DNA from: Arthrobacter sp. CAU 1506
Lineage (GTDB): Bacteria > Actinomycetota > Actinomycetes > Actinomycetales > Micrococcaceae
Direction of reading: 5' to 3'
NCBI RefSeq assembly: GCF_005047635.1
Contig: NZ_SUKC01000010.1
Span: 1-64,000 of the forward strand
Length of the DNA stretch: 64,000 nucleotides
The notes beneath the pieces are model-generated. The model did not search any database, had not been told where the DNA came from, and worked only from the letters and a program-made list of their open reading frames with translations. How positions within the stretch are numbered: the first letter of the stretch is position 1; the number at the start of each line of letters is the position of its first letter. Both the position numbers and the translations under genes were made by a program. Positions 1 to 64,000 of this stretch are shown piece by piece.

Positions 1-2
1 TG

Positions 3-86
3 CGATGGGTAACGCGCTGGAAGCCCGCTCTCAACGCATTCGCCATCACCTTCAGCGACCGGTTCCCGACCGCTGAAAACTACTAA
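3..86 (+). pseudogene. 3' end of an IS256-type (mutator) transposase
   Basis: An open frame enters from the left edge and ends at a TAA at 84-86, giving 27 codons (RWVTRWKPALNAFAITF... to ENY). The RWKPALNAF pattern resembles the C-terminus of IS256/mutator-family transposases, recognised by eye only. The body of the gene would lie outside the window, so I cannot say whether it is intact. Its stop overlaps the stop region of the convergent IS110 transposase by four bases, so two unrelated insertion sequences abut directly here. Confidence 0.55.
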
Positions 87-1312
87 TGGAAACCGCCGGA
101 TACACCGTTAAAGGGATAGTCCCCGGGCTTTGGGTCTTGATAGAGGGTGCTATCGCGGAGCATGGCGAAGAGGACGTCCGAGCGGCGGCGGGCGAGGGCG
201 ACGATGGCCTGGTTGTGGCGTTTTCCTTCGGCTCGTTTGCGGTCGTAGTAGGCGCGGGAGGGCGGATGGTGCAGTGCGGCGAAGGCGGAGAGGAACAGGG
301 CTCGTTTGAGTTTCTTGTTGCCACGCCGGCTGGTGTGCTCGCCGCGGATTGAGGTTCCGGAGCGTCGGGTGACGGGCGCGATGCCGGCGTAAGAGGCCAG
401 GTGTCCGGCGTTTTTGAAGTCTTTGCCGACGACTTCGGTCAGGATGCGGGCGCAGGTCCTGACGCCGATGCCGGGCATCGAGGTCAGGACCGTGTGAAGA
501 GGGTGGGCCTCCACGAGTGCTTCGACTTGGGCGGCGACTTCATCGCGCTGGGTGCGCAGGGCCAGGAGCTGTGCGGCCAGTCTGGGTATGACGATGCCGG
601 CGGCTCCGGTGCCGGCGACGACCACTGTCTGCTCGGCGAGGGCGTCGAACACTGCGTCGGTGAGCCGGTCTGCTGCCCGTGGCGCGCGCTTCTTCAATCG
701 TGCACGAACATGGCCGCGGCCGGCGGTTTTTAAGGCTGCCGGGGTCGGGTAGCGGGTGAGCAGGTCCGCGACCGCGGGGTGGTCCAGGTGCGGGCCCAGT
801 GCGCGTTCCAGCGCCGGGTGAATCTGGGTGAGCAGGCCGCGGATCCGGTTGCTGGTCGCGGTGATCTGCGCGGCGAGGTCGTCGTCGAAGCCGCAGAGCA
901 CGCCGAGTTCGGCAATGGCTTCATCACCGAGGGCGATCGAACGCAGGGTATGCGGCATGGTTCGTGCTGCGTCGGCGATGATCGCCGCATCGCGGGCATC
1001 GGTCTTGGCCTGTCCCGGGTGCAGGTCAGCGATCCGGCGCATTGCCAGGCCGGGCAGGTAACCGACCGTTGCGCCCATGTCCCTTGCGACGGCCACGGGC
1101 AGCGCGCCGATGGTGGCGGGCTGGTCGACGACGAGCAGGACCTTGCCGTGCCGGCCAAGGCCGGTCAGGATTTCGCGCAGCCTGGCTTCATCGTTGGGCA
1201 AGGTTTTGTCGTAGAGCCGTTTCCCGGATCGGTCCAGGGCGACGGCGTGGTGGTCGGATTTGCCGACGTCCAGGCCGACGAAAACGTCGATGTCCTGCTG
1301 GTCAAGAACCAC
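83..1312 (-). CDS. IS110-family transposase, apparently full length (409 aa)
   Basis: DEDD-type transposase/recombinase of IS110 elements. The N-terminal RuvC-like domain starts at GLDVGKSDHH (residues 14-23), and the AKTDARDA motif near residue 101 supplies further acidic residues. The C-terminal Transposase_20 domain is recognisable from SMPGIGVRTCARILTE and YAGIAPVTRRSGTS. The length is normal for the family. The start is GTG at 1310-1312. IS110 enzymes act with a bridge (seeker) RNA encoded in the non-coding end of the element; the 263 bp between this start and the next gene is where such an RNA would lie in the IS110 group. The element sits beside other IS remnants, so the region is an insertion hot spot. 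Confidence 0.92.
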   Translation of the reverse strand: MVLDQQDIDVFVGLDVGKSDHHAVALDRSGKRLYDKTLPNDEARLREILTGLGRHGKVLLVVDQPATIGALPVAVARDMGATVGYLPGLAMRRIADLHPGQAKTDARDAAIIADAARTMPHTLRSIALGDEAIAELGVLCGFDDDLAAQITATSNRIRGLLTQIHPALERALGPHLDHPAVADLLTRYPTPAALKTAGRGHVRARLKKRAPRAADRLTDAVFDALAEQTVVVAGTGAAGIVIPRLAAQLLALRTQRDEVAAQVEALVEAHPLHTVLTSMPGIGVRTCARILTEVVGKDFKNAGHLASYAGIAPVTRRSGTSIRGEHTSRRGNKKLKRALFLSAFAALHHPPSRAYYDRKRAEGKRHNQAIVALARRRSDVLFAMLRDSTLYQDPKPGDYPFNGVSGGFH

Positions 1313-1575
1313 TGCGTACCACCTTCCGAAGAGCCGTCAGCTGCTGCCTGTGCCGGCCGGACCATGGCGGCAGTCGTCGGCATCCACGTTACGAATGACC
1401 CCGCAAGCCGTGCCTCTATCAGCGATCAACTCCCGCCGGGCCGGTCCCGGTGGCAACACCCCCCTGATCATGAAACGACTGGGGGCAACAACCATGCCGG
1501 GACCGGCCGGCCAGCACACCCTAAATCCCGCAACAGGACCGGGCTACGAAAAAGACATCTGATGGGGCTAGGCAG
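1313..1575 (-). other. Non-coding end of the IS110 element, candidate bridge-RNA region
   Basis: No credible gene lies between the IS110 transposase start and the end of the next transposase remnant. In IS110-group elements the 5' non-coding end upstream of the transposase encodes the structured bridge RNA. I see position and length consistent with that, but I could not fold the sequence or define the element ends. I found no clear promoter. The call is positional inference only. Confidence 0.3.
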
Positions 1576-2469
1576 TCAAGCAGCGGCCATGGCAGCGGTG
1601 TTGGGGAAGGCCGCTGATTCGTGGTAGCTCGAGCCGGTTTGCAGGCAGTAATAGAGGCAGCCGAGAAGGCGGTTGAAAAGGTTGCGCTGGGCTGAGGTGT
1701 GGCGATCGCCGGAGGCTTTCCGACGGTCGTAGTGGGCGCGGGCCCCGGCAGAGCTGCTGAGTGCAGAGAAGGCCCAGACGTAGCCGGCGGCGGCGAGCCT
1801 GTTGTTTTTCACCCGTCTGGCCAGGACCGTGCGGGACTTGCCGCTGGCGCGGGTCACCGGGGCCGCCCCGGCGTAGGCCTTAAGCGCGCCTGCGGTAGCG
1901 AATCGGGTGCGGTCATCGCCGATCTCGGCCAGGATCCGTGCCCCGGCGATCCGTCCGAGGCCGGGGAAGCTGGTGAGGATTTCTGAATCCGGGTGCGTGC
2001 CAAAAAGCTCTTCGACGGCCAGGGTCAGGGCATCGAGGCCGTCGCAGGCGGCGTCGAGCTGGCCAAGCAGAGCGGTGAGCTGAGTGCCGAAGGCGGCTTC
2101 GACTCCGAGCGGTTGGTGCATTGCGGCTTCGCGGAGGATCGGGAGGAGACGGGCCGCAGTGGCATCGATGTTCCGGGTCCGGCCGGACTTGAGCAGGATC
2201 CGCCGCAGCCGGGCCGGGGTCAGGGAGGCGGCCTGTGACGGGGTCGGCGCGGTACGCAGCAGGAGTCTGGCGGCCGGGCTGCTTAGATCTGCGGTGTGGG
2301 GGAAGGCCTTCAGCGCCGATGGATAGTATTCGCGCAGGAGCGAACGGATGCGGTTGGCGTGCTGCTGCCGGTCCCAGACCGCGTCCTGTTGCGCCCGTGC
2401 AAGCACGGCTATGGCCTGAACCAGTTCCGAGTCCAGGGGAAACGGGAAGACCTCATCTGGCGCCCTCAC
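1576..2469 (-). pseudogene. IS110-family transposase, 5'-truncated remnant (297 aa)
   Basis: The frame encodes the middle and C-terminal parts of a second IS110-family transposase, different from its neighbour. AQQDAVWDRQQHANRIRSLL matches the helical linker, and FPGLGRIAGARILAEIGDD with YAGAAPVTRASGKS matches the Transposase_20 domain. The N-terminal RuvC-like catalytic domain, about 100 residues, is absent: an in-frame TAA lies just upstream of the GTG at 2467-2469. The protein therefore lacks the acidic triad start and should be inactive. The breakpoint lies about 50 bp from the CGNR gene, which marks the edge of the IS scar. Confidence 0.85.
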
Positions 2470-2512
2470 CTCCCATTAGGTAACGGGGGGCGTGGCCGGT
2501 AGCGCCCGGTGC

Positions 2513-3061
2513 TCAGCTGGCGGCTGCCGACTTCCGCGCCCGATAGGCGGCCACGTGGGTGCGGTTGGCACAGTTGCCGGTGTCGCAGAAGAGCTTTGAC
2601 CGGTTTTTGGACAGGTCCACGAGCACCGCCGAGCAGTCCTCTGCGGCGCAGGTCCTCAACCGGTCCAGCTGCTTTTCGCGGATCACGTCCACCAGCGCCA
2701 TCGCGGCCTCCACCGAGATCCGGACGTGCAGCGGTGCATCGGGACTGGTGGCGTGCAGGTGGTAATCCCATTGATCGTGCTTGACCAGCTGCGGGATGGC
2801 ACCGGCGTCGGCCAGAATCTTATTCACCATTGTGACGGCGCGGTCCTCCGGCGCTGACCAGGCCTCCTTGAGCACCGGGCGCAGGCCGCGGACCGCTTCC
2901 AACTCCCCGGCGGAATGCGTGCGCGAGCCGGTATAGCCCACCGAGCGCACGAAGGCGTCCAGATCCTCCATGCTGCTCAAGCCATCCGGATGGACCTCGG
3001 CGGTGTTGACCAGCCGGGCCGCGTCCACCAACGAATGCTGCGTGTCATGAGTAAATACCAT
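2513..3061 (-). CDS. CGNR zinc-finger protein, probable transcriptional regulator (182 aa)
   Basis: The protein has the two-part layout of the ABATE/CGNR family: an N-terminal alpha/beta-rich ligand-like domain (residues 1-130) and a C-terminal CGNR-type zinc finger. The finger ligands are visible as RTCAAEDCSAVLVD followed by KLFCDTGNCANR, so four cysteines plus the CxNR signature are intact. The start ATG at 3059-3061 follows AGGAG at a good distance. The gene diverges from an EamA exporter, and a perfect 10-bp inverted repeat lies between them, so it may control that transporter and itself. Members of the family are mostly uncharacterised; the regulatory role is inferred from the finger and the arrangement. 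Confidence 0.85.
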   Translation of the reverse strand: MVFTHDTQHSLVDAARLVNTAEVHPDGLSSMEDLDAFVRSVGYTGSRTHSAGELEAVRGLRPVLKEAWSAPEDRAVTMVNKILADAGAIPQLVKHDQWDYHLHATSPDAPLHVRISVEAAMALVDVIREKQLDRLRTCAAEDCSAVLVDLSKNRSKLFCDTGNCANRTHVAAYRARKSAAAS

Positions 3062-3089
3062 CTTGACTCCTGAGCGTTGGCGGGTTTAT

Positions 3090-3121
3090 TGTCAGGAGTA
3101 TACCTCTTATGACTCCTGACA
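3090..3121. promoter_or_regulatory. Perfect inverted repeat between CGNR and EamA genes, candidate operator
   Basis: TGTCAGGAGT at 3090-3099 and ACTCCTGACA at 3112-3121 are exact reverse complements separated by 12 bp. A third half-site-like copy, TTGACTCCTGA, lies at 3063-3073, where it coincides with the ribosome binding site of the CGNR gene. The position between two divergent genes, one a probable regulator, suggests an autoregulatory operator. Binding is inferred. Confidence 0.6.
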
Positions 3122-3168
3122 GGACCATTCTGCGCCGGGAGCGAACCGCACATCCTGAAGGACCCATC

Positions 3169-4194
3169 ATGGCTTCAACCGTTGCCGAGCAGCGCCTCCT
3201 AACAGCTCCGCCGCGCCCCGGATCAGCCGTGGCCGGCGTCGGCATCGCCTTGGCTTCCTCGGCAGTGTTCGGGCTCTCCGGGTCCTTTGCCAAGTCCCTG
3301 CTGGAAGCCGGCTGGACGCCCGGCTCCGCGGTGGCGGTGCGCATGGTGGGTGCGGCCCTGATCCTGTTCCTGCCCGCCGCCTTCATGCTGCGCGGCCGGT
3401 GGCACCAACTGTGGCAGAACTGGAAGACCATTGTGCTCTTCGGGTTGATCGGGGTGGCCGGCTGCCAGCTTTTCTACTTCAACGCCGTGACCACCCTGTC
3501 CGTGGGCGTCGCGCTGCTGCTCGAGTTCCTGGCGCCGGTGCTGATTGTCCTCTGGCTCTGGCTGACCAGCCGCCGGATGCCCCGCCCAGCGACCATCGCC
3601 GGCACCGTCCTGGCGGTGGCCGGTCTGATGCTCGTGCTGGACGTCTTCGGGCCGGTCAAGCTGGACCTGGCCGGCGTTCTCTGGGGGCTCGGCGCGGCAG
3701 TGTGCCTGGTGGTCTACTTCTTCATCACCGCCAAGCAGAACGATTCGCTGCCCCCGCTGGTATTGGCCGCCGGCGGCCTGCTGGTGGGCGGCGCCGCCAT
3801 TGTGGTCCTGGGCGCAGTGCAGATCCTGCCGATGGCCTTCAGCACGGCCGATGTGCAGCTGGCGGGCTGGCACACCCAGTGGTGGGTACCGCTGGCCGGG
3901 CTGGTGCTGCTGTCCACCGTGCTGTCCTACGTCACCGGCATCATGGCCGCCCGGGCACTCGGCTCCAAGGTGGCATCCTTCGTCTCGCTGACCGAGGTGC
4001 TCTTCGCCGTCATCTGGGCTTGGCTGCTGCTGGGCGAGCTCCCCGCCATCATCCAGTTGCTTGGCGGCGTGCTGATCGTCGCCGGCGTCGTGCTGGTCCG
4101 CTCCGAGGAACTGCGCGGGCCCAAGCTCCCGCGGCGGAAGCGCGCCAAGGTGCCCGCCGAGGCAAACCTGCGGGGCGGCCTCGCGCCAGAGTAG
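3169..4194 (+). CDS. EamA/DMT-family transporter (341 aa)
   Basis: Inner-membrane transporter of the drug/metabolite superfamily with about ten hydrophobic helices arranged as two EamA repeats, for example GIALASSAVFGLSGSFAKSL at the start and AGLVLLSTVLSYVTGIMAARALG in the second half. Relatives export amino acids or other small metabolites; the substrate here is unknown. I chose the ATG at 3169 because GAAGGA precedes it at good spacing; an in-frame ATG at 3109 lies inside the inverted repeat and would add 20 residues with no ribosome binding site. The C-terminus is a short basic tail. The gene is divergent from the CGNR regulator. Confidence 0.9.
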   Translation: MASTVAEQRLLTAPPRPGSAVAGVGIALASSAVFGLSGSFAKSLLEAGWTPGSAVAVRMVGAALILFLPAAFMLRGRWHQLWQNWKTIVLFGLIGVAGCQLFYFNAVTTLSVGVALLLEFLAPVLIVLWLWLTSRRMPRPATIAGTVLAVAGLMLVLDVFGPVKLDLAGVLWGLGAAVCLVVYFFITAKQNDSLPPLVLAAGGLLVGGAAIVVLGAVQILPMAFSTADVQLAGWHTQWWVPLAGLVLLSTVLSYVTGIMAARALGSKVASFVSLTEVLFAVIWAWLLLGELPAIIQLLGGVLIVAGVVLVRSEELRGPKLPRRKRAKVPAEANLRGGLAPE

Positions 4195-4297
4195 CCTCGA
4201 GGCACGACGGGCAGGCTGCGCCGCCCGCAGACTGAGCCGCCCTGCGCGGCTGCTCCGGGGGTTCCGCCCAGCAGAAACGCCGTGTGACAATTCCCTC

Positions 4298-5065
4298 ATG
4301 CGAAATGCCGAGGCCTCACCCGTCGAGTCCGTAGACCGGGCCCTCTTGCTGGTGCTGCTGATGCGCTCCGAAGGGCCGGTGTCCGTCAAGGCTGCCGCGG
4401 AGCACCTCAACGTTGCTCCCTCCACTGCGCACCGGCTGCTCTCCGCCCTGGCATTCCGGGGATTCGCGGTCCAGGACCGGGAACGGCGCTACCGCGAGGG
4501 GCCGGTGCTGTCCGAACGGTCGGCGGAGACCTTCTCCGTGCAGATGCTGCGTGAAAACGCCCGTCCGGCCCTGATGGCCCTGCACCAGGCGGTGGGCGAG
4601 ACGGTGCAACTGATGGTGCTGCGCGGCGGCAACATCGTGTTTGTCGACGGCGTCGAATCCCAGGCCACACTGCGCGTGGGCATGCGGGTGGGCGACCAGA
4701 TGCCCGCCTTTGTCTCGGCGGGAGGAAAGGCGATGCTGGCGCAGCTGAGTAACGTCGAACTGGAAGAGCTTTACCGCAGCGGGCTGCCATCCTGGCCCAC
4801 CGGCCGGATCGATTCATTGGCCACGCTGAAGCGGAGCATGACCAAGATCCGCCGGGCGGAATTCGGCACGAACTTTGAGGAGACGGAGCAGGGCGTGATT
4901 GGCCTGGGGGTGAGCATCAACGACGCTGCCGGAAAGCCCATCGCCGCCCTGACCACTGCGACGCCCAGCATCCGTTTCACCCGGGATGACATGCCCGACT
5001 ATGTGGCGGCGCTGCGGGCGGCCGCGGCCGATGTGGAAGAACGGCTGCAAAAGCCACCGCACTAA
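4298..5065 (+). CDS. IclR-family transcriptional regulator (255 aa)
   Basis: The N-terminal winged helix (residues 8-70: VESVDRALLLVLLMRSEGPVSVKAAAEHLNVAPSTAHRLLSAL) is followed by the IclR effector domain (about 85-250) with VQLMVLRGGNIVFVDGVES and AFVSAGGKAMLAQLS. IclR proteins usually control adjacent catabolic operons and respond to a pathway metabolite. The leftward carboxylase/PEP-synthase-like operon begins its 3' end 100 bp away, so this gene is the best local candidate for its regulator. No Shine-Dalgarno precedes the ATG; a GACAAT hexamer five bases upstream suggests a leaderless transcript. The length is typical for the family. Confidence 0.93.
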   Translation: MRNAEASPVESVDRALLLVLLMRSEGPVSVKAAAEHLNVAPSTAHRLLSALAFRGFAVQDRERRYREGPVLSERSAETFSVQMLRENARPALMALHQAVGETVQLMVLRGGNIVFVDGVESQATLRVGMRVGDQMPAFVSAGGKAMLAQLSNVELEELYRSGLPSWPTGRIDSLATLKRSMTKIRRAEFGTNFEETEQGVIGLGVSINDAAGKPIAALTTATPSIRFTRDDMPDYVAALRAAAADVEERLQKPPH

Positions 5066-5070
5066 CGCCG

Positions 5071-5111
5071 TCGAGTCCGTCCCATCCGGATGAAGGACGG
5101 GACGGACTCGA
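5071..5111 (+). terminator. Stem-loop terminator after the IclR gene
   Basis: TCGAGTCCGTCCC at 5071-5083 pairs perfectly with GGGACGGACTCGA at 5099-5111 around a 15-nt loop. It starts six bases after the iclR stop and lies between convergent genes. There is no clear T-run, so it may be a GC-hairpin terminator working in either direction. Confidence 0.65.
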
Positions 5112-5169
5112 ACAGATGGACTTGCAGACGGCCCGGACGAAGCCGGTACCGGCCGGAAGCCGCCGCGGG

Positions 5170-6249
5170 CTAATGCTGATGCGCGGCACCCGACGCCGGC
5201 GGAGCGGTCCGCCCGGAGATGCTGCCGGTGATCCATGACATCATGCCAGCCGACGCGTCGAAGGCCGGCGGACGGTCCGCGTTCGACCACACGGTTTCCG
5301 GCCGGCACTGGAGAAGGACCAGGTTCTTGCCGTCCGGCAGCTCTTCGTCCACGGCGAACTCGATGTCCTGCGGCGCCTGATGAATCTTCTCCAACTGCTT
5401 GCCGAAGGCCGCCAGCGCGGTGACCTCCTCATCCGCCAGGCAGAGCACGGAGCGGCGGTCCTCGGGCACGTCCTGGGGCGCGTCGCCGCGGCGGTACTCG
5501 ATGTGCTTGTACCCGGGGGTTCGGTCGGCGATGCCCAACCCGATCTTCTCCACCAGGAACCGGTCCGGCGTGACTTCGCCGCCCACCACCGACAACCCCA
5601 GGCCCCAGCTCGCCTCCAGCACAATCTTGGAGCGGTCCCCGCTGGTCGGGCTCAGCGTGAACATCACGCCGGCGGCCCGGGCACGGACCACCTTCTGCAC
5701 CACCACGGCCATTTCAATCTCATGCGGATCGATCTCTTTTTCCGCCAGATAGGACAGCACCCGGCCGGCAAACACGCTGACGTAGCACTTGTGGATGTGG
5801 GCCAGCACGTTCTCGGCGCCGGTGATGTCCACCCAGGTTTCGAATTCCCCGGCGAAGCTGGCGCCCACCGAGTCCTCCGCGGTAGCGCTGGAGCGCACTG
5901 CCACCGCCACGTCGTCCACCCCGCAGTCAGCGCAGAGTTTGGCGTACGCCTCCCGGACCGGCGCCGCCAGTTCGTCCGGCAGCGGAATCCCGGCCAGCCG
6001 CGCCGCAATAACCCGCTCCGCCTCGTCGAAGGCGGCCTGGCCGGAGTCGGGCCGCAGCCCGTCCAGGACCTGGGTGGCGAACTCCTTGAGCCCGGCCTCT
6101 TCCAGGTACCTGCGGTAACCGGCCGCCGTGACGGCGAAGCCCGGGGCGACGGGCAGCCCTTGGGCGGTCATCTCGGCCAGGCTGGCGGCCTTGCCGCCGA
6201 CCTGCCGAACGTCGCGGCAATCGGGGTGGGTGAATTCCAGGGTAAACAT
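5170..6249 (-). CDS. PEP synthase-like ATP-grasp subunit (PPDK_N domain only, 359 aa)
   Basis: This is the nucleotide-binding N-terminal third of a PEP synthase/PPDK as a separate protein. Visible motifs are QVGGKAASLAEMT and GLPVAPGFAVT near the start, AVRSSATAEDSVGASFAGEFETWVDI (ATP-grasp core), MAVVVQKVVRARAAGVMFT, and DIEFAVD...VLLQCRPETVWS at the end. It lacks the phosphohistidine and PEP-binding TIM-barrel domains; the His domain is supplied by the gene just upstream. The same split is known from phenylphosphate synthase of Thauera, where a ~40-kDa ATP-binding protein works with a ~70-kDa His protein. The start ATG follows AAGGAG, and 26 bp separate it from the upstream gene. It is the last gene of the operon. 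Confidence 0.88.
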   Translation of the reverse strand: MFTLEFTHPDCRDVRQVGGKAASLAEMTAQGLPVAPGFAVTAAGYRRYLEEAGLKEFATQVLDGLRPDSGQAAFDEAERVIAARLAGIPLPDELAAPVREAYAKLCADCGVDDVAVAVRSSATAEDSVGASFAGEFETWVDITGAENVLAHIHKCYVSVFAGRVLSYLAEKEIDPHEIEMAVVVQKVVRARAAGVMFTLSPTSGDRSKIVLEASWGLGLSVVGGEVTPDRFLVEKIGLGIADRTPGYKHIEYRRGDAPQDVPEDRRSVLCLADEEVTALAAFGKQLEKIHQAPQDIEFAVDEELPDGKNLVLLQCRPETVWSNADRPPAFDASAGMMSWITGSISGRTAPPASGAAHQH

Positions 6250-6275
6250 GGGCCTTGCTCCTTGCAGTGGGATAT

Positions 6276-8159
6276 TCAGCCGGCCGCGGGAACGCCGAGA
6301 TCTTCGGCCCTCGTGTCCGTGGTGGTGCCGGCGGGCTCGTCATCGAGCACGACGACGGTGCCCGCCTTTCCGTCGATGCGCACCCGCTGTCCGGTCTTCA
6401 GCCGGGCGGTGGCGAAGCCGGTGCCGACCACGGCCGGGATGCCGTATTCGCGGCAGACGATCGCGGCATGGCACATCATGCCGCCGATGTCCGTGATGAC
6501 GCCGGTGGCCACGGCAAACGCGGCCGCCCAGGACGGTGCAGTGATCGGCGCAACCAGGATCTCGCCGGGCTGCAGGTCCGGCAGGTCCTTTTCCGAGCGC
6601 AGCACCCGCACCGGACCTTCGACGATCCCCAGCGACCCGGGGATGCCGTTGAGCGTTTTGGACTCGCCGTCGGAGGCGCCGAGCCAGTCGTTGACGCGTT
6701 CGGTGGTGACGCCGTAGTTCATCACCGCGAACGGATCCGTGACCTCCTGCGGCGGAATGCCGTAGGCAGGCGGGGCGGAGGCTGCCTGCAGGGCCGCCAC
6801 GATGGGCTTGCGCCGCTCGATTTCCGCGGCCCACCGTGCCTTGCCGCGGGCTTCCACCCCGATGGCCCACGACTGCACGACGTCGGACAGGACCGTGTCC
6901 AGTTCGAAGCGGTTGAGGTAGAACATGTCGTCGGCGTTGGCGAGGAAGCCGGCGTCGACCAGTACCTGGGCCAGTTCATGGCACTTCTGCCAGAACACGT
7001 TGTGCGACCAGTGCTCCACGTAGATGTTGTGCTCTTCGATGTAGGGGAACACGGTGCGGGCCAGGCCCAGCAGCTCCTCGAACTGTTTCGCCTCATCGGC
7101 GGTGAGCAGGGCACGGTACTCGTCGACAATCTCGTCGCGTTCGGCGCGCAGCCGCTCGATCGGGCGGGAGATGTCCTCGCCTGCGGCGATCTTCCGGGCG
7201 TAGCTGGCGATGTTGCCCACCGGAATGGCGGGATTGGAGTTCCAGGTTTCCTGGTCGTGCGTGAAGCCGTACTCGGTGAAGTAGTTGAACCAGGGGTCGC
7301 GGGTCTCGTCGAAGGAGGCGAGCCAGGTCCGCCCGTTCTCGGTGGCCTCGAGCGCGGACCGCAGCTGATCCGTCGTGCCTTCCGCGGTCACCGTTTCGAC
7401 GAGTCCCAAGTCGTTGGCGAGCTGGGCCAGGCGCCGGCATTCATCGTCGGGCCGGAAGGCCAGAACATCCACGCCGGCGACCATGCGGGAGATGCTCTGG
7501 TCGGTGATCAGCGGGAAGGCCTGCTTGCAGAACTGGAAGAAGGTGATGTACCCGCCGTAGCCGAGGTTGAGGAACTCGAAGTGGTACTGCCAGATGGCAA
7601 AGAACTCGTCGATCAGCCGGTGGTAGTTCTCGGTCAGGGCCATGGCGTCGGAGCGGCCGCGGGCCTCATCGACCACGTGGTCCGGGTCGTATTCGGCCAG
7701 CTTCTGGAACGAGATGGACTGCAGGGATGCGATGGCGCCCTCCATCTTGGTCTTCCACTTCCCGTACAGCTCGTCCCAGTTGGCGTAGTAGTAGCCGGCA
7801 CGCTTCTGGAACACGGCCGCCCGCTCCTGGATCCGCTCGGGGTCGGTGACGCCCAGCGGGGAGATGTAGACGTAGCCGTTCTTCACCCGCACGTCCAAGC
7901 CAAGCGAGACCGGGAGGGCGAAGATCCGGGTGCTGAAGGTGCCCACGCCCAGGTAGACCGCCTCGGCGCCGATGCTGTCGAAGGGGTGGCAGCCGCGCGA
8001 CCAGTGCATGGTGTCGGCGAACCAGAACTGGGCGTCCTCATGCGCCCGGGTCTCCTCGGAAGGGACCAGATAGTACGGGTACATGGACTCCCAGCCTTCG
8101 GCGCCCCCCGGCGCCTTTGCCTCGTGGAAGAACGGGAAACGGTTGCTGTCAGTGCTCAT
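6276..8159 (-). CDS. PEP synthase-like phosphohistidine (swivelling-domain) subunit, 627 aa
   Basis: The C-terminus carries the PEP-utilising mobile domain: ILVAPITAPSWAAAFAVATGVITDIGG followed by MMCHAAIVCREYGIPAVVGTG, with His564 as the likely phosphorylated residue. The first ~480 residues are a large helical region rich in aromatic residues, as in the central substrate domain of phenylphosphate synthase protein 1 and rifampin phosphotransferase. There is no ATP-grasp domain; the downstream gene encodes it. The predicted joint reaction is transfer of a phosphoryl group from ATP through His564 to an alcohol or enol oxygen. I chose the ATG at 8157-8159 because it follows AAGGAG and overlaps the stop of the HAD gene as ATGA. 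The open frame further upstream is antisense noise. Confidence 0.88.
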   Translation of the reverse strand: MSTDSNRFPFFHEAKAPGGAEGWESMYPYYLVPSEETRAHEDAQFWFADTMHWSRGCHPFDSIGAEAVYLGVGTFSTRIFALPVSLGLDVRVKNGYVYISPLGVTDPERIQERAAVFQKRAGYYYANWDELYGKWKTKMEGAIASLQSISFQKLAEYDPDHVVDEARGRSDAMALTENYHRLIDEFFAIWQYHFEFLNLGYGGYITFFQFCKQAFPLITDQSISRMVAGVDVLAFRPDDECRRLAQLANDLGLVETVTAEGTTDQLRSALEATENGRTWLASFDETRDPWFNYFTEYGFTHDQETWNSNPAIPVGNIASYARKIAAGEDISRPIERLRAERDEIVDEYRALLTADEAKQFEELLGLARTVFPYIEEHNIYVEHWSHNVFWQKCHELAQVLVDAGFLANADDMFYLNRFELDTVLSDVVQSWAIGVEARGKARWAAEIERRKPIVAALQAASAPPAYGIPPQEVTDPFAVMNYGVTTERVNDWLGASDGESKTLNGIPGSLGIVEGPVRVLRSEKDLPDLQPGEILVAPITAPSWAAAFAVATGVITDIGGMMCHAAIVCREYGIPAVVGTGFATARLKTGQRVRIDGKAGTVVVLDDEPAGTTTDTRAEDLGVPAAG

Positions 8160-9031
8160 GGTCGGGCTCCTTGCGTCAGTGAAAGGGAGGGAACAAGCAG
8201 TTGGTACAGTTCGGCGACGTCGGCGACGGCCAGGTCCGGCCGCGCCTCGCCGGTCAGGGTGTCGAGTTTCTCGACGCTGGTGGCCCCGGAGAGCACCAGC
8301 GCACTGTTGGCGCCCATCTGCCGGGCCAGTTGGATCTCCACGGTGGCGTCGCCGACCACGGTGACCTCGGCCGCAGGCACGCCCAGCCGGCGCAGCAACG
8401 TCTCGCCGAGTGCGACGGAGGGCTTGCCCAGCACCTGCGGGGTGGCGCCAGCGGCCCAACCGATGGCGTTGGCGATCGCCGCCGAGATGCACACCGACTT
8501 GCCCAGGCCGCCGTGGAACCACGGCACATCCACGGTGGTGTAGAGCGGGGCACCGGCGTCCACGGCCAGGCTGGCGGCGTTGACCTGCGCCGTGCTGTAG
8601 GCGTCCATGGCTCCGACAACCACGACGCCGGCCGGTTCCGGATCGCCCGGATCGGCCAGTTCCACCTCGAGGCGGCGCAGCGGATCTGTCAGGCCTGCCG
8701 CGCCGAGGGCCAGCACCCGGGCGCCGGGGTGGTGGTAGGCGATGTATTCGGCGGCGGCGCTGCCGGCAGTCGCAAACTCTTCATCCCTCACGCCGATGCC
8801 CTTATCCCGCAGATGGGCCGCATACTCGGCGGGCGTTTTCTCCGAAGCATTGGTGCAGACGACGACGGCGTGGCCTGCGGCGTGCAGCGCTGCCAGCAGG
8901 TCCGCGGCGTGCGGCATGGCCTCGCCTCCTGCTCCGCCGGCGCGCTTGGTCCGCATCAGGCAGCCGTCCACGTCCAGCACCCAGCCGCGGGAGTTCCGTA
9001 TGGCGTCGTTCATCTCGTTGACAGTGCTCAC
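8156..9031 (-). CDS. HAD-superfamily phosphatase, NagD-like (291 aa)
   Basis: All HAD motifs can be seen: WVLDVDGCL (catalytic Asp20 and Asp22), VVVCTNAS (motif II), the GKPS lysine and TVVGDATVEIQLARQMG (motif III). The type C2a cap lies between motifs II and III, as in NagD and p-nitrophenylphosphatases. The protein should hydrolyse a small phosphate ester. Its place between the carboxyltransferase and the PEP-synthase-like genes, with overlaps at both ends (GTGA upstream, ATGA downstream), says it belongs to the same pathway. In phenylphosphate carboxylase the delta subunit is also a HAD-type protein, so it could release the enolate from an enol-phosphate intermediate. That role is inference. 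Confidence 0.88.
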   Translation of the reverse strand: MSTVNEMNDAIRNSRGWVLDVDGCLMRTKRAGGAGGEAMPHAADLLAALHAAGHAVVVCTNASEKTPAEYAAHLRDKGIGVRDEEFATAGSAAAEYIAYHHPGARVLALGAAGLTDPLRRLEVELADPGDPEPAGVVVVGAMDAYSTAQVNAASLAVDAGAPLYTTVDVPWFHGGLGKSVCISAAIANAIGWAAGATPQVLGKPSVALGETLLRRLGVPAAEVTVVGDATVEIQLARQMGANSALVLSGATSVEKLDTLTGEARPDLAVADVAELYQLLVPSLSLTQGARP

Positions 9032-10500
9032 CGGGAGGCCTCCTGGGCAGTGGGGCGTTCGAGGGAAAATTTGGTGGTGCCGTCGCTGACCGATACCGAA
9101 TGCAGCGTCGGCCGGTCCTCCGCGAGCGAGAGCAGCTTCTTCAGCGAGGAGACGGGCGAGGCAGCCTTCGCGGCGTACATCCCGTCGACCTGCTCGGCCG
9201 GCATCACCGCGCGCAGCAGCAGTTCCTCGTCGCTGATGGTGGCGCCGAAGCGCTGTCGCAGGTCCTTGATGGTGACGTCGCCGCCGTCGTTCACTGGTTG
9301 TTGGCCGCGTTTAGTGGCCATCGCGCGGTCCATCAGCTCAGGGTCCACCGGACCGGGGAGCGGGCCAAAGTCGCCGCGCAGCAGGTCGATCACCTCGTCG
9401 GAGATCTGCTTGTAGCGCTCGCCGGAGATCACGTTCAGGGTGGCCTGGGCCACGATGTACTGGGCGAACGGCGTCATCACGATCGGCCAGCCCAGGTCCT
9501 CGCGGACCTGCACCGACTCTTCGATGACCGCGTCGAACAGTTCCGGGCGGCGGATCTCCGTCAGCTGGCGCCGGGTGGTGGACTGCACGCCGCCGGGGAT
9601 GGTGTGCCGGTAGTAGGCCTCGTCGTATTCGTTGGGCGTGCCGACCGGAAGGTTCTTGATTTTCGCCTGCCGCTGCAGGTAGGCCGAGGCCCGCGCCATC
9701 GCGTCCAGGTCCACGTCAACGGTGTGGCCGCGGGCGCGGAGGTTGCGCACCAGTTGCTGGGCTTCGGGATGGGACGCCCCGTTGGCCAGCGGCGGCAGCG
9801 CGCAGTGGATGGTGTGGATGCCCAGATCGGCCGCATCCAGCACGGTGAGCGGCGAAAGGCCGGTGGTGGAGTGCGAGTGGATCTCGTCGAACTTCTTCTG
9901 CCGCAGGCTGGACTGCATCAGCGGCACCAGCGTCTTGACCCGGTCCGGGGTCAGCAGGCCGGCGGGATCCTTCAGGTACAGGCCGTCGATGGCCGGGCAG
10001 TCCTCCAGCTCGGCCGCCTTGGCGGCGAAGTAGTCGTCGGTATGCACCGGGCTGGTGGTGTAGCAGATGCCGCCGATGACTTCCTCGAAGCCCACTCGCT
10101 TGGCCATCTCCGCTGTGCGCTTGGCGCCTTCCATGTCGTGCATGGGATCGATGACCCAGAGCCTGCTGACTCCGTTGCGGGCCAGCAGGCTGAAGGCCAG
10201 CTCGAACACGGCGTCGGGCGTGCGGTGGAAGGTGATGAACCGCTTGCCGGTGGTCAGGAAACCCAGCCGCGTGTTGGGCGTCCGATCCCGGGCCGCCCGC
10301 AGCCGCTCCCACGGATCCTCGCGGTGGTAGCGCACGGCGGTGGCCATCAGCGTGCTGGAAACGATCTCCAGCACGCGGTAGCCCACCTGGTCCAGATCCG
10401 GCGTGACGCCTTCGACCATGCGGGTAGTGACGCCGGTGGCGCCCCAGATGCTCTGGTTGCCGTCCCGCAGGGATACATCCACCAGATTGATGTCCGCCAT
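9028..10500 (-). CDS. Divergent biotin-dependent carboxyltransferase, pyruvate carboxylase CT/HMGL-like (490 aa)
   Basis: TIM-barrel carboxyltransferase related to pyruvate carboxylase subunit B and oxaloacetate decarboxylase alpha. Metal and biotin-site motifs are kept: VSLRDGNQS (Asp13), GLYLKDPAGLLTP (Lys177, the carbamylated-lysine position) and IHSHSTTG (His208, His210). The C-terminal PYC_OADA-like part follows, with IPGGVQSTTRRQL near residue 300. The first motif departs from the usual TLRDxHQS, and the substrate loops (for example CALPPLANGASHPEAQQL) differ from those of pyruvate enzymes, so the acceptor is probably not pyruvate. There is no biotinyl domain; the operon encodes one separately. 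The start overlaps the biotin carboxylase stop (TGATG). Confidence 0.87.
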   Translation of the reverse strand: MADINLVDVSLRDGNQSIWGATGVTTRMVEGVTPDLDQVGYRVLEIVSSTLMATAVRYHREDPWERLRAARDRTPNTRLGFLTTGKRFITFHRTPDAVFELAFSLLARNGVSRLWVIDPMHDMEGAKRTAEMAKRVGFEEVIGGICYTTSPVHTDDYFAAKAAELEDCPAIDGLYLKDPAGLLTPDRVKTLVPLMQSSLRQKKFDEIHSHSTTGLSPLTVLDAADLGIHTIHCALPPLANGASHPEAQQLVRNLRARGHTVDVDLDAMARASAYLQRQAKIKNLPVGTPNEYDEAYYRHTIPGGVQSTTRRQLTEIRRPELFDAVIEESVQVREDLGWPIVMTPFAQYIVAQATLNVISGERYKQISDEVIDLLRGDFGPLPGPVDPELMDRAMATKRGQQPVNDGGDVTIKDLRQRFGATISDEELLLRAVMPAEQVDGMYAAKAASPVSSLKKLLSLAEDRPTLHSVSVSDGTTKFSLERPTAQEASR

Positions 10501-11861
10501 CAGTGCACCTCCTGTGCCATGAGGTTGTCGAGGTCGCCGTTCAGCCAGTGCGTGGTCACGGCGTTGGTTTGGTAGTCCGGGTGCGCGAGGATGCGCCGCA
10601 ACAACGGGAGCGAGGTGGTGACGCCGCCGATCTCGAAGGCTGCCAGGGCTCCTTCCATCCGCGTGATGGCCGCTGCCCGGTCCGGGGCCCACGCGATCTG
10701 CTTGCCCATCAGCGCGTCGTAGAAGGGCGGGAAGCGGTACCCCTCGTAGATGTGCGTATCCAACCGGAGACCGCCGGCCGCCGACGGCCGCCAGCGGGTC
10801 ACGGTTCCCGGCGAGGGGCGCAGATCCTGTTCCGGGTCCTGCGCAGTGATCCGGCATTCAATGGCGTGCCCGGTCAGCGAGATGTCCGCCTGCGTGAAGG
10901 ACAGCGGCTCGCCCAGCGTGACCAGCAACTGTTCCCGCACCAGATCCACGCCGGTGACTGCTTCGGTGACCGGATGCTCCACCTGCAGGCGCGGATTCAC
11001 TTCCAGGAAGGCCAGCTCGTCCCGGTCGACGTCGTAGAGGAACTCCACCGTCCCCAGACCCACGTAGTCCAATGCTTCGGCGATCTTCAACGCGCTGGCG
11101 TGCAGCAGTGCACGGGTGGATTCCGGCAGCGCCGCGCATGGTGCTTCCTCCACCACCTTTTGGTAGCGGTACTGCACCGAACACTCGCGTTCCCCCAGGT
11201 GCACCCGGTGCCCGTGGCGGTCGCCGATGATCTGCACCTCCACGTGCTTGGCGTCGGTGACAAAGCGTTCCAAGAAGACCGTGCCGTCGCCGAAGGACGC
11301 CTCTGCCTCCGCGGAGGCTACCTGCCAGGCCTCGGCCAGCTCGGCAGCTGAGGTCACGAGCTTCATCCCGCGCCCGCCGCCGCCGTGCGCTGCCTTAATC
11401 AGCACCGGATATCCGATACTTTCGGCAAGTTCACGCACCTGCTCCGCCGATTGGGCGGTTCCGCCGGCCGAAACGGGAACGCCAACGGACTCAGCCAGGT
11501 GGCGGGCGGTCAGCTTGTCGCCGAGGGCCCGGAGTGCGTCCGGTGAAGGCCCCACGAAGACCAGGCCGTTTTCGGCGCACAGGTCGGCGAAGGCCGGCCG
11601 TTCGGACAGGAAGCCGTAGCCCGGATGGACCGCGGTGCAGCCGGTGGAAACCGCTGCCTGCACCACCGCATCCATGTTCAGGTAGCTGTCGCCGGGCCGC
11701 GGTCCGCCCAGCACCAGCACACGGCCGGCCCGTTTGGCCGCCAGGGTGTCCTTGTCCGCGGTGGAAACGCCGAGCACCGTCTCAAATCCCAGCCGATCGC
11801 AGGCTTCAATAATGCGGACCGCGATCTCACCGCGGTTGGCGACGAACACGCGATGGTTCAT
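10500..11861 (-). CDS. Biotin carboxylase (AccC-type, 453 aa)
   Basis: Forms carboxybiotin from ATP, bicarbonate and the biotin carrier. The sequence opens with the family signature VFVANRGEIAVRII. The ATP-grasp glycine loop is KAAHGGGGRGMKLV, and FLEVNPRLQVEHPVTEAVTGVDLV contains the catalytic and metal residues. The length matches stand-alone biotin carboxylases. It overlaps the upstream carrier gene (ATGA at 11858-11861) and the downstream carboxyltransferase, so the three carboxylase parts are made together. It is probably dedicated to this operon rather than to acetyl-CoA carboxylase, because no AccD is nearby. Confidence 0.93.
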   Translation of the reverse strand: MNHRVFVANRGEIAVRIIEACDRLGFETVLGVSTADKDTLAAKRAGRVLVLGGPRPGDSYLNMDAVVQAAVSTGCTAVHPGYGFLSERPAFADLCAENGLVFVGPSPDALRALGDKLTARHLAESVGVPVSAGGTAQSAEQVRELAESIGYPVLIKAAHGGGGRGMKLVTSAAELAEAWQVASAEAEASFGDGTVFLERFVTDAKHVEVQIIGDRHGHRVHLGERECSVQYRYQKVVEEAPCAALPESTRALLHASALKIAEALDYVGLGTVEFLYDVDRDELAFLEVNPRLQVEHPVTEAVTGVDLVREQLLVTLGEPLSFTQADISLTGHAIECRITAQDPEQDLRPSPGTVTRWRPSAAGGLRLDTHIYEGYRFPPFYDALMGKQIAWAPDRAAAITRMEGALAAFEIGGVTTSLPLLRRILAHPDYQTNAVTTHWLNGDLDNLMAQEVH

Positions 11862-12439
11862 GACGCGGCCCGAATGGCGAACAGCGGCTGCTCGAACTCG
11901 ACCAGCTCGCCGTCCTGGACGAAGACCGCGGCGATTTCGCCTTCAGCCCCAGCGGCCACCGAGTTCATCAGTTTCATCACTTCGACGATGCACAGCACGG
12001 AGTCCGGCGTGACGGTGTCCCCGACTTGGACGAAGGCGGGTTCGCCGGGTTTGGGTGCGCCGTAGAACGTGCCGAGCATGGGTGCGGTGACCAACGTGCG
12101 GCCGGCCGGCAGGTTGTCCGGGCTGATCTTGTTGCTCTGGCCGTTTGATCCGGCAGGCGGAACGGCCGCAGACGCTGTGACCGCAGCCGGTGCGGCGGCA
12201 GTCGGGGGCGCCGCAGTTGGCGGCGCGGTGGGGGCGGCAGCTGCGGCCGGAGCGGGGACAGCTCCGGGAGCCGGGCTGGCGGCCGCTGCCTGGCCGTTGG
12301 CCTGGCTCGCAAGCTCGGGGAAATACCCGCCCCGGCGCACGTGGATCCGCAGCGAACCCTGCTCGTACAGGAAGTCAGTGAACTCGGTTTTGTCGAGCTG
12401 CTCGATGATGGCGGCGAGCTCTTCCAGGTCAACGTCCAT
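11858..12439 (-). CDS. Biotin carboxyl carrier protein (AccB-type, 193 aa)
   Basis: Three parts are visible: an N-terminal AccB-like helix and strand (MDVDLEELAAIIEQLDKTEFT...), an Ala/Pro-rich flexible linker (residues ~45-100), and a C-terminal biotinyl domain with VEVMKLMN (biotinylated Lys156). The start at MDVD was chosen by comparison with AccB N-termini; a longer frame upstream has no family-like sequence. The ribosome binding site is weak (GGACAAACGG). The carrier shuttles carboxybiotin between the biotin carboxylase and the carboxyltransferase encoded next. A 177-bp gap separates it from the acetoacetyl-CoA synthetase and contains a repeated TGCGCAAT motif. Confidence 0.9.
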   Translation of the reverse strand: MDVDLEELAAIIEQLDKTEFTDFLYEQGSLRIHVRRGGYFPELASQANGQAAAASPAPGAVPAPAAAAAPTAPPTAAPPTAAAPAAVTASAAVPPAGSNGQSNKISPDNLPAGRTLVTAPMLGTFYGAPKPGEPAFVQVGDTVTPDSVLCIVEVMKLMNSVAAGAEGEIAAVFVQDGELVEFEQPLFAIRAAS

Positions 12440-12529
12440 AAATACCGTTTGTCCTTGTCCTTGCCCGTACCGGGAGTTGCCGGCCGGAACTATGTTGTGG
12501 ATCACTTTCAGCCTGCGCGGCTGTCTTGC

Positions 12530-12570
12530 TGTGCGCAATACGCTGGAGGCGGATTCCGTGCTGCGCAATT
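12530..12570. promoter_or_regulatory. Repeated TGCGCAAT motif upstream of the carboxylase genes
   Basis: TGCGCAAT occurs at 12532-12539 and again at 12562-12569, exactly 30 bp apart, about three helical turns, in the gap between acetoacetyl-CoA synthetase and the biotin carrier. GGATTCCGT precedes the second copy, and GATTCCGT recurs at 14701-14708 in front of the substrate-binding protein. The arrangement could be a regulator site, for example for the local IclR protein. Function is inferred. Confidence 0.4.
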
Positions 12571-12616
12571 TGCGTGGTTGGTTCGGCGCGATCGTCTGCG
12601 CTTCGGTGCGCCCGCG

Positions 12617-14605
12617 TCAGCTGGGTTCCAGCACGCGGTTGACCCGGCGGACCGTGTCATCGATGTCCTCCGGCCGAACCACTACGCCTAGATCCATGAC
12701 TTCACCTAGCACCGCGCCCTGGATCAGGCGCTTAAGCGGAATCTCCAGCCTCTTGCCGGTGGGGTTGCGTGGAATGCTGGGCACGAACACGATGTAGTCC
12801 GGGACGTGCCGGGGCGAGAGCTCCGCCCGCAAGGTGTTGCGGATGGACGTTTCGAGCTGGTCGTGGTCGGCATGCTCGCCCGCCTCGACCAGCAGCACCA
12901 GCTTGCCCATGCCGCCGCCGTCTTCGAAGTGCAGCACCATGCTGTCGGCAACATCCGGCAGGCCGTCGAGCACGGCGTAGAACTCCGCCGTGCCCAGGCG
13001 CACTCCGCCGCGGTTCAACGTGGCGTCGGAGCGGCCGGTAATGATCCAGCTGTTGCGTTCGGTCTGGATCAGCCAGTCGCCGTGCCGCCAGACGCCCTCG
13101 TAGGCGCCGAAGTAGCTGTTGCGGTAGCGTTCGAAATCTTCGTCGCCCCAGAAGAACACGGGCATCGAGGGCATCGGCTGGGTGGCCACCAGCTCCCCGG
13201 CGGACCCGCGGATCGGCCGACCCTCGGGATCCCAGGATGCCACTGCCACGCCAAGCGGGCGGCAGGACATTTCCCCGGCGTAGACCGCCGTGAGCGGGCT
13301 GGCGCCAATGAACGCAGCGCAGATGTCGGTTCCCCCGGAGGTCGGTGCCAGCAGCAGATCCGGGTTGACCGACGTGTACACCCAGCCCGCCACATCGGCG
13401 GCGAGCGGAGAGCCAGAGCATTGGACCTCCCGGAGCCTGCTGAGGTCCCATTTCTTGGCGGGCTGGAGGCCGGCGTGTGCGCAGGCGGCCAGATAGGCGG
13501 CTCCGGTGCCCAGGTAGGTTGCTTCGGTCTGGGCGAGGATGGCCCACTGGGACCATTCTCCGTCCAGCCCGGGCCAGTTGGGGTCGCCGTCCTCCAGCAC
13601 CAAGGCGGCTCCCATCAGGAGCGTGGAGACACTCAGGGTCCAGACCATCCAGCCGGTCGTCGTGAACCAGAAGGCGGTATCGGACTCGCTCATGTCAAAG
13701 TGCAGGCCCATCGCCTTGTAGTGCTCCAGCAGCAGGCCGCCGTGGGAATGGACAATGGCTTTGGGCTTGCCCGTGGTCCCCGAGGAGAACAGCACGGTGA
13801 GCGGATGGTCGAACGGGACCGGTTCACAGTGGATCGTTCCGAGGTCGCGGGTGAAGTCCGCGTAGAGCTCGGCACCGGCAGGCGCCTCGGCGTCGTCACT
13901 CAGGTAGGGCAGCAGGACAGTGCCCATTTCAGGCAAAAAATCACGGATCCTGGCCAGGTCATCCGCGCGGGAGAGTTCTCGTTTGCCCCAGCGATAGCCG
14001 TCGATCGCCAGCATCAGTGCTGGTTCCAGTTGGGTAATCCGGTCCAGGACGGACTTCGGACCCATCTCCGGCGGCACCGAGCACCAGATAGCGCCGAGCG
14101 CCGTCGTCGCCAAATAGGCGGCGAGGGTCTGCGGGATGTTGGGCAGGTAGCCGGCGACTCTGTCGCCGGGCTTGATGCCGTGCCGGAGGAGGCCCTGCTG
14201 GATCCTGCCGATTTCCTCGAGTAGCCGGGCCCCGGTCCAGTCGATACTGCCGCTGGTCTGGCTCCGGGACTTGACCATGACATGGTCGCTGCGCCGGCGG
14301 AGCGACCGGATGATGTGCTCGGTGTAGTTCAGGGTGGCTCCGGGAAACCACCGGGCTCCCGGCATCGTGCGCTCGGCGAGCACGGTGGTGTAGGGGGAGT
14401 GGGAGATGATGTCGAAGTGATCCCAGACTTCGGCCCAGAAGTCCTCCAGGTTGTCGACCGACCACTGCCAGGCTTCCTCGTAGTCGGCAAACGTGCGCCC
14501 GGTTTTCTGCTCGATGCCCAGCAGGAATCGACCCATCCGGGAGGACGGCCACTGCTCCTTCCCGGGGGCTGGCAGCAGCAGGGAGCCTTGTTCAACGGGG
14601 GGCAT
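12617..14605 (-). CDS. Acetoacetate-CoA ligase (acetoacetyl-CoA synthetase, 662 aa)
   Basis: ANL-superfamily adenylating enzyme that activates acetoacetate to acetoacetyl-CoA with ATP. The AMP-binding loop is LTVLFSSGTTGKPKAIVHSHGG. Family-specific features of acetoacetyl-CoA synthetases are visible: the N-terminal FADYEEAWQWSVDNLEDFWAEVWDHF (ACAS_N), MPGARWFPGATLNYTEHI, SGGTDICAAFIGASPLTAVYAGEMSCRPLG, the TQPMPSMPVFFWGD block, and the C-terminal NPTGKRLEIPLKRL with the catalytic Lys. The length is typical. It is the first gene of the leftward set, 35 bp from the nearer of two CRP/GlxR-like sites, and defines acetoacetate (or a close homologue) as a probable pathway product. Confidence 0.93.
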   Translation of the reverse strand: MPPVEQGSLLLPAPGKEQWPSSRMGRFLLGIEQKTGRTFADYEEAWQWSVDNLEDFWAEVWDHFDIISHSPYTTVLAERTMPGARWFPGATLNYTEHIIRSLRRRSDHVMVKSRSQTSGSIDWTGARLLEEIGRIQQGLLRHGIKPGDRVAGYLPNIPQTLAAYLATTALGAIWCSVPPEMGPKSVLDRITQLEPALMLAIDGYRWGKRELSRADDLARIRDFLPEMGTVLLPYLSDDAEAPAGAELYADFTRDLGTIHCEPVPFDHPLTVLFSSGTTGKPKAIVHSHGGLLLEHYKAMGLHFDMSESDTAFWFTTTGWMVWTLSVSTLLMGAALVLEDGDPNWPGLDGEWSQWAILAQTEATYLGTGAAYLAACAHAGLQPAKKWDLSRLREVQCSGSPLAADVAGWVYTSVNPDLLLAPTSGGTDICAAFIGASPLTAVYAGEMSCRPLGVAVASWDPEGRPIRGSAGELVATQPMPSMPVFFWGDEDFERYRNSYFGAYEGVWRHGDWLIQTERNSWIITGRSDATLNRGGVRLGTAEFYAVLDGLPDVADSMVLHFEDGGGMGKLVLLVEAGEHADHDQLETSIRNTLRAELSPRHVPDYIVFVPSIPRNPTGKRLEIPLKRLIQGAVLGEVMDLGVVVRPEDIDDTVRRVNRVLEPS

Positions 14606-14655
14606 GGAATGTCCTTACATGACTGGAACTGATCAGGGCCCTAAAGCCTGTCCTG

Positions 14656-14671
14656 TGACTGTAATCACGCT
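14656..14671. promoter_or_regulatory. CRP/GlxR-like site upstream of acetoacetyl-CoA synthetase
   Basis: TGTGACTGTAATCACG fits the TGTGA-N6-TCACA consensus of CRP-type regulators (GlxR in Actinomycetota) with one mismatch. It lies about 50 bp upstream of the acetoacetyl-CoA synthetase start, a position suited to control of that promoter. Confidence 0.65.
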
Positions 14672-14848
14672 CCATCACCGCTGACCATGCACGGGGCTTA
14701 GATTCCGTCAGAAGGAATTGCATGCAGCTGTGCTCCTGGGGCTGCGCTCGTTCACTCCTTACTCCTGCGGCGCCTCCGTTCCGCCTACGGGAATGTCCGA
14801 CCAATCCGTTTGTCGCCTGCCCGGCTCTGATTACAGTCGTTCCAGTCG

Positions 14849-14864
14849 TGTGAGACAGCTCACC
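14849..14864. promoter_or_regulatory. Second CRP/GlxR-like site, upstream of the substrate-binding protein
   Basis: TGTGAGACAGCTCACC again fits TGTGA-N6-TCACA with one mismatch. It lies 22 bp upstream of the GTG start of the substrate-binding lipoprotein, inside or just behind the likely promoter. Two such sites in one 280-bp divergent region suggest carbon-source control of both units. Confidence 0.6.
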
Positions 14865-14885
14865 AAAAATGATCAAGAGGGTGTT

Positions 14886-15863
14886 GTGAAAAAACTGCTC
14901 GGAACAATGGTCGCCGGAGGCTTGGCCGTAGCTTTGCTCGCGGGATGCGGAAGCGGCAGCGTCTCAGGCGCCCTGCAGACCTCCGCGGGCGTGGATACGG
15001 ATCTGCGGAAGGTGACCGTGGGTGCCATCCCAATCGCCCCGTCGGCCGCTCTGCAGTTGGGCATCGACAAGGGGCTGTTTGCCAAGCACGGCATCGAAAT
15101 CGAGATGCAGTCCGGGCAAGGCGGGGCCTCCATGTTGCCCGCCGTCTCGACGGGAACCATGAATGTTGCCATCGGCAACCCCGTCTCCACGATGCTGGCC
15201 GTGTCGAAGGGCCTGGACCTGAAGATCATCTCCGGGTACTCGCATTCACTGGCCACCGGGGACGACATCACCGGCGTGGTGGCGCTGAAGGATTCCGGCA
15301 TCGAGACGGTCGCTGACCTTGAGGGTAAGAAGGTCTCGGTGAACACGATCGCAGGCCAGGGTGACATCACCATCATGGAGGCCATGGCGAAGGCCGGGGC
15401 GGACCCCTCCTCGGTAGAATTCACCGAGATCGCCTTCCCGGATGCCCCGGCGCAGCTTGAGAAGCGGAATGCGGACGCCGTATGGCTGGCCCAGCCGTTC
15501 CTGAGCCAGGCTCTCGAGGCGGGGCACCACCTGGTCACCTACAACTACCAAGAAACCATCCCGGGCCAGCCCACGCTGGTTGCTTTTGCGAGCGGGAAAT
15601 GGGCCGAAGAAAACCCCGAGTTGGTGGCCGACTTCAAGGCAGCCCTTGCCGAGGTCTCCGACTATGCCGAATCCCATCAGGATGAAATTCGGGCCCTGCT
15701 GCCGACCTTCCTGAAGATGGACCCGGAACTGGCCGATGGTTTGCTTCTTGAGTCGCATTCTGGCGAGATCGACCGCGACTCGCTGCAGAAGATCAGCGAG
15801 CTCATGGTCAAGTACAAGGTGGTCGACAAGCCGGTCGATTTGGATCAGGTCATCCTGGATTAG
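14886..15863 (+). CDS. ABC-type substrate-binding lipoprotein, SsuA/NMT1-like (325 aa)
   Basis: The GTG start follows AAGAGG at good spacing. It opens with a lipoprotein signal peptide (MKKLLGTMVAGGLAVALLAGC), with the lipobox LLAGC. The mature part has the NMT1/SsuA periplasmic-binding fold: KVTVGAIPIAPSAALQLGIDKGLFAKHGIEIEM and GGASMLPAVSTGTMNVAIGNPVS. Relatives bind sulfonates, nitrate or pyrimidine precursors and need a permease and an ATPase, but neither is nearby, so it is an orphan binding protein. It diverges from acetoacetyl-CoA synthetase with shared CRP-like sites, so its ligand may relate to that pathway. The upstream in-frame ATG (14718) would bury the signal peptide and is rejected. 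Confidence 0.88.
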   Translation: MKKLLGTMVAGGLAVALLAGCGSGSVSGALQTSAGVDTDLRKVTVGAIPIAPSAALQLGIDKGLFAKHGIEIEMQSGQGGASMLPAVSTGTMNVAIGNPVSTMLAVSKGLDLKIISGYSHSLATGDDITGVVALKDSGIETVADLEGKKVSVNTIAGQGDITIMEAMAKAGADPSSVEFTEIAFPDAPAQLEKRNADAVWLAQPFLSQALEAGHHLVTYNYQETIPGQPTLVAFASGKWAEENPELVADFKAALAEVSDYAESHQDEIRALLPTFLKMDPELADGLLLESHSGEIDRDSLQKISELMVKYKVVDKPVDLDQVILD

Positions 15864-15881
15864 CCCGACCCCGAACGGCCG

Positions 15882-15915
15882 ACGGCGGAGCGCACCGAGA
15901 GGTGTGCCCCGCCGT
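15882..15915 (+). terminator. Hairpin after the substrate-binding protein gene
   Basis: ACGGCGG with GCGCAC pairs with GTGC and CCGCCGT across a short loop, with minor bulges, about 20 bp after the stop codon. It is a GC-rich stem without a T-run. Confidence 0.45.
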
Positions 15916-15967
15916 TGCCATTGGTGCCCCCTGGATGATCGCGGGATCGGCCCGATCGCGTCAGTCG

Positions 15968-16645
15968 TCAGCGGACGATCTTGAAATTGAAGGCGGGGGA
16001 ACCCAGCGCGCCCCAGAGGCGGAGCCAGAGCGGCATCACCATTTCGGCACCGCGGGCGGTGGTGATGTCGCCAAGGTCGATGACATCCTGGTGGCCGAAA
16101 TCCTTCAGGAGTTCAGTGACCGTGCTCTTGGCCTCGGCGTCGTTGCCGGACACGAAGACCGTGCCGGTCTCGGGGAGCCGGGCCGGGTAGGCCTGAAATT
16201 CGGCAGTCAGCGTGTTGAGGGACTTTACAACGCGGGCTGCAGGGAAGGCCCGCTGGATCTGCTCGCCGAGCGAATCGGTGTCCTTGACGAAGAGGGTCGG
16301 AGGCATCCCCTGGCTGGTGTCCAAGGGGTTCGCGATGTCCAGGATGACTTTGCCGTCGAGGTTCTCGGTTCCGGCCTGGGTCAAGGCGTCCAGGGATGCG
16401 CCGCCGTTGGTCGCGTTGACGATCAGCTCGGCGCCGGCGGCGGCGTCGGCGAAGCGGGCCACGTCGATGCCGGGGTTGTCGGCGGCCCAGTCGGCTAAAG
16501 GCGGGGTGCCCATGGCGTCAGGCGCCGTCCGGGACAGTGTGGCTTCCGGATCGCGGGTTCCCAGGGTGACGGTGTGGCCGAGCTCGGCAAGGCGCGCCGC
16601 GATGGTTCGGCCTACCCTGCCGGTTCCAAGGACTGCAATTCTCAT
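15968..16645 (-). CDS. NADPH-dependent F420 reductase-like / NAD(P)-binding protein (225 aa)
   Basis: The Rossmann fold starts with MRIAVLGTGRVGRTIAARLAELGHTVTLGTRDP, and the F420-reductase-like (F420_oxidored/NADP-binding) architecture continues through DAAAGAELIVNATNGG and LDGKVILDIANPL. Proteins of this group reduce F420 with NADPH or act as unassigned reductases; the coenzyme preference cannot be read. The start at 16645 is supported by AGGAG nine bases upstream; the frame extends further without family-like sequence. The gene is convergent with the substrate-binding protein and has no operon partner. Confidence 0.82.
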   Translation of the reverse strand: MRIAVLGTGRVGRTIAARLAELGHTVTLGTRDPEATLSRTAPDAMGTPPLADWAADNPGIDVARFADAAAGAELIVNATNGGASLDALTQAGTENLDGKVILDIANPLDTSQGMPPTLFVKDTDSLGEQIQRAFPAARVVKSLNTLTAEFQAYPARLPETGTVFVSGNDAEAKSTVTELLKDFGHQDVIDLGDITTARGAEMVMPLWLRLWGALGSPAFNFKIVR

Positions 16646-16918
16646 GGTCTTCTCCTGTTCAGGTCCGGTTTGCCGGAGGACTGTGGACCCCTCCATCAAC
16701 TGTGCTCCCGTCTGCGGGAGGCGGGCTAGCCCCGGCAGCCCTCCAAGCCAGATGCAGGAAGCTGTAACCCCCGCCACGAGAGCTTGCTCACATATCTATG
16801 GCGTGTGGCACAGGGCGGGGTTGTTCAAGTCATATAGTTGATGGCTCAACGAACCTACCGGACGTTCAGTTAGACCCGCGGCCTCGGCGGCCGCGCCAGC
16901 AACAAGTTAGGCCCCGCT

Positions 16919-18274
16919 ATGGATATCAAGGCCCGCATCGAAGCGGCTCCGATGAAGCGCACCCAGGTTGGCGTCATTGCCATCTGTATGGCGCTGTACA
17001 TGATCGACGGTTTCGACGTCCTGGTGATGGCGTTCAGCGCCAACGCCGTGATGGAGGACTGGGGCCTGAGCGCCAGCCAGTTGGGTGTGCTGCTGAGCTC
17101 TGCACTGGTCGGCATGGCGATTGGGTCCATCTTCGTCTCCAGTGTCGCGGATGTGATCGGCCGGCAGAAGACGCTGGTGATCGGCGCCGCCGTCGTCGCT
17201 GTGGGCATGCTGGTCTCCGCGTTCGCGCCCGGCTACGGCGTGCTGGTGGTGCTGCGCTTCGTCACCGGCTTGGCCGTGGGCACGCTGCAGGCAACCGCAA
17301 ACGTGCTGGCGTCCGAGTTCTCCAACGCCAAACGGCGCTCCACCGCGCTGGCCCTCGTCAGCATCGGCCAGCCGATCGGCGGTGTGCTGGGCGGCATGGC
17401 CACCGGCGTCCTGATCAGCGCGTTCGGCTGGCGCTCCGCCTTCCTGTTCGGTGCCGTCATCACCGTGATCATGATTCCGTTCATCTGGAAGGCCGTCCCC
17501 GAGTCGGTCGACTTCCTGCTGGTACGCCGCCCGGAAAATGCCCTGCAGCGCATCAACAAGGTGCTGCGCCGGATCGACCAGCCGGTGGTCGGCGAGCTGC
17601 CTGCGCTGCCCGAGGCCCCGGCCAAGAAGAAGTCCCGCTTCGCGGACGTACTGACCGGCGTCAACGCCCGCCGCACCATCCTGATCTCGCTGGCGTACTT
17701 CATCCTGATGGCCAGCTTCTACTTCGCTAACTCCTGGACCCCCAAGCTGGTCACCGCCAGTGGATTCAGCCAGCAGGACGGCATCACCGCCGGCGTGCTC
17801 TTCAGCGTTGGCGCAATCATCGGCGCCGTTGTGCTGGGTGCGTTCGGTGCCCGCTTCCCGATGCGCAAGGTCCTCGCGGTGTTCTTCGTGATCGGCGGCC
17901 TGACCTTCGGTGCGTTCTCGCTCTCCACCGGCTCGCTGGCCGGAGCGCTGTTCGCCGCCGCCCTGGTCGGCTTTGGCTCCAACGCGCCCATCGCCGGCAT
18001 GCTGGCCATCAGCCCCACCTACTACACCTCCGATGTGCGCGGCACAGCGCTGGGCCTGGTCATCGGCATGGGCCGGGTCGGCGCCATCGCGTCGCCGATC
18101 ATCGCCGGCGCACTGATGGACGGCGGCTGGCAGCCCACCGACCTGTACTTCCTCTTCATCATCCCGATGCTGATCGGCGCCGTAGTGATCTCGATGCTGG
18201 GCAAGCCGGTGCTGGCATCGGTCGCACCGAAGAGCGAAGCGGTCCGCGAGCAGGAGCCGGCCGGCAAGCACTAG
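16919..18274 (+). CDS. MFS transporter, aromatic acid:H+ symporter (AAHS)-like (451 aa)
   Basis: Twelve-helix major facilitator. The AAHS-type signature at the start of TM1 is IAICMALYMIDGFDVLVMAFSA, with Asp in the membrane, and the loop motif SSVADVIGRQKTLVIGA follows between TM2 and TM3. Family members (PcaK, BenK) import protocatechuate, benzoate and related acids, but some transport other organic acids. There are no aromatic-degradation genes beside it, so the substrate is open. It stands alone, followed by a strong terminator. The ribosome binding site is weak (TTAGGC). Confidence 0.88.
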   Translation: MDIKARIEAAPMKRTQVGVIAICMALYMIDGFDVLVMAFSANAVMEDWGLSASQLGVLLSSALVGMAIGSIFVSSVADVIGRQKTLVIGAAVVAVGMLVSAFAPGYGVLVVLRFVTGLAVGTLQATANVLASEFSNAKRRSTALALVSIGQPIGGVLGGMATGVLISAFGWRSAFLFGAVITVIMIPFIWKAVPESVDFLLVRRPENALQRINKVLRRIDQPVVGELPALPEAPAKKKSRFADVLTGVNARRTILISLAYFILMASFYFANSWTPKLVTASGFSQQDGITAGVLFSVGAIIGAVVLGAFGARFPMRKVLAVFFVIGGLTFGAFSLSTGSLAGALFAAALVGFGSNAPIAGMLAISPTYYTSDVRGTALGLVIGMGRVGAIASPIIAGALMDGGWQPTDLYFLFIIPMLIGAVVISMLGKPVLASVAPKSEAVREQEPAGKH

Positions 18275-18307
18275 CCACCGGCGGCTGACGCGAAGAACAC
18301 CCACTAA

Positions 18308-18344
18308 GACGGCGGGGCTCGGCACAGTGCCGAGCCCCGCCGTC
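18308..18344 (+). terminator. Strong hairpin terminator after the MFS gene
   Basis: GACGGCGGGGCTCGGCAC at 18308-18325 is the exact reverse complement of GTGCCGAGCCCCGCCGTC at 18327-18344, a nearly loopless 18-bp stem, followed by GTCGTT. It starts 34 bp after the stop codon. Confidence 0.75.
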
Positions 18345-18524
18345 GTCGTTCTGCCCATCACCGGGCCACAGCCGCCCCGGGGGCAGTTTTACCCGCCACC
18401 CGCTTCCCGCCGGGAGAGTTTTCCGCCCCGGGCTTCCCGGCAGCCGAAGTATTCCTGAATCGGCATGCATTGTGGCAGCGCCCCTGACCTCTTGCCATCT
18501 GCTCGCCTGTTCCGGGATGATGCC

Positions 18525-18547
18525 TAGGCGCGGTGCTTTAGCGCCTA
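18525..18547. promoter_or_regulatory. Stem-loop in the leader of the ZIP-like gene
   Basis: TAGGCGC at 18525-18531 pairs exactly with GCGCCTA at 18541-18547 around a nine-base loop (GGTGCTTTA), 17 bp before the start codon. It could be an operator or an RNA element for metal control; I recognise no known riboswitch class. Confidence 0.4.
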
Positions 18548-18564
18548 AGCCGAAAGGGACGCCG

Positions 18565-19281
18565 ATGCTGCAGGCCTTAGGCTGGGGCCTGCTTGCTGGC
18601 TCCTCCTACTTTCTGGGCGGATTGCTTGCCCTGCGGTGGCGCGTCAACAACGTTCTGCTCGGTGTCCTGACCGGCCTGGGTGCCGGTGCCCTGTTGTCGG
18701 CCGTCGCTTACAAGCTGATTGCTGAGGCCGGCCGGCTGGCCGGTGGGAGCGGCTTCGTTGGTGCGGGACTGATCGGCGGTGCCGTCGCGACGTCCTGGGT
18801 GGTGACCGGAGCTCAACGGGGCGTGCGGCTGTCCGCACCGCCTCTCCACGAGCCAAGGTTCCTGGTGATCGCGCTGTCAGTGGTCGCCGAGGCCATCGTC
18901 GTCGCCGGTGGACTGGTCAGCGGCTACGGTATCAGTGCGGCCCTGCTGGCCGCAGTCTTCCTCTGCGGCGTTCCAGAGGCCATGGCCGACACCGGACCGC
19001 TGCTCAAACACGGCCTGACCGCCCGCCACGTCATGTCCGCCTGGCTGGTCATGACGATCCTGTGCGGCGTCTGCGTGGCAGCGTTTACGCTGCTGCTCGG
19101 GCTTGTGAGGCCAGAGGTGGTGGCCTTCGTGCTCGCCTTCGCCGGCGGCGGCGTCCTCACGAACGTGACCGTCCGGATGGTGCCGGAGGGGCTCAAGGAC
19201 GCCGGCGCCGCTACCGGCATCGCCATCGCCGTCGGCTTCGGCCTCTCGTTCTCCCTGGTGGAGATCCTCGGCAAGCACTGA
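18565..19281 (+). CDS. ZIP-like metal permease / integral membrane protein (238 aa)
   Basis: About eight hydrophobic segments with small-residue packing, and the ZIP-style ending FAGGGVLTNVTVRMVPEGLKDAG...GFGLSFSLVEILGKH, where a conserved pattern of polar residues (N, M/V-P-E) sits in a helix. ZIP proteins import Zn2+ or other divalent metals, but the classic HxxxE motif is not visible, so transport activity is uncertain. The ATG at 18565 follows GAAAGGGAC. A stem-loop lies directly upstream. The gene stands alone. Confidence 0.7.
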   Translation: MLQALGWGLLAGSSYFLGGLLALRWRVNNVLLGVLTGLGAGALLSAVAYKLIAEAGRLAGGSGFVGAGLIGGAVATSWVVTGAQRGVRLSAPPLHEPRFLVIALSVVAEAIVVAGGLVSGYGISAALLAAVFLCGVPEAMADTGPLLKHGLTARHVMSAWLVMTILCGVCVAAFTLLLGLVRPEVVAFVLAFAGGGVLTNVTVRMVPEGLKDAGAATGIAIAVGFGLSFSLVEILGKH

Positions 19282-19365
19282 GGCCGCTGAGCGGGGGTGG
19301 TGCAATGGAGCCGCCCTGGAGCAGACTGGAACCAGCCAGCATCCTACCTAGACCGGAGGACCGCC

Positions 19366-19641
19366 ATGTGCCGGAATATCCGCCAGCTCCACAATTTCGA
19401 ACCCGCAGCGACGAATGCCGAAATCGAGGCGGCCGCGCTGCAGTATGTGCGCAAGGTCAGCGGCAGCAACAAGCCGTCGAAGGCCAACGAGGAAGCCTTC
19501 AACCAGGCGGTGCACGAAATCGCGCACATCACCGCGCACCTGCTCGACGATCTGGTGACAGCGGCGCCACCGAAGAACCGCGAGGAAGAAGCAGCCAAGG
19601 CCCGGGCCCGCGCGGCGGTGCGCTACGGCACGGCCGTCTAG
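19366..19641 (+). CDS. DUF2277-family protein (91 aa)
   Basis: Small conserved protein starting MCRNIRQLHNFEP, the DUF2277 signature with an N-terminal Cys-Arg. It continues with a helical region (ALQYVRKVSGSNKPSKANEEAFNQAVHEIAHITAHLLDDL) and ends in a charged tail. The function of the family is unknown. GGAGGA precedes the ATG at ideal spacing. It is convergent with the copper ATPase (18-bp gap between stops). Confidence 0.85.
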   Translation: MCRNIRQLHNFEPAATNAEIEAAALQYVRKVSGSNKPSKANEEAFNQAVHEIAHITAHLLDDLVTAAPPKNREEEAAKARARAAVRYGTAV

Positions 19642-19659
19642 AAGCGCGGGCCCCGGTCG

Positions 19660-22107
19660 CTACCGCCCGAAGCGGCGCAGCCGCAGCGAGTTCGCGACCA
19701 CCAGCACCGAGCTGGCGGCCATCGCGGCGCCGGCGATCATCGGGTTGAGCAGGCCGAAGGCCGCCACCGGAATGCCTAGCGTGTTGTAGGCGAAGGCCCA
19801 GAACAGGTTGGACTTGATGGTGGAGAGCGTCTTGCGGCTCAACTCGATGGACTGCACCACCTGGACCAGGTCGCTGCCCATCACGGTCAGGTCAGCGGCC
19901 TCGATCGCCACGTCCGTGCCCGCGCCCATGGCGATGCCCAGGTCGGCTTGGGCCAGCGCGGCGGCATCGTTCACACCGTCGCCGACCATGGCTACCGTCT
20001 TGCCTTGCTCCTGCAGCCGCTTGATCGCGGCCACCTTGTCCTCGGGCAGCACGTCGGCGAACACGTCCTGGGGCGCGATGCCGACTTCGGCCGCGACCTC
20101 GGCGGCGACGGCGGCGTTGTCGCCCGTCAGCAGGATGGGGTGCAGGCCCAGCTCCTTGAACCGGGCGATCGCGGCGCCGGATGTCTCCTTCACGGTGTCC
20201 TGCAGGTTCACGATCCCTACCACCGCTCCGTCGACGGCCACCCACACCGCGGTTGACCCGGCCTGCTGCTGTTCCAGCAGGACACGGCGGTGCTCGTCGG
20301 AGAGGGCGATGCCGTTTTCGTCCAGCCAGTTGTTGCGGCCCACCACCACGGTGCTGGCGCGGCCGTCGGGTTCGGTGATGGTGCCGAGGACACCTCCGCC
20401 CGCCGTGCTGTGGAAGTCCGACAGGGCCGGCAAAGCAGCAGGCTGGCTAAGCGACCCCGCCGTGCCGCCGGCCGGGGCGGCCAGCCGTGCCGCTGCGTCC
20501 CGGGCCGCCTCCACGATGGCCAGGGCGATGGGGTGTTCCGATCCGGCTTCCACGGCGCCGGCCAGCAGCAGCACGTCCTCTTCGCTGCGGTCCGCCAGGG
20601 CCACCACGCTCTCCACCGCTTGCTGGCCCGTGGTCACGGTGCCGGTCTTGTCCAGCACGATGGTGTCCACGTGACGGGTGTCTTCGAGAATCTGCGGTCC
20701 CTTGATCAGGATGCCCAGCTGCGACGCCCGGCCGGTGCCGGTGAGCAGCGCGGTGGGCGTGGCGAGGCCCAGCGCACACGGGCAGGCAATGACCAGCACG
20801 GTCACGGCTGCGGTGAAGGCAGCTTGCAGATCGCCGGTGAAGACCATCCAGAGGATGAACGTGATGATGGCGATGACCAGCACAATCGGGACGAAGACCG
20901 AGCTGATCCGGTCTGCCAGCCGGGCGATCGGGGCCTTGCCGGCCTGGGCCTGGCTGACCAGCCGGCCCATTTGCGCCAGCGTGGTGTCCGACCCGACCCG
21001 GGTGGCGCGGACCAGCAGCCGGCCGGACGTGTTGATGGTGGCGCCGGTGACGGTATCGTCCACATCCACTTCCACTGGCACGGATTCCCCGGTGAGCAGG
21101 GAAGTGTCGACGGCGGAGTGGCCGTCCACCACATAGCCGTCGGTAGGGATCTTCTCGCCGGGCCGGACCACCATGATGTCGCCCGGTACCAGCTCGGCGG
21201 CAGCTACCTTCACCTCGCTGCCGTCCCGCAAGACGGTGGCGTCCTTCGCGCCCAGGTTCAGCAGGGACTTCAGCGCGTCGCCGGCCCGCTGCTTGGCATT
21301 GGCTTCCAGATACCGGCCCAGCAGCAGGAACGTGACGACGACGACGGCAACTTCGAAGTACAGCGCGTGGGCGGCCATGTCGCCCTCCACGTGTTCGGTC
21401 AGCATCGGACCCATGAACAGCTGCCAGGCGGAGAAGAAGAAAGCCGCCAGCACGCCAAGCGACACCAGCGTGTCCATGGTGGAGGCCAAATGCCGGGCAT
21501 TCACCGCGGCCGCGCGGTGGAACGGCCAGGCAGCCCAGAACACCACCGGAATGCTCAGTGCGAAGGCGACCCAGCCCCAGTGCGGGAACTGCGCACCGGG
21601 AATCATCGAAATGATGAAGACCGGGATGGTTAGGATGGCGGCCGTCCACAGGCGCGGCCGGAGCTCGTCGGCGGTGCCGCCGTGAGCCATGTGATCCTCA
21701 TGCTCCCCGTGATCGCCGTGCTCCGCGGCGTCGCCGCCTGTGGACGCGTGGCCGCCGTGGGCTTCTGCCTCCGCGTGACCGGCATGGCCGGCATGACCGG
21801 CGTGGCCGGAATCGGCGGATCCGTGTCCCGCGTTGCCCGCGGAATGTGGCTGCTGCTTCACCCGGGCTTTGTAGCCGGTGGCGTGCACCGACTCCAGGAG
21901 TTGCTGGTCGGTGACGCCGTGCGGGACGTTGACCACCGCGGACTCCAGCGGCAGGTTCACGCTCGCCTGGACTCCCTCGATTTTGCCGAGCTTTCGTTCC
22001 ACGCGGTTCACACAGGAGGCGCAGGTCATGCCCTCGATCGCCAGTTCTACGGTCCGGGCCGGAGCCGGATCGACTGCAGGGTCCTGGGCAGCGGGATGGG
22101 AGGCCAT
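19660..22107 (-). CDS. copA: Copper-translocating P1B-type ATPase (815 aa)
   Basis: Exports Cu(I) across the membrane using ATP. One N-terminal metal-binding domain has GMTCASC (Cys29, Cys32). A histidine-rich linker (residues 88-143, 13 His, with [13 protein letters not shown]) precedes TM1. The transmembrane metal site is CPC in [19 protein letters not shown]. The actuator TGES ([12 protein letters not shown]), the phosphorylation site DKTGTVTTG and the hinge [20 protein letters not shown] are all intact. The start at 22107 is the best fit to the family; its ribosome binding site is weak and the frame runs on to 22197. It lies downstream of the CopZ and CsoR genes on the same strand, so copper induction through CsoR is likely. 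Confidence 0.92.
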
Positions 22108-22211
22108 CAGATGGTCATCTCGATTCTGGGTTTGCCGCCGAAATTGCGGCGCTTCAGGTGCTGGGCATGCAAGGTGGCTGGCGGCGGCGGGAGGCACCGC
22201 CGTCGTCCGTG

Positions 22212-22436
22212 TTAAGCGATGTTTGCGACGACGGTGTACCCGGCTTCGGCGACTGCTTCGCCGACCTGCGCCGGATCCAACTGGCCCTCGGAGCTGACCG
22301 TGGCGGTGGAAATGCCGCCCTTGTTCAGCTGGATGCTGACGGTCTGGACGCCCTCCAGGGCCTTGAGTTCTTCGGTCACGGCGTCAACGCAGTGGCCGCA
22401 GGTCATGCCGTCGATGCTGATGGTGGTGGTGCTCAT
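22212..22436 (-). CDS. copZ: CopZ-like copper chaperone, HMA domain (74 aa)
   Basis: A single heavy-metal-associated domain: [20 protein letters not shown] holds the CxxC metal site, and the fold continues to [10 protein letters not shown]. The length is typical of Atx1/CopZ chaperones that deliver Cu(I) to the ATPase encoded downstream. It lies between csoR and copA on the same strand; its start is 34 bp from the csoR stop. Confidence 0.92.
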
Positions 22437-22470
22437 TCAAATCTCCTGGGGTGGTGTTTGGGGGAGTGGG

Positions 22471-22821
22471 CTAGCGCAGCAGCCGGCCGATGGCGTCCGA
22501 GGCTTCCTTGACCTTGTCCTGGACGATCCGGGGATCGTCGTTGAGTTCGGATTCCTTGGCGGCGCCGACCACGCAATGTCCAATGTGGTCTTCGAGCAGG
22601 CCGACGCTCACCGCATGCAAGGCCTTGTTGACTGCTGCCACCTGGGTGAGGATGTCAATGCAGTACTTGTCTTCTTCCACCATGCGGGCGATGCCGCGGA
22701 CCTGGCCTTCGACCCGCTTCAGCCGGCGCAGGTAGGCGTCCTTGTCCGACGTGTAGGCATGGCCGATGTGCTCGTCGACGGCGGCGGGGCCGGAAACGCT
22801 GGGGGTTGCGGTGTGGTTCAT
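22471..22821 (-). CDS. csoR: CsoR-family copper-sensing repressor (116 aa)
   Basis: All-helical DUF156/CsoR protein. The copper ligands Cys-His-Cys can be seen: Cys in DKYCIDILTQ, His in LEDHIGH and Cys in GHCV. The core KDAYLRRLKRVEGQVRGIARMVEEDKYC is typical. A 20-residue N-terminal extension contains two more His residues. It represses the csoR-copZ-copA unit in the absence of Cu(I); a matching operator lies 36 bp upstream. Confidence 0.93.
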   Translation of the reverse strand: MNHTATPSVSGPAAVDEHIGHAYTSDKDAYLRRLKRVEGQVRGIARMVEEDKYCIDILTQVAAVNKALHAVSVGLLEDHIGHCVVGAAKESELNDDPRIVQDKVKEASDAIGRLLR

Positions 22822-22854
22822 GGCTTCCTCATTCCGGGGGACTACGCCATCAAG

Positions 22855-22875
22855 ATATACCCCCTAGGGGTATGG
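22855..22875. promoter_or_regulatory. CsoR operator
   Basis: The near-perfect palindrome ATACCCCCTAGGGGTAT at 22857-22873 matches the known GC-tract/AT-flank layout of CsoR operators. It lies 36 bp upstream of the csoR start, over the likely promoter. Confidence 0.8.
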
Positions 22876-23154
22876 CGCAAGGGTCTGTGACGGATGCCAC
22901 GTGAGGGCGACGGCGGAGTCGGCGGTAGGAGGGTGGCGGCGGGGCCAGCGGTCGGAGGGCGACGGCGGCGTGCGCGGCTACGGCCGGCCCGGTGGTGGGG
23001 GCCAGCAGGGGCTGCAACGATAGGACGGGGCCAAACGGGTCCGCCGGAGAAGAAGCGGGGTCGGCGGCGTGAGAGGGGGCCCGACGTCGGACCCGGAGTG
23101 AGGGTGGGTTGAGGCGCGCTGACAGCCCGGCGAGTACGCCGGGCCGTCAGGGGC
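22876..23154. other. G-rich intergenic stretch without genes
   Basis: The gap between csoR and the MFS gene (22822-23154) contains the CsoR operator, then about 220 bp of G-rich, C-poor sequence with repeated GGCGACGGCGG-like runs, then the MFS terminator. No frame here looks coding. Confidence 0.6.
23122..23147 (-). terminator. Terminator of the MFS efflux gene
   Basis: GCCCGGCG at 23125-23132 pairs with CGCCGGGC at 23137-23144 around a four-base loop, flanked by GAC/GTC with one mismatch. It lies just past the stop codon of the leftward MFS gene. Confidence 0.65.
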
Positions 23155-24660
23155 CTACTGGTGCTGTGCCGTGCGCAGCGTCCGGAAGGCCAGCCACGCG
23201 GAGGCAACCATCAGCACGCCGGCCAATCCGGCTGTGACGGTGACGCCGCTGTCGAACGCGTGGACCGCGGAGTCCAGCAAGGCTGCTCCGGTGCGTTCCG
23301 GCAATTCTTCGGCCACCGTGATGGCGCCGCCCAGGGTCTCGCCGGCGGCGTGCTGCTGTTCTGCGGACAGCCCGGACGGCAGGTCGATGTTCTGCCGGTA
23401 GGCGCCGACCAGGATGCTGCCGAGCACGGCGGTACCGAAAACTGAACCGACTTCGTAGGCAGTTTCTGAGACGGCGGAGGCTGCGCCGGCCTTGGCTGCC
23501 GGAACGCTGGAGAGAATCAGGTCATTTGAGAGCGTTTCGGAAGCACCCACGCCGGCGCCCAGCAACGCGAACGCGGCCATCAAGGTCAGCGCCGACGCGT
23601 CCGGGGTAGAGGCCGCCAGCCAGTACGCCGCCGCGGACAGCAGCAGCGCCCCCGCCACCACCAAGTGCGGGGCAATCCGGCGCACCAACGGTACCGCGAG
23701 CAGTCCGGCAGCGATCGTCACCAACAGGCCGGGCAGCAGCACCAGGCCGGCCCGCAGCGGGCTGAGTCCCAGAACCAGTTGGAGATGCTGGGAGACGAAG
23801 TACAGGAAGCCCACCAGCGAGAAAACGGCCAAAAGGTTGACCAGCACGGCGCCGGTGAACGGACGGTAGCGGAACAAGCGGACATCCAGCATGGGATTCG
23901 AGCGGTGCAGTTGGCGGCGGACGAACAGCCAGCCGGCCAGAATGCCGACGCCGGCGGCCGCAGCGATGGCAGTCAGCTCACCGCCGGCGGCCACCTGCTT
24001 GATGGCGAAGACGACGGGGAGCAGTGCGGCAACCGAAAGCAAAATGCTGGGCACATCCACCGGCCCCGGCTCCGGGTCGCGCGACTCCGGCACAAACACC
24101 GGCGTCAGCACCAGCATTGGCAGCAGCATGGGAACCGCCAGCAGGAAGACCGAACCCCACCAGAAGTGTTCCAGCAGTACGCCGCCCAGCAGCGGGCCGA
24201 GCGCGGCGCCCGCCGAGAACCCGGCAGCCCAAATGGCCACCGCCAGCCGCCGCTGGGTCCGCTCGGTGAAAATGTTCCGGATCAGGGACAGGGTTGCGGG
24301 CATTAGCATGGCCCCGAAGATGCCCAGGCCGGCGCGCGCCGCCACCAGCAGTTCAGCGCTCGGCGAGAAGGCGGCTACCGCGGAGAGTGCGGCGAAACCG
24401 GCGGCGCCGATCATCAGCATCCTGCGGCGGCCGAAGCGGTCGCCCAGGCTGCCCATCGCCACCAGCAGGCCGGCGAGCACCAGCGGGTAGATGTCGATGA
24501 TCCACAGGAGCGTGGTGCCGCTGGTGCTGAAGGCCAGGGAGATGGCTGGCACGGCGAAGCTCAAAACGGTGTTGTCGACGGCGACCAGCAGGACCGGCAG
24601 CATCAAGACGGCCAGGGCGGTCCATTCCTTGCGGCCAGCGCGCTGGGTGACGGTAAGCAT
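23155..24660 (-). CDS. MFS drug efflux transporter, DHA2 (14-TM) type (501 aa)
   Basis: Fourteen-helix major facilitator related to LfrA, SmvA and QacA. TM1 contains VLLVAVDNTVLSFAVPAIS with a membrane Asp; motif A is GSLGDRFGRRRMLMIGA; motif C-like GLGIFGAMLMPATLSLIRNIF and SAGAALGPLLGGVLLEHFWWGSVFLL are typical of DHA2 antiporters that expel cationic drugs and quaternary ammonium compounds. It diverges from a TetR gene across a perfect palindrome, the usual arrangement for a drug-inducible pump. The length is typical. Confidence 0.9.
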   Translation of the reverse strand: MLTVTQRAGRKEWTALAVLMLPVLLVAVDNTVLSFAVPAISLAFSTSGTTLLWIIDIYPLVLAGLLVAMGSLGDRFGRRRMLMIGAAGFAALSAVAAFSPSAELLVAARAGLGIFGAMLMPATLSLIRNIFTERTQRRLAVAIWAAGFSAGAALGPLLGGVLLEHFWWGSVFLLAVPMLLPMLVLTPVFVPESRDPEPGPVDVPSILLSVAALLPVVFAIKQVAAGGELTAIAAAAGVGILAGWLFVRRQLHRSNPMLDVRLFRYRPFTGAVLVNLLAVFSLVGFLYFVSQHLQLVLGLSPLRAGLVLLPGLLVTIAAGLLAVPLVRRIAPHLVVAGALLLSAAAYWLAASTPDASALTLMAAFALLGAGVGASETLSNDLILSSVPAAKAGAASAVSETAYEVGSVFGTAVLGSILVGAYRQNIDLPSGLSAEQQHAAGETLGGAITVAEELPERTGAALLDSAVHAFDSGVTVTAGLAGVLMVASAWLAFRTLRTAQHQ

Positions 24661-24700
24661 GGGGCATCTTTCGGGGAGGGGTGGGCTGGGTTATCCTTCA

Positions 24701-24724
24701 ACTATACCGGCTGGACGGTATAGT
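24701..24724. promoter_or_regulatory. TetR-type operator between efflux pump and regulator
   Basis: ACTATACCG at 24701-24709 is the exact reverse complement of CGGTATAGT at 24716-24724, with a six-base spacer. It is centred between the divergent MFS and TetR genes and overlaps TATA-like promoter sequence, as expected for a TetR-family operator. Confidence 0.8.
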
Positions 24725-24780
24725 AACAAGTCGGCTGTCGATTGCCGCCCAGCGGAAGAACTGCGTCCTAGGATGGGTGG

Positions 24781-25320
24781 ATGGCCAGTGCTAAAGACCG
24801 GATCCTCGACAACTTCGAGGACATCCTGATCAACGAGGGCGAACGAGCCGCCACCATGGATGCCGTTGCGGCTGCCGCCGGAGTGTCCAAAGGCGGGCTG
24901 CTCTACCACTTCCCCTCCAAGGAAGCGATGGTCGAAGGGCTTTGCGAACGGCTCGCCGCGCTATCGGCCGAGGATGCCGAGCGAATCAGTAGCGCGCCGG
25001 AGGGGGCGGCCCGCTACTACGTGCGCACCTCCAACTTTGTCGATTCCCCCTTGGACCGCGCGATTGTCGCTTTGGCCCGGCTGGTGCAGCAGGGCCACCC
25101 TGCGGCCGCGCGGACGTTCGCGCAGATCCAGGCACTCTGGTTGGATACCTTGGAGCTTGCCTTGGGCAGCCGGGCGGTGGCGCAGGCAGTGAAGCTGATC
25201 GGCGACGGCCTGTACTACAGCGCCACGTTCGTTTCGCCGGATGCGCAGCAGAAGCAGATGGCCGACGGCGAAATGGAAGCGCTGCTGCAACAGGTCGACG
25301 CGTTGGTGGGTAGGGGCTGA
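24781..25320 (+). CDS. TetR-family transcriptional regulator (179 aa)
   Basis: The N-terminal TetR HTH reads KDRILDNFEDILINEGERAATMDAVAAAAGVSKGGLLYHFPSKEAMVEGL (residues 4-53). The C-terminal ligand domain (DUF-type, ~60-175) contains ALARLVQQGHPAAARTFAQIQALWLDTLE. It most likely represses the divergent DHA2 efflux pump and itself through the 24-bp palindrome, and releases it when a drug binds. The start is the ATG directly after GGGTGG. Confidence 0.92.
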   Translation: MASAKDRILDNFEDILINEGERAATMDAVAAAAGVSKGGLLYHFPSKEAMVEGLCERLAALSAEDAERISSAPEGAARYYVRTSNFVDSPLDRAIVALARLVQQGHPAAARTFAQIQALWLDTLELALGSRAVAQAVKLIGDGLYYSATFVSPDAQQKQMADGEMEALLQQVDALVGRG

Positions 25321-25406
25321 TCCGCGCCTCGTTTTGGGGATAGTTGGATTCGTGCGAAAGGATGAATCGTATAATCACGCACCGCACCGCTTGATGAGAG
25401 GAATCC

Positions 25407-25883
25407 ATGTCCACCCCTAACGGTCCCGGGGAATACCCCGAACCCACCACGCCCGGCCAGCCGCAGGGCAACTACCCGGCCTACCCGCAGCAGAATCCCG
25501 GCCAGCAGGCCTACCCGCAGCAGGCGCCGGGCCAGCCGGCGTACCCGCAGCAGAACGCCCCTTACGGCTACCCGGGCCAGCCCGTTCCCGGTCAGCCGGT
25601 TCCCGGCAAGACCATGGGCATCGTCGGCTTCGTCCTGTCCCTGCTCGGACCGCTGACCGTGGCTGGCCTGATCGTCAGCATCATCGGCATGGTGCAGTCC
25701 AAGCGCGCCAACGCCAAGAACGGCTTCGCTCTGGCCGGCATCATCATCGGCGCGGTGGGGACCGTGCTGCTGATCCTGTTCACGATCATCACGATTGCGG
25801 GCATCGCCTACATGGTGGAGGTCTGTAGCGAACTCGGCCCCGGCACCCACTTCGAGGACGGCGTCACCTACACCTGCAGCTGA
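25407..25883 (+). CDS. DUF4190 membrane protein with Pro/Gln/Tyr-rich N-terminus (158 aa)
   Basis: The first 65 residues are a low-complexity tail of repeated PAYPQQN/PGQ units, probably cytoplasmic. Two membrane helices follow: MGIVGFVLSLLGPLTVAGLIVSIIGMVQSKRA and NGFALAGIIIGAVGTVLLILFTIITIAGI, the DUF4190 layout. A short Cys-containing C-terminus (VCSELGPGTHFEDGVTYTCS) follows. The function is unknown. GAGAGG precedes the ATG, and a strong terminator follows. Confidence 0.85.
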   Translation: MSTPNGPGEYPEPTTPGQPQGNYPAYPQQNPGQQAYPQQAPGQPAYPQQNAPYGYPGQPVPGQPVPGKTMGIVGFVLSLLGPLTVAGLIVSIIGMVQSKRANAKNGFALAGIIIGAVGTVLLILFTIITIAGIAYMVEVCSELGPGTHFEDGVTYTCS

Positions 25884-25903
25884 TTTTCTTCAGCCACATC
25901 ACG

Positions 25904-25944
25904 AAGAGCCGGTGCCTCCCCTTCCCGGGGTGGCACCGGCTCTT
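25904..25944 (+). terminator. Terminator after the DUF4190 gene
   Basis: AAGAGCCGGTGCC at 25904-25916 pairs perfectly with GGCACCGGCTCTT at 25932-25944 around a 15-nt loop, 20 bp past the stop codon. Confidence 0.75.
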
Positions 25945-26013
25945 GGCTTTGCCGCTATCGTGCGGTGGCAGGATTCCCGCGCTGCCTGCCCTTGGCGCTG
26001 TGGACGCCGGTGC

Positions 26014-26487
26014 TTACCCGATCAGCGAGAAACCGAGGGTAGCCAAGACTCCGAAGGCCGCGCCCCACAGGATGATCGAGATGATTTGCCACATGATGAC
26101 CGCGTTTTTGGATGCACCGAAGGAGACCATAGCGGCAGAGGTGAGCTGACTCGGCAAGATGGTCTGGCCCAGCAGACTGACCCCGGCTACTCCGTATTTG
26201 TCGAATTGAGCGCGAAGCTTCTGCCGGCGGGGAGAGGGTTCTGTGACCGTCTTTCCGCTGACCACCCTGGACCGGACGCGATGGGCGCTGAGCACGAAGA
26301 TCAGCATCGAGATCACATTTCCTGCGATCGCGGCGGCGATGGCGATCACGGGGTTGATGCCGGCGAGGACGCCGATCACTGAGCCGAAGTATGACTCGAC
26401 GAACGGAACTGCGGCGGCCACTGTCACTCCCAGCCATTGCAGCACGGGCGGAAGTGAGGACGTGAAGTCCTGCAGCGCTTCGATCAT
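26014..26487 (-). CDS. Small multidrug export-type membrane protein (157 aa)
   Basis: Four hydrophobic segments with the Sm_multidrug_ex (PF06695) pattern: VAAAVPFVESYFGSVIGVLAGI near the start and GVAGVSLLGQTILPSQLTSAAMVSFGASKNAVIMWQIISIILWG later. The family name comes from an old assignment; real activity is unknown. I chose the start at 26487 (MIEALQDF) after AGAGG; a longer frame to 26535 adds nothing family-like. It stands alone, convergent with the DUF4190 gene. Confidence 0.75.
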   Translation of the reverse strand: MIEALQDFTSSLPPVLQWLGVTVAAAVPFVESYFGSVIGVLAGINPVIAIAAAIAGNVISMLIFVLSAHRVRSRVVSGKTVTEPSPRRQKLRAQFDKYGVAGVSLLGQTILPSQLTSAAMVSFGASKNAVIMWQIISIILWGAAFGVLATLGFSLIG

Positions 26488-26668
26488 GAATCTTGCCTCT
26501 CGTATCGGTGCCAAACGGACGGTAACCTGCCGCACGGTTCACCAGAAATTGTCACCAGTAGGCCAGTCACCGCACCGAGCCTAGTTGCGGAGGGCGAGCG
26601 AAAGATGCGTCGCGAGGATGATTTTTAGCTGCCTCGGAGACGGCGGCACGAGGGCGCTTTGGGCCGGT

Positions 26669-27319
26669 TCAGCGGATCAGACCGGCAATCAGGTTGATGG
26701 TGGTGGCCAGCACGATAGTGCCCAGCAGGTAGGACAGCAGGGCGTGGCTCAGTGCCGTGGAGCGGGCTACGTAGGTTTTCAGGGTGGTGTCCGAGACTTG
26801 AAACGTCATTCCGATGGTGAAGGCCAGATAGGCGAAGTCCCGGTAACGTGGGTCGCTGTCCTGATTGAAGTCCACGCCGCCGCTGTCACGGTAATAGAGG
26901 AATGCGTAGCGCAGGGTGAAGAGAGTGTGGACCAGGAACCAGGACAGGGTGGTGCTGCCCAAGGCGACCGCGATGATCCCGGCTTTCGCGATTCCTTCGG
27001 AGGAGCCGGCGTCGAGCAGGATCAGCGCCACGCCGCCGAAGCTGGCCAGGGTGGCGGTCAGGAGCAGGGCGTCGGAGACGGCGCGGCCCGAGTCCTCCCG
27101 GGCGGCGTGGGCGGCAGTGGCTGCGGGGGAGAGGCGGCCGATGACGGACCAGACCCAGACCAAGTAGGTCAGGGAGGCCGCGGCCCAGCCCAGTGATGGG
27201 GCATAGGCCCAGTTGCCGGACAGCCCGATGGCAACGGCGGCCAGGGCGCCGACGGCGAACATCACGGCCAGCCGGGCCGAAGAACGGTGTTTCCGGCTGC
27301 GGAAGTCCTGCACCGACAT
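26669..27319 (-). CDS. DUF1345 membrane protein (216 aa)
   Basis: Five or six membrane helices with the DUF1345 core: STTLSWFLVHTLFTLRYAFLYYRDSGGVDF and PRYRDFAYLAFTIGMTFQVSDTTLKTY. The family has no assigned function. The N-terminus is basic (FRSRKHRSS). The ribosome binding site is weak. The gene is solitary. Confidence 0.85.
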   Translation of the reverse strand: MSVQDFRSRKHRSSARLAVMFAVGALAAVAIGLSGNWAYAPSLGWAAASLTYLVWVWSVIGRLSPAATAAHAAREDSGRAVSDALLLTATLASFGGVALILLDAGSSEGIAKAGIIAVALGSTTLSWFLVHTLFTLRYAFLYYRDSGGVDFNQDSDPRYRDFAYLAFTIGMTFQVSDTTLKTYVARSTALSHALLSYLLGTIVLATTINLIAGLIR

Positions 27320-27447
27320 GGCTACATTCTGGCAGCAAGACGCGGGGAATCAGCTGAAAATGCTTTTTGGGCAACTGCTTGAATACTGCCCGGCCGTGAC
27401 GCTGCGGCTAAGTCGGGCTTTCCTCGGCCTTATGGGTCAAGTCATGC

Positions 27448-28317
27448 TCACGTGTTGCTGGCCGAAGATTCCGGCCCCCGGCTGGCGATGACGTGGTCGT
27501 ACCCGGCTTCAAACGTTGGGTATTGCAAGGTTCCAAGCAACGTGAGAAGCCGCGCGCCGCTGAGGACGGTCCCGCTGGCCACCTCGGGCTGGATCCTCAG
27601 GGGCGGTTGGAGTCCCAGCCGGTGCGCGATGTAGGTGACGACATCGCCCAGGGCTGCGGGGGCCTGATCGACGGCGTGCAGGATAGGTGGTGGGTTTTCT
27701 GTGAACAGCAGCGTTTCCAAAGTGCGGACCAAGTCGGTCTCGTGGATGCGGTTTGTCCGCCTGGCGTACTGGACAGGGGTGCCCTCGATGACTTTCCGGA
27801 GAAGCATCTCTCTTCCAGGCCCGTAGATCCCCGCAGGCCGGACGATTTGCGCGTCAAAGAGCTCGGACGCGAGGAGCTCCCAGTCGCGAAGCCAGCTGCC
27901 GCGCGGAGTCATCGGGGCCGGTGAATCTGCTTCCGTGAGCGCCCGCTGCTCTGATTTCCCTTCGAACACCCGGGTAGAGGAAACGAACACCACTCGTCGC
28001 GGCCGGGCCGGCAGCGCCGCGGCGACGTTGCTGATCGCGGCCAGGTAGCCACTCGAACGATCCGAAGCTTCCTGGATATCCGGGGTAAGGGTAATGACCA
28101 TCCTGTCCACTTCCGGCAAATGACCGCGGACAGGTTCCCGGAGGTCAACAGACAGGGGAGTGAATGCTGCAGGCAAGGCGGAGGTGTTGCGGCGGAGCGC
28201 GAACACCTCCGCCCCGGCCCTCACCAAACGCTCACCCAGTTGCGTGCCGAGCTTCCCGCAACCGACAAGGAGGATCCGCCCGGGGCCGGCTTGCTCCGTT
28301 CCAGCTTTTTCGCTCAT
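27448..28317 (-). CDS. NAD-dependent epimerase/dehydratase-like protein (289 aa)
   Basis: Extended SDR fold. The nucleotide-binding glycine motif ILLVGCGKLGTQLGERLV departs from GxxGxxG in the way seen in YeeZ-like proteins; RRVVFVSSTRVFEG contains the core Ser, and IVRPAGIYGPGREML the typical later block. The usual YxxxK is not obvious, so catalytic activity is doubtful. I chose the start at MSEKAG (28317); a frame to 28350 adds 11 residues. The substrate is unknown. Confidence 0.8.
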   Translation of the reverse strand: MSEKAGTEQAGPGRILLVGCGKLGTQLGERLVRAGAEVFALRRNTSALPAAFTPLSVDLREPVRGHLPEVDRMVITLTPDIQEASDRSSGYLAAISNVAAALPARPRRVVFVSSTRVFEGKSEQRALTEADSPAPMTPRGSWLRDWELLASELFDAQIVRPAGIYGPGREMLLRKVIEGTPVQYARRTNRIHETDLVRTLETLLFTENPPPILHAVDQAPAALGDVVTYIAHRLGLQPPLRIQPEVASGTVLSGARLLTLLGTLQYPTFEAGYDHVIASRGPESSASNT

Positions 28318-28441
28318 GTTCGACAATCCAGGCTCTCCCGCTCGCAGCATCTGAGGGACCGCAAAGGGTACTCCAGCTCATCCCGAACTATTCTCTCGCG
28401 GGCCGCGGTGCGCTTGCCTCGCGCTGTTGGCCTTGAGCCAA

Positions 28442-28975
28442 TCAACTTCGGGGGCGCAGGGTGGACCAAGCGTCCAGGGCGTAGTACATCCGGCGCTGGT
28501 AGACCAGCGCCGGGGCGAAGGAGCCGCCGTCGAGCACCTGAAGAACCTGAGCGGCCAGAACAACACCGGTTCCGGCGGGCATTCGGTCTAGTGGCTTGCA
28601 CCTGAGCACTGTGCCGACGCCGCGGATGATCGGCTCGCCAGTCGGCGCGCTGTACCAGTCCATGTCGAATCCGAAGCGGTGCGAACCGGGCCGTGCAAAA
28701 AGTTCCGCAAGCCGACGGTTGGCGGTTGTGAGCAGGTGAACGGCAAGCGTCTCACCCGCCAGCAGGGCGGCTCCGGATTCCGTGCCGCGGGTGATGGACA
28801 CCGCGAGCACCGGGGGTTCCGCCGACACCGAAATCACCGAAGACGCGGTAATTCCTGCCGGACCGTTCGGCCCCGAGGCGGTGACAATCGCTACTCCTGC
28901 GGGATGAGCGGAGAACGCGGCGCGGAACGCGTCGGCGAGGCCTGCAGGCTGAGCGCCTGGCCGCGTGGGACCCAT
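28442..28975 (-). CDS. Flavin reductase family protein (177 aa)
   Basis: Split-barrel FMN-binding domain of the flavin reductase-like family: FRAAFSAHPAGVAIVTASGPNGPAGITASSVISVSAEPPVLAVSI is the family signature, followed by LAVHLLTT, with a C-terminal WSTLRP. Such proteins reduce FMN or FAD with NAD(P)H for a partner monooxygenase; no partner is nearby. The start at 28975 is set by GAGAGGAG seven bases upstream. The much longer open frame in this phase (to 30946) is antisense to the next gene and not real. Confidence 0.9.
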   Translation of the reverse strand: MGPTRPGAQPAGLADAFRAAFSAHPAGVAIVTASGPNGPAGITASSVISVSAEPPVLAVSITRGTESGAALLAGETLAVHLLTTANRRLAELFARPGSHRFGFDMDWYSAPTGEPIIRGVGTVLRCKPLDRMPAGTGVVLAAQVLQVLDGGSFAPALVYQRRMYYALDAWSTLRPRS

Positions 28976-29179
28976 CCTGGCTCCTCTCCTGCGTCGGGAC
29001 TTACGCTCGAAAGCACTACCGCCCATGCTAGGACCGCGGGGCATGCCCCACCAGAGACCGCGTGTTGACGACGCCGCGGAACAGGCCCGGTTAGCTGGGG
29101 CGTTAGCGGCTACCGCTGCGGATGCTTCCCGGCCCGCGGACCCGTGTGTCGCCCGCGGGATCTCAGTAGACTGGGACGC

Positions 29180-30661
29180 ATGACCGAGCAGGAACCGGAG
29201 GGGTCCGACGCTGCTGCGGTTGACGGCGGCGGAACTGGTTTGCACGCGGACGCTGCCGTTGCTAACGCAACCGAAGCGGATGGCCAGGGCTCGAGCCTGG
29301 CCGATCCGGAAGCAGTCGACACGACCTTGCGCAGCCCTGAGCAGCGGTCCCGCACGTTCATGGGGATCCTGGTGAATACGGCCTTGGCTAACATCACCAC
29401 CAGCTATTTGTGGTTCGCCTTGACGTTCTGGGTGTACCTGCAGACCCGCAACGTCATCGCCACCGGCGTGGTGGGCGGGGCCTACATGCTGCTGATCGCT
29501 CTCTCCAGCATCAGCTTCGGCACCTTCGTGGACCGCTACCGCAAGCTGGCGGTGATGCGCTTCGCCGCGGCTTTCACCCTGGTGATGTTTTTGCTTGCGG
29601 GGGCCATGTTCCTGCTGACGCCCGTTACCTCGCTTGTGGACCTGACCCAACCGTGGTTCTGGGTCTTCACGCTGATCATCCTTGTCGGCGCGGTGGTGGA
29701 GAACATGCGCAACATCGCCCTGTCCACAACCGTCACGATCCTGATCGAGCCGGATCGGCGGGCCAACGCCAACGGGCTGGTGGGCATGGTGCAGGGGCTG
29801 ATGTTCATCGTCACCTCGGTGCTCTCCGGCTTGTCGGTGGGACTGCTCGGGATGGGCTGGACCATCGCCGTCGCCCTGGTACTCACGGCGCTGGCCTTCG
29901 TGCACCTGTTCACGCTGCGCATGCCCGAGGAGGTGCGCGCGGCCGCCACCGACGCGCACGGAGGATTCGACCTGCGCGGCTCGATCGCCGCTGTGCTGGC
30001 TATCACCGGCCTGTTCGCGCTGATCGTGTTCTCCACCTTCAACAACTTCATCGGCGGCGTCTACATGGCGCTGATGGACCCCTACGGCCTGGAACTGTTC
30101 CCCGTGGAGCTGTGGGGCGCATACTTCGCGCTCGGGTCCACCGGGTTCATCGTGGGCGGCTGGCTGATCAGCAAGTTCGGGCTCGGGCGGAACCCGCTGC
30201 GCACCATGCTCATCGCGGTGATCGTGATGGGTGCCCTCGGTGCGGTGTTCACGCTGCGGGAGTGGGCCTGGCTGTACATCGCCGGCATCTGGCTGTACCT
30301 GGTCCTTATTCCGTTCGTGGAGGCGGCCGAACAGACCATCATCCAGCAGGTGGTGCCCCTGCAGCGGCAGGGGCGGGTCTTCGGTTTCGCCATGGCGTTT
30401 GAGTCGGCCGCAGCGCCGATCACGGCGTTCCTGATCGCGCCGATCGCCCAATTCTGGATCATCCCGTACGCGCGGTCGGAGGACGGCGCCGCGCAGTTGG
30501 CTCCGCTGCTGGGTGAGGGCACCTCCCGCGGCATCGCCCTGGTGTTTTTGGTGGCGGGGATCATCATGATCCTGGCCGCGCTGCTGGCTTTTCTCACCCC
30601 GGTCTACCGCCGCGTTTCCGCGACCTATGCACGCGCGGCCGAGGTGCCGGAGGCGTCCTAG
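29180..30661 (+). CDS. MFS transporter (493 aa)
   Basis: A ~60-residue hydrophilic acidic N-terminus is followed by about twelve membrane helices. GTFVDRYRKLAVMRFAAAFTLV is the loop 2-3 motif A, and ALTAFVHL-type segments follow; IIQQVVPLQRQGRVFGFAMAFESAAAPITAFLIAPIAQF resembles helices 10-11 of MFS_1/MFS_3 exporters. The substrate is unknown. The ATG at 29180 gives a Ser/Glu-rich leader; an in-frame ATG at 29144 is less likely. It is convergent with trxB, with ten bases between stops. Confidence 0.85.
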   Translation: MTEQEPEGSDAAAVDGGGTGLHADAAVANATEADGQGSSLADPEAVDTTLRSPEQRSRTFMGILVNTALANITTSYLWFALTFWVYLQTRNVIATGVVGGAYMLLIALSSISFGTFVDRYRKLAVMRFAAAFTLVMFLLAGAMFLLTPVTSLVDLTQPWFWVFTLIILVGAVVENMRNIALSTTVTILIEPDRRANANGLVGMVQGLMFIVTSVLSGLSVGLLGMGWTIAVALVLTALAFVHLFTLRMPEEVRAAATDAHGGFDLRGSIAAVLAITGLFALIVFSTFNNFIGGVYMALMDPYGLELFPVELWGAYFALGSTGFIVGGWLISKFGLGRNPLRTMLIAVIVMGALGAVFTLREWAWLYIAGIWLYLVLIPFVEAAEQTIIQQVVPLQRQGRVFGFAMAFESAAAPITAFLIAPIAQFWIIPYARSEDGAAQLAPLLGEGTSRGIALVFLVAGIIMILAALLAFLTPVYRRVSATYARAAEVPEAS

Positions 30662-30671
30662 CCCGCGCGGC

Positions 30672-31649
30672 TCAGCCGTGCGTCTCGTCTTCCACGATCG
30701 CGGTGGCGATGCTGTCCGAGTCCTCCAGCGCGGCCAGGTAACGTTCGGCGTCGAGCGCGGCGGAGCAGCCGGTGCCGGCGGCGGTGATGGCCTGCCGGTA
30801 GCGGTGGTCCACCGCATCGCCGCAGGCAAAGACGCCGCGGAGGTTCGTGACGGTGGTGGGCGAGTCCACCTTGATGTAGCCGGCGTCGTCCAGTTCCACC
30901 TGGCCCTTGACCAGTTCGGTGCGCGGCAGGTGCCCGATCGCCACAAACAGGCCGGTGGCCGGCAGCTCGCGGGTGGCGCCGGTGACGGTGTCGGTCAGCG
31001 TCACGCCGGTGACCTTGCTGTCGCCGTGGATGGCGGTGATCGCGCTGTTCCACTCGAAGCGGATTTTGGGGTTGTCTTTGGCCCGCTGGGCCATGATCTT
31101 GGAGGCGCGCAGCGTGTCCCGGCGGACGACGACGGTGACCGACTTTCCGAAGCGGGTCAGGAAAAGCGCTTCCTCCATCGCCGAATCACCGCCGCCGGCC
31201 ACGATGATGTCCTGTTCGCGGAAGAAGAAGCCGTCGCAGGTGGCGCACCAGGACACCCCGTGGCCGGAGAGCCGTTTCTCGTCCGGCAGCCCCAGTTCCT
31301 TGTAGGCCGAACCGGTGGCCAGGATCACCGCCGGCGCCTGGTATTCGTCGCCGCCCATGGTGGTCACGCTCTTTAGGTGGCCCGAGAGCTCAACGGAGGC
31401 AACGTCGTCGTACTCCACTGCCGCGCCGAATTTCTCCGCCTGCTTCCGCAGCAGGTCCATCAGCTCCGGTCCCTGGACGCCGTCCGGGAAGCCCGGAAAG
31501 TTTTCCACCTCCGTGGTGTTCATCAGCGCGCCGCCGGCGGTGACCGAGCCGGCCAGGACCCGCGGCGCCAGTCCGGCGCGTGCGGCGTAGACGGCCGCGG
31601 TGTAGCCGGCCGGGCCGGACCCGACAATGATGACCTTCTCGGTGTTCAT
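30672..31649 (-). CDS. trxB: Thioredoxin-disulfide reductase (325 aa)
   Basis: FAD/NADPH enzyme that keeps thioredoxin reduced. FAD-binding [20 protein letters not shown] is at the start, the redox-active CATC lies in [13 protein letters not shown] (about residue 132), the NADPH motif is [15 protein letters not shown], and the final FAD block is [34 protein letters not shown]. The length is typical. GGGAGGAG precedes the ATG. It is 30 bp downstream of an ArsC-like gene and probably cotranscribed. The usual trxA partner is not adjacent. Confidence 0.96.
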
Positions 31650-31679
31650 CCTGAGCTCCTCCCAGAGCGTGGCCAGGTA

Positions 31680-32120
31680 CTACTGTGCATCCGGGTGCAG
31701 CGCCGGCTGCAGCTCGGACAGCAGCTGCTGCACGCGGTGCTTGATGTCGTCGCGGACCGCGCGGACACCGCCCGGGTGCTGGCCGGAAGGGTCGTCCACG
31801 TCCCAGTCCTCGTAGCGCCGGCCGGGAACCACCGGGCATTCTGCGCCGGAGCCCAGGGTCACCACCATCTGCGCGGCGTTGATGGACTCCACCGTCACCT
31901 CCGCCGGCAGCTCCGCGGACAGGTCGATGCCGTCTTCCGCCATGGCGTCCACCACGGCGGAATCCAGCTGCGCTGCGGGTCGGACCCCGGCCGAGCGGGC
32001 GATCAGGGCGCCGTCCGCGAGTTGGGACAGGTAGGCGGCGGCCATTTGGGAACGGCCGGCATCGCGTACCCCCACGAACAGGACAGTGGGGCGGATGGCT
32101 TCCGGAATTGCGTCGCTCAT
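31680..32120 (-). CDS. ArsC/low-MW phosphatase-like protein lacking the catalytic Cys (146 aa)
   Basis: Fold of arsenate reductases related to low-molecular-weight tyrosine phosphatases. The P-loop should read C-x5-R-S, but here it is VLFVGVRDAGRSQMAA, with Gly in place of the nucleophilic Cys. The rest matches ArsC well: the later GSGAECPVVPGRRYEDWDVDDPSGQ keeps one Cys and the Asp region, and the C-terminal helix is normal. It cannot use the classical mechanism. The upstream gene, in the opposite direction, has the Cys. It probably heads an operon with trxB. It might bind oxyanions, or be decaying. Confidence 0.85.
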   Translation of the reverse strand: MSDAIPEAIRPTVLFVGVRDAGRSQMAAAYLSQLADGALIARSAGVRPAAQLDSAVVDAMAEDGIDLSAELPAEVTVESINAAQMVVTLGSGAECPVVPGRRYEDWDVDDPSGQHPGGVRAVRDDIKHRVQQLLSELQPALHPDAQ

Positions 32121-32233
32121 GGCGGCCCTTCGCGTCGATCGGCTCCCGGCCACCGCTGCCGGCGCCGGCTGCTTCCCTTCACTGTGCCAGAAGTTCGGAC
32201 AGTCCCATAGGTGCGCCAGCGATAATGGCAGGC

Positions 32234-32656
32234 ATGAGGTACAAAGCCGAGAAGCCCAGCGTCCTGTTCGTCTGTTCCAGCAACAGCGGAAAATCGCCGA
32301 TGGCCGCCGGCCTGATGGAAGCCGCCGCGGCCGGAACGGTTGACGTCCACTCCTGCGGCACCAACCCCGGCGAAAGCGTGAACCCGGAGTCCGCGGCCTC
32401 TTTGGCGGAACTCGGCATCGATATCTCCAGCCAAGTCCCGACGGCGGTGACCGACGAGGCGCAGCGCAGCGCCGACGTCGTGGTCATCTTGGGCAGCAAT
32501 GCGCAGCTGGAGGAAGTGCCCGGCACCCGTTACGAGCGGTGGGAGATCGACGAGCCGAGCCTGCGCGGCATTCACGGAGAGGAGCGGATGCGCCTGGTCC
32601 GCGACCAGATTGCCGCCAAAGTGAACGGTCTGCACCAGGAACTGACCGGCGGCTAG
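32234..32656 (+). CDS. Low-MW phosphatase family, arsenate-mycothiol transferase-like (140 aa)
   Basis: P-loop SVLFVCSSNSGKSPMAAGLM keeps the nucleophilic Cys but has Lys in place of the usual Arg, as in the single-Cys, mycothiol-coupled arsenate reductases of Corynebacterium. The GTRYERWEIDEPSLRG block holds the conserved Asp region. In Actinomycetota such enzymes form an arsenate-mycothiol adduct. It diverges from the Cys-less ArsC-like gene. In-frame ATG codons at 32225 and 32234 are equally possible starts. No arsenite exporter is near. Confidence 0.8.
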   Translation: MRYKAEKPSVLFVCSSNSGKSPMAAGLMEAAAAGTVDVHSCGTNPGESVNPESAASLAELGIDISSQVPTAVTDEAQRSADVVVILGSNAQLEEVPGTRYERWEIDEPSLRGIHGEERMRLVRDQIAAKVNGLHQELTGG

Positions 32657-32794
32657 TCACTGGCCCTTGGAGGGCGACTGGCGCGCGCAGGCCCCCTGAC
32701 GCCGGACGCTGGCGTGGCCTGCGCTGCCGGCCCCTGGTGCGCAGCCAGGGCCGCCGGCCGCCGGGGGCAGATCCGCACTCGAGGACCTAGATGA

Positions 32795-33250
32795 TTAGAT
32801 GCCGGCGCCGGTGTCCGTGGCGGCGGCGTTCTCCGCAGCGACTCCCTGCATCGCCTCCGGCGACATATACATGATCTCCCAGACGTGGCCGTCCGGGTCG
32901 GCGACCGCTGCCCCGTACATGCCCGGCATTTCCTCTTCGGCCGGCCGGTAGACGCTGCCCCCGCCGGAGGTCGCGTTGGCCACGAACCGGTCCACTTCCT
33001 CGTTGGAGTCCGCACTGAGGGCCACCAGGACTTCCTTGGCATCCGAACCCAGATGCGGGGTGCCGTTGCGCAGGAACTTGCCGAAATGCTCCCGAGTCAG
33101 CAGCATCACCACGATGGTGTCCGAGATGACCAGCGAGGAGGCATCCGGGGAGGAAAAGTCCGGATTCAGGGTGTAGCCCAGGCCGGTATAGAAGTCGGTG
33201 GACTTCTTCAGGTCGCTGACGGGGAGGTTGATGAAAACCATGCGGTCCAT
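32795..33250 (-). CDS. VOC-family (glyoxalase-like) protein (151 aa)
   Basis: Two beta-alpha-beta-beta-beta units: MVFINLPVSDLKKSTDFYTGLGY at the start and ADPDGHVWEIMYMSPEAM in the second half, the PhnB-like VOC layout. Possible metal ligands (His, Glu in GHVWE) are present. The exact reaction cannot be assigned. GAAGGACC precedes the ATG. It stands alone. Confidence 0.88.
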   Translation of the reverse strand: MDRMVFINLPVSDLKKSTDFYTGLGYTLNPDFSSPDASSLVISDTIVVMLLTREHFGKFLRNGTPHLGSDAKEVLVALSADSNEEVDRFVANATSGGGSVYRPAEEEMPGMYGAAVADPDGHVWEIMYMSPEAMQGVAAENAAATDTGAGI

Positions 33251-33478
33251 AAATGGTCCTTCTCAGAAGACGGCCGCCGGCTGGCGCGGGCGGCGGTTGA
33301 TTGCGACGATGTCCACCTTGGCATTCCGGCCGGTTTCCGCCAATGGCTATCACCGGAGTTAGTTGGACGCCCGCGGACGCCGAGGCGCCGCGGCCTACGC
33401 GGTGACCGCACTAACGTCCCTTGTCCGCCGCCGCCGGTCGACCTACCGTGGAAGTACGGCGAGCAGAGGATGCGTGAG

Positions 33479-33682
33479 ATGGCGGAATTGCGGATTGAAC
33501 AGTGGTGGCTGAAACTGCCGACGAAGCAGAAGCAGTGGTTCCGGGAGAACCTGCACGCCGACGTCGTGGATCCGGATGCGGCCGCCGCGGTCTACGAGGC
33601 CGGCGGACCGGACCTGAAGGAAGCCACGCTGCCGGAAGAGGACTGGGAGTTCATCGAGACGCAGTCGGAGTTCGTGGACTGA
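33479..33682 (+). CDS. Small hypothetical protein (67 aa)
   Basis: Starts MAELRIEQWWLKLPTKQKQWFRENLHADVVD and ends with DWEFIETQSEFVD. It is acidic, Trp-rich and soluble, with no recognised domain. AGAGGA lies eight bases before the ATG at 33479; an ATG at 33470 has none. Codon use resembles neighbouring genes, so I think it is real. It precedes a universal stress gene on the same strand (109-bp gap). Confidence 0.65.
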   Translation: MAELRIEQWWLKLPTKQKQWFRENLHADVVDPDAAAAVYEAGGPDLKEATLPEEDWEFIETQSEFVD

Positions 33683-33790
33683 TAACGACGGCGGTGGTCC
33701 GCGGCATCGGGCGGATCCGCCCCGGGACGGGTAAGTTGGTGTGAAACGGCCCACGTGGCCGCCAGACGACGTGCTCGAAGGGGTGGCCCG

Positions 33791-34213
33791 ATGGCCGGAA
33801 TCATCATCGTAGGAGTAGACGGCAGCGAAACCGCCATGAAGGCGGCGCGCACGGCGGCGAAGCTCGCAGCGTCCATGGGCGCCGAGCTCCGGGTGGTGAC
33901 TGCGCACGAGTCCGATACGACCGAAGTTGTGGAGATCGGCAACGACAAGTGGTTCATTCACGAGTCGGAAAAGGCCGAAAAGGTGGCCCGCGACGTGGCG
34001 ACGGAGCTGGGCGCGGAAGGGCTGCGGACCAGCTTCACGGCTGTGCTCGGCAAGCCCCAGGACGCGCTGGTGTCGGAAGCCGAACGGGTCAACGCCCGCC
34101 TGATCGTGGTCGGCAACGTCGGCATGCAGGGCCTGGGTCGGGTACTCGGCAGCGTGGCCAGCTCGGTGACGCACAAGGCCGCCTGCGACGTGTATATCGC
34201 CAAGACCGCCTAG
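33791..34213 (+). CDS. Universal stress protein, UspA family (140 aa)
   Basis: Single Usp domain of the ATP-binding type. IIIVGVDGSETAMKAARTAAKLA opens the fold, and LIVVGNVGMQGLGRVLGSVASSVTHKAACDVYIAK carries the G-x2-G-x9-G-(S/T)-type nucleotide motif. Such proteins act under growth arrest and hypoxia. Fourteen bases separate it from the following aminotransferase, so the two may share a transcript. Confidence 0.93.
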   Translation: MAGIIIVGVDGSETAMKAARTAAKLAASMGAELRVVTAHESDTTEVVEIGNDKWFIHESEKAEKVARDVATELGAEGLRTSFTAVLGKPQDALVSEAERVNARLIVVGNVGMQGLGRVLGSVASSVTHKAACDVYIAKTA

Positions 34214-34226
34214 CTGGCGCCGGGAC

Positions 34227-35444
34227 GTGAGTAAGCTGCAGGTTGCCGGCCGGGCCCAGGTGCCGCCGTTCCAGGTGATGAACATTCTGGACCGGGTGGC
34301 GCAGATGCGGGCCGCGGGCCGGGACGTGATTTCGCTGTGCGCCGGCGAACCTTCCGGCGGTGCGCCGCAGGCCGTGTCGGAGCAGGCCGCACGGATCCAC
34401 GCCTCCGGCCAGGCGCTGACCTACACCAGCGCGCTGGGTGTCCGTGAGCTGCGGACCGCGATCGCCGGGCACTACCGGCGCTGGTACGGGCTGGACGTGG
34501 CGCCGGAGGAAGTGGCCGTGACCACCGGCTCCTCCGGCGGGTTCTTGCTGGCGTTCCTGTCCGCGTTCAACCCCGGGGACCGCGTGGCGCTGGCACGGCC
34601 CGGCTACCCGGCCTACCGCAACATCCTGCGGGCGCTCGGCTGCGAGGTGGTGGAGATCGACTGCGGTCCGGAGGTGCGCTACCAGCCCACGCCGGAAGTG
34701 CTGGACGCCGCCGCTGCCGCCCACGGGCCGCTGTCGGGGCTGGTGCTGGCCTCGCCCGCCAACCCCACCGGCACCATGGTGTCGCGTGATGAGCTGGGAG
34801 CCCTCACCGCTTGGTGCGCCGAGCACGGCGTCCGGCTGGTCAGTGACGAGATCTACCACGGCATCACCTACCCGGGCGACCCCGCGCAACCCGACGCTCG
34901 CGGAACCTGCGCCTGGGAACTGGACCGCACCGGCGTCGTTATTTCCTCTTTTTCGAAGTACTGGGGCATGACCGGGTGGCGGCTGGGCTGGGCGCTGATG
35001 CCGCGTGACCTCGCCCCGGCCATCGAGGCGCTCGCCGGCAACGTGGCGCTGTGTCCGCCGGCACCGGCCCAGCTGGCGGCGCTGGCGGCGTTCAGCGAGA
35101 AATCCTACGAGCAGGCCGACGCCGCGGTGGCCGCCTTCGCCGAGGTGCGGGCCGTGCTGCTGCAGAATCTTGACCGGCTGCAGTGGGGAACGGCGGCACC
35201 GGCCGACGGCGCGTTCTATCTGTACGCCGACCTCGGGGACCAGCTAAGCGGCTTCGCCGACTCGGCCGACTACTGCCGCGTGCTGCTGGAGGAAGAGGGT
35301 GTGGCGCTGGTGCCCGGCGCCGATTTCGACGCGGTCAACGGAACCCGCTCGGTCCGGCTGTCCTTTGCTGCCGGCGCGGACGCCGTGGCCGCGGCCGTGG
35401 AGCGGATCATCCGGTTCCAAGCGAACCGGGCCCGGATGGGCTGA
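34227..35444 (+). CDS. PLP-dependent class I/II aminotransferase (405 aa)
   Basis: Fold-type I aminotransferase of the aspartate/aromatic group. The N-terminal DVISLCAGEPSGGAP and YTSALGVRELRTAIAGHY are typical; the substrate block is ASPANPTG, SDEIYHGITY precedes the catalytic lysine region SSFSKYWGMTGWRLGWAL (Lys in SFSKYWGMTG). The amino donor cannot be fixed. The GTG start has only a weak ribosome binding site (GGGAC) and lies 14 bases after the Usp stop, suggesting coupling. Confidence 0.92.
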   Translation: MSKLQVAGRAQVPPFQVMNILDRVAQMRAAGRDVISLCAGEPSGGAPQAVSEQAARIHASGQALTYTSALGVRELRTAIAGHYRRWYGLDVAPEEVAVTTGSSGGFLLAFLSAFNPGDRVALARPGYPAYRNILRALGCEVVEIDCGPEVRYQPTPEVLDAAAAAHGPLSGLVLASPANPTGTMVSRDELGALTAWCAEHGVRLVSDEIYHGITYPGDPAQPDARGTCAWELDRTGVVISSFSKYWGMTGWRLGWALMPRDLAPAIEALAGNVALCPPAPAQLAALAAFSEKSYEQADAAVAAFAEVRAVLLQNLDRLQWGTAAPADGAFYLYADLGDQLSGFADSADYCRVLLEEEGVALVPGADFDAVNGTRSVRLSFAAGADAVAAAVERIIRFQANRARMG

Positions 35445-35478
35445 GCTCAGGGAAGCCTCTGGTGGGGCGGTCTCGGGA

Positions 35479-35530
35479 CCGGGCCGGTGCGGTTGGGGCA
35501 ATCCCGCTCCCAGACCTCCACCGGCCCGTC
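35479..35530. terminator. Hairpin after the aminotransferase, with a copied gene end
   Basis: CGGGCCGGTG near 35480-35489 pairs with CACCGGCCCG near 35519-35528. The sequence 35505-35530 also matches 23 of 26 bases of 35558-35583, the end of the convergent glycosylase gene. It may act as a bidirectional terminator between convergent genes. Confidence 0.5.
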
Positions 35531-35550
35531 CGTATCAGGCCGCAGCCCGA

Positions 35551-36042
35551 TTAGGGCCGCTCCCACACCTCTACCGGTCCGTCGACCACGGTGAACAGGG
35601 GGTGCGGATCCGGGACGTACGCCGGATCAGAGATGACGCGGGGCAACTCGGTTGCGTCGGTCAGAACCAGTGCGTGTGCCGGATCCCGGACGGCCACCTT
35701 GGCCATCAGGTGCTCGAACTCATAGCGGAGCTGTCCGGTGGTCACCGGCAGGGGAGGGGCCAGCATCCCGGGCACGCACCCCGCGGCCAGCGGCGGATTC
35801 ACCCGGATCAGGCCGGCATTGAACGAGTAGCCGCGGACCAGCGCCTCGGCTTCGATGCCGCAGAGATAGGCGCCGATGGCTGCCATCGGGTCCGCGGTGG
35901 CCCGGAAACGCTGCAGCTGCGGGTGGTTGCGGTAGCCCTTGGTCTCCCCGGCGAGCACTTTCTGGGCCAGCAGGGTCTCCCGCCAGCACGCCACCAGGCC
36001 CTTGCTGTCGAGCATCCGGGGGTGCAGGCTCCACATACGCAT
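35551..36042 (-). CDS. Pyrimidine-dimer DNA glycosylase/endonuclease V family (163 aa)
   Basis: Matches the Pyr_excise (PF03013) family found in many Actinomycetota: MRMWSLHPRMLDSKGLVACWRETLLAQKVLAG with the KGYRNHPQLQRF block. The T4 enzyme uses the N-terminal Thr as a Schiff-base nucleophile; here the corresponding N-terminal residues differ, so the mechanism is not proven. It would start repair of UV dimers. The end of the gene has a 26-bp near copy just downstream. Confidence 0.88.
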   Translation of the reverse strand: MRMWSLHPRMLDSKGLVACWRETLLAQKVLAGETKGYRNHPQLQRFRATADPMAAIGAYLCGIEAEALVRGYSFNAGLIRVNPPLAAGCVPGMLAPPLPVTTGQLRYEFEHLMAKVAVRDPAHALVLTDATELPRVISDPAYVPDPHPLFTVVDGPVEVWERP

Positions 36043-36178
36043 TGATCCAGAATAGGCACACCATGGGCTCCGCGCCGGAGGCCGCGGCAGGCACAGAAAC
36101 AGGCCGCCCGCGGTTAGTCGCTGGCCGATTTCGGTACGGAGGGAGAACTATATCCTGTCTGTGCGACAATGGATGGCA

Positions 36179-37408
36179 ATGTCTTCGCAGATTTCTTCTC
36201 CCCAAAAAACTTCCGACCGGCCCCAGGTGCGCCCCGCCGCCGAGGGCTGGGATCAAGCCGTCACTTCCGAGGGGCGGCCGCTGCTGCAGTTCAAGTCGCC
36301 CCGGGTCAAGCAGCCGCCGGTGCATCTGGCCGATCTGACGCTGGCCGAGCGGCAGGAGAAGATGAAGGAGCTGGGGCTGCCGGCGTTCCGCGCCAAGCAG
36401 CTCTCCACGCACTACTTCCAGCACTACACCACCGATCCCGGGCGGATGAGCGACCTGCCCAAGGAGCGCCGCGCCGAGTTGGTGGAGACCTTCTTCCCCA
36501 CCCTGCTGACCGAGGTCAAGCGGCTGAAGACGGACAACGGCGACACGATCAAGTTCCTCTGGCGGCTCTTCGACGGCTCGCTGGTCGAGTCGGTGCTGAT
36601 GCGCTACCCCGGCCGGATCACGCTGTGCGTTTCCAGCCAGTGCGGCTGCGGCATGAACTGCCCGTTCTGCGCCACCGGCCAGGCCGGGCTGACCCGCAAC
36701 ATGTCCACCGCGGAGATCCTGGACCAGATTGTGCAGGCCAACCGGGTGATCGCCGAGGGCGGCCTGGGCGGCAAGCGCAAGAATAACGACGGCGGTGCGG
36801 GCCACGACGCCGAACGCGTCACCAACATTGTCTTCATGGGCATGGGTGAGCCGCTGGCCAACTACAAGCGCGCGATGAACGCCGTGCACCGCATGGTGGA
36901 CGAGGCACCCGAGGGCCTGGGCATGAGCGCCCGCGGCATCACCGTCTCCACCGTCGGGCTGGTGCCGGCGATCAACAAGCTGGCCGGCGAGAACCTGCCC
37001 TTCACCTTCGCGCTCAGCCTGCACGCACCCGACGACGAGCTGCGCGACGAGCTGATCCCGGTGAACTCGCGCTGGAAGGTGGACGAGGCCCTCGATGCCG
37101 CGTACGGCTACTACCAGCAGACCGGCCGCCGCGTGTCCATCGAATACGCGCTGATCAAGGACATGAACGACCACGCCTGGCGGGCCGACCTGCTGGCCAA
37201 GAAGCTGAACAAGCGCGGCCGCGGCTGGGTGCACGTCAACCCGATCCCGCTGAATCCGACGCCCGGCTCCATCTGGACCTCGTCCGACCCGGCCGTCACC
37301 CGCGAGTTCGTCGACCGGCTGAACGACGCCGGCATCCCCACCACGCTGCGCGACACCCGCGGCAAGGAGATCGACGGCGCCTGCGGCCAACTCGCCGCAG
37401 CAGAGTAA
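36179..37408 (+). CDS. rlmN: 23S rRNA (adenine2503-C2)-methyltransferase / tRNA m2A37 methyltransferase (409 aa)
   Basis: Radical SAM methyltransferase. The [4Fe-4S] motif CxxxCxxC is [18 protein letters not shown] (three Cys at spacing 3 and 2). [17 protein letters not shown] and [17 protein letters not shown] follow, and the C-terminal [10 protein letters not shown] contains the catalytic Cys of the methylcysteine site; the other, Cys in the [11 protein letters not shown] region, is also present. The length suits the family with a ~40-residue N-terminal extension. I favour the ATG at 36179 by comparison with relatives; a GTG at 36161 behind a TATATC box could be a leaderless start. Confidence 0.95.
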
Positions 37409-37424
37409 CCTCCCCGCCGGTCGG

Positions 37425-37547
37425 CCCCGGTGGTCGACCAAGCGAGCGCCAGCGAGCGCGTGGAGACCTGACCCACCCACCCCCGGTGGTCGACCAAGCG
37501 AGCGCCAGCGAGCGCGTGGAGACCCGAGCGCGCGTGGAGACCTGACC
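37425..37547. repeat. Direct repeats of the GGTCGACC family
   Basis: A 44-bp unit (starting CCCCGGTGGTCGACCAAGCG, ending GTGGAGACC) occurs at 37425-37468 and identically at 37481-37524. A partial third copy (GAGCGCGCGTGGAGACC) ends near 37547. The unit contains the palindrome GGTCGACC and GAGCG motifs. Such interspersed intergenic repeats are common in Arthrobacter-like genomes. They follow the rlmN stop. Confidence 0.85.
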
Positions 37548-37672
37548 CGACCTCCACAACCCTTTCCAGGCTGTGCCCGGCCCACATGCCGCTGACCGTC
37601 GAGTCGCTGCCGGTGCCCCTTGCGGCATCCTGATCGGGCGGGCCGTTGGGCCGCCCGGATCAGGAGGACGTG

Positions 37673-38053
37673 ATGGCGCTATCTGAAGTAGAAGAACTAG
37701 AGGCGGAGTTGCGGGGGCTCGCGGACGACTTGACCAGTCCGACACCCGGCGAATGCCTGCTCTGCTATCTCTACCGGATGCTGGAGTTCGGGTGTAAGCG
37801 GCACGATTTCACCCGGCGGTACCAACGCATGATGGCTCCGCGGGCCACTGCATTGCTGCGCAGGCTTTCCCGAATGGGCGGCTGTTGCTGCGAGTGCGAA
37901 GTCTTCCTGAATGCCTACCAGCCGCATCCCCGCTATTTCGGCGTGGACGAGGACGGTGAATTCGTCATGGAGCCGATGCCGGAATGCCACGGCGTCCGGC
38001 GAGGTTCTTCGCAGCCATGCTGTCTGTGGCAACGGAGGCCGCGGTACACGTAA
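37673..38053 (+). CDS. DUF2695-family protein with Cys-rich motif (126 aa)
   Basis: Typical DUF2695 blocks are present: CLLCYLYRMLEFGCKRHDFTRRYQRMMAPRATALLRRLSRMGGCCCECEVFLNAY. Several conserved cysteines may bind metal. The function is unknown. AGGAGG precedes the ATG at ideal spacing. A GC-rich inverted repeat (GGGCGG/CCGCCC near 37636-37655) lies in front of the ribosome binding site and may affect translation. Confidence 0.82.
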   Translation: MALSEVEELEAELRGLADDLTSPTPGECLLCYLYRMLEFGCKRHDFTRRYQRMMAPRATALLRRLSRMGGCCCECEVFLNAYQPHPRYFGVDEDGEFVMEPMPECHGVRRGSSQPCCLWQRRPRYT

Positions 38054-38064
38054 TCCTGCGACCG

Positions 38065-38502
38065 TTATTCGGCAGCGCGGCGGACGGCGTCCAGATGCTG
38101 GCGGGGGACCCGGTCCCGGGAGTAGGTGATCTCGGTGTAGCCGTGTGGCGCCGGCTTGCCGTCCTCGCCGAGATTCACGAACACGATCTTCTCGATCGTC
38201 AGGATGGACTGGCGGGTGAACATGTTGCGCACCTCGGCCCGCATGGTCAGTGACGTACGGCCGAAGTGCGTCGCCGTCAGCCCCATCTCGACCAGGTCTC
38301 CCTGCTGTGCGGAGCTGACGAAGTTGATCTCCGACATGTACTTGGTCACCGCCATGCCGTTGCCCAGCTGGACGATGGCGTAGATGGCCGCCTCTTCATC
38401 GATCCAACGCAGCAGGCTGCCGCCGAACAAGGTGCCGTTGGCGTTGAGGTCTTCGGGCCGCACCCACTTGCGGGTGTGGAACGTGATGTCGCCATTCTCC
38501 AT
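38065..38502 (-). CDS. Acyl-CoA thioesterase, hotdog fold (145 aa)
   Basis: Single hotdog domain of the YciA/acyl-CoA hydrolase type. RPEDLNANGTLFGGSLLRWIDEEAAIYA is the active-site region with the conserved N-x-x-G-T-x-F-G-G-x-L pattern and an acidic residue. The rest of the fold follows with MSEINFVSSAQQGDLVEMGL. It hydrolyses acyl-CoA thioesters; chain-length preference is not readable. It is convergent with the DUF2695 gene. Confidence 0.9.
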   Translation of the reverse strand: MENGDITFHTRKWVRPEDLNANGTLFGGSLLRWIDEEAAIYAIVQLGNGMAVTKYMSEINFVSSAQQGDLVEMGLTATHFGRTSLTMRAEVRNMFTRQSILTIEKIVFVNLGEDGKPAPHGYTEITYSRDRVPRQHLDAVRRAAE

Positions 38503-38585
38503 GTAGACGACACTAGCCGACCCACGCGCCCACGGCCCATGCCCGCAACGAAGCGATCATCGGAGACGGTGGGCCGCAGTGCCAG

Positions 38586-40847
38586 CTACTCGTCGAGTTT
38601 CTCGACGTCGTCGGCCTTCTTGGGTACCAGCGGTATCGATTCGGTTGTCGGCGGCACCCGGGGCGTGAGCACCGAGGCGTAGTCATGTTCACTGGAGTAG
38701 TTAAGGAAGCCCAGGTGCGCTTCGTACCGGTCGAGCACGTCGTTGATGACCTGCTGCTGCGTCAGGCCCATGAGGTCATAGCCCTCGGTCCCCGTTTGGG
38801 TGAACACTTCCAAGCGATAGTAGGTGTCGATCTCCCGCGGCATGCTGCGGCCGCCAAACGTCGGCACGGGTGCCTCAACAGCGGCCACCTGATAGTGGAA
38901 GTTGCGGTGGTCCTCCATGTTCACCACCAGCGAGTGCTCGTCGATCCCGGTTTCCTCGTTCGGCAGGGTGGTCAGCTCTGCCTCGTAGCCCAGGCTGGTG
39001 AACTCCCTGGCCACGTCCTGCAGTGCCGGCAGCACGGTACGTTCGGCGAACTGCGCCACAGCCTTCTTCGACGGGTAGGAGCGCAGGCGGGCCAGGCGTT
39101 GCCGCCAGGTCTTCTCCGGAACCTGTCCGCCGTGCGCCGCAGCCGAACGGCGGCGCCGCACCCGTCCCTCCCGTTCTGCGCGCTCCATTCGAAGGACCTT
39201 CGAGAACGAGGCCATCACCAGATAGGCGATGATCGTGACCGGCAGGGCGAAGATCAAGGTGGCATATTCCATCGTGGTGACCCCGCCGGCCACCAGCATG
39301 GCCACCGTGAGCACCGCCGTGACAAGGGCCCAGAAGATGCGCAGCCACTTGGCCCCGTCCATCGCCGGGTCAGGGATCGAAGAGGAGAAGTTGGACATCA
39401 CCATTGCGCCGGAGTTGGCGCTGGTGAGATAGAACAGCAGGCCGGACAGCGTGGCCAGCCCGATCAGGAACGGCGCGCCCGGGAACATCTCCAGCAATGC
39501 GTACCAGCCATGCTCGGGGCTGTCGACGGCGAGCTGTGCGAAGTCCTTATTCCCGCTTAGCACTTCGCTCATGGCGCTGTTGCCGAAGATCGAGACGATG
39601 AAGAAGTCGCAGAGTACCGGGGCGGTGATCGCGGCGATGACGAACTCGCGCAGCGTCCTGCCGCGTGAGATCCGGGCCAGGAAGAGTCCCACGAACGGCC
39701 CCCATGCCAGCCAGAAGGCCCAGAAGAAGAGTGTCCAGCCGGCCATCCACGACGACCCGTCCTCTTCGTAGGCCAGCGTCTGCAGGGTCCGCTCCGGGAG
39801 GGTGAAGATGAACCGGCCGATGTTCTCGACCATCGCATTGAGCAGGAAGGACGTCTTGCCCGTGACGAGGATGTAGAGCATCATCGCTCCGGCCGCCCAC
39901 AGGTTGAGTTCGGAGATCCAGCGGATCCCCTTGTCCACACCGGACGTGCAGGCGGCGACCGTCATCACGACGGCGACCAGCACCAGAGCGATCTGCAGCG
40001 CCAGACCCTCAGGGAGGCCAAACAGCCAGCTGAAGCCGACATTGAGCAGGACGACGCCGATGCCCATCGAGGTGGCCACGCCGAAGACAGTGCCGACCAA
40101 GGCGAAAATGTCGATCACGTCGCCGGTTGCCCCGCGCACCCGCTTGCCCAGCAGCGGGTAGAGGGCGGCACGGATGGACAGCGGCATGCCCCACCGGTAG
40201 GCGAAATAGCCCATGGCCATACCCAGCAGCGCATACACCGACCAGCCGGCCACGCCGTAGTGGAACATGGTCCAGACCACCGCGTCCTGGGCGGCCTGCG
40301 CGGATTCCGGGCTGGCCGTGGGCGGGGAGATGAATTGCGTGATGGGGCCGGTCACCGAGTAGAAAAGCATGTCGATGCCCACGCCCGCGGCAAACAGCAT
40401 GGCAACCCAGGTGAACAGGTTGTACTGGGGGCGTGAATGATCGGGCCCCAGCCGGACGCTGCCTTCTTTGGAGAAGGCCACCCAGAGGACGAAGAGAATG
40501 ACCAGCGTGACGGTCACAACATAGAACCAGCCCAGATTGGTGGCGATCCAGGTGACCGCAGTTTGCATGATCCCGGCCGCGTTGTCCGGGGCCGCCATCG
40601 CCCAGATCGAGAACCCCAGCACGATCGCGGAGGAAATGACGAACACGCGCCAGTTGACCCGCGGACCGCGATGCTCGGCTAGCTCGGTGGGTCCCTTGCT
40701 CAGCTCGGTGCTGGAAATCGGTGGACGCCGGGCCTCCACCTCGGCGTCCACGGGTTTGCGTCGTTCCACCGCGCCGAAGCGGCTACGTTCCACTAGCGGC
40801 TTCGAGTTCTCACTCTCCGGTGTGGATGCGTCTTCGGCCTGGGCCAT
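38586..40847 (-). CDS. BCCT-family transporter with extended C-terminus (753 aa)
   Basis: Betaine/choline/carnitine transporter with twelve helices between residues ~75 and 560. WTLFFWAFWLAWGPFVGLFLARISRGRTLREF is the conserved TM8 and following loop, and GVAGWSVYALLGMAMGYFAYRWGMPLSIRAALYPL is the family's earlier signature. The ~190-residue C-terminal cytoplasmic part is unusually long, like that of BetT-type choline transporters, and ends in an acidic tail. It probably imports choline or glycine betaine for osmotic protection. It stands alone. Confidence 0.92.
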   Translation of the reverse strand: MAQAEDASTPESENSKPLVERSRFGAVERRKPVDAEVEARRPPISSTELSKGPTELAEHRGPRVNWRVFVISSAIVLGFSIWAMAAPDNAAGIMQTAVTWIATNLGWFYVVTVTLVILFVLWVAFSKEGSVRLGPDHSRPQYNLFTWVAMLFAAGVGIDMLFYSVTGPITQFISPPTASPESAQAAQDAVVWTMFHYGVAGWSVYALLGMAMGYFAYRWGMPLSIRAALYPLLGKRVRGATGDVIDIFALVGTVFGVATSMGIGVVLLNVGFSWLFGLPEGLALQIALVLVAVVMTVAACTSGVDKGIRWISELNLWAAGAMMLYILVTGKTSFLLNAMVENIGRFIFTLPERTLQTLAYEEDGSSWMAGWTLFFWAFWLAWGPFVGLFLARISRGRTLREFVIAAITAPVLCDFFIVSIFGNSAMSEVLSGNKDFAQLAVDSPEHGWYALLEMFPGAPFLIGLATLSGLLFYLTSANSGAMVMSNFSSSIPDPAMDGAKWLRIFWALVTAVLTVAMLVAGGVTTMEYATLIFALPVTIIAYLVMASFSKVLRMERAEREGRVRRRRSAAAHGGQVPEKTWRQRLARLRSYPSKKAVAQFAERTVLPALQDVAREFTSLGYEAELTTLPNEETGIDEHSLVVNMEDHRNFHYQVAAVEAPVPTFGGRSMPREIDTYYRLEVFTQTGTEGYDLMGLTQQQVINDVLDRYEAHLGFLNYSSEHDYASVLTPRVPPTTESIPLVPKKADDVEKLDE

Positions 40848-41071
40848 AACGATCTCCTTCTATCACGGGGCCGGACGCACGCCCCGTAAAAGGCACGGTA
40901 CTCGGACCTAAGCTTGCGCTCCAGACAATCCGGAGCGAGGGAACCCGGCGCTGCTTAATCAGCGCTCTCGGGGCTGTTCATCGACCTGCGGCTTGCCCTC
41001 TGGGCGAGCGGCGTCGCGTCGTCTCGTCGCCGTCGGCCGGTGCCGACTGGCGGTTCGCTGCAGGCAGCGTG

Positions 41072-41113
41072 CACAAAAAGTATTCCGGCCCGGTGACCCC
41101 GGCCGGAATACTT
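41072..41113 (-). terminator. Terminator beside the tRNA fragment
   Basis: AAGTATTCCGGCC at 41078-41090 pairs perfectly with GGCCGGAATACTT at 41101-41113. On the minus strand the stem is followed by a T-run (TTTTTGTG), so it ends leftward transcription of the tRNA-like unit. Confidence 0.8.
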
Positions 41114-41120
41114 GTGTGGA

Positions 41121-41160
41121 GTTGCGGGGCAGGATTTGAACCTAAGGCCCCAGGTTCGGA
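41121..41160 (-). pseudogene. Truncated 3' end of a tRNA (fMet-like)
   Basis: 41121-41144 matches 42647-42671, the 3' end of the tRNA-fMet gene, at 23 of 25 aligned bases with one gap. It covers the acceptor 3' strand and T-arm. No anticodon arm or 5' half can be found further upstream, so it is not a complete tRNA. It sits next to its own terminator. It looks like a relic of an attachment-site duplication or a decayed tandem tRNA copy. Confidence 0.75.
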
Positions 41161-41574
41161 TCTGCTCAATCATAACATTCCGATAACGAAGGGCATTTCC
41201 TCCGCTCCAAGCCGAGTTATCGGCCTGGCAGCGCGTTAGGTGGCCTGGGGTTACAAAGGCTGTGATCTCGTTGACCGACAATGCTCATCCGTGCCACCGC
41301 CATGCCTGAGGGAAGAAGTCGATGCGAGCAACTGGGATGGACTCGAAGCCACCAGAATCGACGCATTTGAAATCCCATCAGGTACGGATAGAAACGCCCG
41401 AGCAAAGACGGGCAGATCTCGCCGCAATGGGGATCTTCTCGTCAAGCAAGGAACCGTCAGCCTACACAGCGTGGGCGGTCGGCCAGGCCTGCTTCTAGGC
41501 GCATGAACCTTCCGCACCTACCGGCAAGCGTTTAGCCTGAGACAAACGTTGCTACACGAGGGGGGCAAGGCATC

Positions 41575-42042
41575 ATGCGCACGCCGACCAAATTGATGGC
41601 CGCTACTGCTGTTCTGCTGGCGATGGCCGGCTGCACCAGCGGAGCAAAGCCGGCGCCACCCGCACCTCAAGGGTCAGCGGGTTCAACTGACGCTGTTTCG
41701 ACTGAGGCAGCGGCCGCCGGGGATTTCGAGAATCAGCCCGCCCAATCTAACAAGAAGCATCTGTTGGCCGAAGAGGGCGGCTACAAGTTCTACTCCCTGG
41801 TGCCCGCCGATCCGGAGGATGGCCGGCTGTGCGTGATCGTCCAGAGCGAAGGGGGCGCCGAAGGCGTGGGGTGCAGCGACTCCATCCCCTATGTGGGCAC
41901 GGGGGTCGAAATCACCAACCTCGTGGAAGCGAAGCTTGTGTTCCCCGGCTACAACGCCAGCAAGGACCTAGTCGATGGCTGGCGCTATCTGCACAACAAT
42001 CTGCTGGTACGCGGCTTGGATGATCTCAAGTCCAGCAGCTAG
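41575..42042 (+). CDS. Hypothetical lipoprotein (155 aa)
   Basis: Lipoprotein signal peptide MRTPTKLMAATAVLLAMAGC with lipobox LAMAGC, then a Ser/Ala/Pro-rich linker and a small globular domain (KHLLAEEGGYKFYSLVPAD...DGRLCVIVQSEGG...VGCSDSIPY) with two Cys that could form a disulfide. I recognise no family. GAGGGGGGC-like sequence precedes the ATG. It lies in the segment flanked by the tRNA 3'-end duplication. Confidence 0.8.
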   Translation: MRTPTKLMAATAVLLAMAGCTSGAKPAPPAPQGSAGSTDAVSTEAAAAGDFENQPAQSNKKHLLAEEGGYKFYSLVPADPEDGRLCVIVQSEGGAEGVGCSDSIPYVGTGVEITNLVEAKLVFPGYNASKDLVDGWRYLHNNLLVRGLDDLKSSS

Positions 42043-42154
42043 GCATCCGATCTTCACTGCGGCAGCTCAGCCGCTGAAAGGATGGCTCACGCTTCACAGC
42101 AGTTTCACAGTAGCGCCACAGTAAGGGCTCATGGCCGGGCTCGACGGTGGAGAC

Positions 42155-42457
42155 ATGACGAACAACCTTGATTATCGAGTGCACCGTTCCCGCCGTAACG
42201 AAGAAGCAACTCCGACGGCGGGAGCCACTACGCAACCCGCCGTCGGGTCAGCCGGGCATTCACGCGCCCAATCCTCCCTCGCAACCCCTACTGACGAGCT
42301 GACAGGGTCTATGATCTCGCCTTGGCATTGGATCATGTTCGTCTTCATGTTCCTCGGCCCGTTAGTCGTGATCGGCATCTACGAGTTCTTCCGCTTTCAG
42401 CCGCAGATCACCCAATTCATCGAAGGGCTCGGAGCCAACGGCATCCGACTCTTTTGA
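42155..42457 (+). CDS. Small hypothetical membrane protein (100 aa)
   Basis: A hydrophilic Ser/Thr/Ala-rich N-terminus of ~55 residues is followed by one membrane helix (HWIMFVFMFLGPLVVIGIYEFF) and a short tail. No family is recognised. The ATG at 42155 follows GGTGGAGAC; an ATG at 42131 is less likely. It lies in the tRNA-flanked segment, 112 bp after the lipoprotein. Confidence 0.7.
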   Translation: MTNNLDYRVHRSRRNEEATPTAGATTQPAVGSAGHSRAQSSLATPTDELTGSMISPWHWIMFVFMFLGPLVVIGIYEFFRFQPQITQFIEGLGANGIRLF

Positions 42458-42594
42458 CACGCCTTTAGTGCGGCGGATGGCCGAGTTGCCCCCGTCCGTG
42501 GGCGGACACCGTGAGGTAGCGGTAGGCGACAGGGCCTTGGTGGGCTACTCAAACGTAAACCGGAGTCTGGCACGGAGCCGGACAGTATCCACCC

Positions 42595-42641
42595 AAAAAG
42601 AAAGGCCCTCTGACCGGGATAATCCCTAGTCAGAGAGCCTT
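42595..42641 (-). terminator. Terminator of the tRNA-fMet gene
   Basis: AAGGCCCTCTGAC at 42602-42614 pairs with GTCAGAGAGCCTT at 42629-42641 (one mismatch); on the minus strand a T-rich run (TTTCTTTTT) follows. It starts seven bases after the tRNA 3' end. Confidence 0.85.
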
Positions 42642-42647
42642 CATTCG

Positions 42648-42721
42648 TTGCGGGGGTAGGATTTGAACCTACGACCTCCGGGTTATGAGCCCGGCGAGCT
42701 ACCGAACTGCTCCACCCCGCG
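42648..42721 (-). tRNA. Initiator tRNA-fMet (anticodon CAT)
   Basis: Read on the minus strand the gene starts CGCGGGGTGGAGCAG and ends at ATCCTACCCCCGCAA. It has the C1:A72 mismatch and the three GC pairs (GGG CTCATAA CCC) in the anticodon stem that mark the initiator tRNA. The anticodon CAT and the TTCAAAT T-loop are intact. CCA is not encoded. A terminator follows; a near copy of its 3' end lies 1.5 kb to the left. Confidence 0.96.
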
Positions 42722-42806
42722 GCGTATTAACGACTGTAGACCCCCACGTGGCCAAACGACGAATTTGGTGAGGCGCGTCACCGCCAGCAGCCAAAACGCC
42801 TGACCA

Positions 42807-42862
42807 AAAAGTACGACGGCGGCCGGGCGCCTTCCCCACGGAAGGTGCGCGGCCGCCGTCGT
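42807..42862 (-). terminator. Terminator of purB
   Basis: ACGACGGCGGCC at 42813-42824 pairs with GGCCGCCGTCGT at 42851-42862, with a second nested stem in between; on the minus strand TTTTTGG follows. It starts 20 bp after the purB stop. Confidence 0.85.
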
Positions 42863-42881
42863 CGGCAGAACCTGTGGAGGA

Positions 42882-44294
42882 CTACCCGAGGTGGTCCACC
42901 AGCTTGCCGGCGATGCCGTTATAGTTGCCCGGCGTCAGGGCCAGCAACCGGGCTTCGGCCTCAGCCGAGAGCCCCAGGCCGGAGACAAACTCCTGCATCC
43001 GCTCGGCATCCACGCGGTGGCCGCGGGTGAGTTCCTTGAGCCGCTCGTACGGGTTCTCCATGCCTTCCACGCCCGCGATGGCCTCGGCGCGCATCACCAT
43101 CTGGATGGCCTCGCCGAGCACCTCCCAGTTCTGGTCCAGGTCGGCGGCCAGCACATCCGCCGGCACGCTCAGCCGGTCCAGGCCCTTGGCCACATTGGAG
43201 ATGGCCAGCAGCGAATGCCCGAAGGCCACGCCGATGTTGCGCTGCGACGAGGAGTCCGTCAGGTCGCGCTGCCAGCGTGAAGTAACCAAGGTGGCAGCCA
43301 GCGTGTCCAGCAGGCCGTTGGAGATTTCCAGGTTGGCTTCGGCATTTTCGAAGCGGATCGGGTTCACCTTGTGCGGCATGGTGGAGGAGCCGGTCGCGCC
43401 TTCTACAGGGATCTGCGCGAAGTAGCCGATGGAAATGTAGCTCCAGATGTCGGTGCAGGCGTTGTGCAGGATGCGGTTGAAGCGGGCCATGTCCGCGTAC
43501 AGCTCGGCCTGCCAGTCGTGCGATTCGATCTGCGTGGTGAGCGGGTTCCAGGTCAGCCCAAGGCCCTCCACGAAGGACCGGGAGACGGCCTGCCAGTCGG
43601 CCGACGGCACCGACGCGTAGTGCGCCGCGTAGGTTCCGGTGGCGCCGTTGATCTTCCCCAGATACTCGGTCTTGGCGATCCGGTCCAGCTGGCGGTTGAG
43701 CCGGTGCGCGATGACCGCCAGCTCCTTGCCCAGGGTGGTCGGGGTGGCGGGCTGGCCGTGGGTGCGGGAGAGCATCGGCACGTCGCGGTGTTCCCGGGAC
43801 ATCGAGGAGAACTGCTCCACCAAGGCACGGGCCGCAGGCAGCCAAACCTGCTCCACGGCTCCCTTGACGCCCACCGCGTAGGAGAGGTTGTTGATGTCCT
43901 CGGAGGTGCAGCCGAAGTGCACCATGGCGGTGAGGTCCTCGATGCCGATCCCGCCGAGCCGGCGGCCGATGAAGTACTCCACGGCCTTCACATCGTGGAC
44001 GGTGACGGCTTCGATCTCCGCCAGCTCGCGCACGGCATTGCCATCGAAGTCGGTGACGATCTTGCGCAGCGCCGCCTGCTGGTCCTCGGTCAGCGGCCCC
44101 GCGCCGGGCAGCACGGACTGGCTGGTCAGGTGGATCAGCCATTCCACCTCAACGTGGACCCGGTCGCGGTTCAGGGCCGCTTCCGAGAGGTAGTCCACCA
44201 GCGGCGCGACCGCGTGGTGGTACCGCCCGTCCAGCGGACCGAGCGCGATAGCGGGGGAGACTTCTGCCAAGGAGACGCGGGGAATTTCAGCCAT
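42882..44294 (-). CDS. purB: Adenylosuccinate lyase (470 aa)
   Basis: Fumarase/aspartase-superfamily enzyme that splits SAICAR and adenylosuccinate in purine synthesis. The superfamily signature GSSTMPHKVNPIRFENAEAN (with catalytic Ser) is intact; TSEDINNLSYAVGVKGAV and MLSRTHGQPATPTTLGKELAVIAHRLNRQ carry other substrate residues. The size and SSQRNIGVAFGHSLLAISN segment are of the E. coli-type PurB. The start at 44294 (MAEIPRVSLAE) is fixed by family comparison; the frame extends upstream with no homology. It stands alone, ahead of the purB terminator. Confidence 0.95.
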   Translation of the reverse strand: MAEIPRVSLAEVSPAIALGPLDGRYHHAVAPLVDYLSEAALNRDRVHVEVEWLIHLTSQSVLPGAGPLTEDQQAALRKIVTDFDGNAVRELAEIEAVTVHDVKAVEYFIGRRLGGIGIEDLTAMVHFGCTSEDINNLSYAVGVKGAVEQVWLPAARALVEQFSSMSREHRDVPMLSRTHGQPATPTTLGKELAVIAHRLNRQLDRIAKTEYLGKINGATGTYAAHYASVPSADWQAVSRSFVEGLGLTWNPLTTQIESHDWQAELYADMARFNRILHNACTDIWSYISIGYFAQIPVEGATGSSTMPHKVNPIRFENAEANLEISNGLLDTLAATLVTSRWQRDLTDSSSQRNIGVAFGHSLLAISNVAKGLDRLSVPADVLAADLDQNWEVLGEAIQMVMRAEAIAGVEGMENPYERLKELTRGHRVDAERMQEFVSGLGLSAEAEARLLALTPGNYNGIAGKLVDHLG

Positions 44295-44452
44295 GGCCCT
44301 TATTCTCCCATGTTCACCGCCGCCGTCTTCTGCGTGACTTCGCCTCCACAACGGTGCTGCACCCGCCGCCGTGCACATCGCCGGATGACCAATGCCGCCG
44401 CGGCTGGCGCAGGGCCTAGCGTCGATGGTGGAGGCGTGAAGGAGGTCTGGTG

Positions 44453-44785
44453 ATGTTTTGGCAAACAACGACGGCGGAGGCCGGGTGGGGCGGGTCGCCA
44501 GGCCCGGGCTGGGGGTCGGCTTCCGGCAGGCTCCTGTCCTGCGAGCAGGAACTGCTGGGTGTGCGCGCCGATCTGGTGGCGTCCGCGCAGGCATGGGTCT
44601 CACCGGCCGGCAAGGCTTTCCGGGAGCGGCTTTACGAGTACCGCACCAAGATGGCTGAGTCAGCGGAATTGCTGCGGTGGGCGGCCGTTGCGCTGGAGGC
44701 CGTGGACGCGGCGATCGATGCTGCAGACGCGGCGGCTGATGTTGCCAAAGCAGCGGAGGCCGCCCTGCACGGCCGAACGCCGTGA
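44453..44785 (+). CDS. Small helical protein, possible WXG100/ESX-like partner (110 aa)
   Basis: After a Gly/Ser/Pro-rich start the protein is almost wholly helical: CEQELLGVRADLVASAQAWVSPAGKAFRERLYEYRTKMAESAELLRWAAVALEAVDAAIDAADAAADVAKAAEAAL. The W-V-S-P-A-G turn in the middle of two helices recalls the WxG motif of WXG100 proteins but is not a match. GGAGG precedes the ATG. The next gene, 36 bp on, encodes a protein with a similar helical N-terminus and a hydrolase domain; together they resemble an ESX-type substrate pair. Inference. Confidence 0.65.
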   Translation: MFWQTTTAEAGWGGSPGPGWGSASGRLLSCEQELLGVRADLVASAQAWVSPAGKAFRERLYEYRTKMAESAELLRWAAVALEAVDAAIDAADAAADVAKAAEAALHGRTP

Positions 44786-44821
44786 CGCCTCTGTCCGCCT
44801 GCGTGTCATCGAGGATGTCCG

Positions 44822-46411
44822 GTGACTGAGACCGAATGGCTGCCCGGCGGGGCCCGGTGGTGGGAAGGCGGGGCCGGGTACCGCAGCTATGACGGCTACC
44901 GGGTGGCCGGCGGCATCGGCGGCATAACGTTTGAATGGCAGGAGTTGGCGTCGGCCGCAACCAGGCTCGAAGCTGCAGTTGCCGCGATCAACGGGCTGTG
45001 GCGGCAGGTTCTGGCCGTGCAGCTGCTGCTGACTGATCCGCGCTGGATGCTGTTGCCGGAGCGAATGGCAGCCGAAGCTGCGGTGCAGGAAGCCGTGAGA
45101 TCCTTGGCCGTCCTGGCCGAGCGCTGCGGAACATTGGCGGCACAGGTCCGGCTGGCCCACGGGGCCTATCGGGCCGCGGAGCAGGCTGCCGCCGGTGGGA
45201 TGCAGGCGGTCGCGTCGGCGTCCTGGTGGTTCACGGTTCCCCTCGGCATGGCCGCCAACGAAGGCCGGCCCACGCTGGCCGGAGGCGAGCGGCTGCTGAA
45301 TCAGGCACCGGCCGCGCTCGCCGGGATGCTGGGTGGCCCGGCGGCGGGCGTACGGCTGAGGGACCGCCGGCATGGCGGCCTGTGGGAAGAGTCCGTGAGC
45401 CGGCACTTCGCGGTCTTGCTGGGCGCGGCGGCCCAGCGCGCCGGTCTGTTGCACGGTTCCCGGATCGAGATCGAGCGGGTAGGCACGGAGGCCGAAGCAG
45501 TCGAACCGGCACCGGCTTCGCTGGCGAAGCTGCTCGAACGGACCGCCATTGCCGCTGACGCCGGCGACGGAACCGTGGAGATCCTTGAGCTGGAGTCCGG
45601 CGGCCAGAAGCGCTGGGTGGTGGCGCTGCCCGGCACGCAGGCAGCGGGCACCGTCCAGCCGACAGAGAATCCGTTCGACGAGTCCGGCATCGCCGAAGCG
45701 GTCACGGCCGGCAGCCCGTTTGTTGCGGACGCCGTGTCGCGGGCACTCCGGGAGGCGGGCGCCGGCGCGGACGATCTAGTGGTGTTGACCGGCTACAGCC
45801 AGGGCGGCATCCATGCCATGAACCTCGCCGCCGATCCGGCTTTCCTGGCCGAGCACAACGTGGGGTTCGTGCTGACCGCCGGATCGCCGGTCGCCGGCAT
45901 CGCGGCCGGCCCCGACATCCGCAGCGTCCACCTGGAGCATGTGCAGGACTGGGTTCCGGGCGCGGACGCCGGTCCCAATCCGGACCGGCGCGAACAGGTC
46001 ACCGTGACGCTGACCGACCATGTGGCGACTCCCGCGGGCGACGGCATCGGGCTGGGGCCCGGCCACGATCTGCAGAACTACGTGCAGGGTGCCCGCCAAC
46101 TTGAAGCGAGTCCTGATCCGTCGGTGCAGGATGCGGCGGCGTATCTGGGCGCAGTGCTCGCCGGCGGTGCGGCCCGGCAGCATCTGTTCTCGCTGCGCCG
46201 CGCCCAGCCGGATGGTGGACAAGCGCCGCGGGCGGGTTCGGTGGTCGGCCGCACAGCCCCGGAGAGGGCCGGTACCGGCGGGCAGAAGGCCCCGGCGGCC
46301 GGCCGCACAGCCCAGGAGAGGGCCGGTACCGGCGGGCAGACGGCCCCGGCGGCCGGCAACACGCCGCAGCAGCGGAGCGGCATGGGTGCGCAGCGGAAGG
46401 CGGGGCCCTGA
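44822..46411 (+). CDS. Alpha/beta-hydrolase with helical N-terminus and repeat tail (529 aa)
   Basis: Residues ~35-130 form a coiled helical region (LASAATRLEAAVAAINGLWRQVL...), like WXG/LXG-type proteins. Residues ~200-440 hold an alpha/beta-hydrolase with LTGYSQGGIHAMNLA (GxSxG nucleophile Ser) and later VEHVQDWVPGADAGPN and GPGHDL (probable Asp and His). The C-terminal ~60 residues consist of an 18-residue repeat encoded by a 54-bp tandem DNA repeat. There is no signal peptide, so export through a type VII-like route is possible but unproven. The substrate is unknown. The GTG start follows GAGG. Confidence 0.8.
   Translation: MTETEWLPGGARWWEGGAGYRSYDGYRVAGGIGGITFEWQELASAATRLEAAVAAINGLWRQVLAVQLLLTDPRWMLLPERMAAEAAVQEAVRSLAVLAERCGTLAAQVRLAHGAYRAAEQAAAGGMQAVASASWWFTVPLGMAANEGRPTLAGGERLLNQAPAALAGMLGGPAAGVRLRDRRHGGLWEESVSRHFAVLLGAAAQRAGLLHGSRIEIERVGTEAEAVEPAPASLAKLLERTAIAADAGDGTVEILELESGGQKRWVVALPGTQAAGTVQPTENPFDESGIAEAVTAGSPFVADAVSRALREAGAGADDLVVLTGYSQGGIHAMNLAADPAFLAEHNVGFVLTAGSPVAGIAAGPDIRSVHLEHVQDWVPGADAGPNPDRREQVTVTLTDHVATPAGDGIGLGPGHDLQNYVQGARQLEASPDPSVQDAAAYLGAVLAGGAARQHLFSLRRAQPDGGQAPRAGSVVGRTAPERAGTGGQKAPAAGRTAQERAGTGGQTAPAAGNTPQQRSGMGAQRKAGP
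46247..46354 (+). repeat. 54-bp tandem repeat in the hydrolase gene
   Basis: Units 46247-46300 and 46301-46354 are identical except for two bases and keep the reading frame, adding 18 residues (GRTAPERAGTGGQKAPAA-like) per copy. A slipped-strand expansion is likely and the copy number may vary between strains. Confidence 0.9.
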
Positions 46412-46412
46412 C

Positions 46413-46814
46413 TTAGCGGCTGCGGGTCAGCGTGCCCGCTACCAGAGACACCACGCTGATGATCAGCGAGCCGAGGATGGCGGTCCAGAAGAACGAATCC
46501 ACGACGAACTCCACCGGGGTGAAGCTGGACAGCCACGCGGTCAGCACCAGCATCAGCGCATTGATCACAATCGTGAACAGCCCCAGCGTCAGGATGGTCA
46601 GGGGAATCGACAGGAAGGAAACGATGGGGCGGATGATCGCGTTGACCAGGCCGAAGATCAGCCCGATCAGCAGGTAGCCCAGCACCGTGCCGATCGTTTC
46701 GTTGCCGACCGCCTCGGCCGCGGCGGACCCATGGATATCCATGCCGGGCAGGATCCAGCTGGCCACCCAGAGTGCCAGCGCGTTGATGATGACCCGCACA
46801 ATGAACTTTCCCAT
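46413..46814 (-). CDS. Phage holin family / YvlD-like membrane protein (133 aa)
   Basis: Four membrane helices of the PF04020 type: MGKFIVRVIINALALWVASWILPGM, GYLLIGLIFGLVNAIIRPIVSFLSIPLTILTLGLFTIVINALMLVLTAW, and SFFWTAILGSLIISVVSLVAG. The name is historical; most are chromosomal proteins of unknown role in the envelope. The start at 46814 is chosen by family fit. It is convergent with the hydrolase gene (one base between stops). Confidence 0.85.
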   Translation of the reverse strand: MGKFIVRVIINALALWVASWILPGMDIHGSAAAEAVGNETIGTVLGYLLIGLIFGLVNAIIRPIVSFLSIPLTILTLGLFTIVINALMLVLTAWLSSFTPVEFVVDSFFWTAILGSLIISVVSLVAGTLTRSR

Positions 46815-46887
46815 GCGTTTATGCTGCCACACCCGCGCCGTCGCCATGCTGAACTTACTGTGCCGGAGCCCACGTATCCTTAAAGGC

Positions 46888-48039
46888 ATGATTTCTCCTG
46901 AGAACCCCATCAAGGAAGCTGCGGTTCAGGCAGCAGGAACGTCGGCCCGGATCCACCCGCGTCCGGTCCTCGACAGGCTGCCTAAGTATGCTGCCGGCAA
47001 ACCGCCGGCTGCGATCGAGGGCCTGCAGTCCTACAAACTGTCCTCCAACGAAAACCCTTTGCCGCCGCTGCCTGCCGTGCTGGAAGCCGTGAACGCGCAG
47101 ACGGACATCATGCGCTACCCCGACCCGCTGTGCACCGCGCTGCGCAACGAACTAAGCCGCTTCCTGGACGTCCCCGCCGACGACATCGTCACCGGCGCAG
47201 GAAGCCTGGGTGCCCTGGTGCAGATCCTGCAGACGTTTGCCGGTCAGCACGAGGACGGCAGCGAAGACGAAGTCGTCTACCCCTGGCGGTCGTTTGAGGC
47301 CTACCCGATCATGGTGGGGCTCTCCGGCGCCCGCAGCGTCCAGATCCCCAACCGGTCCGACGGGACCCACGACCTCGAAGCAATGCTGGACGCCGTGACC
47401 GAGCGGACCAAGGTCATCTTGCTCTGCACCCCGAACAACCCGACGGGCCCGGCCCTGAAGGCAACCGACGTGGAGAACTTCGTCCGCGCCGTGCGGGACG
47501 ACATCATCGTGGTCATCGACGAGGCCTACACCGAGTTCGTCCGGGACCCGGAGGTGGTCGACGGCGTCACGATGTACCGGAAGTACCCGAATGTGGTGGT
47601 GCTCCGCACCTTCTCCAAGGCGCACGGCCTGGCCGGCCTGCGGGTGGGCTATTCCATCTCGCAGCCGCAGATCACTCAGCACCTGCGCGTAGCGGCAACG
47701 CCGTTTGCGGTCTCCAGCCTGGCCGAGCATGCGGCCATTACGTCGCTGCAACACTACGACGAAGTTGTAGAAAGGGTACAAAGCCTGGTCGACGAACGTG
47801 ACCGTGTGGTCGCCGGACTCGCCATGCTGGGGTGGAAGATTCCGCAGACCCAGGGCAACTTCGTCTGGCTGCCGCTGGGCGACCGGGCACAGGAGTTTGC
47901 CGAACTCGCCGGGCGGCAGGCGCTGTCCGTCAGGGCGTTCGCCGGCGACGGGGTCCGGGTCAGTATTGGCGAAGTCGAGGCCAACAGCCGTTTCCTGGCG
48001 CTCTGTGAGAACTATACAAACGGTCCCGGCGTTTCCTGA
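46888..48039 (+). CDS. hisC: Histidinol-phosphate / aromatic-amino-acid aminotransferase (383 aa)
   Basis: PLP enzyme of the HisC/Pat group: YKLSSNENPLPPLPAVLEAV at the start, LLCTPNNPTGPAL and VVIDEAYTEFVRDP in the middle, and FSKAHGLAGLRVGYSIS with the catalytic Lys (SFSKAHGLAGLRVGY pattern). In Actinomycetota several paralogues transaminate aromatic 2-oxo acids rather than histidinol phosphate, and being next to a 2-oxoacid dehydrogenase fits that. AAAGGC precedes the ATG. 148 bp with a large palindrome separate it from the dehydrogenase operon. Confidence 0.88.
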   Translation: MISPENPIKEAAVQAAGTSARIHPRPVLDRLPKYAAGKPPAAIEGLQSYKLSSNENPLPPLPAVLEAVNAQTDIMRYPDPLCTALRNELSRFLDVPADDIVTGAGSLGALVQILQTFAGQHEDGSEDEVVYPWRSFEAYPIMVGLSGARSVQIPNRSDGTHDLEAMLDAVTERTKVILLCTPNNPTGPALKATDVENFVRAVRDDIIVVIDEAYTEFVRDPEVVDGVTMYRKYPNVVVLRTFSKAHGLAGLRVGYSISQPQITQHLRVAATPFAVSSLAEHAAITSLQHYDEVVERVQSLVDERDRVVAGLAMLGWKIPQTQGNFVWLPLGDRAQEFAELAGRQALSVRAFAGDGVRVSIGEVEANSRFLALCENYTNGPGVS

Positions 48040-48098
48040 CGGTAATAACACGGGTCCCCGCCGCGGCTGCCGTTAGGCTAGGACGAGACAAACGACCG

Positions 48099-48140
48099 AT
48101 ATATGCCGGGTCAGGAATGCATTCCCGGCCCGGCATATAT
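48099..48140. promoter_or_regulatory. 42-bp imperfect palindrome upstream of the 2-oxoacid dehydrogenase operon
   Basis: ATATATGCCGGG at 48099-48110 and CCCGGCATATAT at 48129-48140 are exact reverse complements. Between them lies a self-complementary GGAATGCATTCC at 48114-48125 on the same axis, so 36 of 42 bases are symmetric. It lies 48 bp before the E1 alpha start. It may be a regulator site, or an RNA hairpin acting as terminator of hisC or attenuator. Confidence 0.8.
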
Positions 48141-48187
48141 GAACAGCGAAGATCTGCCGGCAGCCGGCGGATCGGCGAGGAGTTCAC

Positions 48188-49369
48188 ATGGGCGCTGAGC
48201 ACTTGCCCGCCTCGGAATTCGATATCGAAGAACTCGAGCAGTCCTTGGTGACCAGCGACCCCGCTGACGCGCCGCCGCTGGTCCAGTTGATGGCGCCCGA
48301 CGGCAGCCTCCGCGAGGACACCAAGTACGGCCACTACGCAGCGCACCTTGACGGCGAGGCGCTGCGTGCCATGTACCGGGACATGGCTCTGGTCCGCCGC
48401 TTCGACCAGGAGGCGACCGCGCTGCAGCGGCAGGGCCAGCTGCTCCTGTGGCCGCCCCTGCTCGGCCAGGAAGCGGCTCAGATCGGTTCGGGCACCGCAC
48501 TACAGGCCCAGGACTACGTGTTCCCGACCTACCGGGAACACGGCGTAGCGCTCACTCGCGGGCTGGAGCTGTCCAAGGTGCTGCGGTTGTTCCGCGGCGT
48601 CAGCAACGGCGGCTGGGACCCGCGGGAAAGCAACTTCCACCTCTACACGCTGGTGCTCGCCGCCCAATCACTGCACGCGGTCGGCTATGCCATGGGTGTC
48701 CAGCGCGACGGCGACGACGCCGTGACGGTCGCCTACTTCGGCGACGGCGCCAGCTCCGAAGGCGATGTCCACGAGTCGATGGTGTTTGCCGCCTCCAACC
48801 AGTCCCCGGTGGTGTTCTTCTGCCAGAACAACCACTGGGCCATCTCCGTCCCCACCGAAGTCCAGTCCCGGATACCGCTGTCCAACCGGGCCAGCGGCTA
48901 CGGTTTCCCGGGCGTCCGGGTGGACGGCAATGATGTGGTGGCAGTCCACGCGGTCACCCGCTGGGCGCTGGAGCGTGCGCGTTCGGGCAAGGGGCCGGTG
49001 CTGATCGAGGCGTTCACGTACCGGATGAGCGCCCACACCACCGCGGACGATCCCACCAAATACCGCGAGCTTGCGGAGGAAGAGAAGTGGCGCGAGCGCG
49101 ATCCGCTGCTGCGGTTGGAACGATACCTGCGCAGCACCAACACCGCCGGGCAGGACTTCTTCGACCAAATCGCCGCAGAGGCGGACAAGCTCGCGGCGAG
49201 TACGCGCGCCGACGTGCTGGCGATGGAGGCCCCGGACTTTGAGGACCACTTCGCCAATGTGTACGCAGAGCCGCACCCGCTGATCCGCGAGGAGCTGGAA
49301 TGGCACCGGCAGTACCAGGCCGGCTTTGCCGAGGAAACCGCCGGACAGGCTGAAGGGGAGGCACGCTGA
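48188..49369 (+). CDS. 2-oxoacid dehydrogenase E1 component, alpha subunit (393 aa)
   Basis: Thiamine-diphosphate subunit that decarboxylates a 2-oxoacid in a pyruvate- or branched-chain-type dehydrogenase complex. The TPP motif GDGASSEGDVHESMVFAASNQSPVVFFCQNN is intact. LRAMYRDMALVRRFDQEATALQRQGQL and HTTADDPTKYRELAEEEKWRERDP are typical. The substrate (pyruvate or branched-chain oxo acid) cannot be settled; the split E1, the separate-E3 layout and the nearby aminotransferase favour the branched-chain (Bkd) type. It overlaps the beta gene (TGATG). Confidence 0.92.
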   Translation: MGAEHLPASEFDIEELEQSLVTSDPADAPPLVQLMAPDGSLREDTKYGHYAAHLDGEALRAMYRDMALVRRFDQEATALQRQGQLLLWPPLLGQEAAQIGSGTALQAQDYVFPTYREHGVALTRGLELSKVLRLFRGVSNGGWDPRESNFHLYTLVLAAQSLHAVGYAMGVQRDGDDAVTVAYFGDGASSEGDVHESMVFAASNQSPVVFFCQNNHWAISVPTEVQSRIPLSNRASGYGFPGVRVDGNDVVAVHAVTRWALERARSGKGPVLIEAFTYRMSAHTTADDPTKYRELAEEEKWRERDPLLRLERYLRSTNTAGQDFFDQIAAEADKLAASTRADVLAMEAPDFEDHFANVYAEPHPLIREELEWHRQYQAGFAEETAGQAEGEAR

Positions 49370-50343
49370 TGGCCACCATGACCATAGCCAAGGCGATCAC
49401 CAGCGGTCTCCGCGCCGTCCTGGCCGACGACCCGAAGACGCTGATCATGGGCGAGGACATCGGCAAGCTCGGGGGTGTCTACCGCGTCACCGAAGGGCTG
49501 CAGGCCGAATTCGGTGCTGACCGGGTGGTTGACACCCCGCTGGCCGAATCGGGCATCCTGGGCACCGCGATCGGATTGAGCTTCCGCGGCTACCGGCCCA
49601 TTTGCGAGATCCAGTTCGACGGGTTCGTCTTCCCGGCGTTCAACCAGATCACCACCCAGCTGGCCAAGATCCGCAGCCGCAGTTCCGGCATGCTCTCCGC
49701 GCCCGTGGTCATCCGTATTCCCTACGGCGGCGGAATCGGATCCATCGAGCACCATTCGGAATCCCCGGAAGCGCTCTTCGCGCACACCGCAGGGCTGCGC
49801 ATCATCACCCCGTCCAACCCGCACGACGCCTACTGGATGACCCAGCAGGCCGTGGCTTGCCAGGACCCGGTGATCATCTTTGAGCCCAAGCGCCGCTACT
49901 GGCTCAAGGGCGAGGTGGACACAGAGTCGGCCGGGCGTGACGCCTTCAGCGCACAGGTGGTCCGCGAGGGCACCGACGTCACCATCGTGGCCTACGGCCC
50001 GCTGGTCCCGGTCGCGCTGGCCGCGGCGGAAGCGGCGCAAGAGGACGGCAACAGTGTGGAGGTGATCGACCTGCGCTCCATCTCGCCGATCGACTTCGAC
50101 ACCGTCACGGCCTCGGTCGAGAAGACTGGCCGGCTGATCGTCACGCACGAGGCGCCGACCTTCGGCGGCATCGGCGGCGAAATCGCTGCCCGGGTGGCCG
50201 AACGCGCCTTCCTGAGCATGGAAGCCCCGGTGCTGCGCGTCGGCGGTTTCCACATGCCCTACCCGTTGGCGAAGGTGGAGGAACAGTACCTGCCGGACAT
50301 CGACCGCCTGCTTGAGGCCCTCGACCGTTCGCTCGCCTACTGA
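49369..50343 (+). CDS. 2-oxoacid dehydrogenase E1 component, beta subunit (324 aa)
   Basis: Transketolase-like subunit that completes the E1 active site. [46 protein letters not shown] and [37 protein letters not shown] are the family blocks; the C-terminal transketolase_C domain runs from [21 protein letters not shown] to [21 protein letters not shown]. It starts at the stop of the alpha gene behind GGGGAGG, so the subunits are coupled. Confidence 0.94.
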
Positions 50344-50356
50344 TATCGGAGATTCC

Positions 50357-51865
50357 ATGTCGAACACGCAGATTTTCAACCTCCCCGATGTCGGCGAGGG
50401 ACTGGTCGAAGCCGAGATCGTGTCCTGGAAGGTCAAGCCCGGCGACACGGTGGCGGTCAACGACGTGATCGTCGAGATCGAAACCGCCAAGTCGCTGGTC
50501 GAGCTGCCCAGCCCGTACGCCGGCGTGGTTTCGGACCTGCTGGTGCCGGAGGGCCAGACGGTAGAGGTCGGCACGCCGATCATCGCCGTCGCCCCCGAAG
50601 GATCCCAGCCCGCGCCCGCCACACCGCAGCCCGCCGCCGGAACGACCGCCGACACATCGGCGCCGGAGCAGCCGGTACCGAATGCCGCCCCCGAGGCCGG
50701 CCCGCTGGTCGGTTCCGGCCCCAAGGCCGATCCGGTCAGGCGCCGGCTGCGGCGCGGCAGCGCCGCTTCAACTGCCGGAACAACGACGGCGGGGCGCGGC
50801 TTCGCGCGCCCGTCCGGCAAGGCGACCGCGCCTGCCGCCATGCATCTGCCCGAACCGCACGGCCAAGCACAGCACGTGCCGCCGGTTCCGACCGACGACG
50901 ACGCTGCCGTTCCCGGTTCGGTCTCCAGCGGACACCGGGGCGAAGCGGTCCAGGCGGCGGTCTCCCGGCTGCTGACGCGGGTGCTGGCCAAGCCCCCGGT
51001 CCGCAAGGCCGCCAAGGATCTGGGCATCAACCTGGCCGACATCACCCCCACCGGCAAGGGCGGCGAGGTGACCAAGCAGGACCTGCTCAGCTACCAGGCC
51101 CAGCGCGAGGCGGAACAAGCGGCCGCCCCCACGTTCTGGGCGCCGCGGAAGGGCCTCCTGGACAACCGGATCGAACGCATTCCGGTCAAGGGCGTGCGCA
51201 AGGCCACCGCCAAGGCGATGGTCGAGTCCGCCTTCAGCGCCCCGCACGTGAGCATCTTCGTGGACGTGGACGCCTCGCGGACCATGGAGTTTGTGCAGCG
51301 GCTGAAGAAGTCCCGCGACTTCGAAGGGATCAAGGTGTCCCCGCTGCTCATCCTGGCCAAGGCGGTCATCTGGGCAGCCGCGCGCAACCCCAGCGTCAAC
51401 GCCAGCTGGGTGGAGGCGGAGTCCGGCGACGAGATCCATGTCAAGCACTTCATGAACCTGGGCATCGCGGCCGCCACGCCGCGCGGCCTGCTGGTCCCGA
51501 ACATCAAGGACGCGCAGGACCTCTCGCTCAAGGAACTCGCGGTCGCGCTCAACGAACTGGCCACCACTGCCCGTGCCGGCAAGACCAAGCCGGCGGACAT
51601 GCAGCACGGCACCCTGTCCATCACCAACATCGGCGCCCTCGGCATCGATATCGGTACGCCGATCATCAACCCGGGCGAAGTCGCAATCGTCGCCTTCGGC
51701 ACCATCCGGCAGAAGCCGTGGGTGGTGTCCGGCGAAGTCATCCCGCGCTGGATCACCACGCTGGGCGGCTCGTTCGATCACCGCGTGGTGGACGGCGACC
51801 TCTCTGCCCGCTTCATGGCGGACGTCGCCGCCATCATGGAAGAACCGGCGCTGCTGCTCGACTGA
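50357..51865 (+). CDS. 2-oxoacid dehydrogenase E2, lipoamide acyltransferase (502 aa)
   Basis: Three domains can be seen: an N-terminal lipoyl domain with [14 protein letters not shown] (lipoylated Lys), an Ala/Pro/Thr linker, a peripheral-subunit-binding domain near 215-255 ([38 protein letters not shown]) and a C-terminal catalytic domain (~280-500) ending in [32 protein letters not shown], with the HxxxDG-type motif (HRVVDGD). Only one lipoyl domain is present. It transfers the acyl group to CoA; the E3 gene is not in this operon. GGAG precedes the ATG. Confidence 0.93.
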
Positions 51866-52011
51866 CACCAGGGCTGGCTCCCACGCCCTGACCGGCCCGG
51901 CGCCGTCGACCGGCCCCGGCGCGCGGCGGAGACGTCTTCGCCGCGGCTGGCCGGTGCCCGCCGGCGCCTCGGTTGCTAGGATCACCGTGTGGCGAGGAGG
52001 AGCACCATCAC

Positions 52012-52527
52012 GTGACCAATCCAGCAGGCAAGGCCCAGGCGAGCACCGTCGTCGAACCCGCAGTGACGCCCACGGCGGACCTGTACGACGAACGTGGCGA
52101 CGAGCTGGCCTCGGTGTCGCTCCAGTTCGGCAACTTCGGCGGCAGAGCCGCCTTCAGCGGACCGGTCCGGACCATCAGCTGTTTCCAAGACAACGGGCTG
52201 GTGAAGTCCGTGCTCAACTCGCCGGGGGACGGCGCGGTGCTGGTGGTCGACGGCGGAGGATCCCTGGAGACGGCGCTGATGGGGGACATGATCGCTTCCG
52301 CTGCGGTGGCCAACGGCTGGTCCGGCGTCATCATCAACGGAGCGGTTCGGGACCGCTCAGCCCTGGCACAGCTACCGCTCGGGGTTAAGGCACTCGGCAG
52401 CAACCCGCGCAAAAGCGCCAAACAGAGCCGCGGCGAAACGGACGTCCCGGTCGCGATCGGGGGAGTGGTCTTCCGTCCCGGCGCCACGGTCCACGCCGAT
52501 CTGGACGGAATCCTCGTCGACGGCTGA
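52012..52527 (+). CDS. RraA/4-hydroxy-4-methyl-2-oxoglutarate aldolase family (171 aa)
   Basis: Trimeric RraA-like fold: [36 protein letters not shown], then [42 protein letters not shown], where the divalent-metal/substrate residues (G-x-x-R-D) sit. The family includes the RNase E inhibitor RraA and HMG/oxaloacetate lyases; in Actinomycetota the lyase type is more likely because RNase E regulation is not established there. The GTG start follows GAGGAGGAG. Confidence 0.9.
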
Positions 52528-52547
52528 GCGCACGGTACAGTCGCCCC

Positions 52548-53582
52548 ATGACCGCTTCTTTCGACGCCGAGGTCGCCGCCGGGATCATGCAGAGCACGGC
52601 AGACTTCTCCGGCGCCATCCATGTCCGCCAGCACGGGAAGGTCCTGCTGGATGAGGCGTACGGTGTGGCCACCCGGCGCTGGAACGTGCCGGTCAGCACG
52701 AAGACCCGGTTCGACGTCGCGTCGGTGACCAAGCTGTTCACTGCCGTGGCCGTGCTGCAGCAGGTCGACGCGGGGACGCTGAGCCTGGACGGACTGATCC
52801 ACGACCACGTGGACTTGGCCGGCACGCAGATTCCGGCCGACGTCACGCTGAAGCAGCTGCTGAATCACACTTCGGGCATTGCCGACGACGCGGACGAGGA
52901 AGCCGGGGAATCCTACGAGGCGCTCTGGCTCGAGCGGCCCAATTACTCGGTGACGCAGACCGCGGAGTTCCTGCCGCAGTTTGTCCACAAGGCGCCGAAC
53001 TTCCCTCCGGGCCAGGGCTGCCGCTACTGCAATGTGGGCTATATCCTGACCGGCTTGGCCCTGGAAAAGGCGACCGGAGGCAGTTACCGGGACTACGTCG
53101 TCGAGCAGATCTTTGCCACCGCCGGGATGACGGCAGGGTTCTTCGACATGCGCGAGGCGGTCCCGGATGTGGCTGAGGGCTGGGAACCCGCCGCTGACGG
53201 AACCGGCTGGCGGTCGAATATCTACAGTTATCCGCCCATCGGATCCCCCGACGGCGGTGCTTACGCCACCGCGCGGGATCTGGTGGTCTTCCTGGACGCG
53301 GTCAGGACCGGACGGCTGCTGTCGCCCGAAACCACGGAGGCCTTTCTCACGCCCCAAGTCAAACACCACGAGACCGGCGACCAGCTCCTGGAGTACGGGT
53401 TCGGGCTGGAATTCCGCTCCGTTTCCGGACGCCTGCGGTCCCTGTCCAAGGACGGCATCAATACCGGTGCCAGCGCCATCGTCGAGTATTTTCCGGACCA
53501 CGACCTGACCTTGGCGATGGTCTCCAACGCGGAGGACGGCGTCTGGGGTCCGCTGCGCAAGATCAACGCGCTGATCGAGTGA
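52548..53582 (+). CDS. Serine hydrolase, class C beta-lactamase-like (344 aa)
   Basis: The SxxK motif is ASVTKLFTAVAVLQQ (Ser and Lys of the active site) and YCNVGYILTGLALEKATG holds the Tyr-x-Asn motif. LKQLLNHTSGIADD is the typical next block. There is no signal peptide, so it is probably cytoplasmic, an esterase or peptidase rather than a beta-lactamase. It lies 20 bp after the RraA gene on the same strand. Confidence 0.88.
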   Translation: MTASFDAEVAAGIMQSTADFSGAIHVRQHGKVLLDEAYGVATRRWNVPVSTKTRFDVASVTKLFTAVAVLQQVDAGTLSLDGLIHDHVDLAGTQIPADVTLKQLLNHTSGIADDADEEAGESYEALWLERPNYSVTQTAEFLPQFVHKAPNFPPGQGCRYCNVGYILTGLALEKATGGSYRDYVVEQIFATAGMTAGFFDMREAVPDVAEGWEPAADGTGWRSNIYSYPPIGSPDGGAYATARDLVVFLDAVRTGRLLSPETTEAFLTPQVKHHETGDQLLEYGFGLEFRSVSGRLRSLSKDGINTGASAIVEYFPDHDLTLAMVSNAEDGVWGPLRKINALIE

Positions 53583-53626
53583 GCCGGCCGGCCCCGACGC
53601 TGCGCACGCTGTGAAAGACTGGGCGC

Positions 53627-53854
53627 ATGAGTAACAACAGGCCCTCGGGTCAGCGCCGCAACGACTCAGGGGTGCCCAGGATCGACTGGAAGGGCACGCT
53701 GTGGGCCATGGCTGCCGTCTTCCTGCTCAGCTACGTGATGATCTGGCTGATTCCGGGTCTGCATCCGATCCTGCGCATCATCATCGTGATCGGGCTGTAT
53801 TTCGCGGGCCGCTACGTGTACTACCGCTACGTCAAGAACCGGCTCCGGCCATAG
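53627..53854 (+). CDS. Small membrane protein (75 aa)
   Basis: A basic N-terminus (SNNRPSGQRRNDSGVPRID) precedes two membrane helices (LWAMAAVFLLSYVMIWLI and LHPILRIIIVIGLYFAGRYVYYRY). No family is recognised. The C-terminal 23 bp overlap the end of the convergent aminotransferase gene (53832-53854), which is unusual. Codon use is like its neighbours. Confidence 0.7.
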   Translation: MSNNRPSGQRRNDSGVPRIDWKGTLWAMAAVFLLSYVMIWLIPGLHPILRIIIVIGLYFAGRYVYYRYVKNRLRP

Positions 53855-55121
53855 CTTTCTCGAGCACCGGGGCAAGCCTGCGCACGCCCTCGCGGATGGC
53901 CTCCTCGGGCACGGCGCTGAAGGCCAGCCGCAGCCGGTTTGATGGCTCATCCGAGGGGCTGAACGCAGCCCCGGGAATGAAGACCACTCCGGCATCGATC
54001 GCGTCGTAGAGCAGCGGATAGGTGTCCACGCCCTCCGGCAGCGTCACCCAGACAAAGAAGCCGCCCTCGGGTTCGGTCCAGCTTGCCCCTTCCGGCATGA
54101 ACTCCTTCAGGGCGGACAGCATGGCGGCGCACCGCTCGGCATACAGCTGCCGGTAGGTACCGATTTGCCCCAGCCAGTCATGCTCCGCAAGGTAGGTGGT
54201 GATCAGCATCTGGTTCAGCGTGGGCGGGCAGAGGGTGACCGCTTCGTTGGCCAGGTAGAAACTCCGCTGCAGGTGGTCGGGCAGCAGCGCCCAGCCGATC
54301 CGCAAGCCCGGCGCCAGGATCTTGGAGAACGAACCCAGATAAATCACGTCATCGGGGTTGCCCGCACGCAGCGGCTGCAGCGGCTGGCCGTCGAAGCGGA
54401 GCAGCCCGTAGGGATTGTCCTCGAGCACCAGGATGCCTGCTTCCCGGCAGATGTCCACCACGTGCTGCCGGCGCTCCGCGGCCAGCGTGATGCCGGAGGG
54501 ATTGTTGAAACTGGGAATCGTGTACAGGAACTTGATGCTGCGGCCCTCGCCCTGCAGCTCCTCGATGCGGCGCTGGAGTTCGGACGGGATGAGGCCGTGC
54601 TCGTCCATGGGAACCGGTTCCACCTGGACCTCGTAGGCCTCGAAAGTATTGAGCGCGCCCACGTAGGTCGGATCCTCGCAGAGCACCACGTCCCCCGGAT
54701 TGCAGAAGACTTTGGCCGCCACGTCTTGGGCGGACTGGGATCCGGCCGTGATCACCACATTCGCCGGGTCGGCGCCGGTGATGCCTTCGTGTTCCATCAC
54801 GCTGCAGATCGCGCGCCGCAGCTCTTCGGTGCCCTGTCCGCCGCCGTACTGGAGGGCGGCCATGCCGTGCTCGGCGATCAGGCGCTGCGCCATGCCGGCG
54901 ATCTTGTCCAACGGCAGGGACTGCAGGTAGGGGTTGCCGCCGGCCAGCGAGACCAGGCCGGGACGCATCGAAATGTCGAAAACGTCGCGGACGGCCGATT
55001 GCTTGATGTTTGCGGCCCGCTGCGAGAACAGGTGTTGGTGCCGGTGCGCCGCCGTCGCACGTTCCAGTGCCACTTCCGTTTCGGCTGGCAGGGCGGCGAG
55101 GTCAGCATCCTGTGAAGTCAC
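53832..55121 (-). CDS. PLP-dependent aminotransferase, 2-aminoadipate/MocR-like catalytic type (429 aa)
   Basis: Fold-type I aminotransferase without a GntR domain: ISMRPGLVSLAGGNPYLQSLP, QYGGGQGTEELRRAI, TIPSFNNPSGITLAAERRQHVVDICREAGILVLEDNPYGLLRFDG, and the Lys block YLGSFSKILAPGLRIGWALL. The sequence resembles LysN-type 2-aminoadipate aminotransferases, which have broad specificity. The ~55-residue N-terminus is longer than usual. The gene end overlaps the convergent small membrane protein. Confidence 0.9.
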   Translation of the reverse strand: MTSQDADLAALPAETEVALERATAAHRHQHLFSQRAANIKQSAVRDVFDISMRPGLVSLAGGNPYLQSLPLDKIAGMAQRLIAEHGMAALQYGGGQGTEELRRAICSVMEHEGITGADPANVVITAGSQSAQDVAAKVFCNPGDVVLCEDPTYVGALNTFEAYEVQVEPVPMDEHGLIPSELQRRIEELQGEGRSIKFLYTIPSFNNPSGITLAAERRQHVVDICREAGILVLEDNPYGLLRFDGQPLQPLRAGNPDDVIYLGSFSKILAPGLRIGWALLPDHLQRSFYLANEAVTLCPPTLNQMLITTYLAEHDWLGQIGTYRQLYAERCAAMLSALKEFMPEGASWTEPEGGFFVWVTLPEGVDTYPLLYDAIDAGVVFIPGAAFSPSDEPSNRLRLAFSAVPEEAIREGVRRLAPVLEKAMAGAGS

Positions 55122-55183
55122 TCACACAGGATAACGCGATGTGTTACAAACAGGAAACAGAAGTTTTCTATTGGTGCTTTGAC

Positions 55184-56158
55184 TCAGAGCCAGCCGGCGT
55201 CCCGCGCCTTCAGTGCGGCTTGGAAGCGGCTGTCCGCGCCGAGCTGTTCCAGCATCCAGGCAATGTGCCGCCGGCAGGTGCGGACACTGATGTCCAGTCT
55301 GCGGGCTATCACTTCATCGGAGTACCCGGCTGCCATGGCGTTGAGGATGGCATGCTGGATGCCGTTGAGGACCGAGGTTTCGCTGTCTTGCCCGTCGAGC
55401 ACATAGGGGTCCGCCAGCTCCCACGCCACATGGAACAGATTGATGAAGACCTGGATGAGGTTGAAGTCGCGGACCACCAGGGCGCCCCGGTCTTCCGGGT
55501 GCAGTTGGCGCCCGATCAAGGCGAGGTTGCGGTCGAAGATCATGATCTTCAGCGGCACGTAGGGCAGTGTGCGGTACTCGCCGCCGGCCGGGGAGATTGC
55601 GGCGACCGCTTTGCGTGTGGGTACATGGTCCAGCGTGCTGGCGTGGCTGATGTTTTTCCGGATCACCCCGCGTTGGAGCAGTTCGAGGTCCTTCTGGATG
55701 CCTTCCTCGTGGACATCGGCCGAGGAGCCGGAGCCGGGCTGGCTGATGAGTACCTGCTCGGCGACGTCGCGGCCGTAGTCCACCAGCAGCTTGCGGATCA
55801 CCGCGGGGTCTTCGAGGACCTCCACGGAGGTATCGAGCGAGACGCGCTTGCGGGCCGCCAGATACGTGGGAACCAGGGCGGCCATATCCGCCCGGTGCCC
55901 GCTGATCTTGGTGCGCAGGTCGATGAGCAGCCGCTCGTCGGAGTCCACCAACTGTGAGAGCGCAACGTCGGGGGAGATGGCAACATAGCGCTCCACATCC
56001 GGCGCCGGCTGCTGCAGCAGCTGCCGGCTGACCAGCTCTCCGATGGCAATATTGAGGTCGCGGATGGTGTAGCCAAGGGCCGTGGATGCGGTCTCCCTGG
56101 TCCAGCCGGGATGGGCCACAGCGAATTCATAGACCTCGAATGCCGTCCCGCTCAGCAT
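55184..56158 (-). CDS. TrmB/LuxR-type transcriptional regulator (324 aa)
   Basis: N-terminal winged helix of TrmB type (FEVYEFAVAHPGWTRETASTALGYTIRDLNIAIGELVSRQLL), a central domain of unknown ligand, and a C-terminal LuxR HTH (AAGYSDEVIARRLDISVRTCRRHIAWMLEQLGADSRFQAALKARDAGWL). This layout is common beside peptide and natural-product genes in Actinomycetota. I chose the start at 56158 because GGAGGAG lies six bases upstream; the ATG at 56182 has none. It diverges from the small-peptide/SpaB_C genes and is the probable regulator of them. Confidence 0.85.
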   Translation of the reverse strand: MLSGTAFEVYEFAVAHPGWTRETASTALGYTIRDLNIAIGELVSRQLLQQPAPDVERYVAISPDVALSQLVDSDERLLIDLRTKISGHRADMAALVPTYLAARKRVSLDTSVEVLEDPAVIRKLLVDYGRDVAEQVLISQPGSGSSADVHEEGIQKDLELLQRGVIRKNISHASTLDHVPTRKAVAAISPAGGEYRTLPYVPLKIMIFDRNLALIGRQLHPEDRGALVVRDFNLIQVFINLFHVAWELADPYVLDGQDSETSVLNGIQHAILNAMAAGYSDEVIARRLDISVRTCRRHIAWMLEQLGADSRFQAALKARDAGWL

Positions 56159-56563
56159 GGGGCGCTCCTCCGGTGGATCCATTTATGTATCACGCAGGGC
56201 TTGCTATTTCAGCCGCCGCTTGGCCGCTCTTTGGCTAGTCTAAGGCACTTCTTCGGCCGATCTTGCGCTGCCGGAAGGCTGCTACTTGCTGCCATGGCCA
56301 CATTATGCCACCCGTTCCCGGTGTTTGTCTGGCCAACCGTCTAACCACCTGATTTCCCCGGAATCACAAGGAGAACGGCCCACTCATCACCGTGTCCGGA
56401 ACCTGTCAGTGCAAGCCCCAAGGCACGATCAGGGCATGTCCGGATGTTGCAAGTGGATTGGCTGGACAGGCAGAGCAGTAGCACGGAACTCTTGGAGTTG
56501 TCGGGCCGAGCAGTTGGGCTGGATAAGCCACCGTACGAACCGAAGCCATGTGAAGGGAATGAC
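56159..56563. other. 405-bp divergent intergenic region of the peptide locus
   Basis: It contains the promoters of the regulator and of the peptide gene, but I see no gene. GTCCGGA occurs twice (near 56394 and 56439) and CTGGACAGG near 56463, which could be half-sites for the LuxR-type regulator. This is a suggestion only. Confidence 0.4.
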
Positions 56564-56719
56564 ATGTTCAAGAAGATCGCAAGCATCGCGGCAGGGCTGC
56601 TGGTTGCATTGGGGGCGGTCTCCGCGGCCACCCCGGCAGTAGCCGCCGATCTAGGTCCGGTTCCGCAGTCCGTAAAGTCAGTCAACGTTTCGACTTCAGC
56701 CCTTATCTGGGACTGGTAA
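56564..56719 (+). CDS. Secreted small peptide ending in WDW, candidate RiPP precursor or signal (51 aa)
   Basis: A clear Sec signal peptide (MFKKIASIAAGLLVALGAVSAATPAVA, cleavage AVA-AD predicted) leaves a ~24-residue mature peptide ADLGPVPQSVKSVNVSTS-ALIWDW. The end is Trp-rich and hydrophobic, like short signalling peptides such as XIP or substrates of peptide-modifying enzymes. GAAGGG precedes the ATG. It is followed 99 bp later by a SpaB_C enzyme. I cannot assign a known family. Confidence 0.7.
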   Translation: MFKKIASIAAGLLVALGAVSAATPAVAADLGPVPQSVKSVNVSTSALIWDW

Positions 56720-56818
56720 AAGCCGCCCCATCTCATCGGCACTGTGCTGATTCCGTAACCAGGATGACGCCGACTATCCCTCCCCAAGACCACCGGAACA
56801 TCGAACCAGGAGAAGCGC

Positions 56819-57790
56819 ATGAGCCAGCTGACAGCCATCCGCCCGACAAGTTCGGTGAACGTCAAACCGTACTGGTGGGTTCTGTCTATTTACACGGGTA
56901 GGCAGGACGTAGTCGACGCCGTCATAGGAGAACTGGTTACACCGCTGGTCGCCCACGCTCGCCGCGAAGGCGTGGGCCGCTGGTACTTCAGCCACAGCGC
57001 CGACCAGATGGGGCCTCACCTCAAGGTCCGGTTCCTGGGCCGCCGTCCAATCCTCGATAGCCTCCAAAGGTTTGAGCTGGCGGCCCGGGACCGGGTCCTG
57101 GACATCCTTCCCGACGTGACAACCCAGGAGAACTTCGTCCTGCCCTCGGGCAGCGAGGACTCCATCCAGACTTCCCCCGGCGACGCCGTTGTCCCCGTAC
57201 CGGAAGCTGACCTGGACCGCTTCGGCGGACCGGACGGGTTGGAACTGGCGGAAGAGGTGTTCGAACTTTCCTCCGAGCTGGCCATGTGGGCCACCCAGCG
57301 CTTCAGTAAGTCGCAAGGCCGTTCCGCGTTGGCCTCGTTGCTCCTGTGCGATGCGGCCTGGGCCATGATGTACGGGCCGAAGGCGCCGCAGTGGCCCGAC
57401 CGCAGCCGGTTGTCCTGGGAGTACTGCTGGGACAACCACTTGAGGGTATCCACAGCCGAGTTGGGTCGTTCGGCGCCGAAGGCGCGGCACAGCCTCACTG
57501 CAGGGCTGGTCGCCCGCACGGCGCCGATGCACCGGTTGATGGCAGCCACCGCGGACGAGAGCAGCGTACAGAACTGGCGCCGCCGCTGGATCAGGACGCT
57601 TGACTCCTACCTCTACCGGGCAGATCGCGCCCGTGTGAGCCGCAGCGCCCAGCAACTGACGTTCTGCCAGGCCCACCTGTTGATGAACCGGCTGGGATTT
57701 ACTACCTGGGAGGAAGCCGCACTCGGTGTCTATGCCAGAGCATGGTCGCCCGAAGTCGAATCCTCCCTGTTGGAAAAGAGGACAAAATGA
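56819..57790 (+). CDS. Stand-alone SpaB_C / thiopeptide-type bacteriocin biosynthesis protein, small LanB (323 aa)
   Basis: The whole protein corresponds to the C-terminal (glutamate-elimination) domain of lantibiotic dehydratases: YWWVLSIYTGRQDVVDAVIGELVTPLV, then GVGRWYFSHSADQMGPHLKVRFLGR, the family signature. There is no large LanB glutamylation domain, LanC, protease or exporter nearby. Similar small LanBs are either lyases partnered with another subunit or PEARLs, which add an amino acid from aminoacyl-tRNA to a peptide C-terminus. The next gene, a Trp-rich small peptide, overlaps it by ATGA. Either role is inference. Confidence 0.85.
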   Translation: MSQLTAIRPTSSVNVKPYWWVLSIYTGRQDVVDAVIGELVTPLVAHARREGVGRWYFSHSADQMGPHLKVRFLGRRPILDSLQRFELAARDRVLDILPDVTTQENFVLPSGSEDSIQTSPGDAVVPVPEADLDRFGGPDGLELAEEVFELSSELAMWATQRFSKSQGRSALASLLLCDAAWAMMYGPKAPQWPDRSRLSWEYCWDNHLRVSTAELGRSAPKARHSLTAGLVARTAPMHRLMAATADESSVQNWRRRWIRTLDSYLYRADRARVSRSAQQLTFCQAHLLMNRLGFTTWEEAALGVYARAWSPEVESSLLEKRTK

Positions 57791-57972
57791 CCCCGTTCGG
57801 TTTTACGTCGATCGGACCCGAATCCAGGGGGCCGGAAGTCCCGAACGAAAAAACTTCAGATGTGGACCAGTCTGGCGTACTCGGTGCGCACGGTCAGGAT
57901 GACGACCTCTGGAACCTCACCGGCAGCAACTACTTGCGTGACGCCGCATGGGCCGATCAGGCCTGGCAGTAA
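57787..57972 (+). CDS. Trp-rich small peptide coupled to the SpaB_C gene, candidate scaffold/precursor (61 aa)
   Basis: Starts MTPFGFTSIGPESRGPEVPNE and ends LTGSNYLRDAAWADQAWQ. It is acidic and has no signal peptide; three Trp lie in the last 20 residues (DDDLWN, AAWADQAWQ). The ATG overlaps the SpaB_C stop as ATGA, with GAGGAC upstream, so it is translated together with the enzyme. A strong terminator follows 49 bp later. It looks like a scaffold peptide of a PEARL system or a precursor of a RiPP; the modified residue is unknown. Confidence 0.75.
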   Translation: MTPFGFTSIGPESRGPEVPNEKTSDVDQSGVLGAHGQDDDLWNLTGSNYLRDAAWADQAWQ

Positions 57973-58020
57973 GAGACGCCCCCGGCATTCCGCCGGACAC
58001 TGAGCCATCCTCCCCCCAAT

Positions 58021-58069
58021 AGGATCAGGCCGGAGCCTCCCCCCAACGCTCCGGCCTGATCCTTCTTTT
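58021..58069 (+). terminator. Strong terminator of the peptide locus
   Basis: AGGATCAGGCCGGAGC at 58021-58036 pairs perfectly with GCTCCGGCCTGATCCT at 58048-58063 around an 11-nt loop, followed by TCTTTTG. It is an excellent rho-independent terminator, closing the SpaB_C transcript. Confidence 0.9.
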
Positions 58070-58077
58070 GCGGAATC

Positions 58078-58563
58078 CTACTTTTGTGGAACGTCCGGAG
58101 CGGCGCTGTTCAACGAGAGGCGCCGCTCCTGCCCCAGGATTGAGATGGTCAGCGGCTGCCGGCGGTCGACGTCCGGAGGAACGTCGAAAACATGTGTCAT
58201 CGGCGCAAGGTCATCAGTGCAGGCTTGTGAGCGTGGGTCTTCGTAGGTGTCGACGGCTTCGATGGCCACGTGGTTCGGTGACAAAACCGTACTGCCGGTA
58301 CTGACCACGGGGCACGACGACGACCCGTACGTGACGGCGGCGAATGCGCTGCCGCCCTTGAGGAGGATCACCTGAATGGTGGAGTCGGGGTCGGCGAGCG
58401 GGTCGGGTTGCCGCAACTCCGTGCCCGAGCCGGGCGGCGTTCCGCGGTACATGTTGTCGCCGGGCTCGGGAAGCGGCCCCGCAGGCCCATGGCATCCGCC
58501 GAGCATCAATGCGCCAGCACCAACAGCTATGGCGAAAGCCAGGACCGCGGGGGTGCGGCGCAT
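58078..58563 (-). CDS. Hypothetical lipoprotein (161 aa)
   Basis: The lipoprotein signal peptide ends in LMLGGC (lipobox). The mature protein is ~137 residues, with two Cys (SSSCPVV and SQACTDD) that could form a disulfide and no recognised family. It lies next to but convergent with the peptide locus, so there is no evidence that it belongs to it. Confidence 0.8.
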   Translation of the reverse strand: MRRTPAVLAFAIAVGAGALMLGGCHGPAGPLPEPGDNMYRGTPPGSGTELRQPDPLADPDSTIQVILLKGGSAFAAVTYGSSSCPVVSTGSTVLSPNHVAIEAVDTYEDPRSQACTDDLAPMTHVFDVPPDVDRRQPLTISILGQERRLSLNSAAPDVPQK

Positions 58564-58633
58564 GTCAGCCGCCGGTAGGGGGCTCGGCTGCCGGCGAGGC
58601 CAGCAGCTTGTTCAGCAGCGCCGGATCGGCCGC

Positions 58634-59467
58634 CTAGTGGCCGAAGACGTCGGCATCGGCAATGTCCTTGGTCCCGCGGTCCAGCGCCGACAGTTGGTCC
58701 AATTCAGGGCCCTCCATCATGAAGTCAAAAATGGCGAAATTCTCGGCCAGCCGTTCCGGGTGCGCTGACTTGGGAATCGGGATATGCCCCAACTGGGTGT
58801 GCCAGCGCAGCACCACCTGCGCCGGAGTCTTGCCGTACTTGTCGGCCAGCGACTGGACGGCCGGTTCGCGGAGCAAGTCCCCGCCTTTGCCCAGCGGACT
58901 CCACGACTCGGTCACGATGCCGTGTTCGCGGTGGATCTCCACCAGATCACTGCGGGTGTGCCGCGGGTCCAGTTGGATCTGGTTGACCTCGGGCACCAGC
59001 CCGGCGTCGAACAGGCGCTGTAAGTGCGCAGGCTTGAAGTTGGATGTGCCGATGGCCCGGACGCTCCCGTCCCCCAGCAGCCGGGCCAGGCCCTGGAATG
59101 CCTCCACGTAGCGGTCCTGCCCTGGGTTCGGCCAGTGGATCAGCAGCAAATCCACATAGTCAACGCCCAGTCGCCGGGCGCTGGCCTCGAAGGCCGCCCG
59201 CGCGCCGTCGACGCTGTGCCACTCCTTGTTGAACTTGGTGGTGATGAAGACGTCGGAACGGTCTAGTCCGCTGCGCCGCAACCCCTCGCCCACGCCCTCT
59301 TCGTTCTGGTAGTTCTCCGCCGTGTCGATCAGCCGGTAGCCCAGCCCGAGGGCGGCTTCGACCGTCCGGGCAACGTCGGTATTGTCCAGCGGCCAGGTTC
59401 CCAGCCCAAGCAACGGCATTTTGGCCCCATGGCGCAGGGTCACGAGCGGAGCAAGCAGGTCGGCCAC
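58634..59467 (-). CDS. Aldo/keto reductase (277 aa)
   Basis: TIM-barrel NADPH-dependent reductase of the 2,5-diketo-D-gluconate reductase type. GLGTWPLDNTDVARTVEAALGLGYRLIDTAENYQNEEGVGEGLRRSG contains the catalytic Asp and Tyr; the Lys lies in VFITTKFNKEWH, and the LLIHWPNPG His is in place. IPIPKSAHPERLAENFAIFDF is the cofactor region. The GTG start at 59467 follows GGAG; the longer frame upstream has no homology. Substrate unknown. Confidence 0.9.
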   Translation of the reverse strand: MADLLAPLVTLRHGAKMPLLGLGTWPLDNTDVARTVEAALGLGYRLIDTAENYQNEEGVGEGLRRSGLDRSDVFITTKFNKEWHSVDGARAAFEASARRLGVDYVDLLLIHWPNPGQDRYVEAFQGLARLLGDGSVRAIGTSNFKPAHLQRLFDAGLVPEVNQIQLDPRHTRSDLVEIHREHGIVTESWSPLGKGGDLLREPAVQSLADKYGKTPAQVVLRWHTQLGHIPIPKSAHPERLAENFAIFDFMMEGPELDQLSALDRGTKDIADADVFGH

Positions 59468-59758
59468 GATGAGAGTCTCCTCTGGTTGTCCTTCCGGCCC
59501 GACCTCCGGGCCAGTGGCACCCAGCCTAAGGGCCAACGCGTCGGCTGTGCACCCCCGGCGGCGGCTACCGGCGTCGGAAGGTCGGGAGAGAACGGGCGAC
59601 CTTGACGGGAAGGGCGGCCAGCCCCAACGAGGAGCGGGAGTGGCCCCACGGGGAGGGCGGGGCAGCACTGACGGGGAGTGACAGGCAGCCCTAGTGGGGA
59701 GCGCGGGAGGCCATAACGAAGGGTGCCGGGCGGCCCCACCGTCGAGGGGCGGACAGGC
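59468..59758. other. Low-complexity intergenic stretch
   Basis: 291 bp between the aldo/keto reductase and the HTH gene, with G-rich runs of GGGGAG- and GACGGG-like repeats and no credible frame. I see no known element. Confidence 0.4.
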
Positions 59759-60193
59759 CTAACGGCGGGCAGGCTCCGTTGATCCGGCGGATGCTTCCGA
59801 TGCTGCCTCCGGGGCGCCCGAGTCCGGAGCCGCGGTGCGGGTTTCCAGCCAGGCCAGTACATCGGAGAGCCGGATCCGCCGGTGCGTTCCGCGGTACTGG
59901 ACCGGAATGGTGCCGGCATCGGTCAGGCGCCGCATGTATGTGAGCGAGACGCCGGCCACCTCGGCCGCCTGCGACGTATTCAGCAGCTCCACCGAGGAGC
60001 TGACCATCACCGCATCCCCGTGGGCGAAGCGGCGGAGCAGGTCGACGACGGCGTCCGCGGCCTGGGCGGGCAGCTTCACCGCCGTGCCATTGACGAAGAC
60101 GGTGACATCCGCGCTTTCGTCGAGCGCGCGCTGCAGCCGCTGCGCCTGGGCAGCGGGAAGAGCATCGGTGGTGCGGGGCGTCAGCTGGGCCAT
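59759..60193 (-). CDS. Helix-turn-helix protein, excisionase-type DNA binding (144 aa)
   Basis: A helical N-terminus (ALPAAQAQRLQRALDESADVTVFVNGTAVKLPAQAADAVVDLLRRFAHGD) is followed by an excisionase/MerR-like HTH: LLNTSQAAEVAGVSLTYMRRLTDAGTIPVQYRGTHRRIRLSDVLAWLE. Similar proteins act as antitoxins beside PIN-domain toxins, but no toxin gene follows. The start at 60193 is chosen by family fit; the frame extends upstream. Confidence 0.8.
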   Translation of the reverse strand: MAQLTPRTTDALPAAQAQRLQRALDESADVTVFVNGTAVKLPAQAADAVVDLLRRFAHGDAVMVSSSVELLNTSQAAEVAGVSLTYMRRLTDAGTIPVQYRGTHRRIRLSDVLAWLETRTAAPDSGAPEAASEASAGSTEPARR

Positions 60194-60377
60194 GAACACA
60201 GCGTAGGGCACTTCCTGCGCCCGACGACGGAAGGTGTGCACCGCCGTCGTTGTCTGGCCGTGACGCATTCTGAAGCCGGCGTTGACTTTGCATCCGGGCC
60301 TGCTGTTAGGTGCTCCTAGAATCCCTTCCGGCCCGGCGTCGCTGCGGGCCGTCCTACGCCCACCCCAGGAGGATCTT

Positions 60378-60503
60378 GTGCGGCAGACGTGCCCGCTGAG
60401 CCGGACCGCCGCCGCGGCCTCCGCTTGCCGGCAGGCCGTCGGCGGCGGGATCGCGGCGCTGGGGGAGCGGCGCCGGAGGAGCACCGTGGAGCGCGCGGCT
60501 TGA
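60378..60503 (+). CDS. 41-aa ORF coupled to the DedA-like gene, possible leader peptide
   Basis: GTG at 60378 follows a perfect AGGAGG with five bases between. The frame of 41 codons ends at a TGA (60501-60503) that overlaps the ATG of the next gene (TGATG). The product (RQTCPLSRTAAAASACRQ...) is basic, Arg/Ala-rich, with two Cys and no homology. The perfect ribosome binding site and the coupling, while the downstream ATG lacks its own, suggest that translation of the small frame drives the membrane protein. Confidence 0.55.
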   Translation: MRQTCPLSRTAAAASACRQAVGGGIAALGERRRRSTVERAA

Positions 60504-60982
60504 TGGAGCAGATCGCGAGTCTCCCGTTCGGGCTAGCAGTGCTGAGCTTGTTTGCCATTGTGATGCTGCGCGCCAACGCCACCTATTGGGCCGGCAGGGC
60601 CGTGGCCGCCGGCGGCCGGCACACCCGCCTGGCCCGTCAGCTGGATTCACCCCCGATGCGCCGGGCGGAGGCGATCATTGCGCGCTGGGGAGCCCCCGCC
60701 GTCGCGCTGTCTTTCCTCACCGTGGGAATCCAGACGGCGGTCAACGCCACTGCGGGGTTGGGCCGGATGCCGCTGCGCCGCTACCTGCCTGCGGTGGTGA
60801 TCGGCTCGGTGCTGTGGGCGCTGCTGTACGCCACGGTCGGGCTGGCCGCCCTGAGAGCCTGGTTGGCCGCGACCGCCGGTTCCCCGATGGGGATCGCCGT
60901 CGTGCTGCTGTTGGCAGTTGCCGTGGTGGTCGGCGTGCTGCTGGCCCGGCGCCGACGGCAGCGGGACCAAGCCTCCGCCTGA
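60503..60982 (+). CDS. DedA/SNARE-associated (VTT-domain) membrane protein (159 aa)
   Basis: Two to four membrane helices with the VTT motif region: IARWGAPAVALSFLTVGIQTAVNATAGLGRMPLRRYLPAVVIGSVLWALLYATVGLAAL. The family comprises lipid scramblase/flippase-related proteins (DedA, UPF0043), but this one is shorter than usual, and the F-x-R-P-like motif appears changed. It lacks its own ribosome binding site and overlaps the preceding small ORF. Function not assigned. Confidence 0.75.
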   Translation: MEQIASLPFGLAVLSLFAIVMLRANATYWAGRAVAAGGRHTRLARQLDSPPMRRAEAIIARWGAPAVALSFLTVGIQTAVNATAGLGRMPLRRYLPAVVIGSVLWALLYATVGLAALRAWLAATAGSPMGIAVVLLLAVAVVVGVLLARRRRQRDQASA

Positions 60983-61130
60983 TCGATCTGACAGAGCCGC
61001 CTGATCCGGCTGATCCGGCAGATCCGGCGGGCCGTCGGAGCGCCCGGGACAGGTGCCACGTGGCCGACGCCTCAGCCGGTATTCCTCCCGCCGTTGGTGG
61101 CTCCGGCAACGAAAACATTAGGCTAGGGGT

Positions 61131-61976
61131 ATGCCCGCTTTCAGAAACCGTCGTGCCGCTGCCCTCCCCGCCAAACTTTCCCGCTCCTGGCTGCTGGCCT
61201 CCGCAGCGGACGAAGCGAATTTCGGCCCGGCGCTCGCCTCTGAAGCAGACTCGGTCATTTTCGACATGGAAGATGCCGTGCCCGCCGCGGGCAAGGCCGA
61301 GGCCCGGGAGCGCGTGGTGGAGGCGCTGTCCACCGGCATGACCGCTTGGGTTCGCGTGAACGGCATTGAAACCGAGTACTGGGCCGACGACCTGGCCGCG
61401 CTGTCCAAGGCGCCGGGCCTGCGCGGCGTCATGCTGGCCATGACGGAGAAGCCCGAGCAGGTCACGCACACCGCCATGCGCCTGCAGGCCGGAACCCCGG
61501 TCCTGGCGCTGATCGAATCCGCCGTCGGCATCGAGAACGCCACCGACATCGCCCGCGCGCCGGGCACTTTCCGGCTGGCCTTCGGCGTGGGCGACTTCCG
61601 CCGCGACACCGGTGCCAGCGATTCGCCGATGGCGCTGGCCTACGCCCGCTCCCGCTTGGTGGTCGCGTCCCGCGTGGGGCAACTGCCCGGCCCGATCGAC
61701 GGCCCGACCGTGGGCGCACTGGGCGAGGAACTGCTCGAGGCCTGCAAGGTCACCGCGTCCATGGGCATGACCGGCAAGCTCTGCCTGCTCACCGATGCCG
61801 CCGACACCATCAACAAGGGGCTCTCGCCCAGCGAGTCGGAGATCAAGTGGGCGCACGAACTGCTGGACGCGCACGCGGCCGGCGCCGTGGTGGGCGACGG
61901 CTCCTACCTGCCGCGTCTGGCCCGCGCCGAGAAGATCTCCTCGTTGGCTGATTCCTACGGCCTCTGGAACGCGTAA
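61131..61976 (+). CDS. HpcH/HpaI aldolase / citrate lyase beta-like protein (281 aa)
   Basis: TIM-barrel CoA-ester lyase family. SWLLASAADEANFGPALASEADSVIFDMEDAVPAAGKAEAR holds the metal/acid residues (DMEDAV), WVRVNGIETEYW and LALIESAVGIENATDIARAP (with catalytic Glu) follow, and the C-terminus is normal. Relatives cleave citryl-CoA or malyl-CoA; the partner subunits of citrate lyase are absent, so a free (malyl- or citramalyl-) lyase is more likely. TAGGGGT precedes the ATG. Confidence 0.88.
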   Translation: MPAFRNRRAAALPAKLSRSWLLASAADEANFGPALASEADSVIFDMEDAVPAAGKAEARERVVEALSTGMTAWVRVNGIETEYWADDLAALSKAPGLRGVMLAMTEKPEQVTHTAMRLQAGTPVLALIESAVGIENATDIARAPGTFRLAFGVGDFRRDTGASDSPMALAYARSRLVVASRVGQLPGPIDGPTVGALGEELLEACKVTASMGMTGKLCLLTDAADTINKGLSPSESEIKWAHELLDAHAAGAVVGDGSYLPRLARAEKISSLADSYGLWNA

Positions 61977-62032
61977 GGCCCTGAGCCCCGGCGAAGCCCG
62001 ACGGCAGTGCTTCCGTTGCGCGCATCCGTCGA

Positions 62033-62179
62033 CGCTGACACCGCCAGGCGTCGCCTGAGTTAGTCCCGGGCGAACAGCTGGCGCTGACACCGCCAGGCGT
62101 CGCCTGAGTTAGTCCCGGGCGAACAGCTGGCGCTGACACCGCCTGGCGCCGCCTCGGGTCAGTCCCGGGTGAACAGTTC
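62033..62179. repeat. 49-bp tandem repeats copying the end of the NmrA-like gene
   Basis: Two identical 49-bp units at 62033-62081 and 62082-62130 are followed by a degenerate third at 62131-62179 that contains the gene's real stop codon (62159-62161). Each copy includes the sequence for the last residues (LFARD-stop in the copies, LFTRD-stop in the gene) plus the CAGGCG/CGCCTG palindrome. It looks like stepwise tandem duplication of the gene end. Confidence 0.9.
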
Positions 62180-63019
62180 GCGCAGGCTCAGCGCCGGGCG
62201 CCCGGTCAGCAGGTCCACGTCGTGGGTCACCAGGTCCAGTTCCCCGGCTGCGATCGCCGTGTAGGTACTGACCCACGCGTCCAGCTGCCAGCCAGGGGCG
62301 CCGAAGTGTGCACGGCTGGAGTAGGCCTCCTCCACCGTTTCATTGAGGAACGACGTCGGACGGCCGGTTGCCTCGGCGATGGCGACTGCCGCCTCGGCCA
62401 GGGTCACTGATTCCGGACCCGTCAGCTCATAGGTGAAGCCGGCGTGCGGCATCGGTTCGGCAAGGATCGCTGCCGCCGCGCGGGCAACATCTTCGCGCGC
62501 CACAAACGCCGCCTTCCCCTCGCCGGCCGGGCCACGGATGACGCCCGCTTCGTCGGCGAAGAGCGGCAGGATATCCGCGTAGAGGTTGTTGCGCAGCAGC
62601 GTGTGCTTCAGGCCGGATCCGCGCAGCTTCTCCTCTGTGGCGAAGTGGTCGCGTGCCAGCGTGAAGGTGGCGTCTTCGGCCGCGCCGATGAACGAGGTGT
62701 AGACGATGTGTTCCACGCCGGCGGCGATGGCGGCGTCAATGAAGGTGAAATGCTGCTCAAGCCGGTCTTCGGCTTCGGCGGCGGAGACCATGAACAGCGT
62801 CTCGACGCCGTCCAGTGCCGCGGCAACGGCGGCCTTGTCGCCATAGCCGGCGCGCGCCGTCGTCGTTCCCGGCAGTTGCGGCGCGCGGGAGGGATCGCGA
62901 AGGATCAGCCGCAGCGGCAGGTTCTGCTCCGCCAGCATGCTGGCTACCATCCCGCCCACTTGGCCAGTGGAGCCGGTGACGGCAATCGGGGTTACCTCGG
63001 GGGAGTCGGGTGCGCTCAT
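62159..63019 (-). CDS. NmrA-like NAD(P)-binding protein, atypical SDR (286 aa)
   Basis: Rossmann fold with [38 protein letters not shown] (GxxGxxG). [46 protein letters not shown] is typical of NmrA/QOR2-like proteins, and [24 protein letters not shown] follows. Members act as redox sensors or quinone reductases. The start at 63019 follows family length. Its 3' end is tandemly repeated downstream. Divergent from gluQ. Confidence 0.9.
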
Positions 63020-63109
63020 GGCTACAGCATATTCGCCCCCGGCTACCGCGGCAGGCGGGGACCAGGCAACAGCCCGCTTTGGCTGCGCTGGTGCTGCTAC
63101 CGTGGGGAC

Positions 63110-64000
63110 GTGCCAGCAGCCCAGAGTCCCGCCGGTCCGCTGCCTCCAGCCGGTCGGTTCGCGCCCAGCCCTTCCGGTGAACTGCACATCGGCAACCTGC
63201 GCACCGCGGTGCTGGCCTGGCTCTTCGCGCGCAGCAGCGGCCGCCGCTTCCTCATCCGGGTGGAGGACCTGGACCGCGCGCGTGCCGGCTTCGAGGCCCA
63301 GCAGTTGGAGGACTTGGCGGCCATCGGACTCGACTGGGACGGCGAGGTGGTGCGGCAAACCGACCGCGGACCGATCTACCAGCGCGCCCTCGAGCAGCTG
63401 GCCGCGGCCGGTCTGGTCTACGAATGCTTCTGCACGCGGCGGGAAATCGCGGAAGCTCCCAGCGCTCCGCACGCCCCGGAGGGCGCTTACCCTGGGACCT
63501 GCCGAAACCTCACCGACGCTGAACGCGAGCAGCGCCGCCAAGACCGCCCCGCCGCGCTGCGGCTGCGCACCGACACCGCCAGCTACACGGTCGCCGACCG
63601 GCTGCACGGCGACTACACCGGCATGGTGGACGACTTTGTGTTGCGGCGCAACGACGGCGTTCCGGCCTACAATCTCGCGGTGGTGGTGGACGATGCAGCC
63701 CAAGGCGTGGACCAAGTGGTGCGCGGCGACGACCTGCTGTCCTCCGCGCCTCGGCAGGCCTATCTTGCGCGGCTGCTGGGGCTGCCGCCGGTGGAATACG
63801 CCCATGTGCCGCTGGTCCTCAATGAACGACGGCGGCGCCTGGCCAAGCGCGATGGCGCGGTGACACTGGGGGCCCTGGCGATGGCCGGGCTCAAGGCCTC
63901 CGCTGCGCGGGGCATGCTGCTGCAATCGCTGCAGCTGCCGGACGCGCCGCTGGACCAGCTGGCCGGCGACTTCCGGCCGGAGGCACTGCCGCTGGAGCCC
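63110..64000 (+). CDS. gluQ: Glutamyl-Q tRNA(Asp) synthetase, 5' part (runs off the window)
   Basis: The GTG-started frame stays open to the last base (297 codons). [44 protein letters not shown] is the class I HIGH region (HIGN); [27 protein letters not shown] contains the zinc-site Cys of Glu[21 protein letters not shown] is the KMSKS-like loop. It lacks an anticodon-binding domain, as expected. It glutamylates queuosine in tRNA(Asp). The C-terminus lies beyond the window. Confidence 0.93.

Follow-up and report, generated by a model that had tools for sequence, protein, structure and literature searches.

The seven genes on the minus strand at positions 5170-14605 of the window (the whole 64,000-nucleotide stretch of Arthrobacter sp. 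CAU 1506 DNA analysed here) are, as judged from their sequences, relatives of the Hpe (hydroxyphenylethanone) pathway and form part of a separate branch. That pathway, published in 2022 with its full gene set from Rhodococcus rhodochrous GD02, breaks down aromatic ketones from lignin, to which phosphate is added first and carbon dioxide second (PMC9618137). The gene set as such is already known; what is new is a separate clade of Hpe-type operons. The first-pass annotation had held that no characterised system combines these genes, a claim that cannot be maintained, since Hpe has all seven and the homologous Acv system the first six of the Hpe set (PMC9618137, and extracts of PMC12167813 and PMC13101465). 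A literature search on the combination by enzyme names found no papers, the Hpe publications being worded differently. We consider it highly probable that the operon specifies an Hpe-type route for degrading a hydroxyaryl methyl ketone, a proposal based on homology, catalytic motifs, gene order, clade membership and the presence of F, PobA, PcaG and PcaH genes. Every individual reaction is a prediction, above all as regards the position of the ring hydroxyl (that of 4-hydroxyacetophenone or acetovanillone as against that of 3-hydroxyacetophenone).

All seven genes are present, in the order E, C-A-B-D-H-I. E (12617..14605, 662 aa) is an HpeE-like acyl-CoA synthetase of the AACS family and the proposed aryl-β-ketopropionate–CoA ligase. 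It is followed by the biotin carboxyl carrier protein (BCCP) C (11858..12439, 193 aa), with an EVMKLM biotin site at Lys156; the biotin carboxylase A (10500..11861, 453 aa); the PYC/OADA-type carboxyltransferase (CT) B (9028..10500, 490 aa), of the phospho-aryl-ketone carboxylase group; the HpeD-like HAD-IIA phosphatase D (8156..9031, 291 aa); the dikinase substrate and swivel (His) subunit H (6276..8159, 627 aa); and the dikinase ATP-grasp subunit I, with a PPDK_N domain (5170..6249, 359 aa). A and D were assigned by Pfam/NCBIfam. The initial description of seven minus-strand genes with start-stop overlaps through most of the set was accurate: four of the six junctions overlap (C/A by 4 nt, A/B by 1 nt, B/D and D/H by 4 nt each), and gaps of 26 and 177 nt separate H from I and E from C. 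The same is true of the PEP synthase described as split into His and ATP-grasp proteins, for which Pfam/NCBIfam give a PEP-utilizer His protein and a PPDK_N protein. Scans for promoters (one site versus 0.7 expected) and terminators (four versus 5.1 expected) gave no information.

Every window protein has a homologue in HpeHICBADEF of GD02, with the same domain split, catalytic His motif and AACS-type ligase label. The anchor hpe cluster of our comparison, L207, has the order H-I-C-A-B-D-E-F among the genes listed, which differs from that of the window operon; hpeF lies outside that operon and was not found within the window. The seven proteins are 34–48% identical to those of L207 (E 41%, A 48%, D 34%, H 45%), whereas the hpe-type operons L213 and L214, from the same family, reach 47–80%. 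With this identity, its separate clade and its other gene order, the window operon is, on sequence grounds, not an orthologue of GD02 hpe, and the lower identity means that its substrate may differ from that of Hpe.

A conserved neighbourhood in other genomes had been proposed as a check of the operon, and it was found. Each of the 20 closest loci of a named-genome search has C-A-B-D-H in this order, and I follows in 19; in the remaining locus, L049, the contig ends inside H. This recurrence shows that the grouping is not chance. The search covered the best 80 of 125 matches and close relatives only, so that the numbers of genomes given are minima; gene calls in related loci came from a simple codon-usage script, with starts and some calls approximate and several names given by eye, and statements on their flanking genes, a partial set, hold among the genes listed. 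Fourteen of the 20 loci also contain an E homologue, adjoining the block or, on the other strand, a few genes off. In the CT tree the window operon falls with 100/100 support in a separate clade, clade 1, with the order C-A-B-D-H-I and at least 25 genomes, whose hosts include Arthrobacter, Georgenia, Nocardia, Streptomyces and Corynebacterium strains. Clade 1 is sister to the Hpe-, Acv- and Xcc-like groups, and all of these rows stand together (99/97), apart from the outgroups; the tree of H was a quick version. No characterised member of clade 1 was found. Among plasmids, relatives of B turned up in 17 records, each below 60% identity, so that no clade-1 operon is present there.

The 60 others of the best 80 matches are Acv-like (CT 42–47% identical). 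The 'Acv' and 'Xcc' locus labels rest on similarity and context rather than on comparison with the SYK-6 or EbN1 sequences. AcvABCDEF of Sphingobium SYK-6 includes the kinase pair, three-part carboxylase and phosphatase seen in the window, and SYK-6 also encodes the last steps elsewhere (PMC9618137 and extracts of PMC13101465). In 50 of the 60 Acv-like relatives H lies upstream of B, whereas in the window it lies downstream. XccABC, the 4-hydroxyacetophenone carboxylase of Aromatoleum aromaticum EbN1, is a three-part biotin carboxylase like that of the window, and in EbN1 its genes lie in one cluster with homologues of hpeHI (PMC9618137, in extract). Two presumed Xcc-type loci, L204 and L206, also have an AACS-type ligase and a HAD gene, together with PchF-like and thiolase genes, and the L204 CT is 44% identical to B; among the genes listed, no H or I was called within their 20-kb stretches, whereas the window has both.

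The motifs of B (LRDGNQS at 11, TTGKRF at 83, YLKDPAGL at 175 and IHSHSTTGL at 207) place it with these carboxylases. Of 37 CT rows from clade 1 and the Hpe, Xcc- and Acv-like groups, 36 have TGxRF and one, L205, has SGxRF; of nine outgroup rows none has TGxRF, and eight have an Arg at or beside the site. The Lys of TTGKRF is specific to clade 1; the residue is Met in Hpe rows, Leu in Xcc-type rows and Phe in eight of ten Acv-like rows. The operon has, as do Hpe/Acv-type systems, a three-part biotin carboxylase (C, A, B) with a TGxRF-group CT, and a HAD-type phosphatase. It is extremely improbable that B is a pyruvate carboxylase or oxaloacetate decarboxylase-type enzyme accompanied by an unrelated PEP-synthase-like pair. 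Its closest solved structures are indeed pyruvate carboxylase and oxaloacetate decarboxylase subunits, and it has a PYC_OADA domain; nevertheless, all NCBIfam scores against the corresponding models are below cut-off (TIGR01108, 271 bits versus 757; TIGR01235, 104 versus 1114), and the CT of hpe cluster L207 is likewise below them. In addition, the Arg of the pyruvate carboxylase MLLRG / LIRSRN motif, which has a role in pyruvate binding, is replaced by Thr in B and in all clade-1 rows.

H scores 853 bits against NF006153/PRK08296 (cut-off 578) and retains the dikinase motif T-x-x-G-G-x-x-x-H of Hpe/Acv-type systems (TDIGGMMCH, His564); the pattern had no match in 7 of 15 Acv-like rows, and the L049 H is incomplete at the contig end. 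The best PDB match of I is 9goj (E 2.6e-62), a chain to which the ATP-grasp subunit of L207 is almost identical (794 bits over 367 residues) and which, to judge from its family and size, is probably the HpeI crystal of PMC12167813. In extracts of that paper, HpeHI, CreHI and PpsAB are characterised phenol kinases, the latter two having the two-component dikinase architecture of H and I, and HpeH, CreH and PpsA are ∼45% identical to one another with differing substrates. The 45% identity of H to its L207 counterpart, being of the same order, therefore names no substrate.

The first-pass annotation had proposed that the enol of acetone or butanone receives a phosphate, loses it and is then carboxylated, giving acetoacetate. 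In outline this agrees with homologous Hpe: a ketone is carboxylated with the help of ATP and biotin, a PpsAB-like split kinase and a HAD phosphatase take part, and a CoA ligase acts last. The order of steps does not: in Hpe the phenolic hydroxyl is phosphorylated, not an enol, HpeCBA accepts the ketone in its phosphorylated form but not when free, and HpeD follows after carboxylation (PMC9618137). The proposed substrate is not supported either, and an acetone pathway appears very unlikely. E does exceed the cut-offs of its family models (672 bits against TIGR01217, cut-off 521; 763 bits against NF002937, cut-off 639), and biotin carboxylase and kinase parts are present, which would fit acetone. 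However, HpeE of L207 also passes TIGR01217, which NCBIfam names acetoacetate–CoA ligase, so the label of E is by itself no pointer to acetone. Also against acetone are the Hpe-type CT motif and the aromatic-pathway neighbours of the block in the clade: an F-type hydrolase is found in 11 of 21 clade loci, L036 and L045 have a PaaK-like ligase after I, without E, and an aromatic transporter lies close by. One clade member, L050, has a fused 3-oxoacid CoA-transferase in its locus, which would be compatible with acetone.

The HyuA/HyuB-type acetone and acetophenone carboxylases have ATP-dependent ketone carboxylation in common with the proposal for the window. Acetone carboxylase is not known to be homologous to HpeCBA, and Pfam/NCBIfam gave no hydantoinase A/B domains among the seven operon proteins. 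Acetophenone carboxylase is not homologous to HpeCBA either (PMC9618137). HyuB-family genes occur three times elsewhere in the window's own genome and in 21 of 24 genomes; the family is broad, so these genes prove nothing about acetone and are uninformative on acetone carboxylase, or on Apc in Aromatoleum.

In the Hpe-type pathway that we propose, H and I would use ATP to phosphorylate the phenolic hydroxyl by way of the phospho-His564 swivel domain, and C, A and B, with ATP, bicarbonate and biotin, would carboxylate the ketone methyl carbon to give a phospho-aryl-β-ketopropionate. D would remove the phosphate, E would form the CoA thioester of the aryl-β-ketopropionate, and an HpeF/CouO-like enzyme of the amidohydrolase family would release acetyl-CoA to leave hydroxybenzoate, which would feed PobA and the protocatechuate branch. 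An hpeF-like gene does accompany the AACS-like ligase E in this genome, as in Hpe: it lies on the same contig (G000:C2:129862-130737), ∼115 kb from the operon, inside a coumarate-type cluster (MarR-SDR-F-ACAD-MaoC-ligase), and its product is 83% identical to the F query from L036. Two loci have a thiolase with the block in place of an F-type hydrolase, which tells against the proposal. PobA, PcaH and PcaG genes stand side by side in the genome, PcaH and PcaG over cut-off and PobA over that of NF006091 but below that of TIGR02360. In the same genome no gentisate dioxygenase was found beyond a 19-bit fragment, nor any homologue of 3-hydroxybenzoate 6-monooxygenase (3HB6H) at E 1e-60. This gene content, PobA and protocatechuate genes without gentisate dioxygenase, favours a para-hydroxy ketone as a candidate substrate. 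As proof of a para substrate PobA is weak, being common in the window's family (62 of 100 genomes).

In other members, neighbouring gentisate genes and ethylbenzene-dehydrogenase genes suggest that the ketone may be meta-hydroxylated or ring-unsubstituted. As a variant of the Hpe-type pathway, the whole clade, window included, could constitute a third major branch, sister to those whose para-hydroxy substrates are known, and convert meta-hydroxyphenyl ketones (3-hydroxyacetophenone, arising from 3-ethylphenol and similar compounds) to 3-hydroxybenzoate, mostly degraded via gentisate; we regard this as possible, though less likely than not. Gentisate dioxygenase-like, FAH-like and maleylpyruvate isomerase (MPI)-family genes adjoin the operon in Nocardia sienata. 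In Actinophytocola, genes resembling those for 3HB6H and gentisate dioxygenase, as well as MPI- and FAH-like genes named by eye, lie ∼18–22 kb from it, and the IclR next to them shares 89% identity with that of a partial gene adjoining the operon. A full-length gentisate-dioxygenase homologue is present in 20 of 25 clade genomes (19 of 23 without two duplicates) versus 12 of 100 in the window's family, and, within that family, in 6/10 operon genomes versus 12/99 (Fisher P = 0.0013; baseline unmatched for genus or genome size, which weakens the comparison). Fifteen of 24 genomes have a 3HB6H homologue of at least 340 bits, which in 14 lies no more than 5 kb from gentisate dioxygenase, and HpeHI already phosphorylates 3-hydroxyacetophenone slowly, at 0.038 U/mg versus 0.69 U/mg for the 4-isomer (PMC12167813, in extract).

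Against a meta-hydroxy substrate, the gentisate-dioxygenase match exceeds the family cut-off in only 1 of 25 clade genomes, the 3HB6H protein of L228 is below cut-off (323 versus 459), and gentisate genes are close to the operon in two loci only. Like the window's own genome, G133, G175 and G104 gave neither homologue, and G136 and G206 no 3HB6H. PobA-like proteins are present in 24 of 25 clade genomes (over the curated cut-off in 2 of 25), and within the family in 10/10 operon genomes versus 61/99 (P = 0.014; baseline again unmatched for genus and genome size). Gentisate linkage is in any case not proof of a meta substrate, as the window's genome is without these genes. PF07976 (3-hydroxybenzoate 4-hydroxylase-type) was tried as a marker and is uninformative, as all 14 genomes searched have it, whether they carry the operon or not. 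The matches listed in literature searches included no genetically defined 3-hydroxyacetophenone pathway.

In Aromatoleum toluclasticum and G813 the block is surrounded by EbdABC, SDR, thiolase and AACS-type ligase genes, with EbdA above the equivalog cut-off of 2000 (2149 and 2186 bits). If the substrate were meta-hydroxylated, anaerobic Aromatoleum members would couple the block to EbdABC and degrade 3-ethylphenol. In keeping with this, a second carboxylase of G813, of Xcc type, adjoins a PchF-like FAD oxidase, an enzyme type that needs a para-hydroxyl. EbdABC-type enzymes also take substituted ethylbenzenes, which tells against the improbable alternative that the clade acts on acetophenone, the kinase forming an enol phosphate. 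The ethylbenzene pathway has acetophenone as its ketone (PMC4729919, in extract), and the EbdA genes would suit that substrate. Nevertheless, a ring-unsubstituted ketone offers the kinase no phenolic hydroxyl, the kinases HpeHI, CreHI and PpsAB act on phenols (PMC12167813, in extract), and Hpe needs a ring hydroxyl, according to its authors (PMC9618137). A search of A. toluclasticum for acetophenone carboxylase gave HyuB-family matches only.

The aryl-ketone fraction of industrial lignin streams is put to little use, and in extracts of PMC13101465 growth on hydroxyphenylethanones had been reported for no more than four strains or their mutants. In the same paper the operons of GD02, SYK-6 and A. 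macra were expressed in Rhodococcus RHA1. A separate clade in at least 25 genomes widens the choice of enzymes and raises the question of whether clades differ in the ring position of the required hydroxyl, or include chemistry without any.

The genes that flank the operon in the window are all on the plus strand. An IclR-family regulator gene (4298..5065), convergent with the operon, encodes a protein 75% identical to the IclR adjoining L036; IclR genes are present in 19 of 21 clade loci, the window counted in. Divergent from E is a gene for an NMT1/SsuA-type ABC substrate-binding lipoprotein (14883..15863, start codon inferred), which has no permease or ATPase gene beside it among the genes listed there and is 55% identical to a counterpart in the genome's coumarate-type cluster. 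The transporter mentioned above (16919..18274) belongs to the AAHS (aromatic acid/H+ symporter) family of MFS proteins, scoring 344 bits against TIGR00895, below the cut-off of 419, and has homologues in 5 of the 20 clade loci from the named-genome search.

The first-pass annotation was right that the seven genes at 5170–14605 form an operon on the minus strand. They are transcribed in the order E-C-A-B-D-H-I, the letters following those of the hydroxyphenylethanone (Hpe) proteins, and domain and family profiles identify them as encoding an AACS-type ligase (E), BCCP (C), biotin carboxylase (A), carboxyltransferase (B), a HAD-IIA phosphatase (D), a PEP-utilizer swivel/His protein (H) and a PPDK_N ATP-grasp protein (I). 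Intergenic distances are 177 nt for E/C, −4 for C/A, −1 for A/B, −4 for B/D, −4 for D/H and 26 for H/I. Catalytic signatures are unbroken in C (EVMKLM, with Lys156), H (TDIGGMMCH, with His564) and B (LRDGNQS, YLKDPAGL and IHSHSTTGL). An IclR regulator gene (4298–5065) lies tail to tail with the operon, an NMT1-type binding protein gene diverges from E, and 16919–18274 encodes an aromatic acid/H+ symporter. Two IS110-like transposase genes, recognized by eye at 83–2469, occupy the contig end ∼3 kb past the operon 3′ end, as would fit horizontal transfer. Outside the operon, the window's genome encodes another H-type dikinase subunit (L005, G000:C7:42374-42586; 44% identical, TDIGGMMSH).

It had also been proposed that no characterised system has this gene set, and that a ketone is phosphorylated, dephosphorylated and then carboxylated. 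Both proposals fall, because the Hpe pathway (PMC9618137) and the homologous Acv pathway (PMC13101465) have been published. In PMC9618137, the Rhodococcus rhodochrous GD02 cluster is hpeHICBADEF; HpeHI phosphorylates the ring hydroxyl of acetovanillone and 4-hydroxyacetophenone, biotin-dependent HpeCBA carboxylates the phosphorylated ketones, free ketones not being detectably transformed, and HpeD removes the phosphate after carboxylation, while HpeE and HpeF are proposed to form and cleave a CoA thioester. PMC12167813 shows HpeHI to be a dikinase that cannot work without its catalytic His. Judged from its sequence, the window operon most likely encodes an Hpe-type aryl-ketone carboxylation pathway; it is an uncharacterised variant of a kind already known.

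As an hpe anchor we used L207, a 12-kb stretch of a genome from the family of Nocardia sienata, whose ATP-grasp subunit is nearly identical to PDB 9goj (794 bits, 367 residues), taken to be the HpeI crystal structure. Its order, H-I-C-A-B-D-E-F, differs from E-C-A-B-D-H-I in the window, and identities between the two are 41% (E), 43% (C), 48% (A), 42% (B), 34% (D), 45% (H) and 38% (I). Two other Micrococcaceae operons, L213 and L214, are 47–80% identical to L207; hence the family to which the window belongs does contain hpe relatives, and these do not include the window operon. Table 1 of PMC9618137 gives HpeB as carboxyltransferase and HpeA as biotin carboxylase; the masses in its text (HpeA 57.4, HpeB 49.3 kDa) fit the reverse, as does the L207 gene order BCCP-BC-CT.

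Acetone is a very unlikely substrate. NCBIfam also names HpeE of L207 an acetoacetate-CoA ligase (753 bits, cut-off 521), so the same label on the window's E is no pointer to acetoacetate. The Arg of the pyruvate-carboxylase MLLRG motif functions in pyruvate binding; the window's B lacks it and has the Hpe-type motif. At this position TGxRF occurs in 36 of 37 clade-1 (the window operon and its closest relatives), Hpe, Xcc- and Acv-like rows, with SGxRF in the other, and in none of nine outgroup rows, eight of which have Arg at or beside the site. Two loci (L036, L045) have a PaaK-like ligase after I, with no E found, and L050 has a fused 3-oxoacid CoA-transferase.

A search of named genomes with B, from which the best 80 of 125 relatives were used, separated clade 1 from the rest. 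The top 20 (B 60–87% identity) share the order C-A-B-D-H, followed by I in 19; the remaining 60 of these 80, mostly proteobacterial, have B at 42–47% identity, with H upstream of B in 50 and no biotin carboxylase found between C and B in 25. With the window and G175, G104, G206 and G813, at least 25 genomes belong to the clade. Its 24 rows (window, top 20 and three of the further genomes) in a 53-protein maximum-likelihood tree of B formed a single group with 100/100 support, sister to the Hpe, Xcc-type and Acv-like rows (97/81), and an H tree made by a quick method also placed clade 1 as one group. The literature searched yielded no earlier work on this clade, though a supplementary figure of other hpe-like clusters in PMC9618137 may include some of the loci.

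The substrate of clade 1 is the testable point raised by the operon, and for the window's own substrate the evidence conflicts. A para hydroxyl is favoured by the window's genome, which has a PobA homologue, then PcaH and PcaG, and in which a homologue search found neither gentisate dioxygenase nor 3-hydroxybenzoate 6-hydroxylase. PobA homologues, most below curated cut-offs, occur in 24/25 clade genomes versus 62/100 in the window's family (within the family 10/10 versus 61/99, p = 0.014, uncorrected for genus and genome size). A meta hydroxyl is favoured by gentisate-dioxygenase homologues, again mostly below curated cut-offs, in 20/25 clade genomes (19/23 unique) versus 12/100 in the family (within it 6/10 versus 12/99, p = 0.0013, likewise uncorrected). 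Moreover, gentisate genes directly adjoin the Nocardia sienata operon, and in Actinophytocola they lie ∼18–22 kb from it, beside an IclR gene whose product is 89% identical to that of a partial IclR gene next to the operon.

In Aromatoleum toluclasticum and G813 the block is flanked by EbdA genes (over the equivalog cut-off); EbdABC-type, SDR, thiolase and AACS-type ligase genes surround it at L052 (453–15305), L243:13805-15832, L203, L244:98-6564 and L245:17804-19798. These loci possibly form a complete anaerobic ethylphenol or ethylbenzene route via the clade-1 carboxylase. The thiolase near the block in L052 and G813 could serve an acetoacetyl- or an aryl-β-ketoacyl-CoA route and counts against one using F, the HpeF-like hydrolase. 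G813 carries an Xcc-type operon as well, with a PchF-like oxidase gene next to it, so its two carboxylases probably act on different ketones.

Further evidence against acetone is an HpeF-homologous Amidohydro_2 protein, which occurs in 11 of 21 loci, and an F homologue of at least 400 bits in 22 of the 25 clade genomes searched (20/23 without duplicates). That of the window's genome (G000:C2:129862-130737) is clustered with MarR, SDR, acyl-CoA dehydrogenase (ACAD), MaoC and CoA-ligase genes; the MarR-SDR-F-ACAD-MaoC arrangement recurs in six relatives, five of them also with the ligase. This cluster resembles the Cou pathway for the side chain of coumarate; CouO from that pathway and HpeF share 95% identity (PMC9618137).

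The Xcc-type clusters of L204 and L206 have a gene (L204:11706-12947, L206:6668-7906) between AACS-type ligase and BCCP, encoding a UPF0261 protein in L204 and, by eye, a similar one in L206. Gene calling found no H-I pair in either 20-kb stretch; the UPF0261-type gene could replace the kinase. In the Micrococcaceae locus L214, a second H-I pair (L214:223-4629) lies beside an apparent P450 gene (by eye) just downstream of the hpe-type operon, resembling the CreHI 4-cresol system. Micromonospora globispora likewise has a second pair (L236:9419-16807; H of the PRK08296 family, I by eye), adjoining what appear by eye to be meta-cleavage genes and a gene for a Rieske oxygenase (no NCBIfam match for the oxygenase); here a phenol dikinase would serve another purpose.
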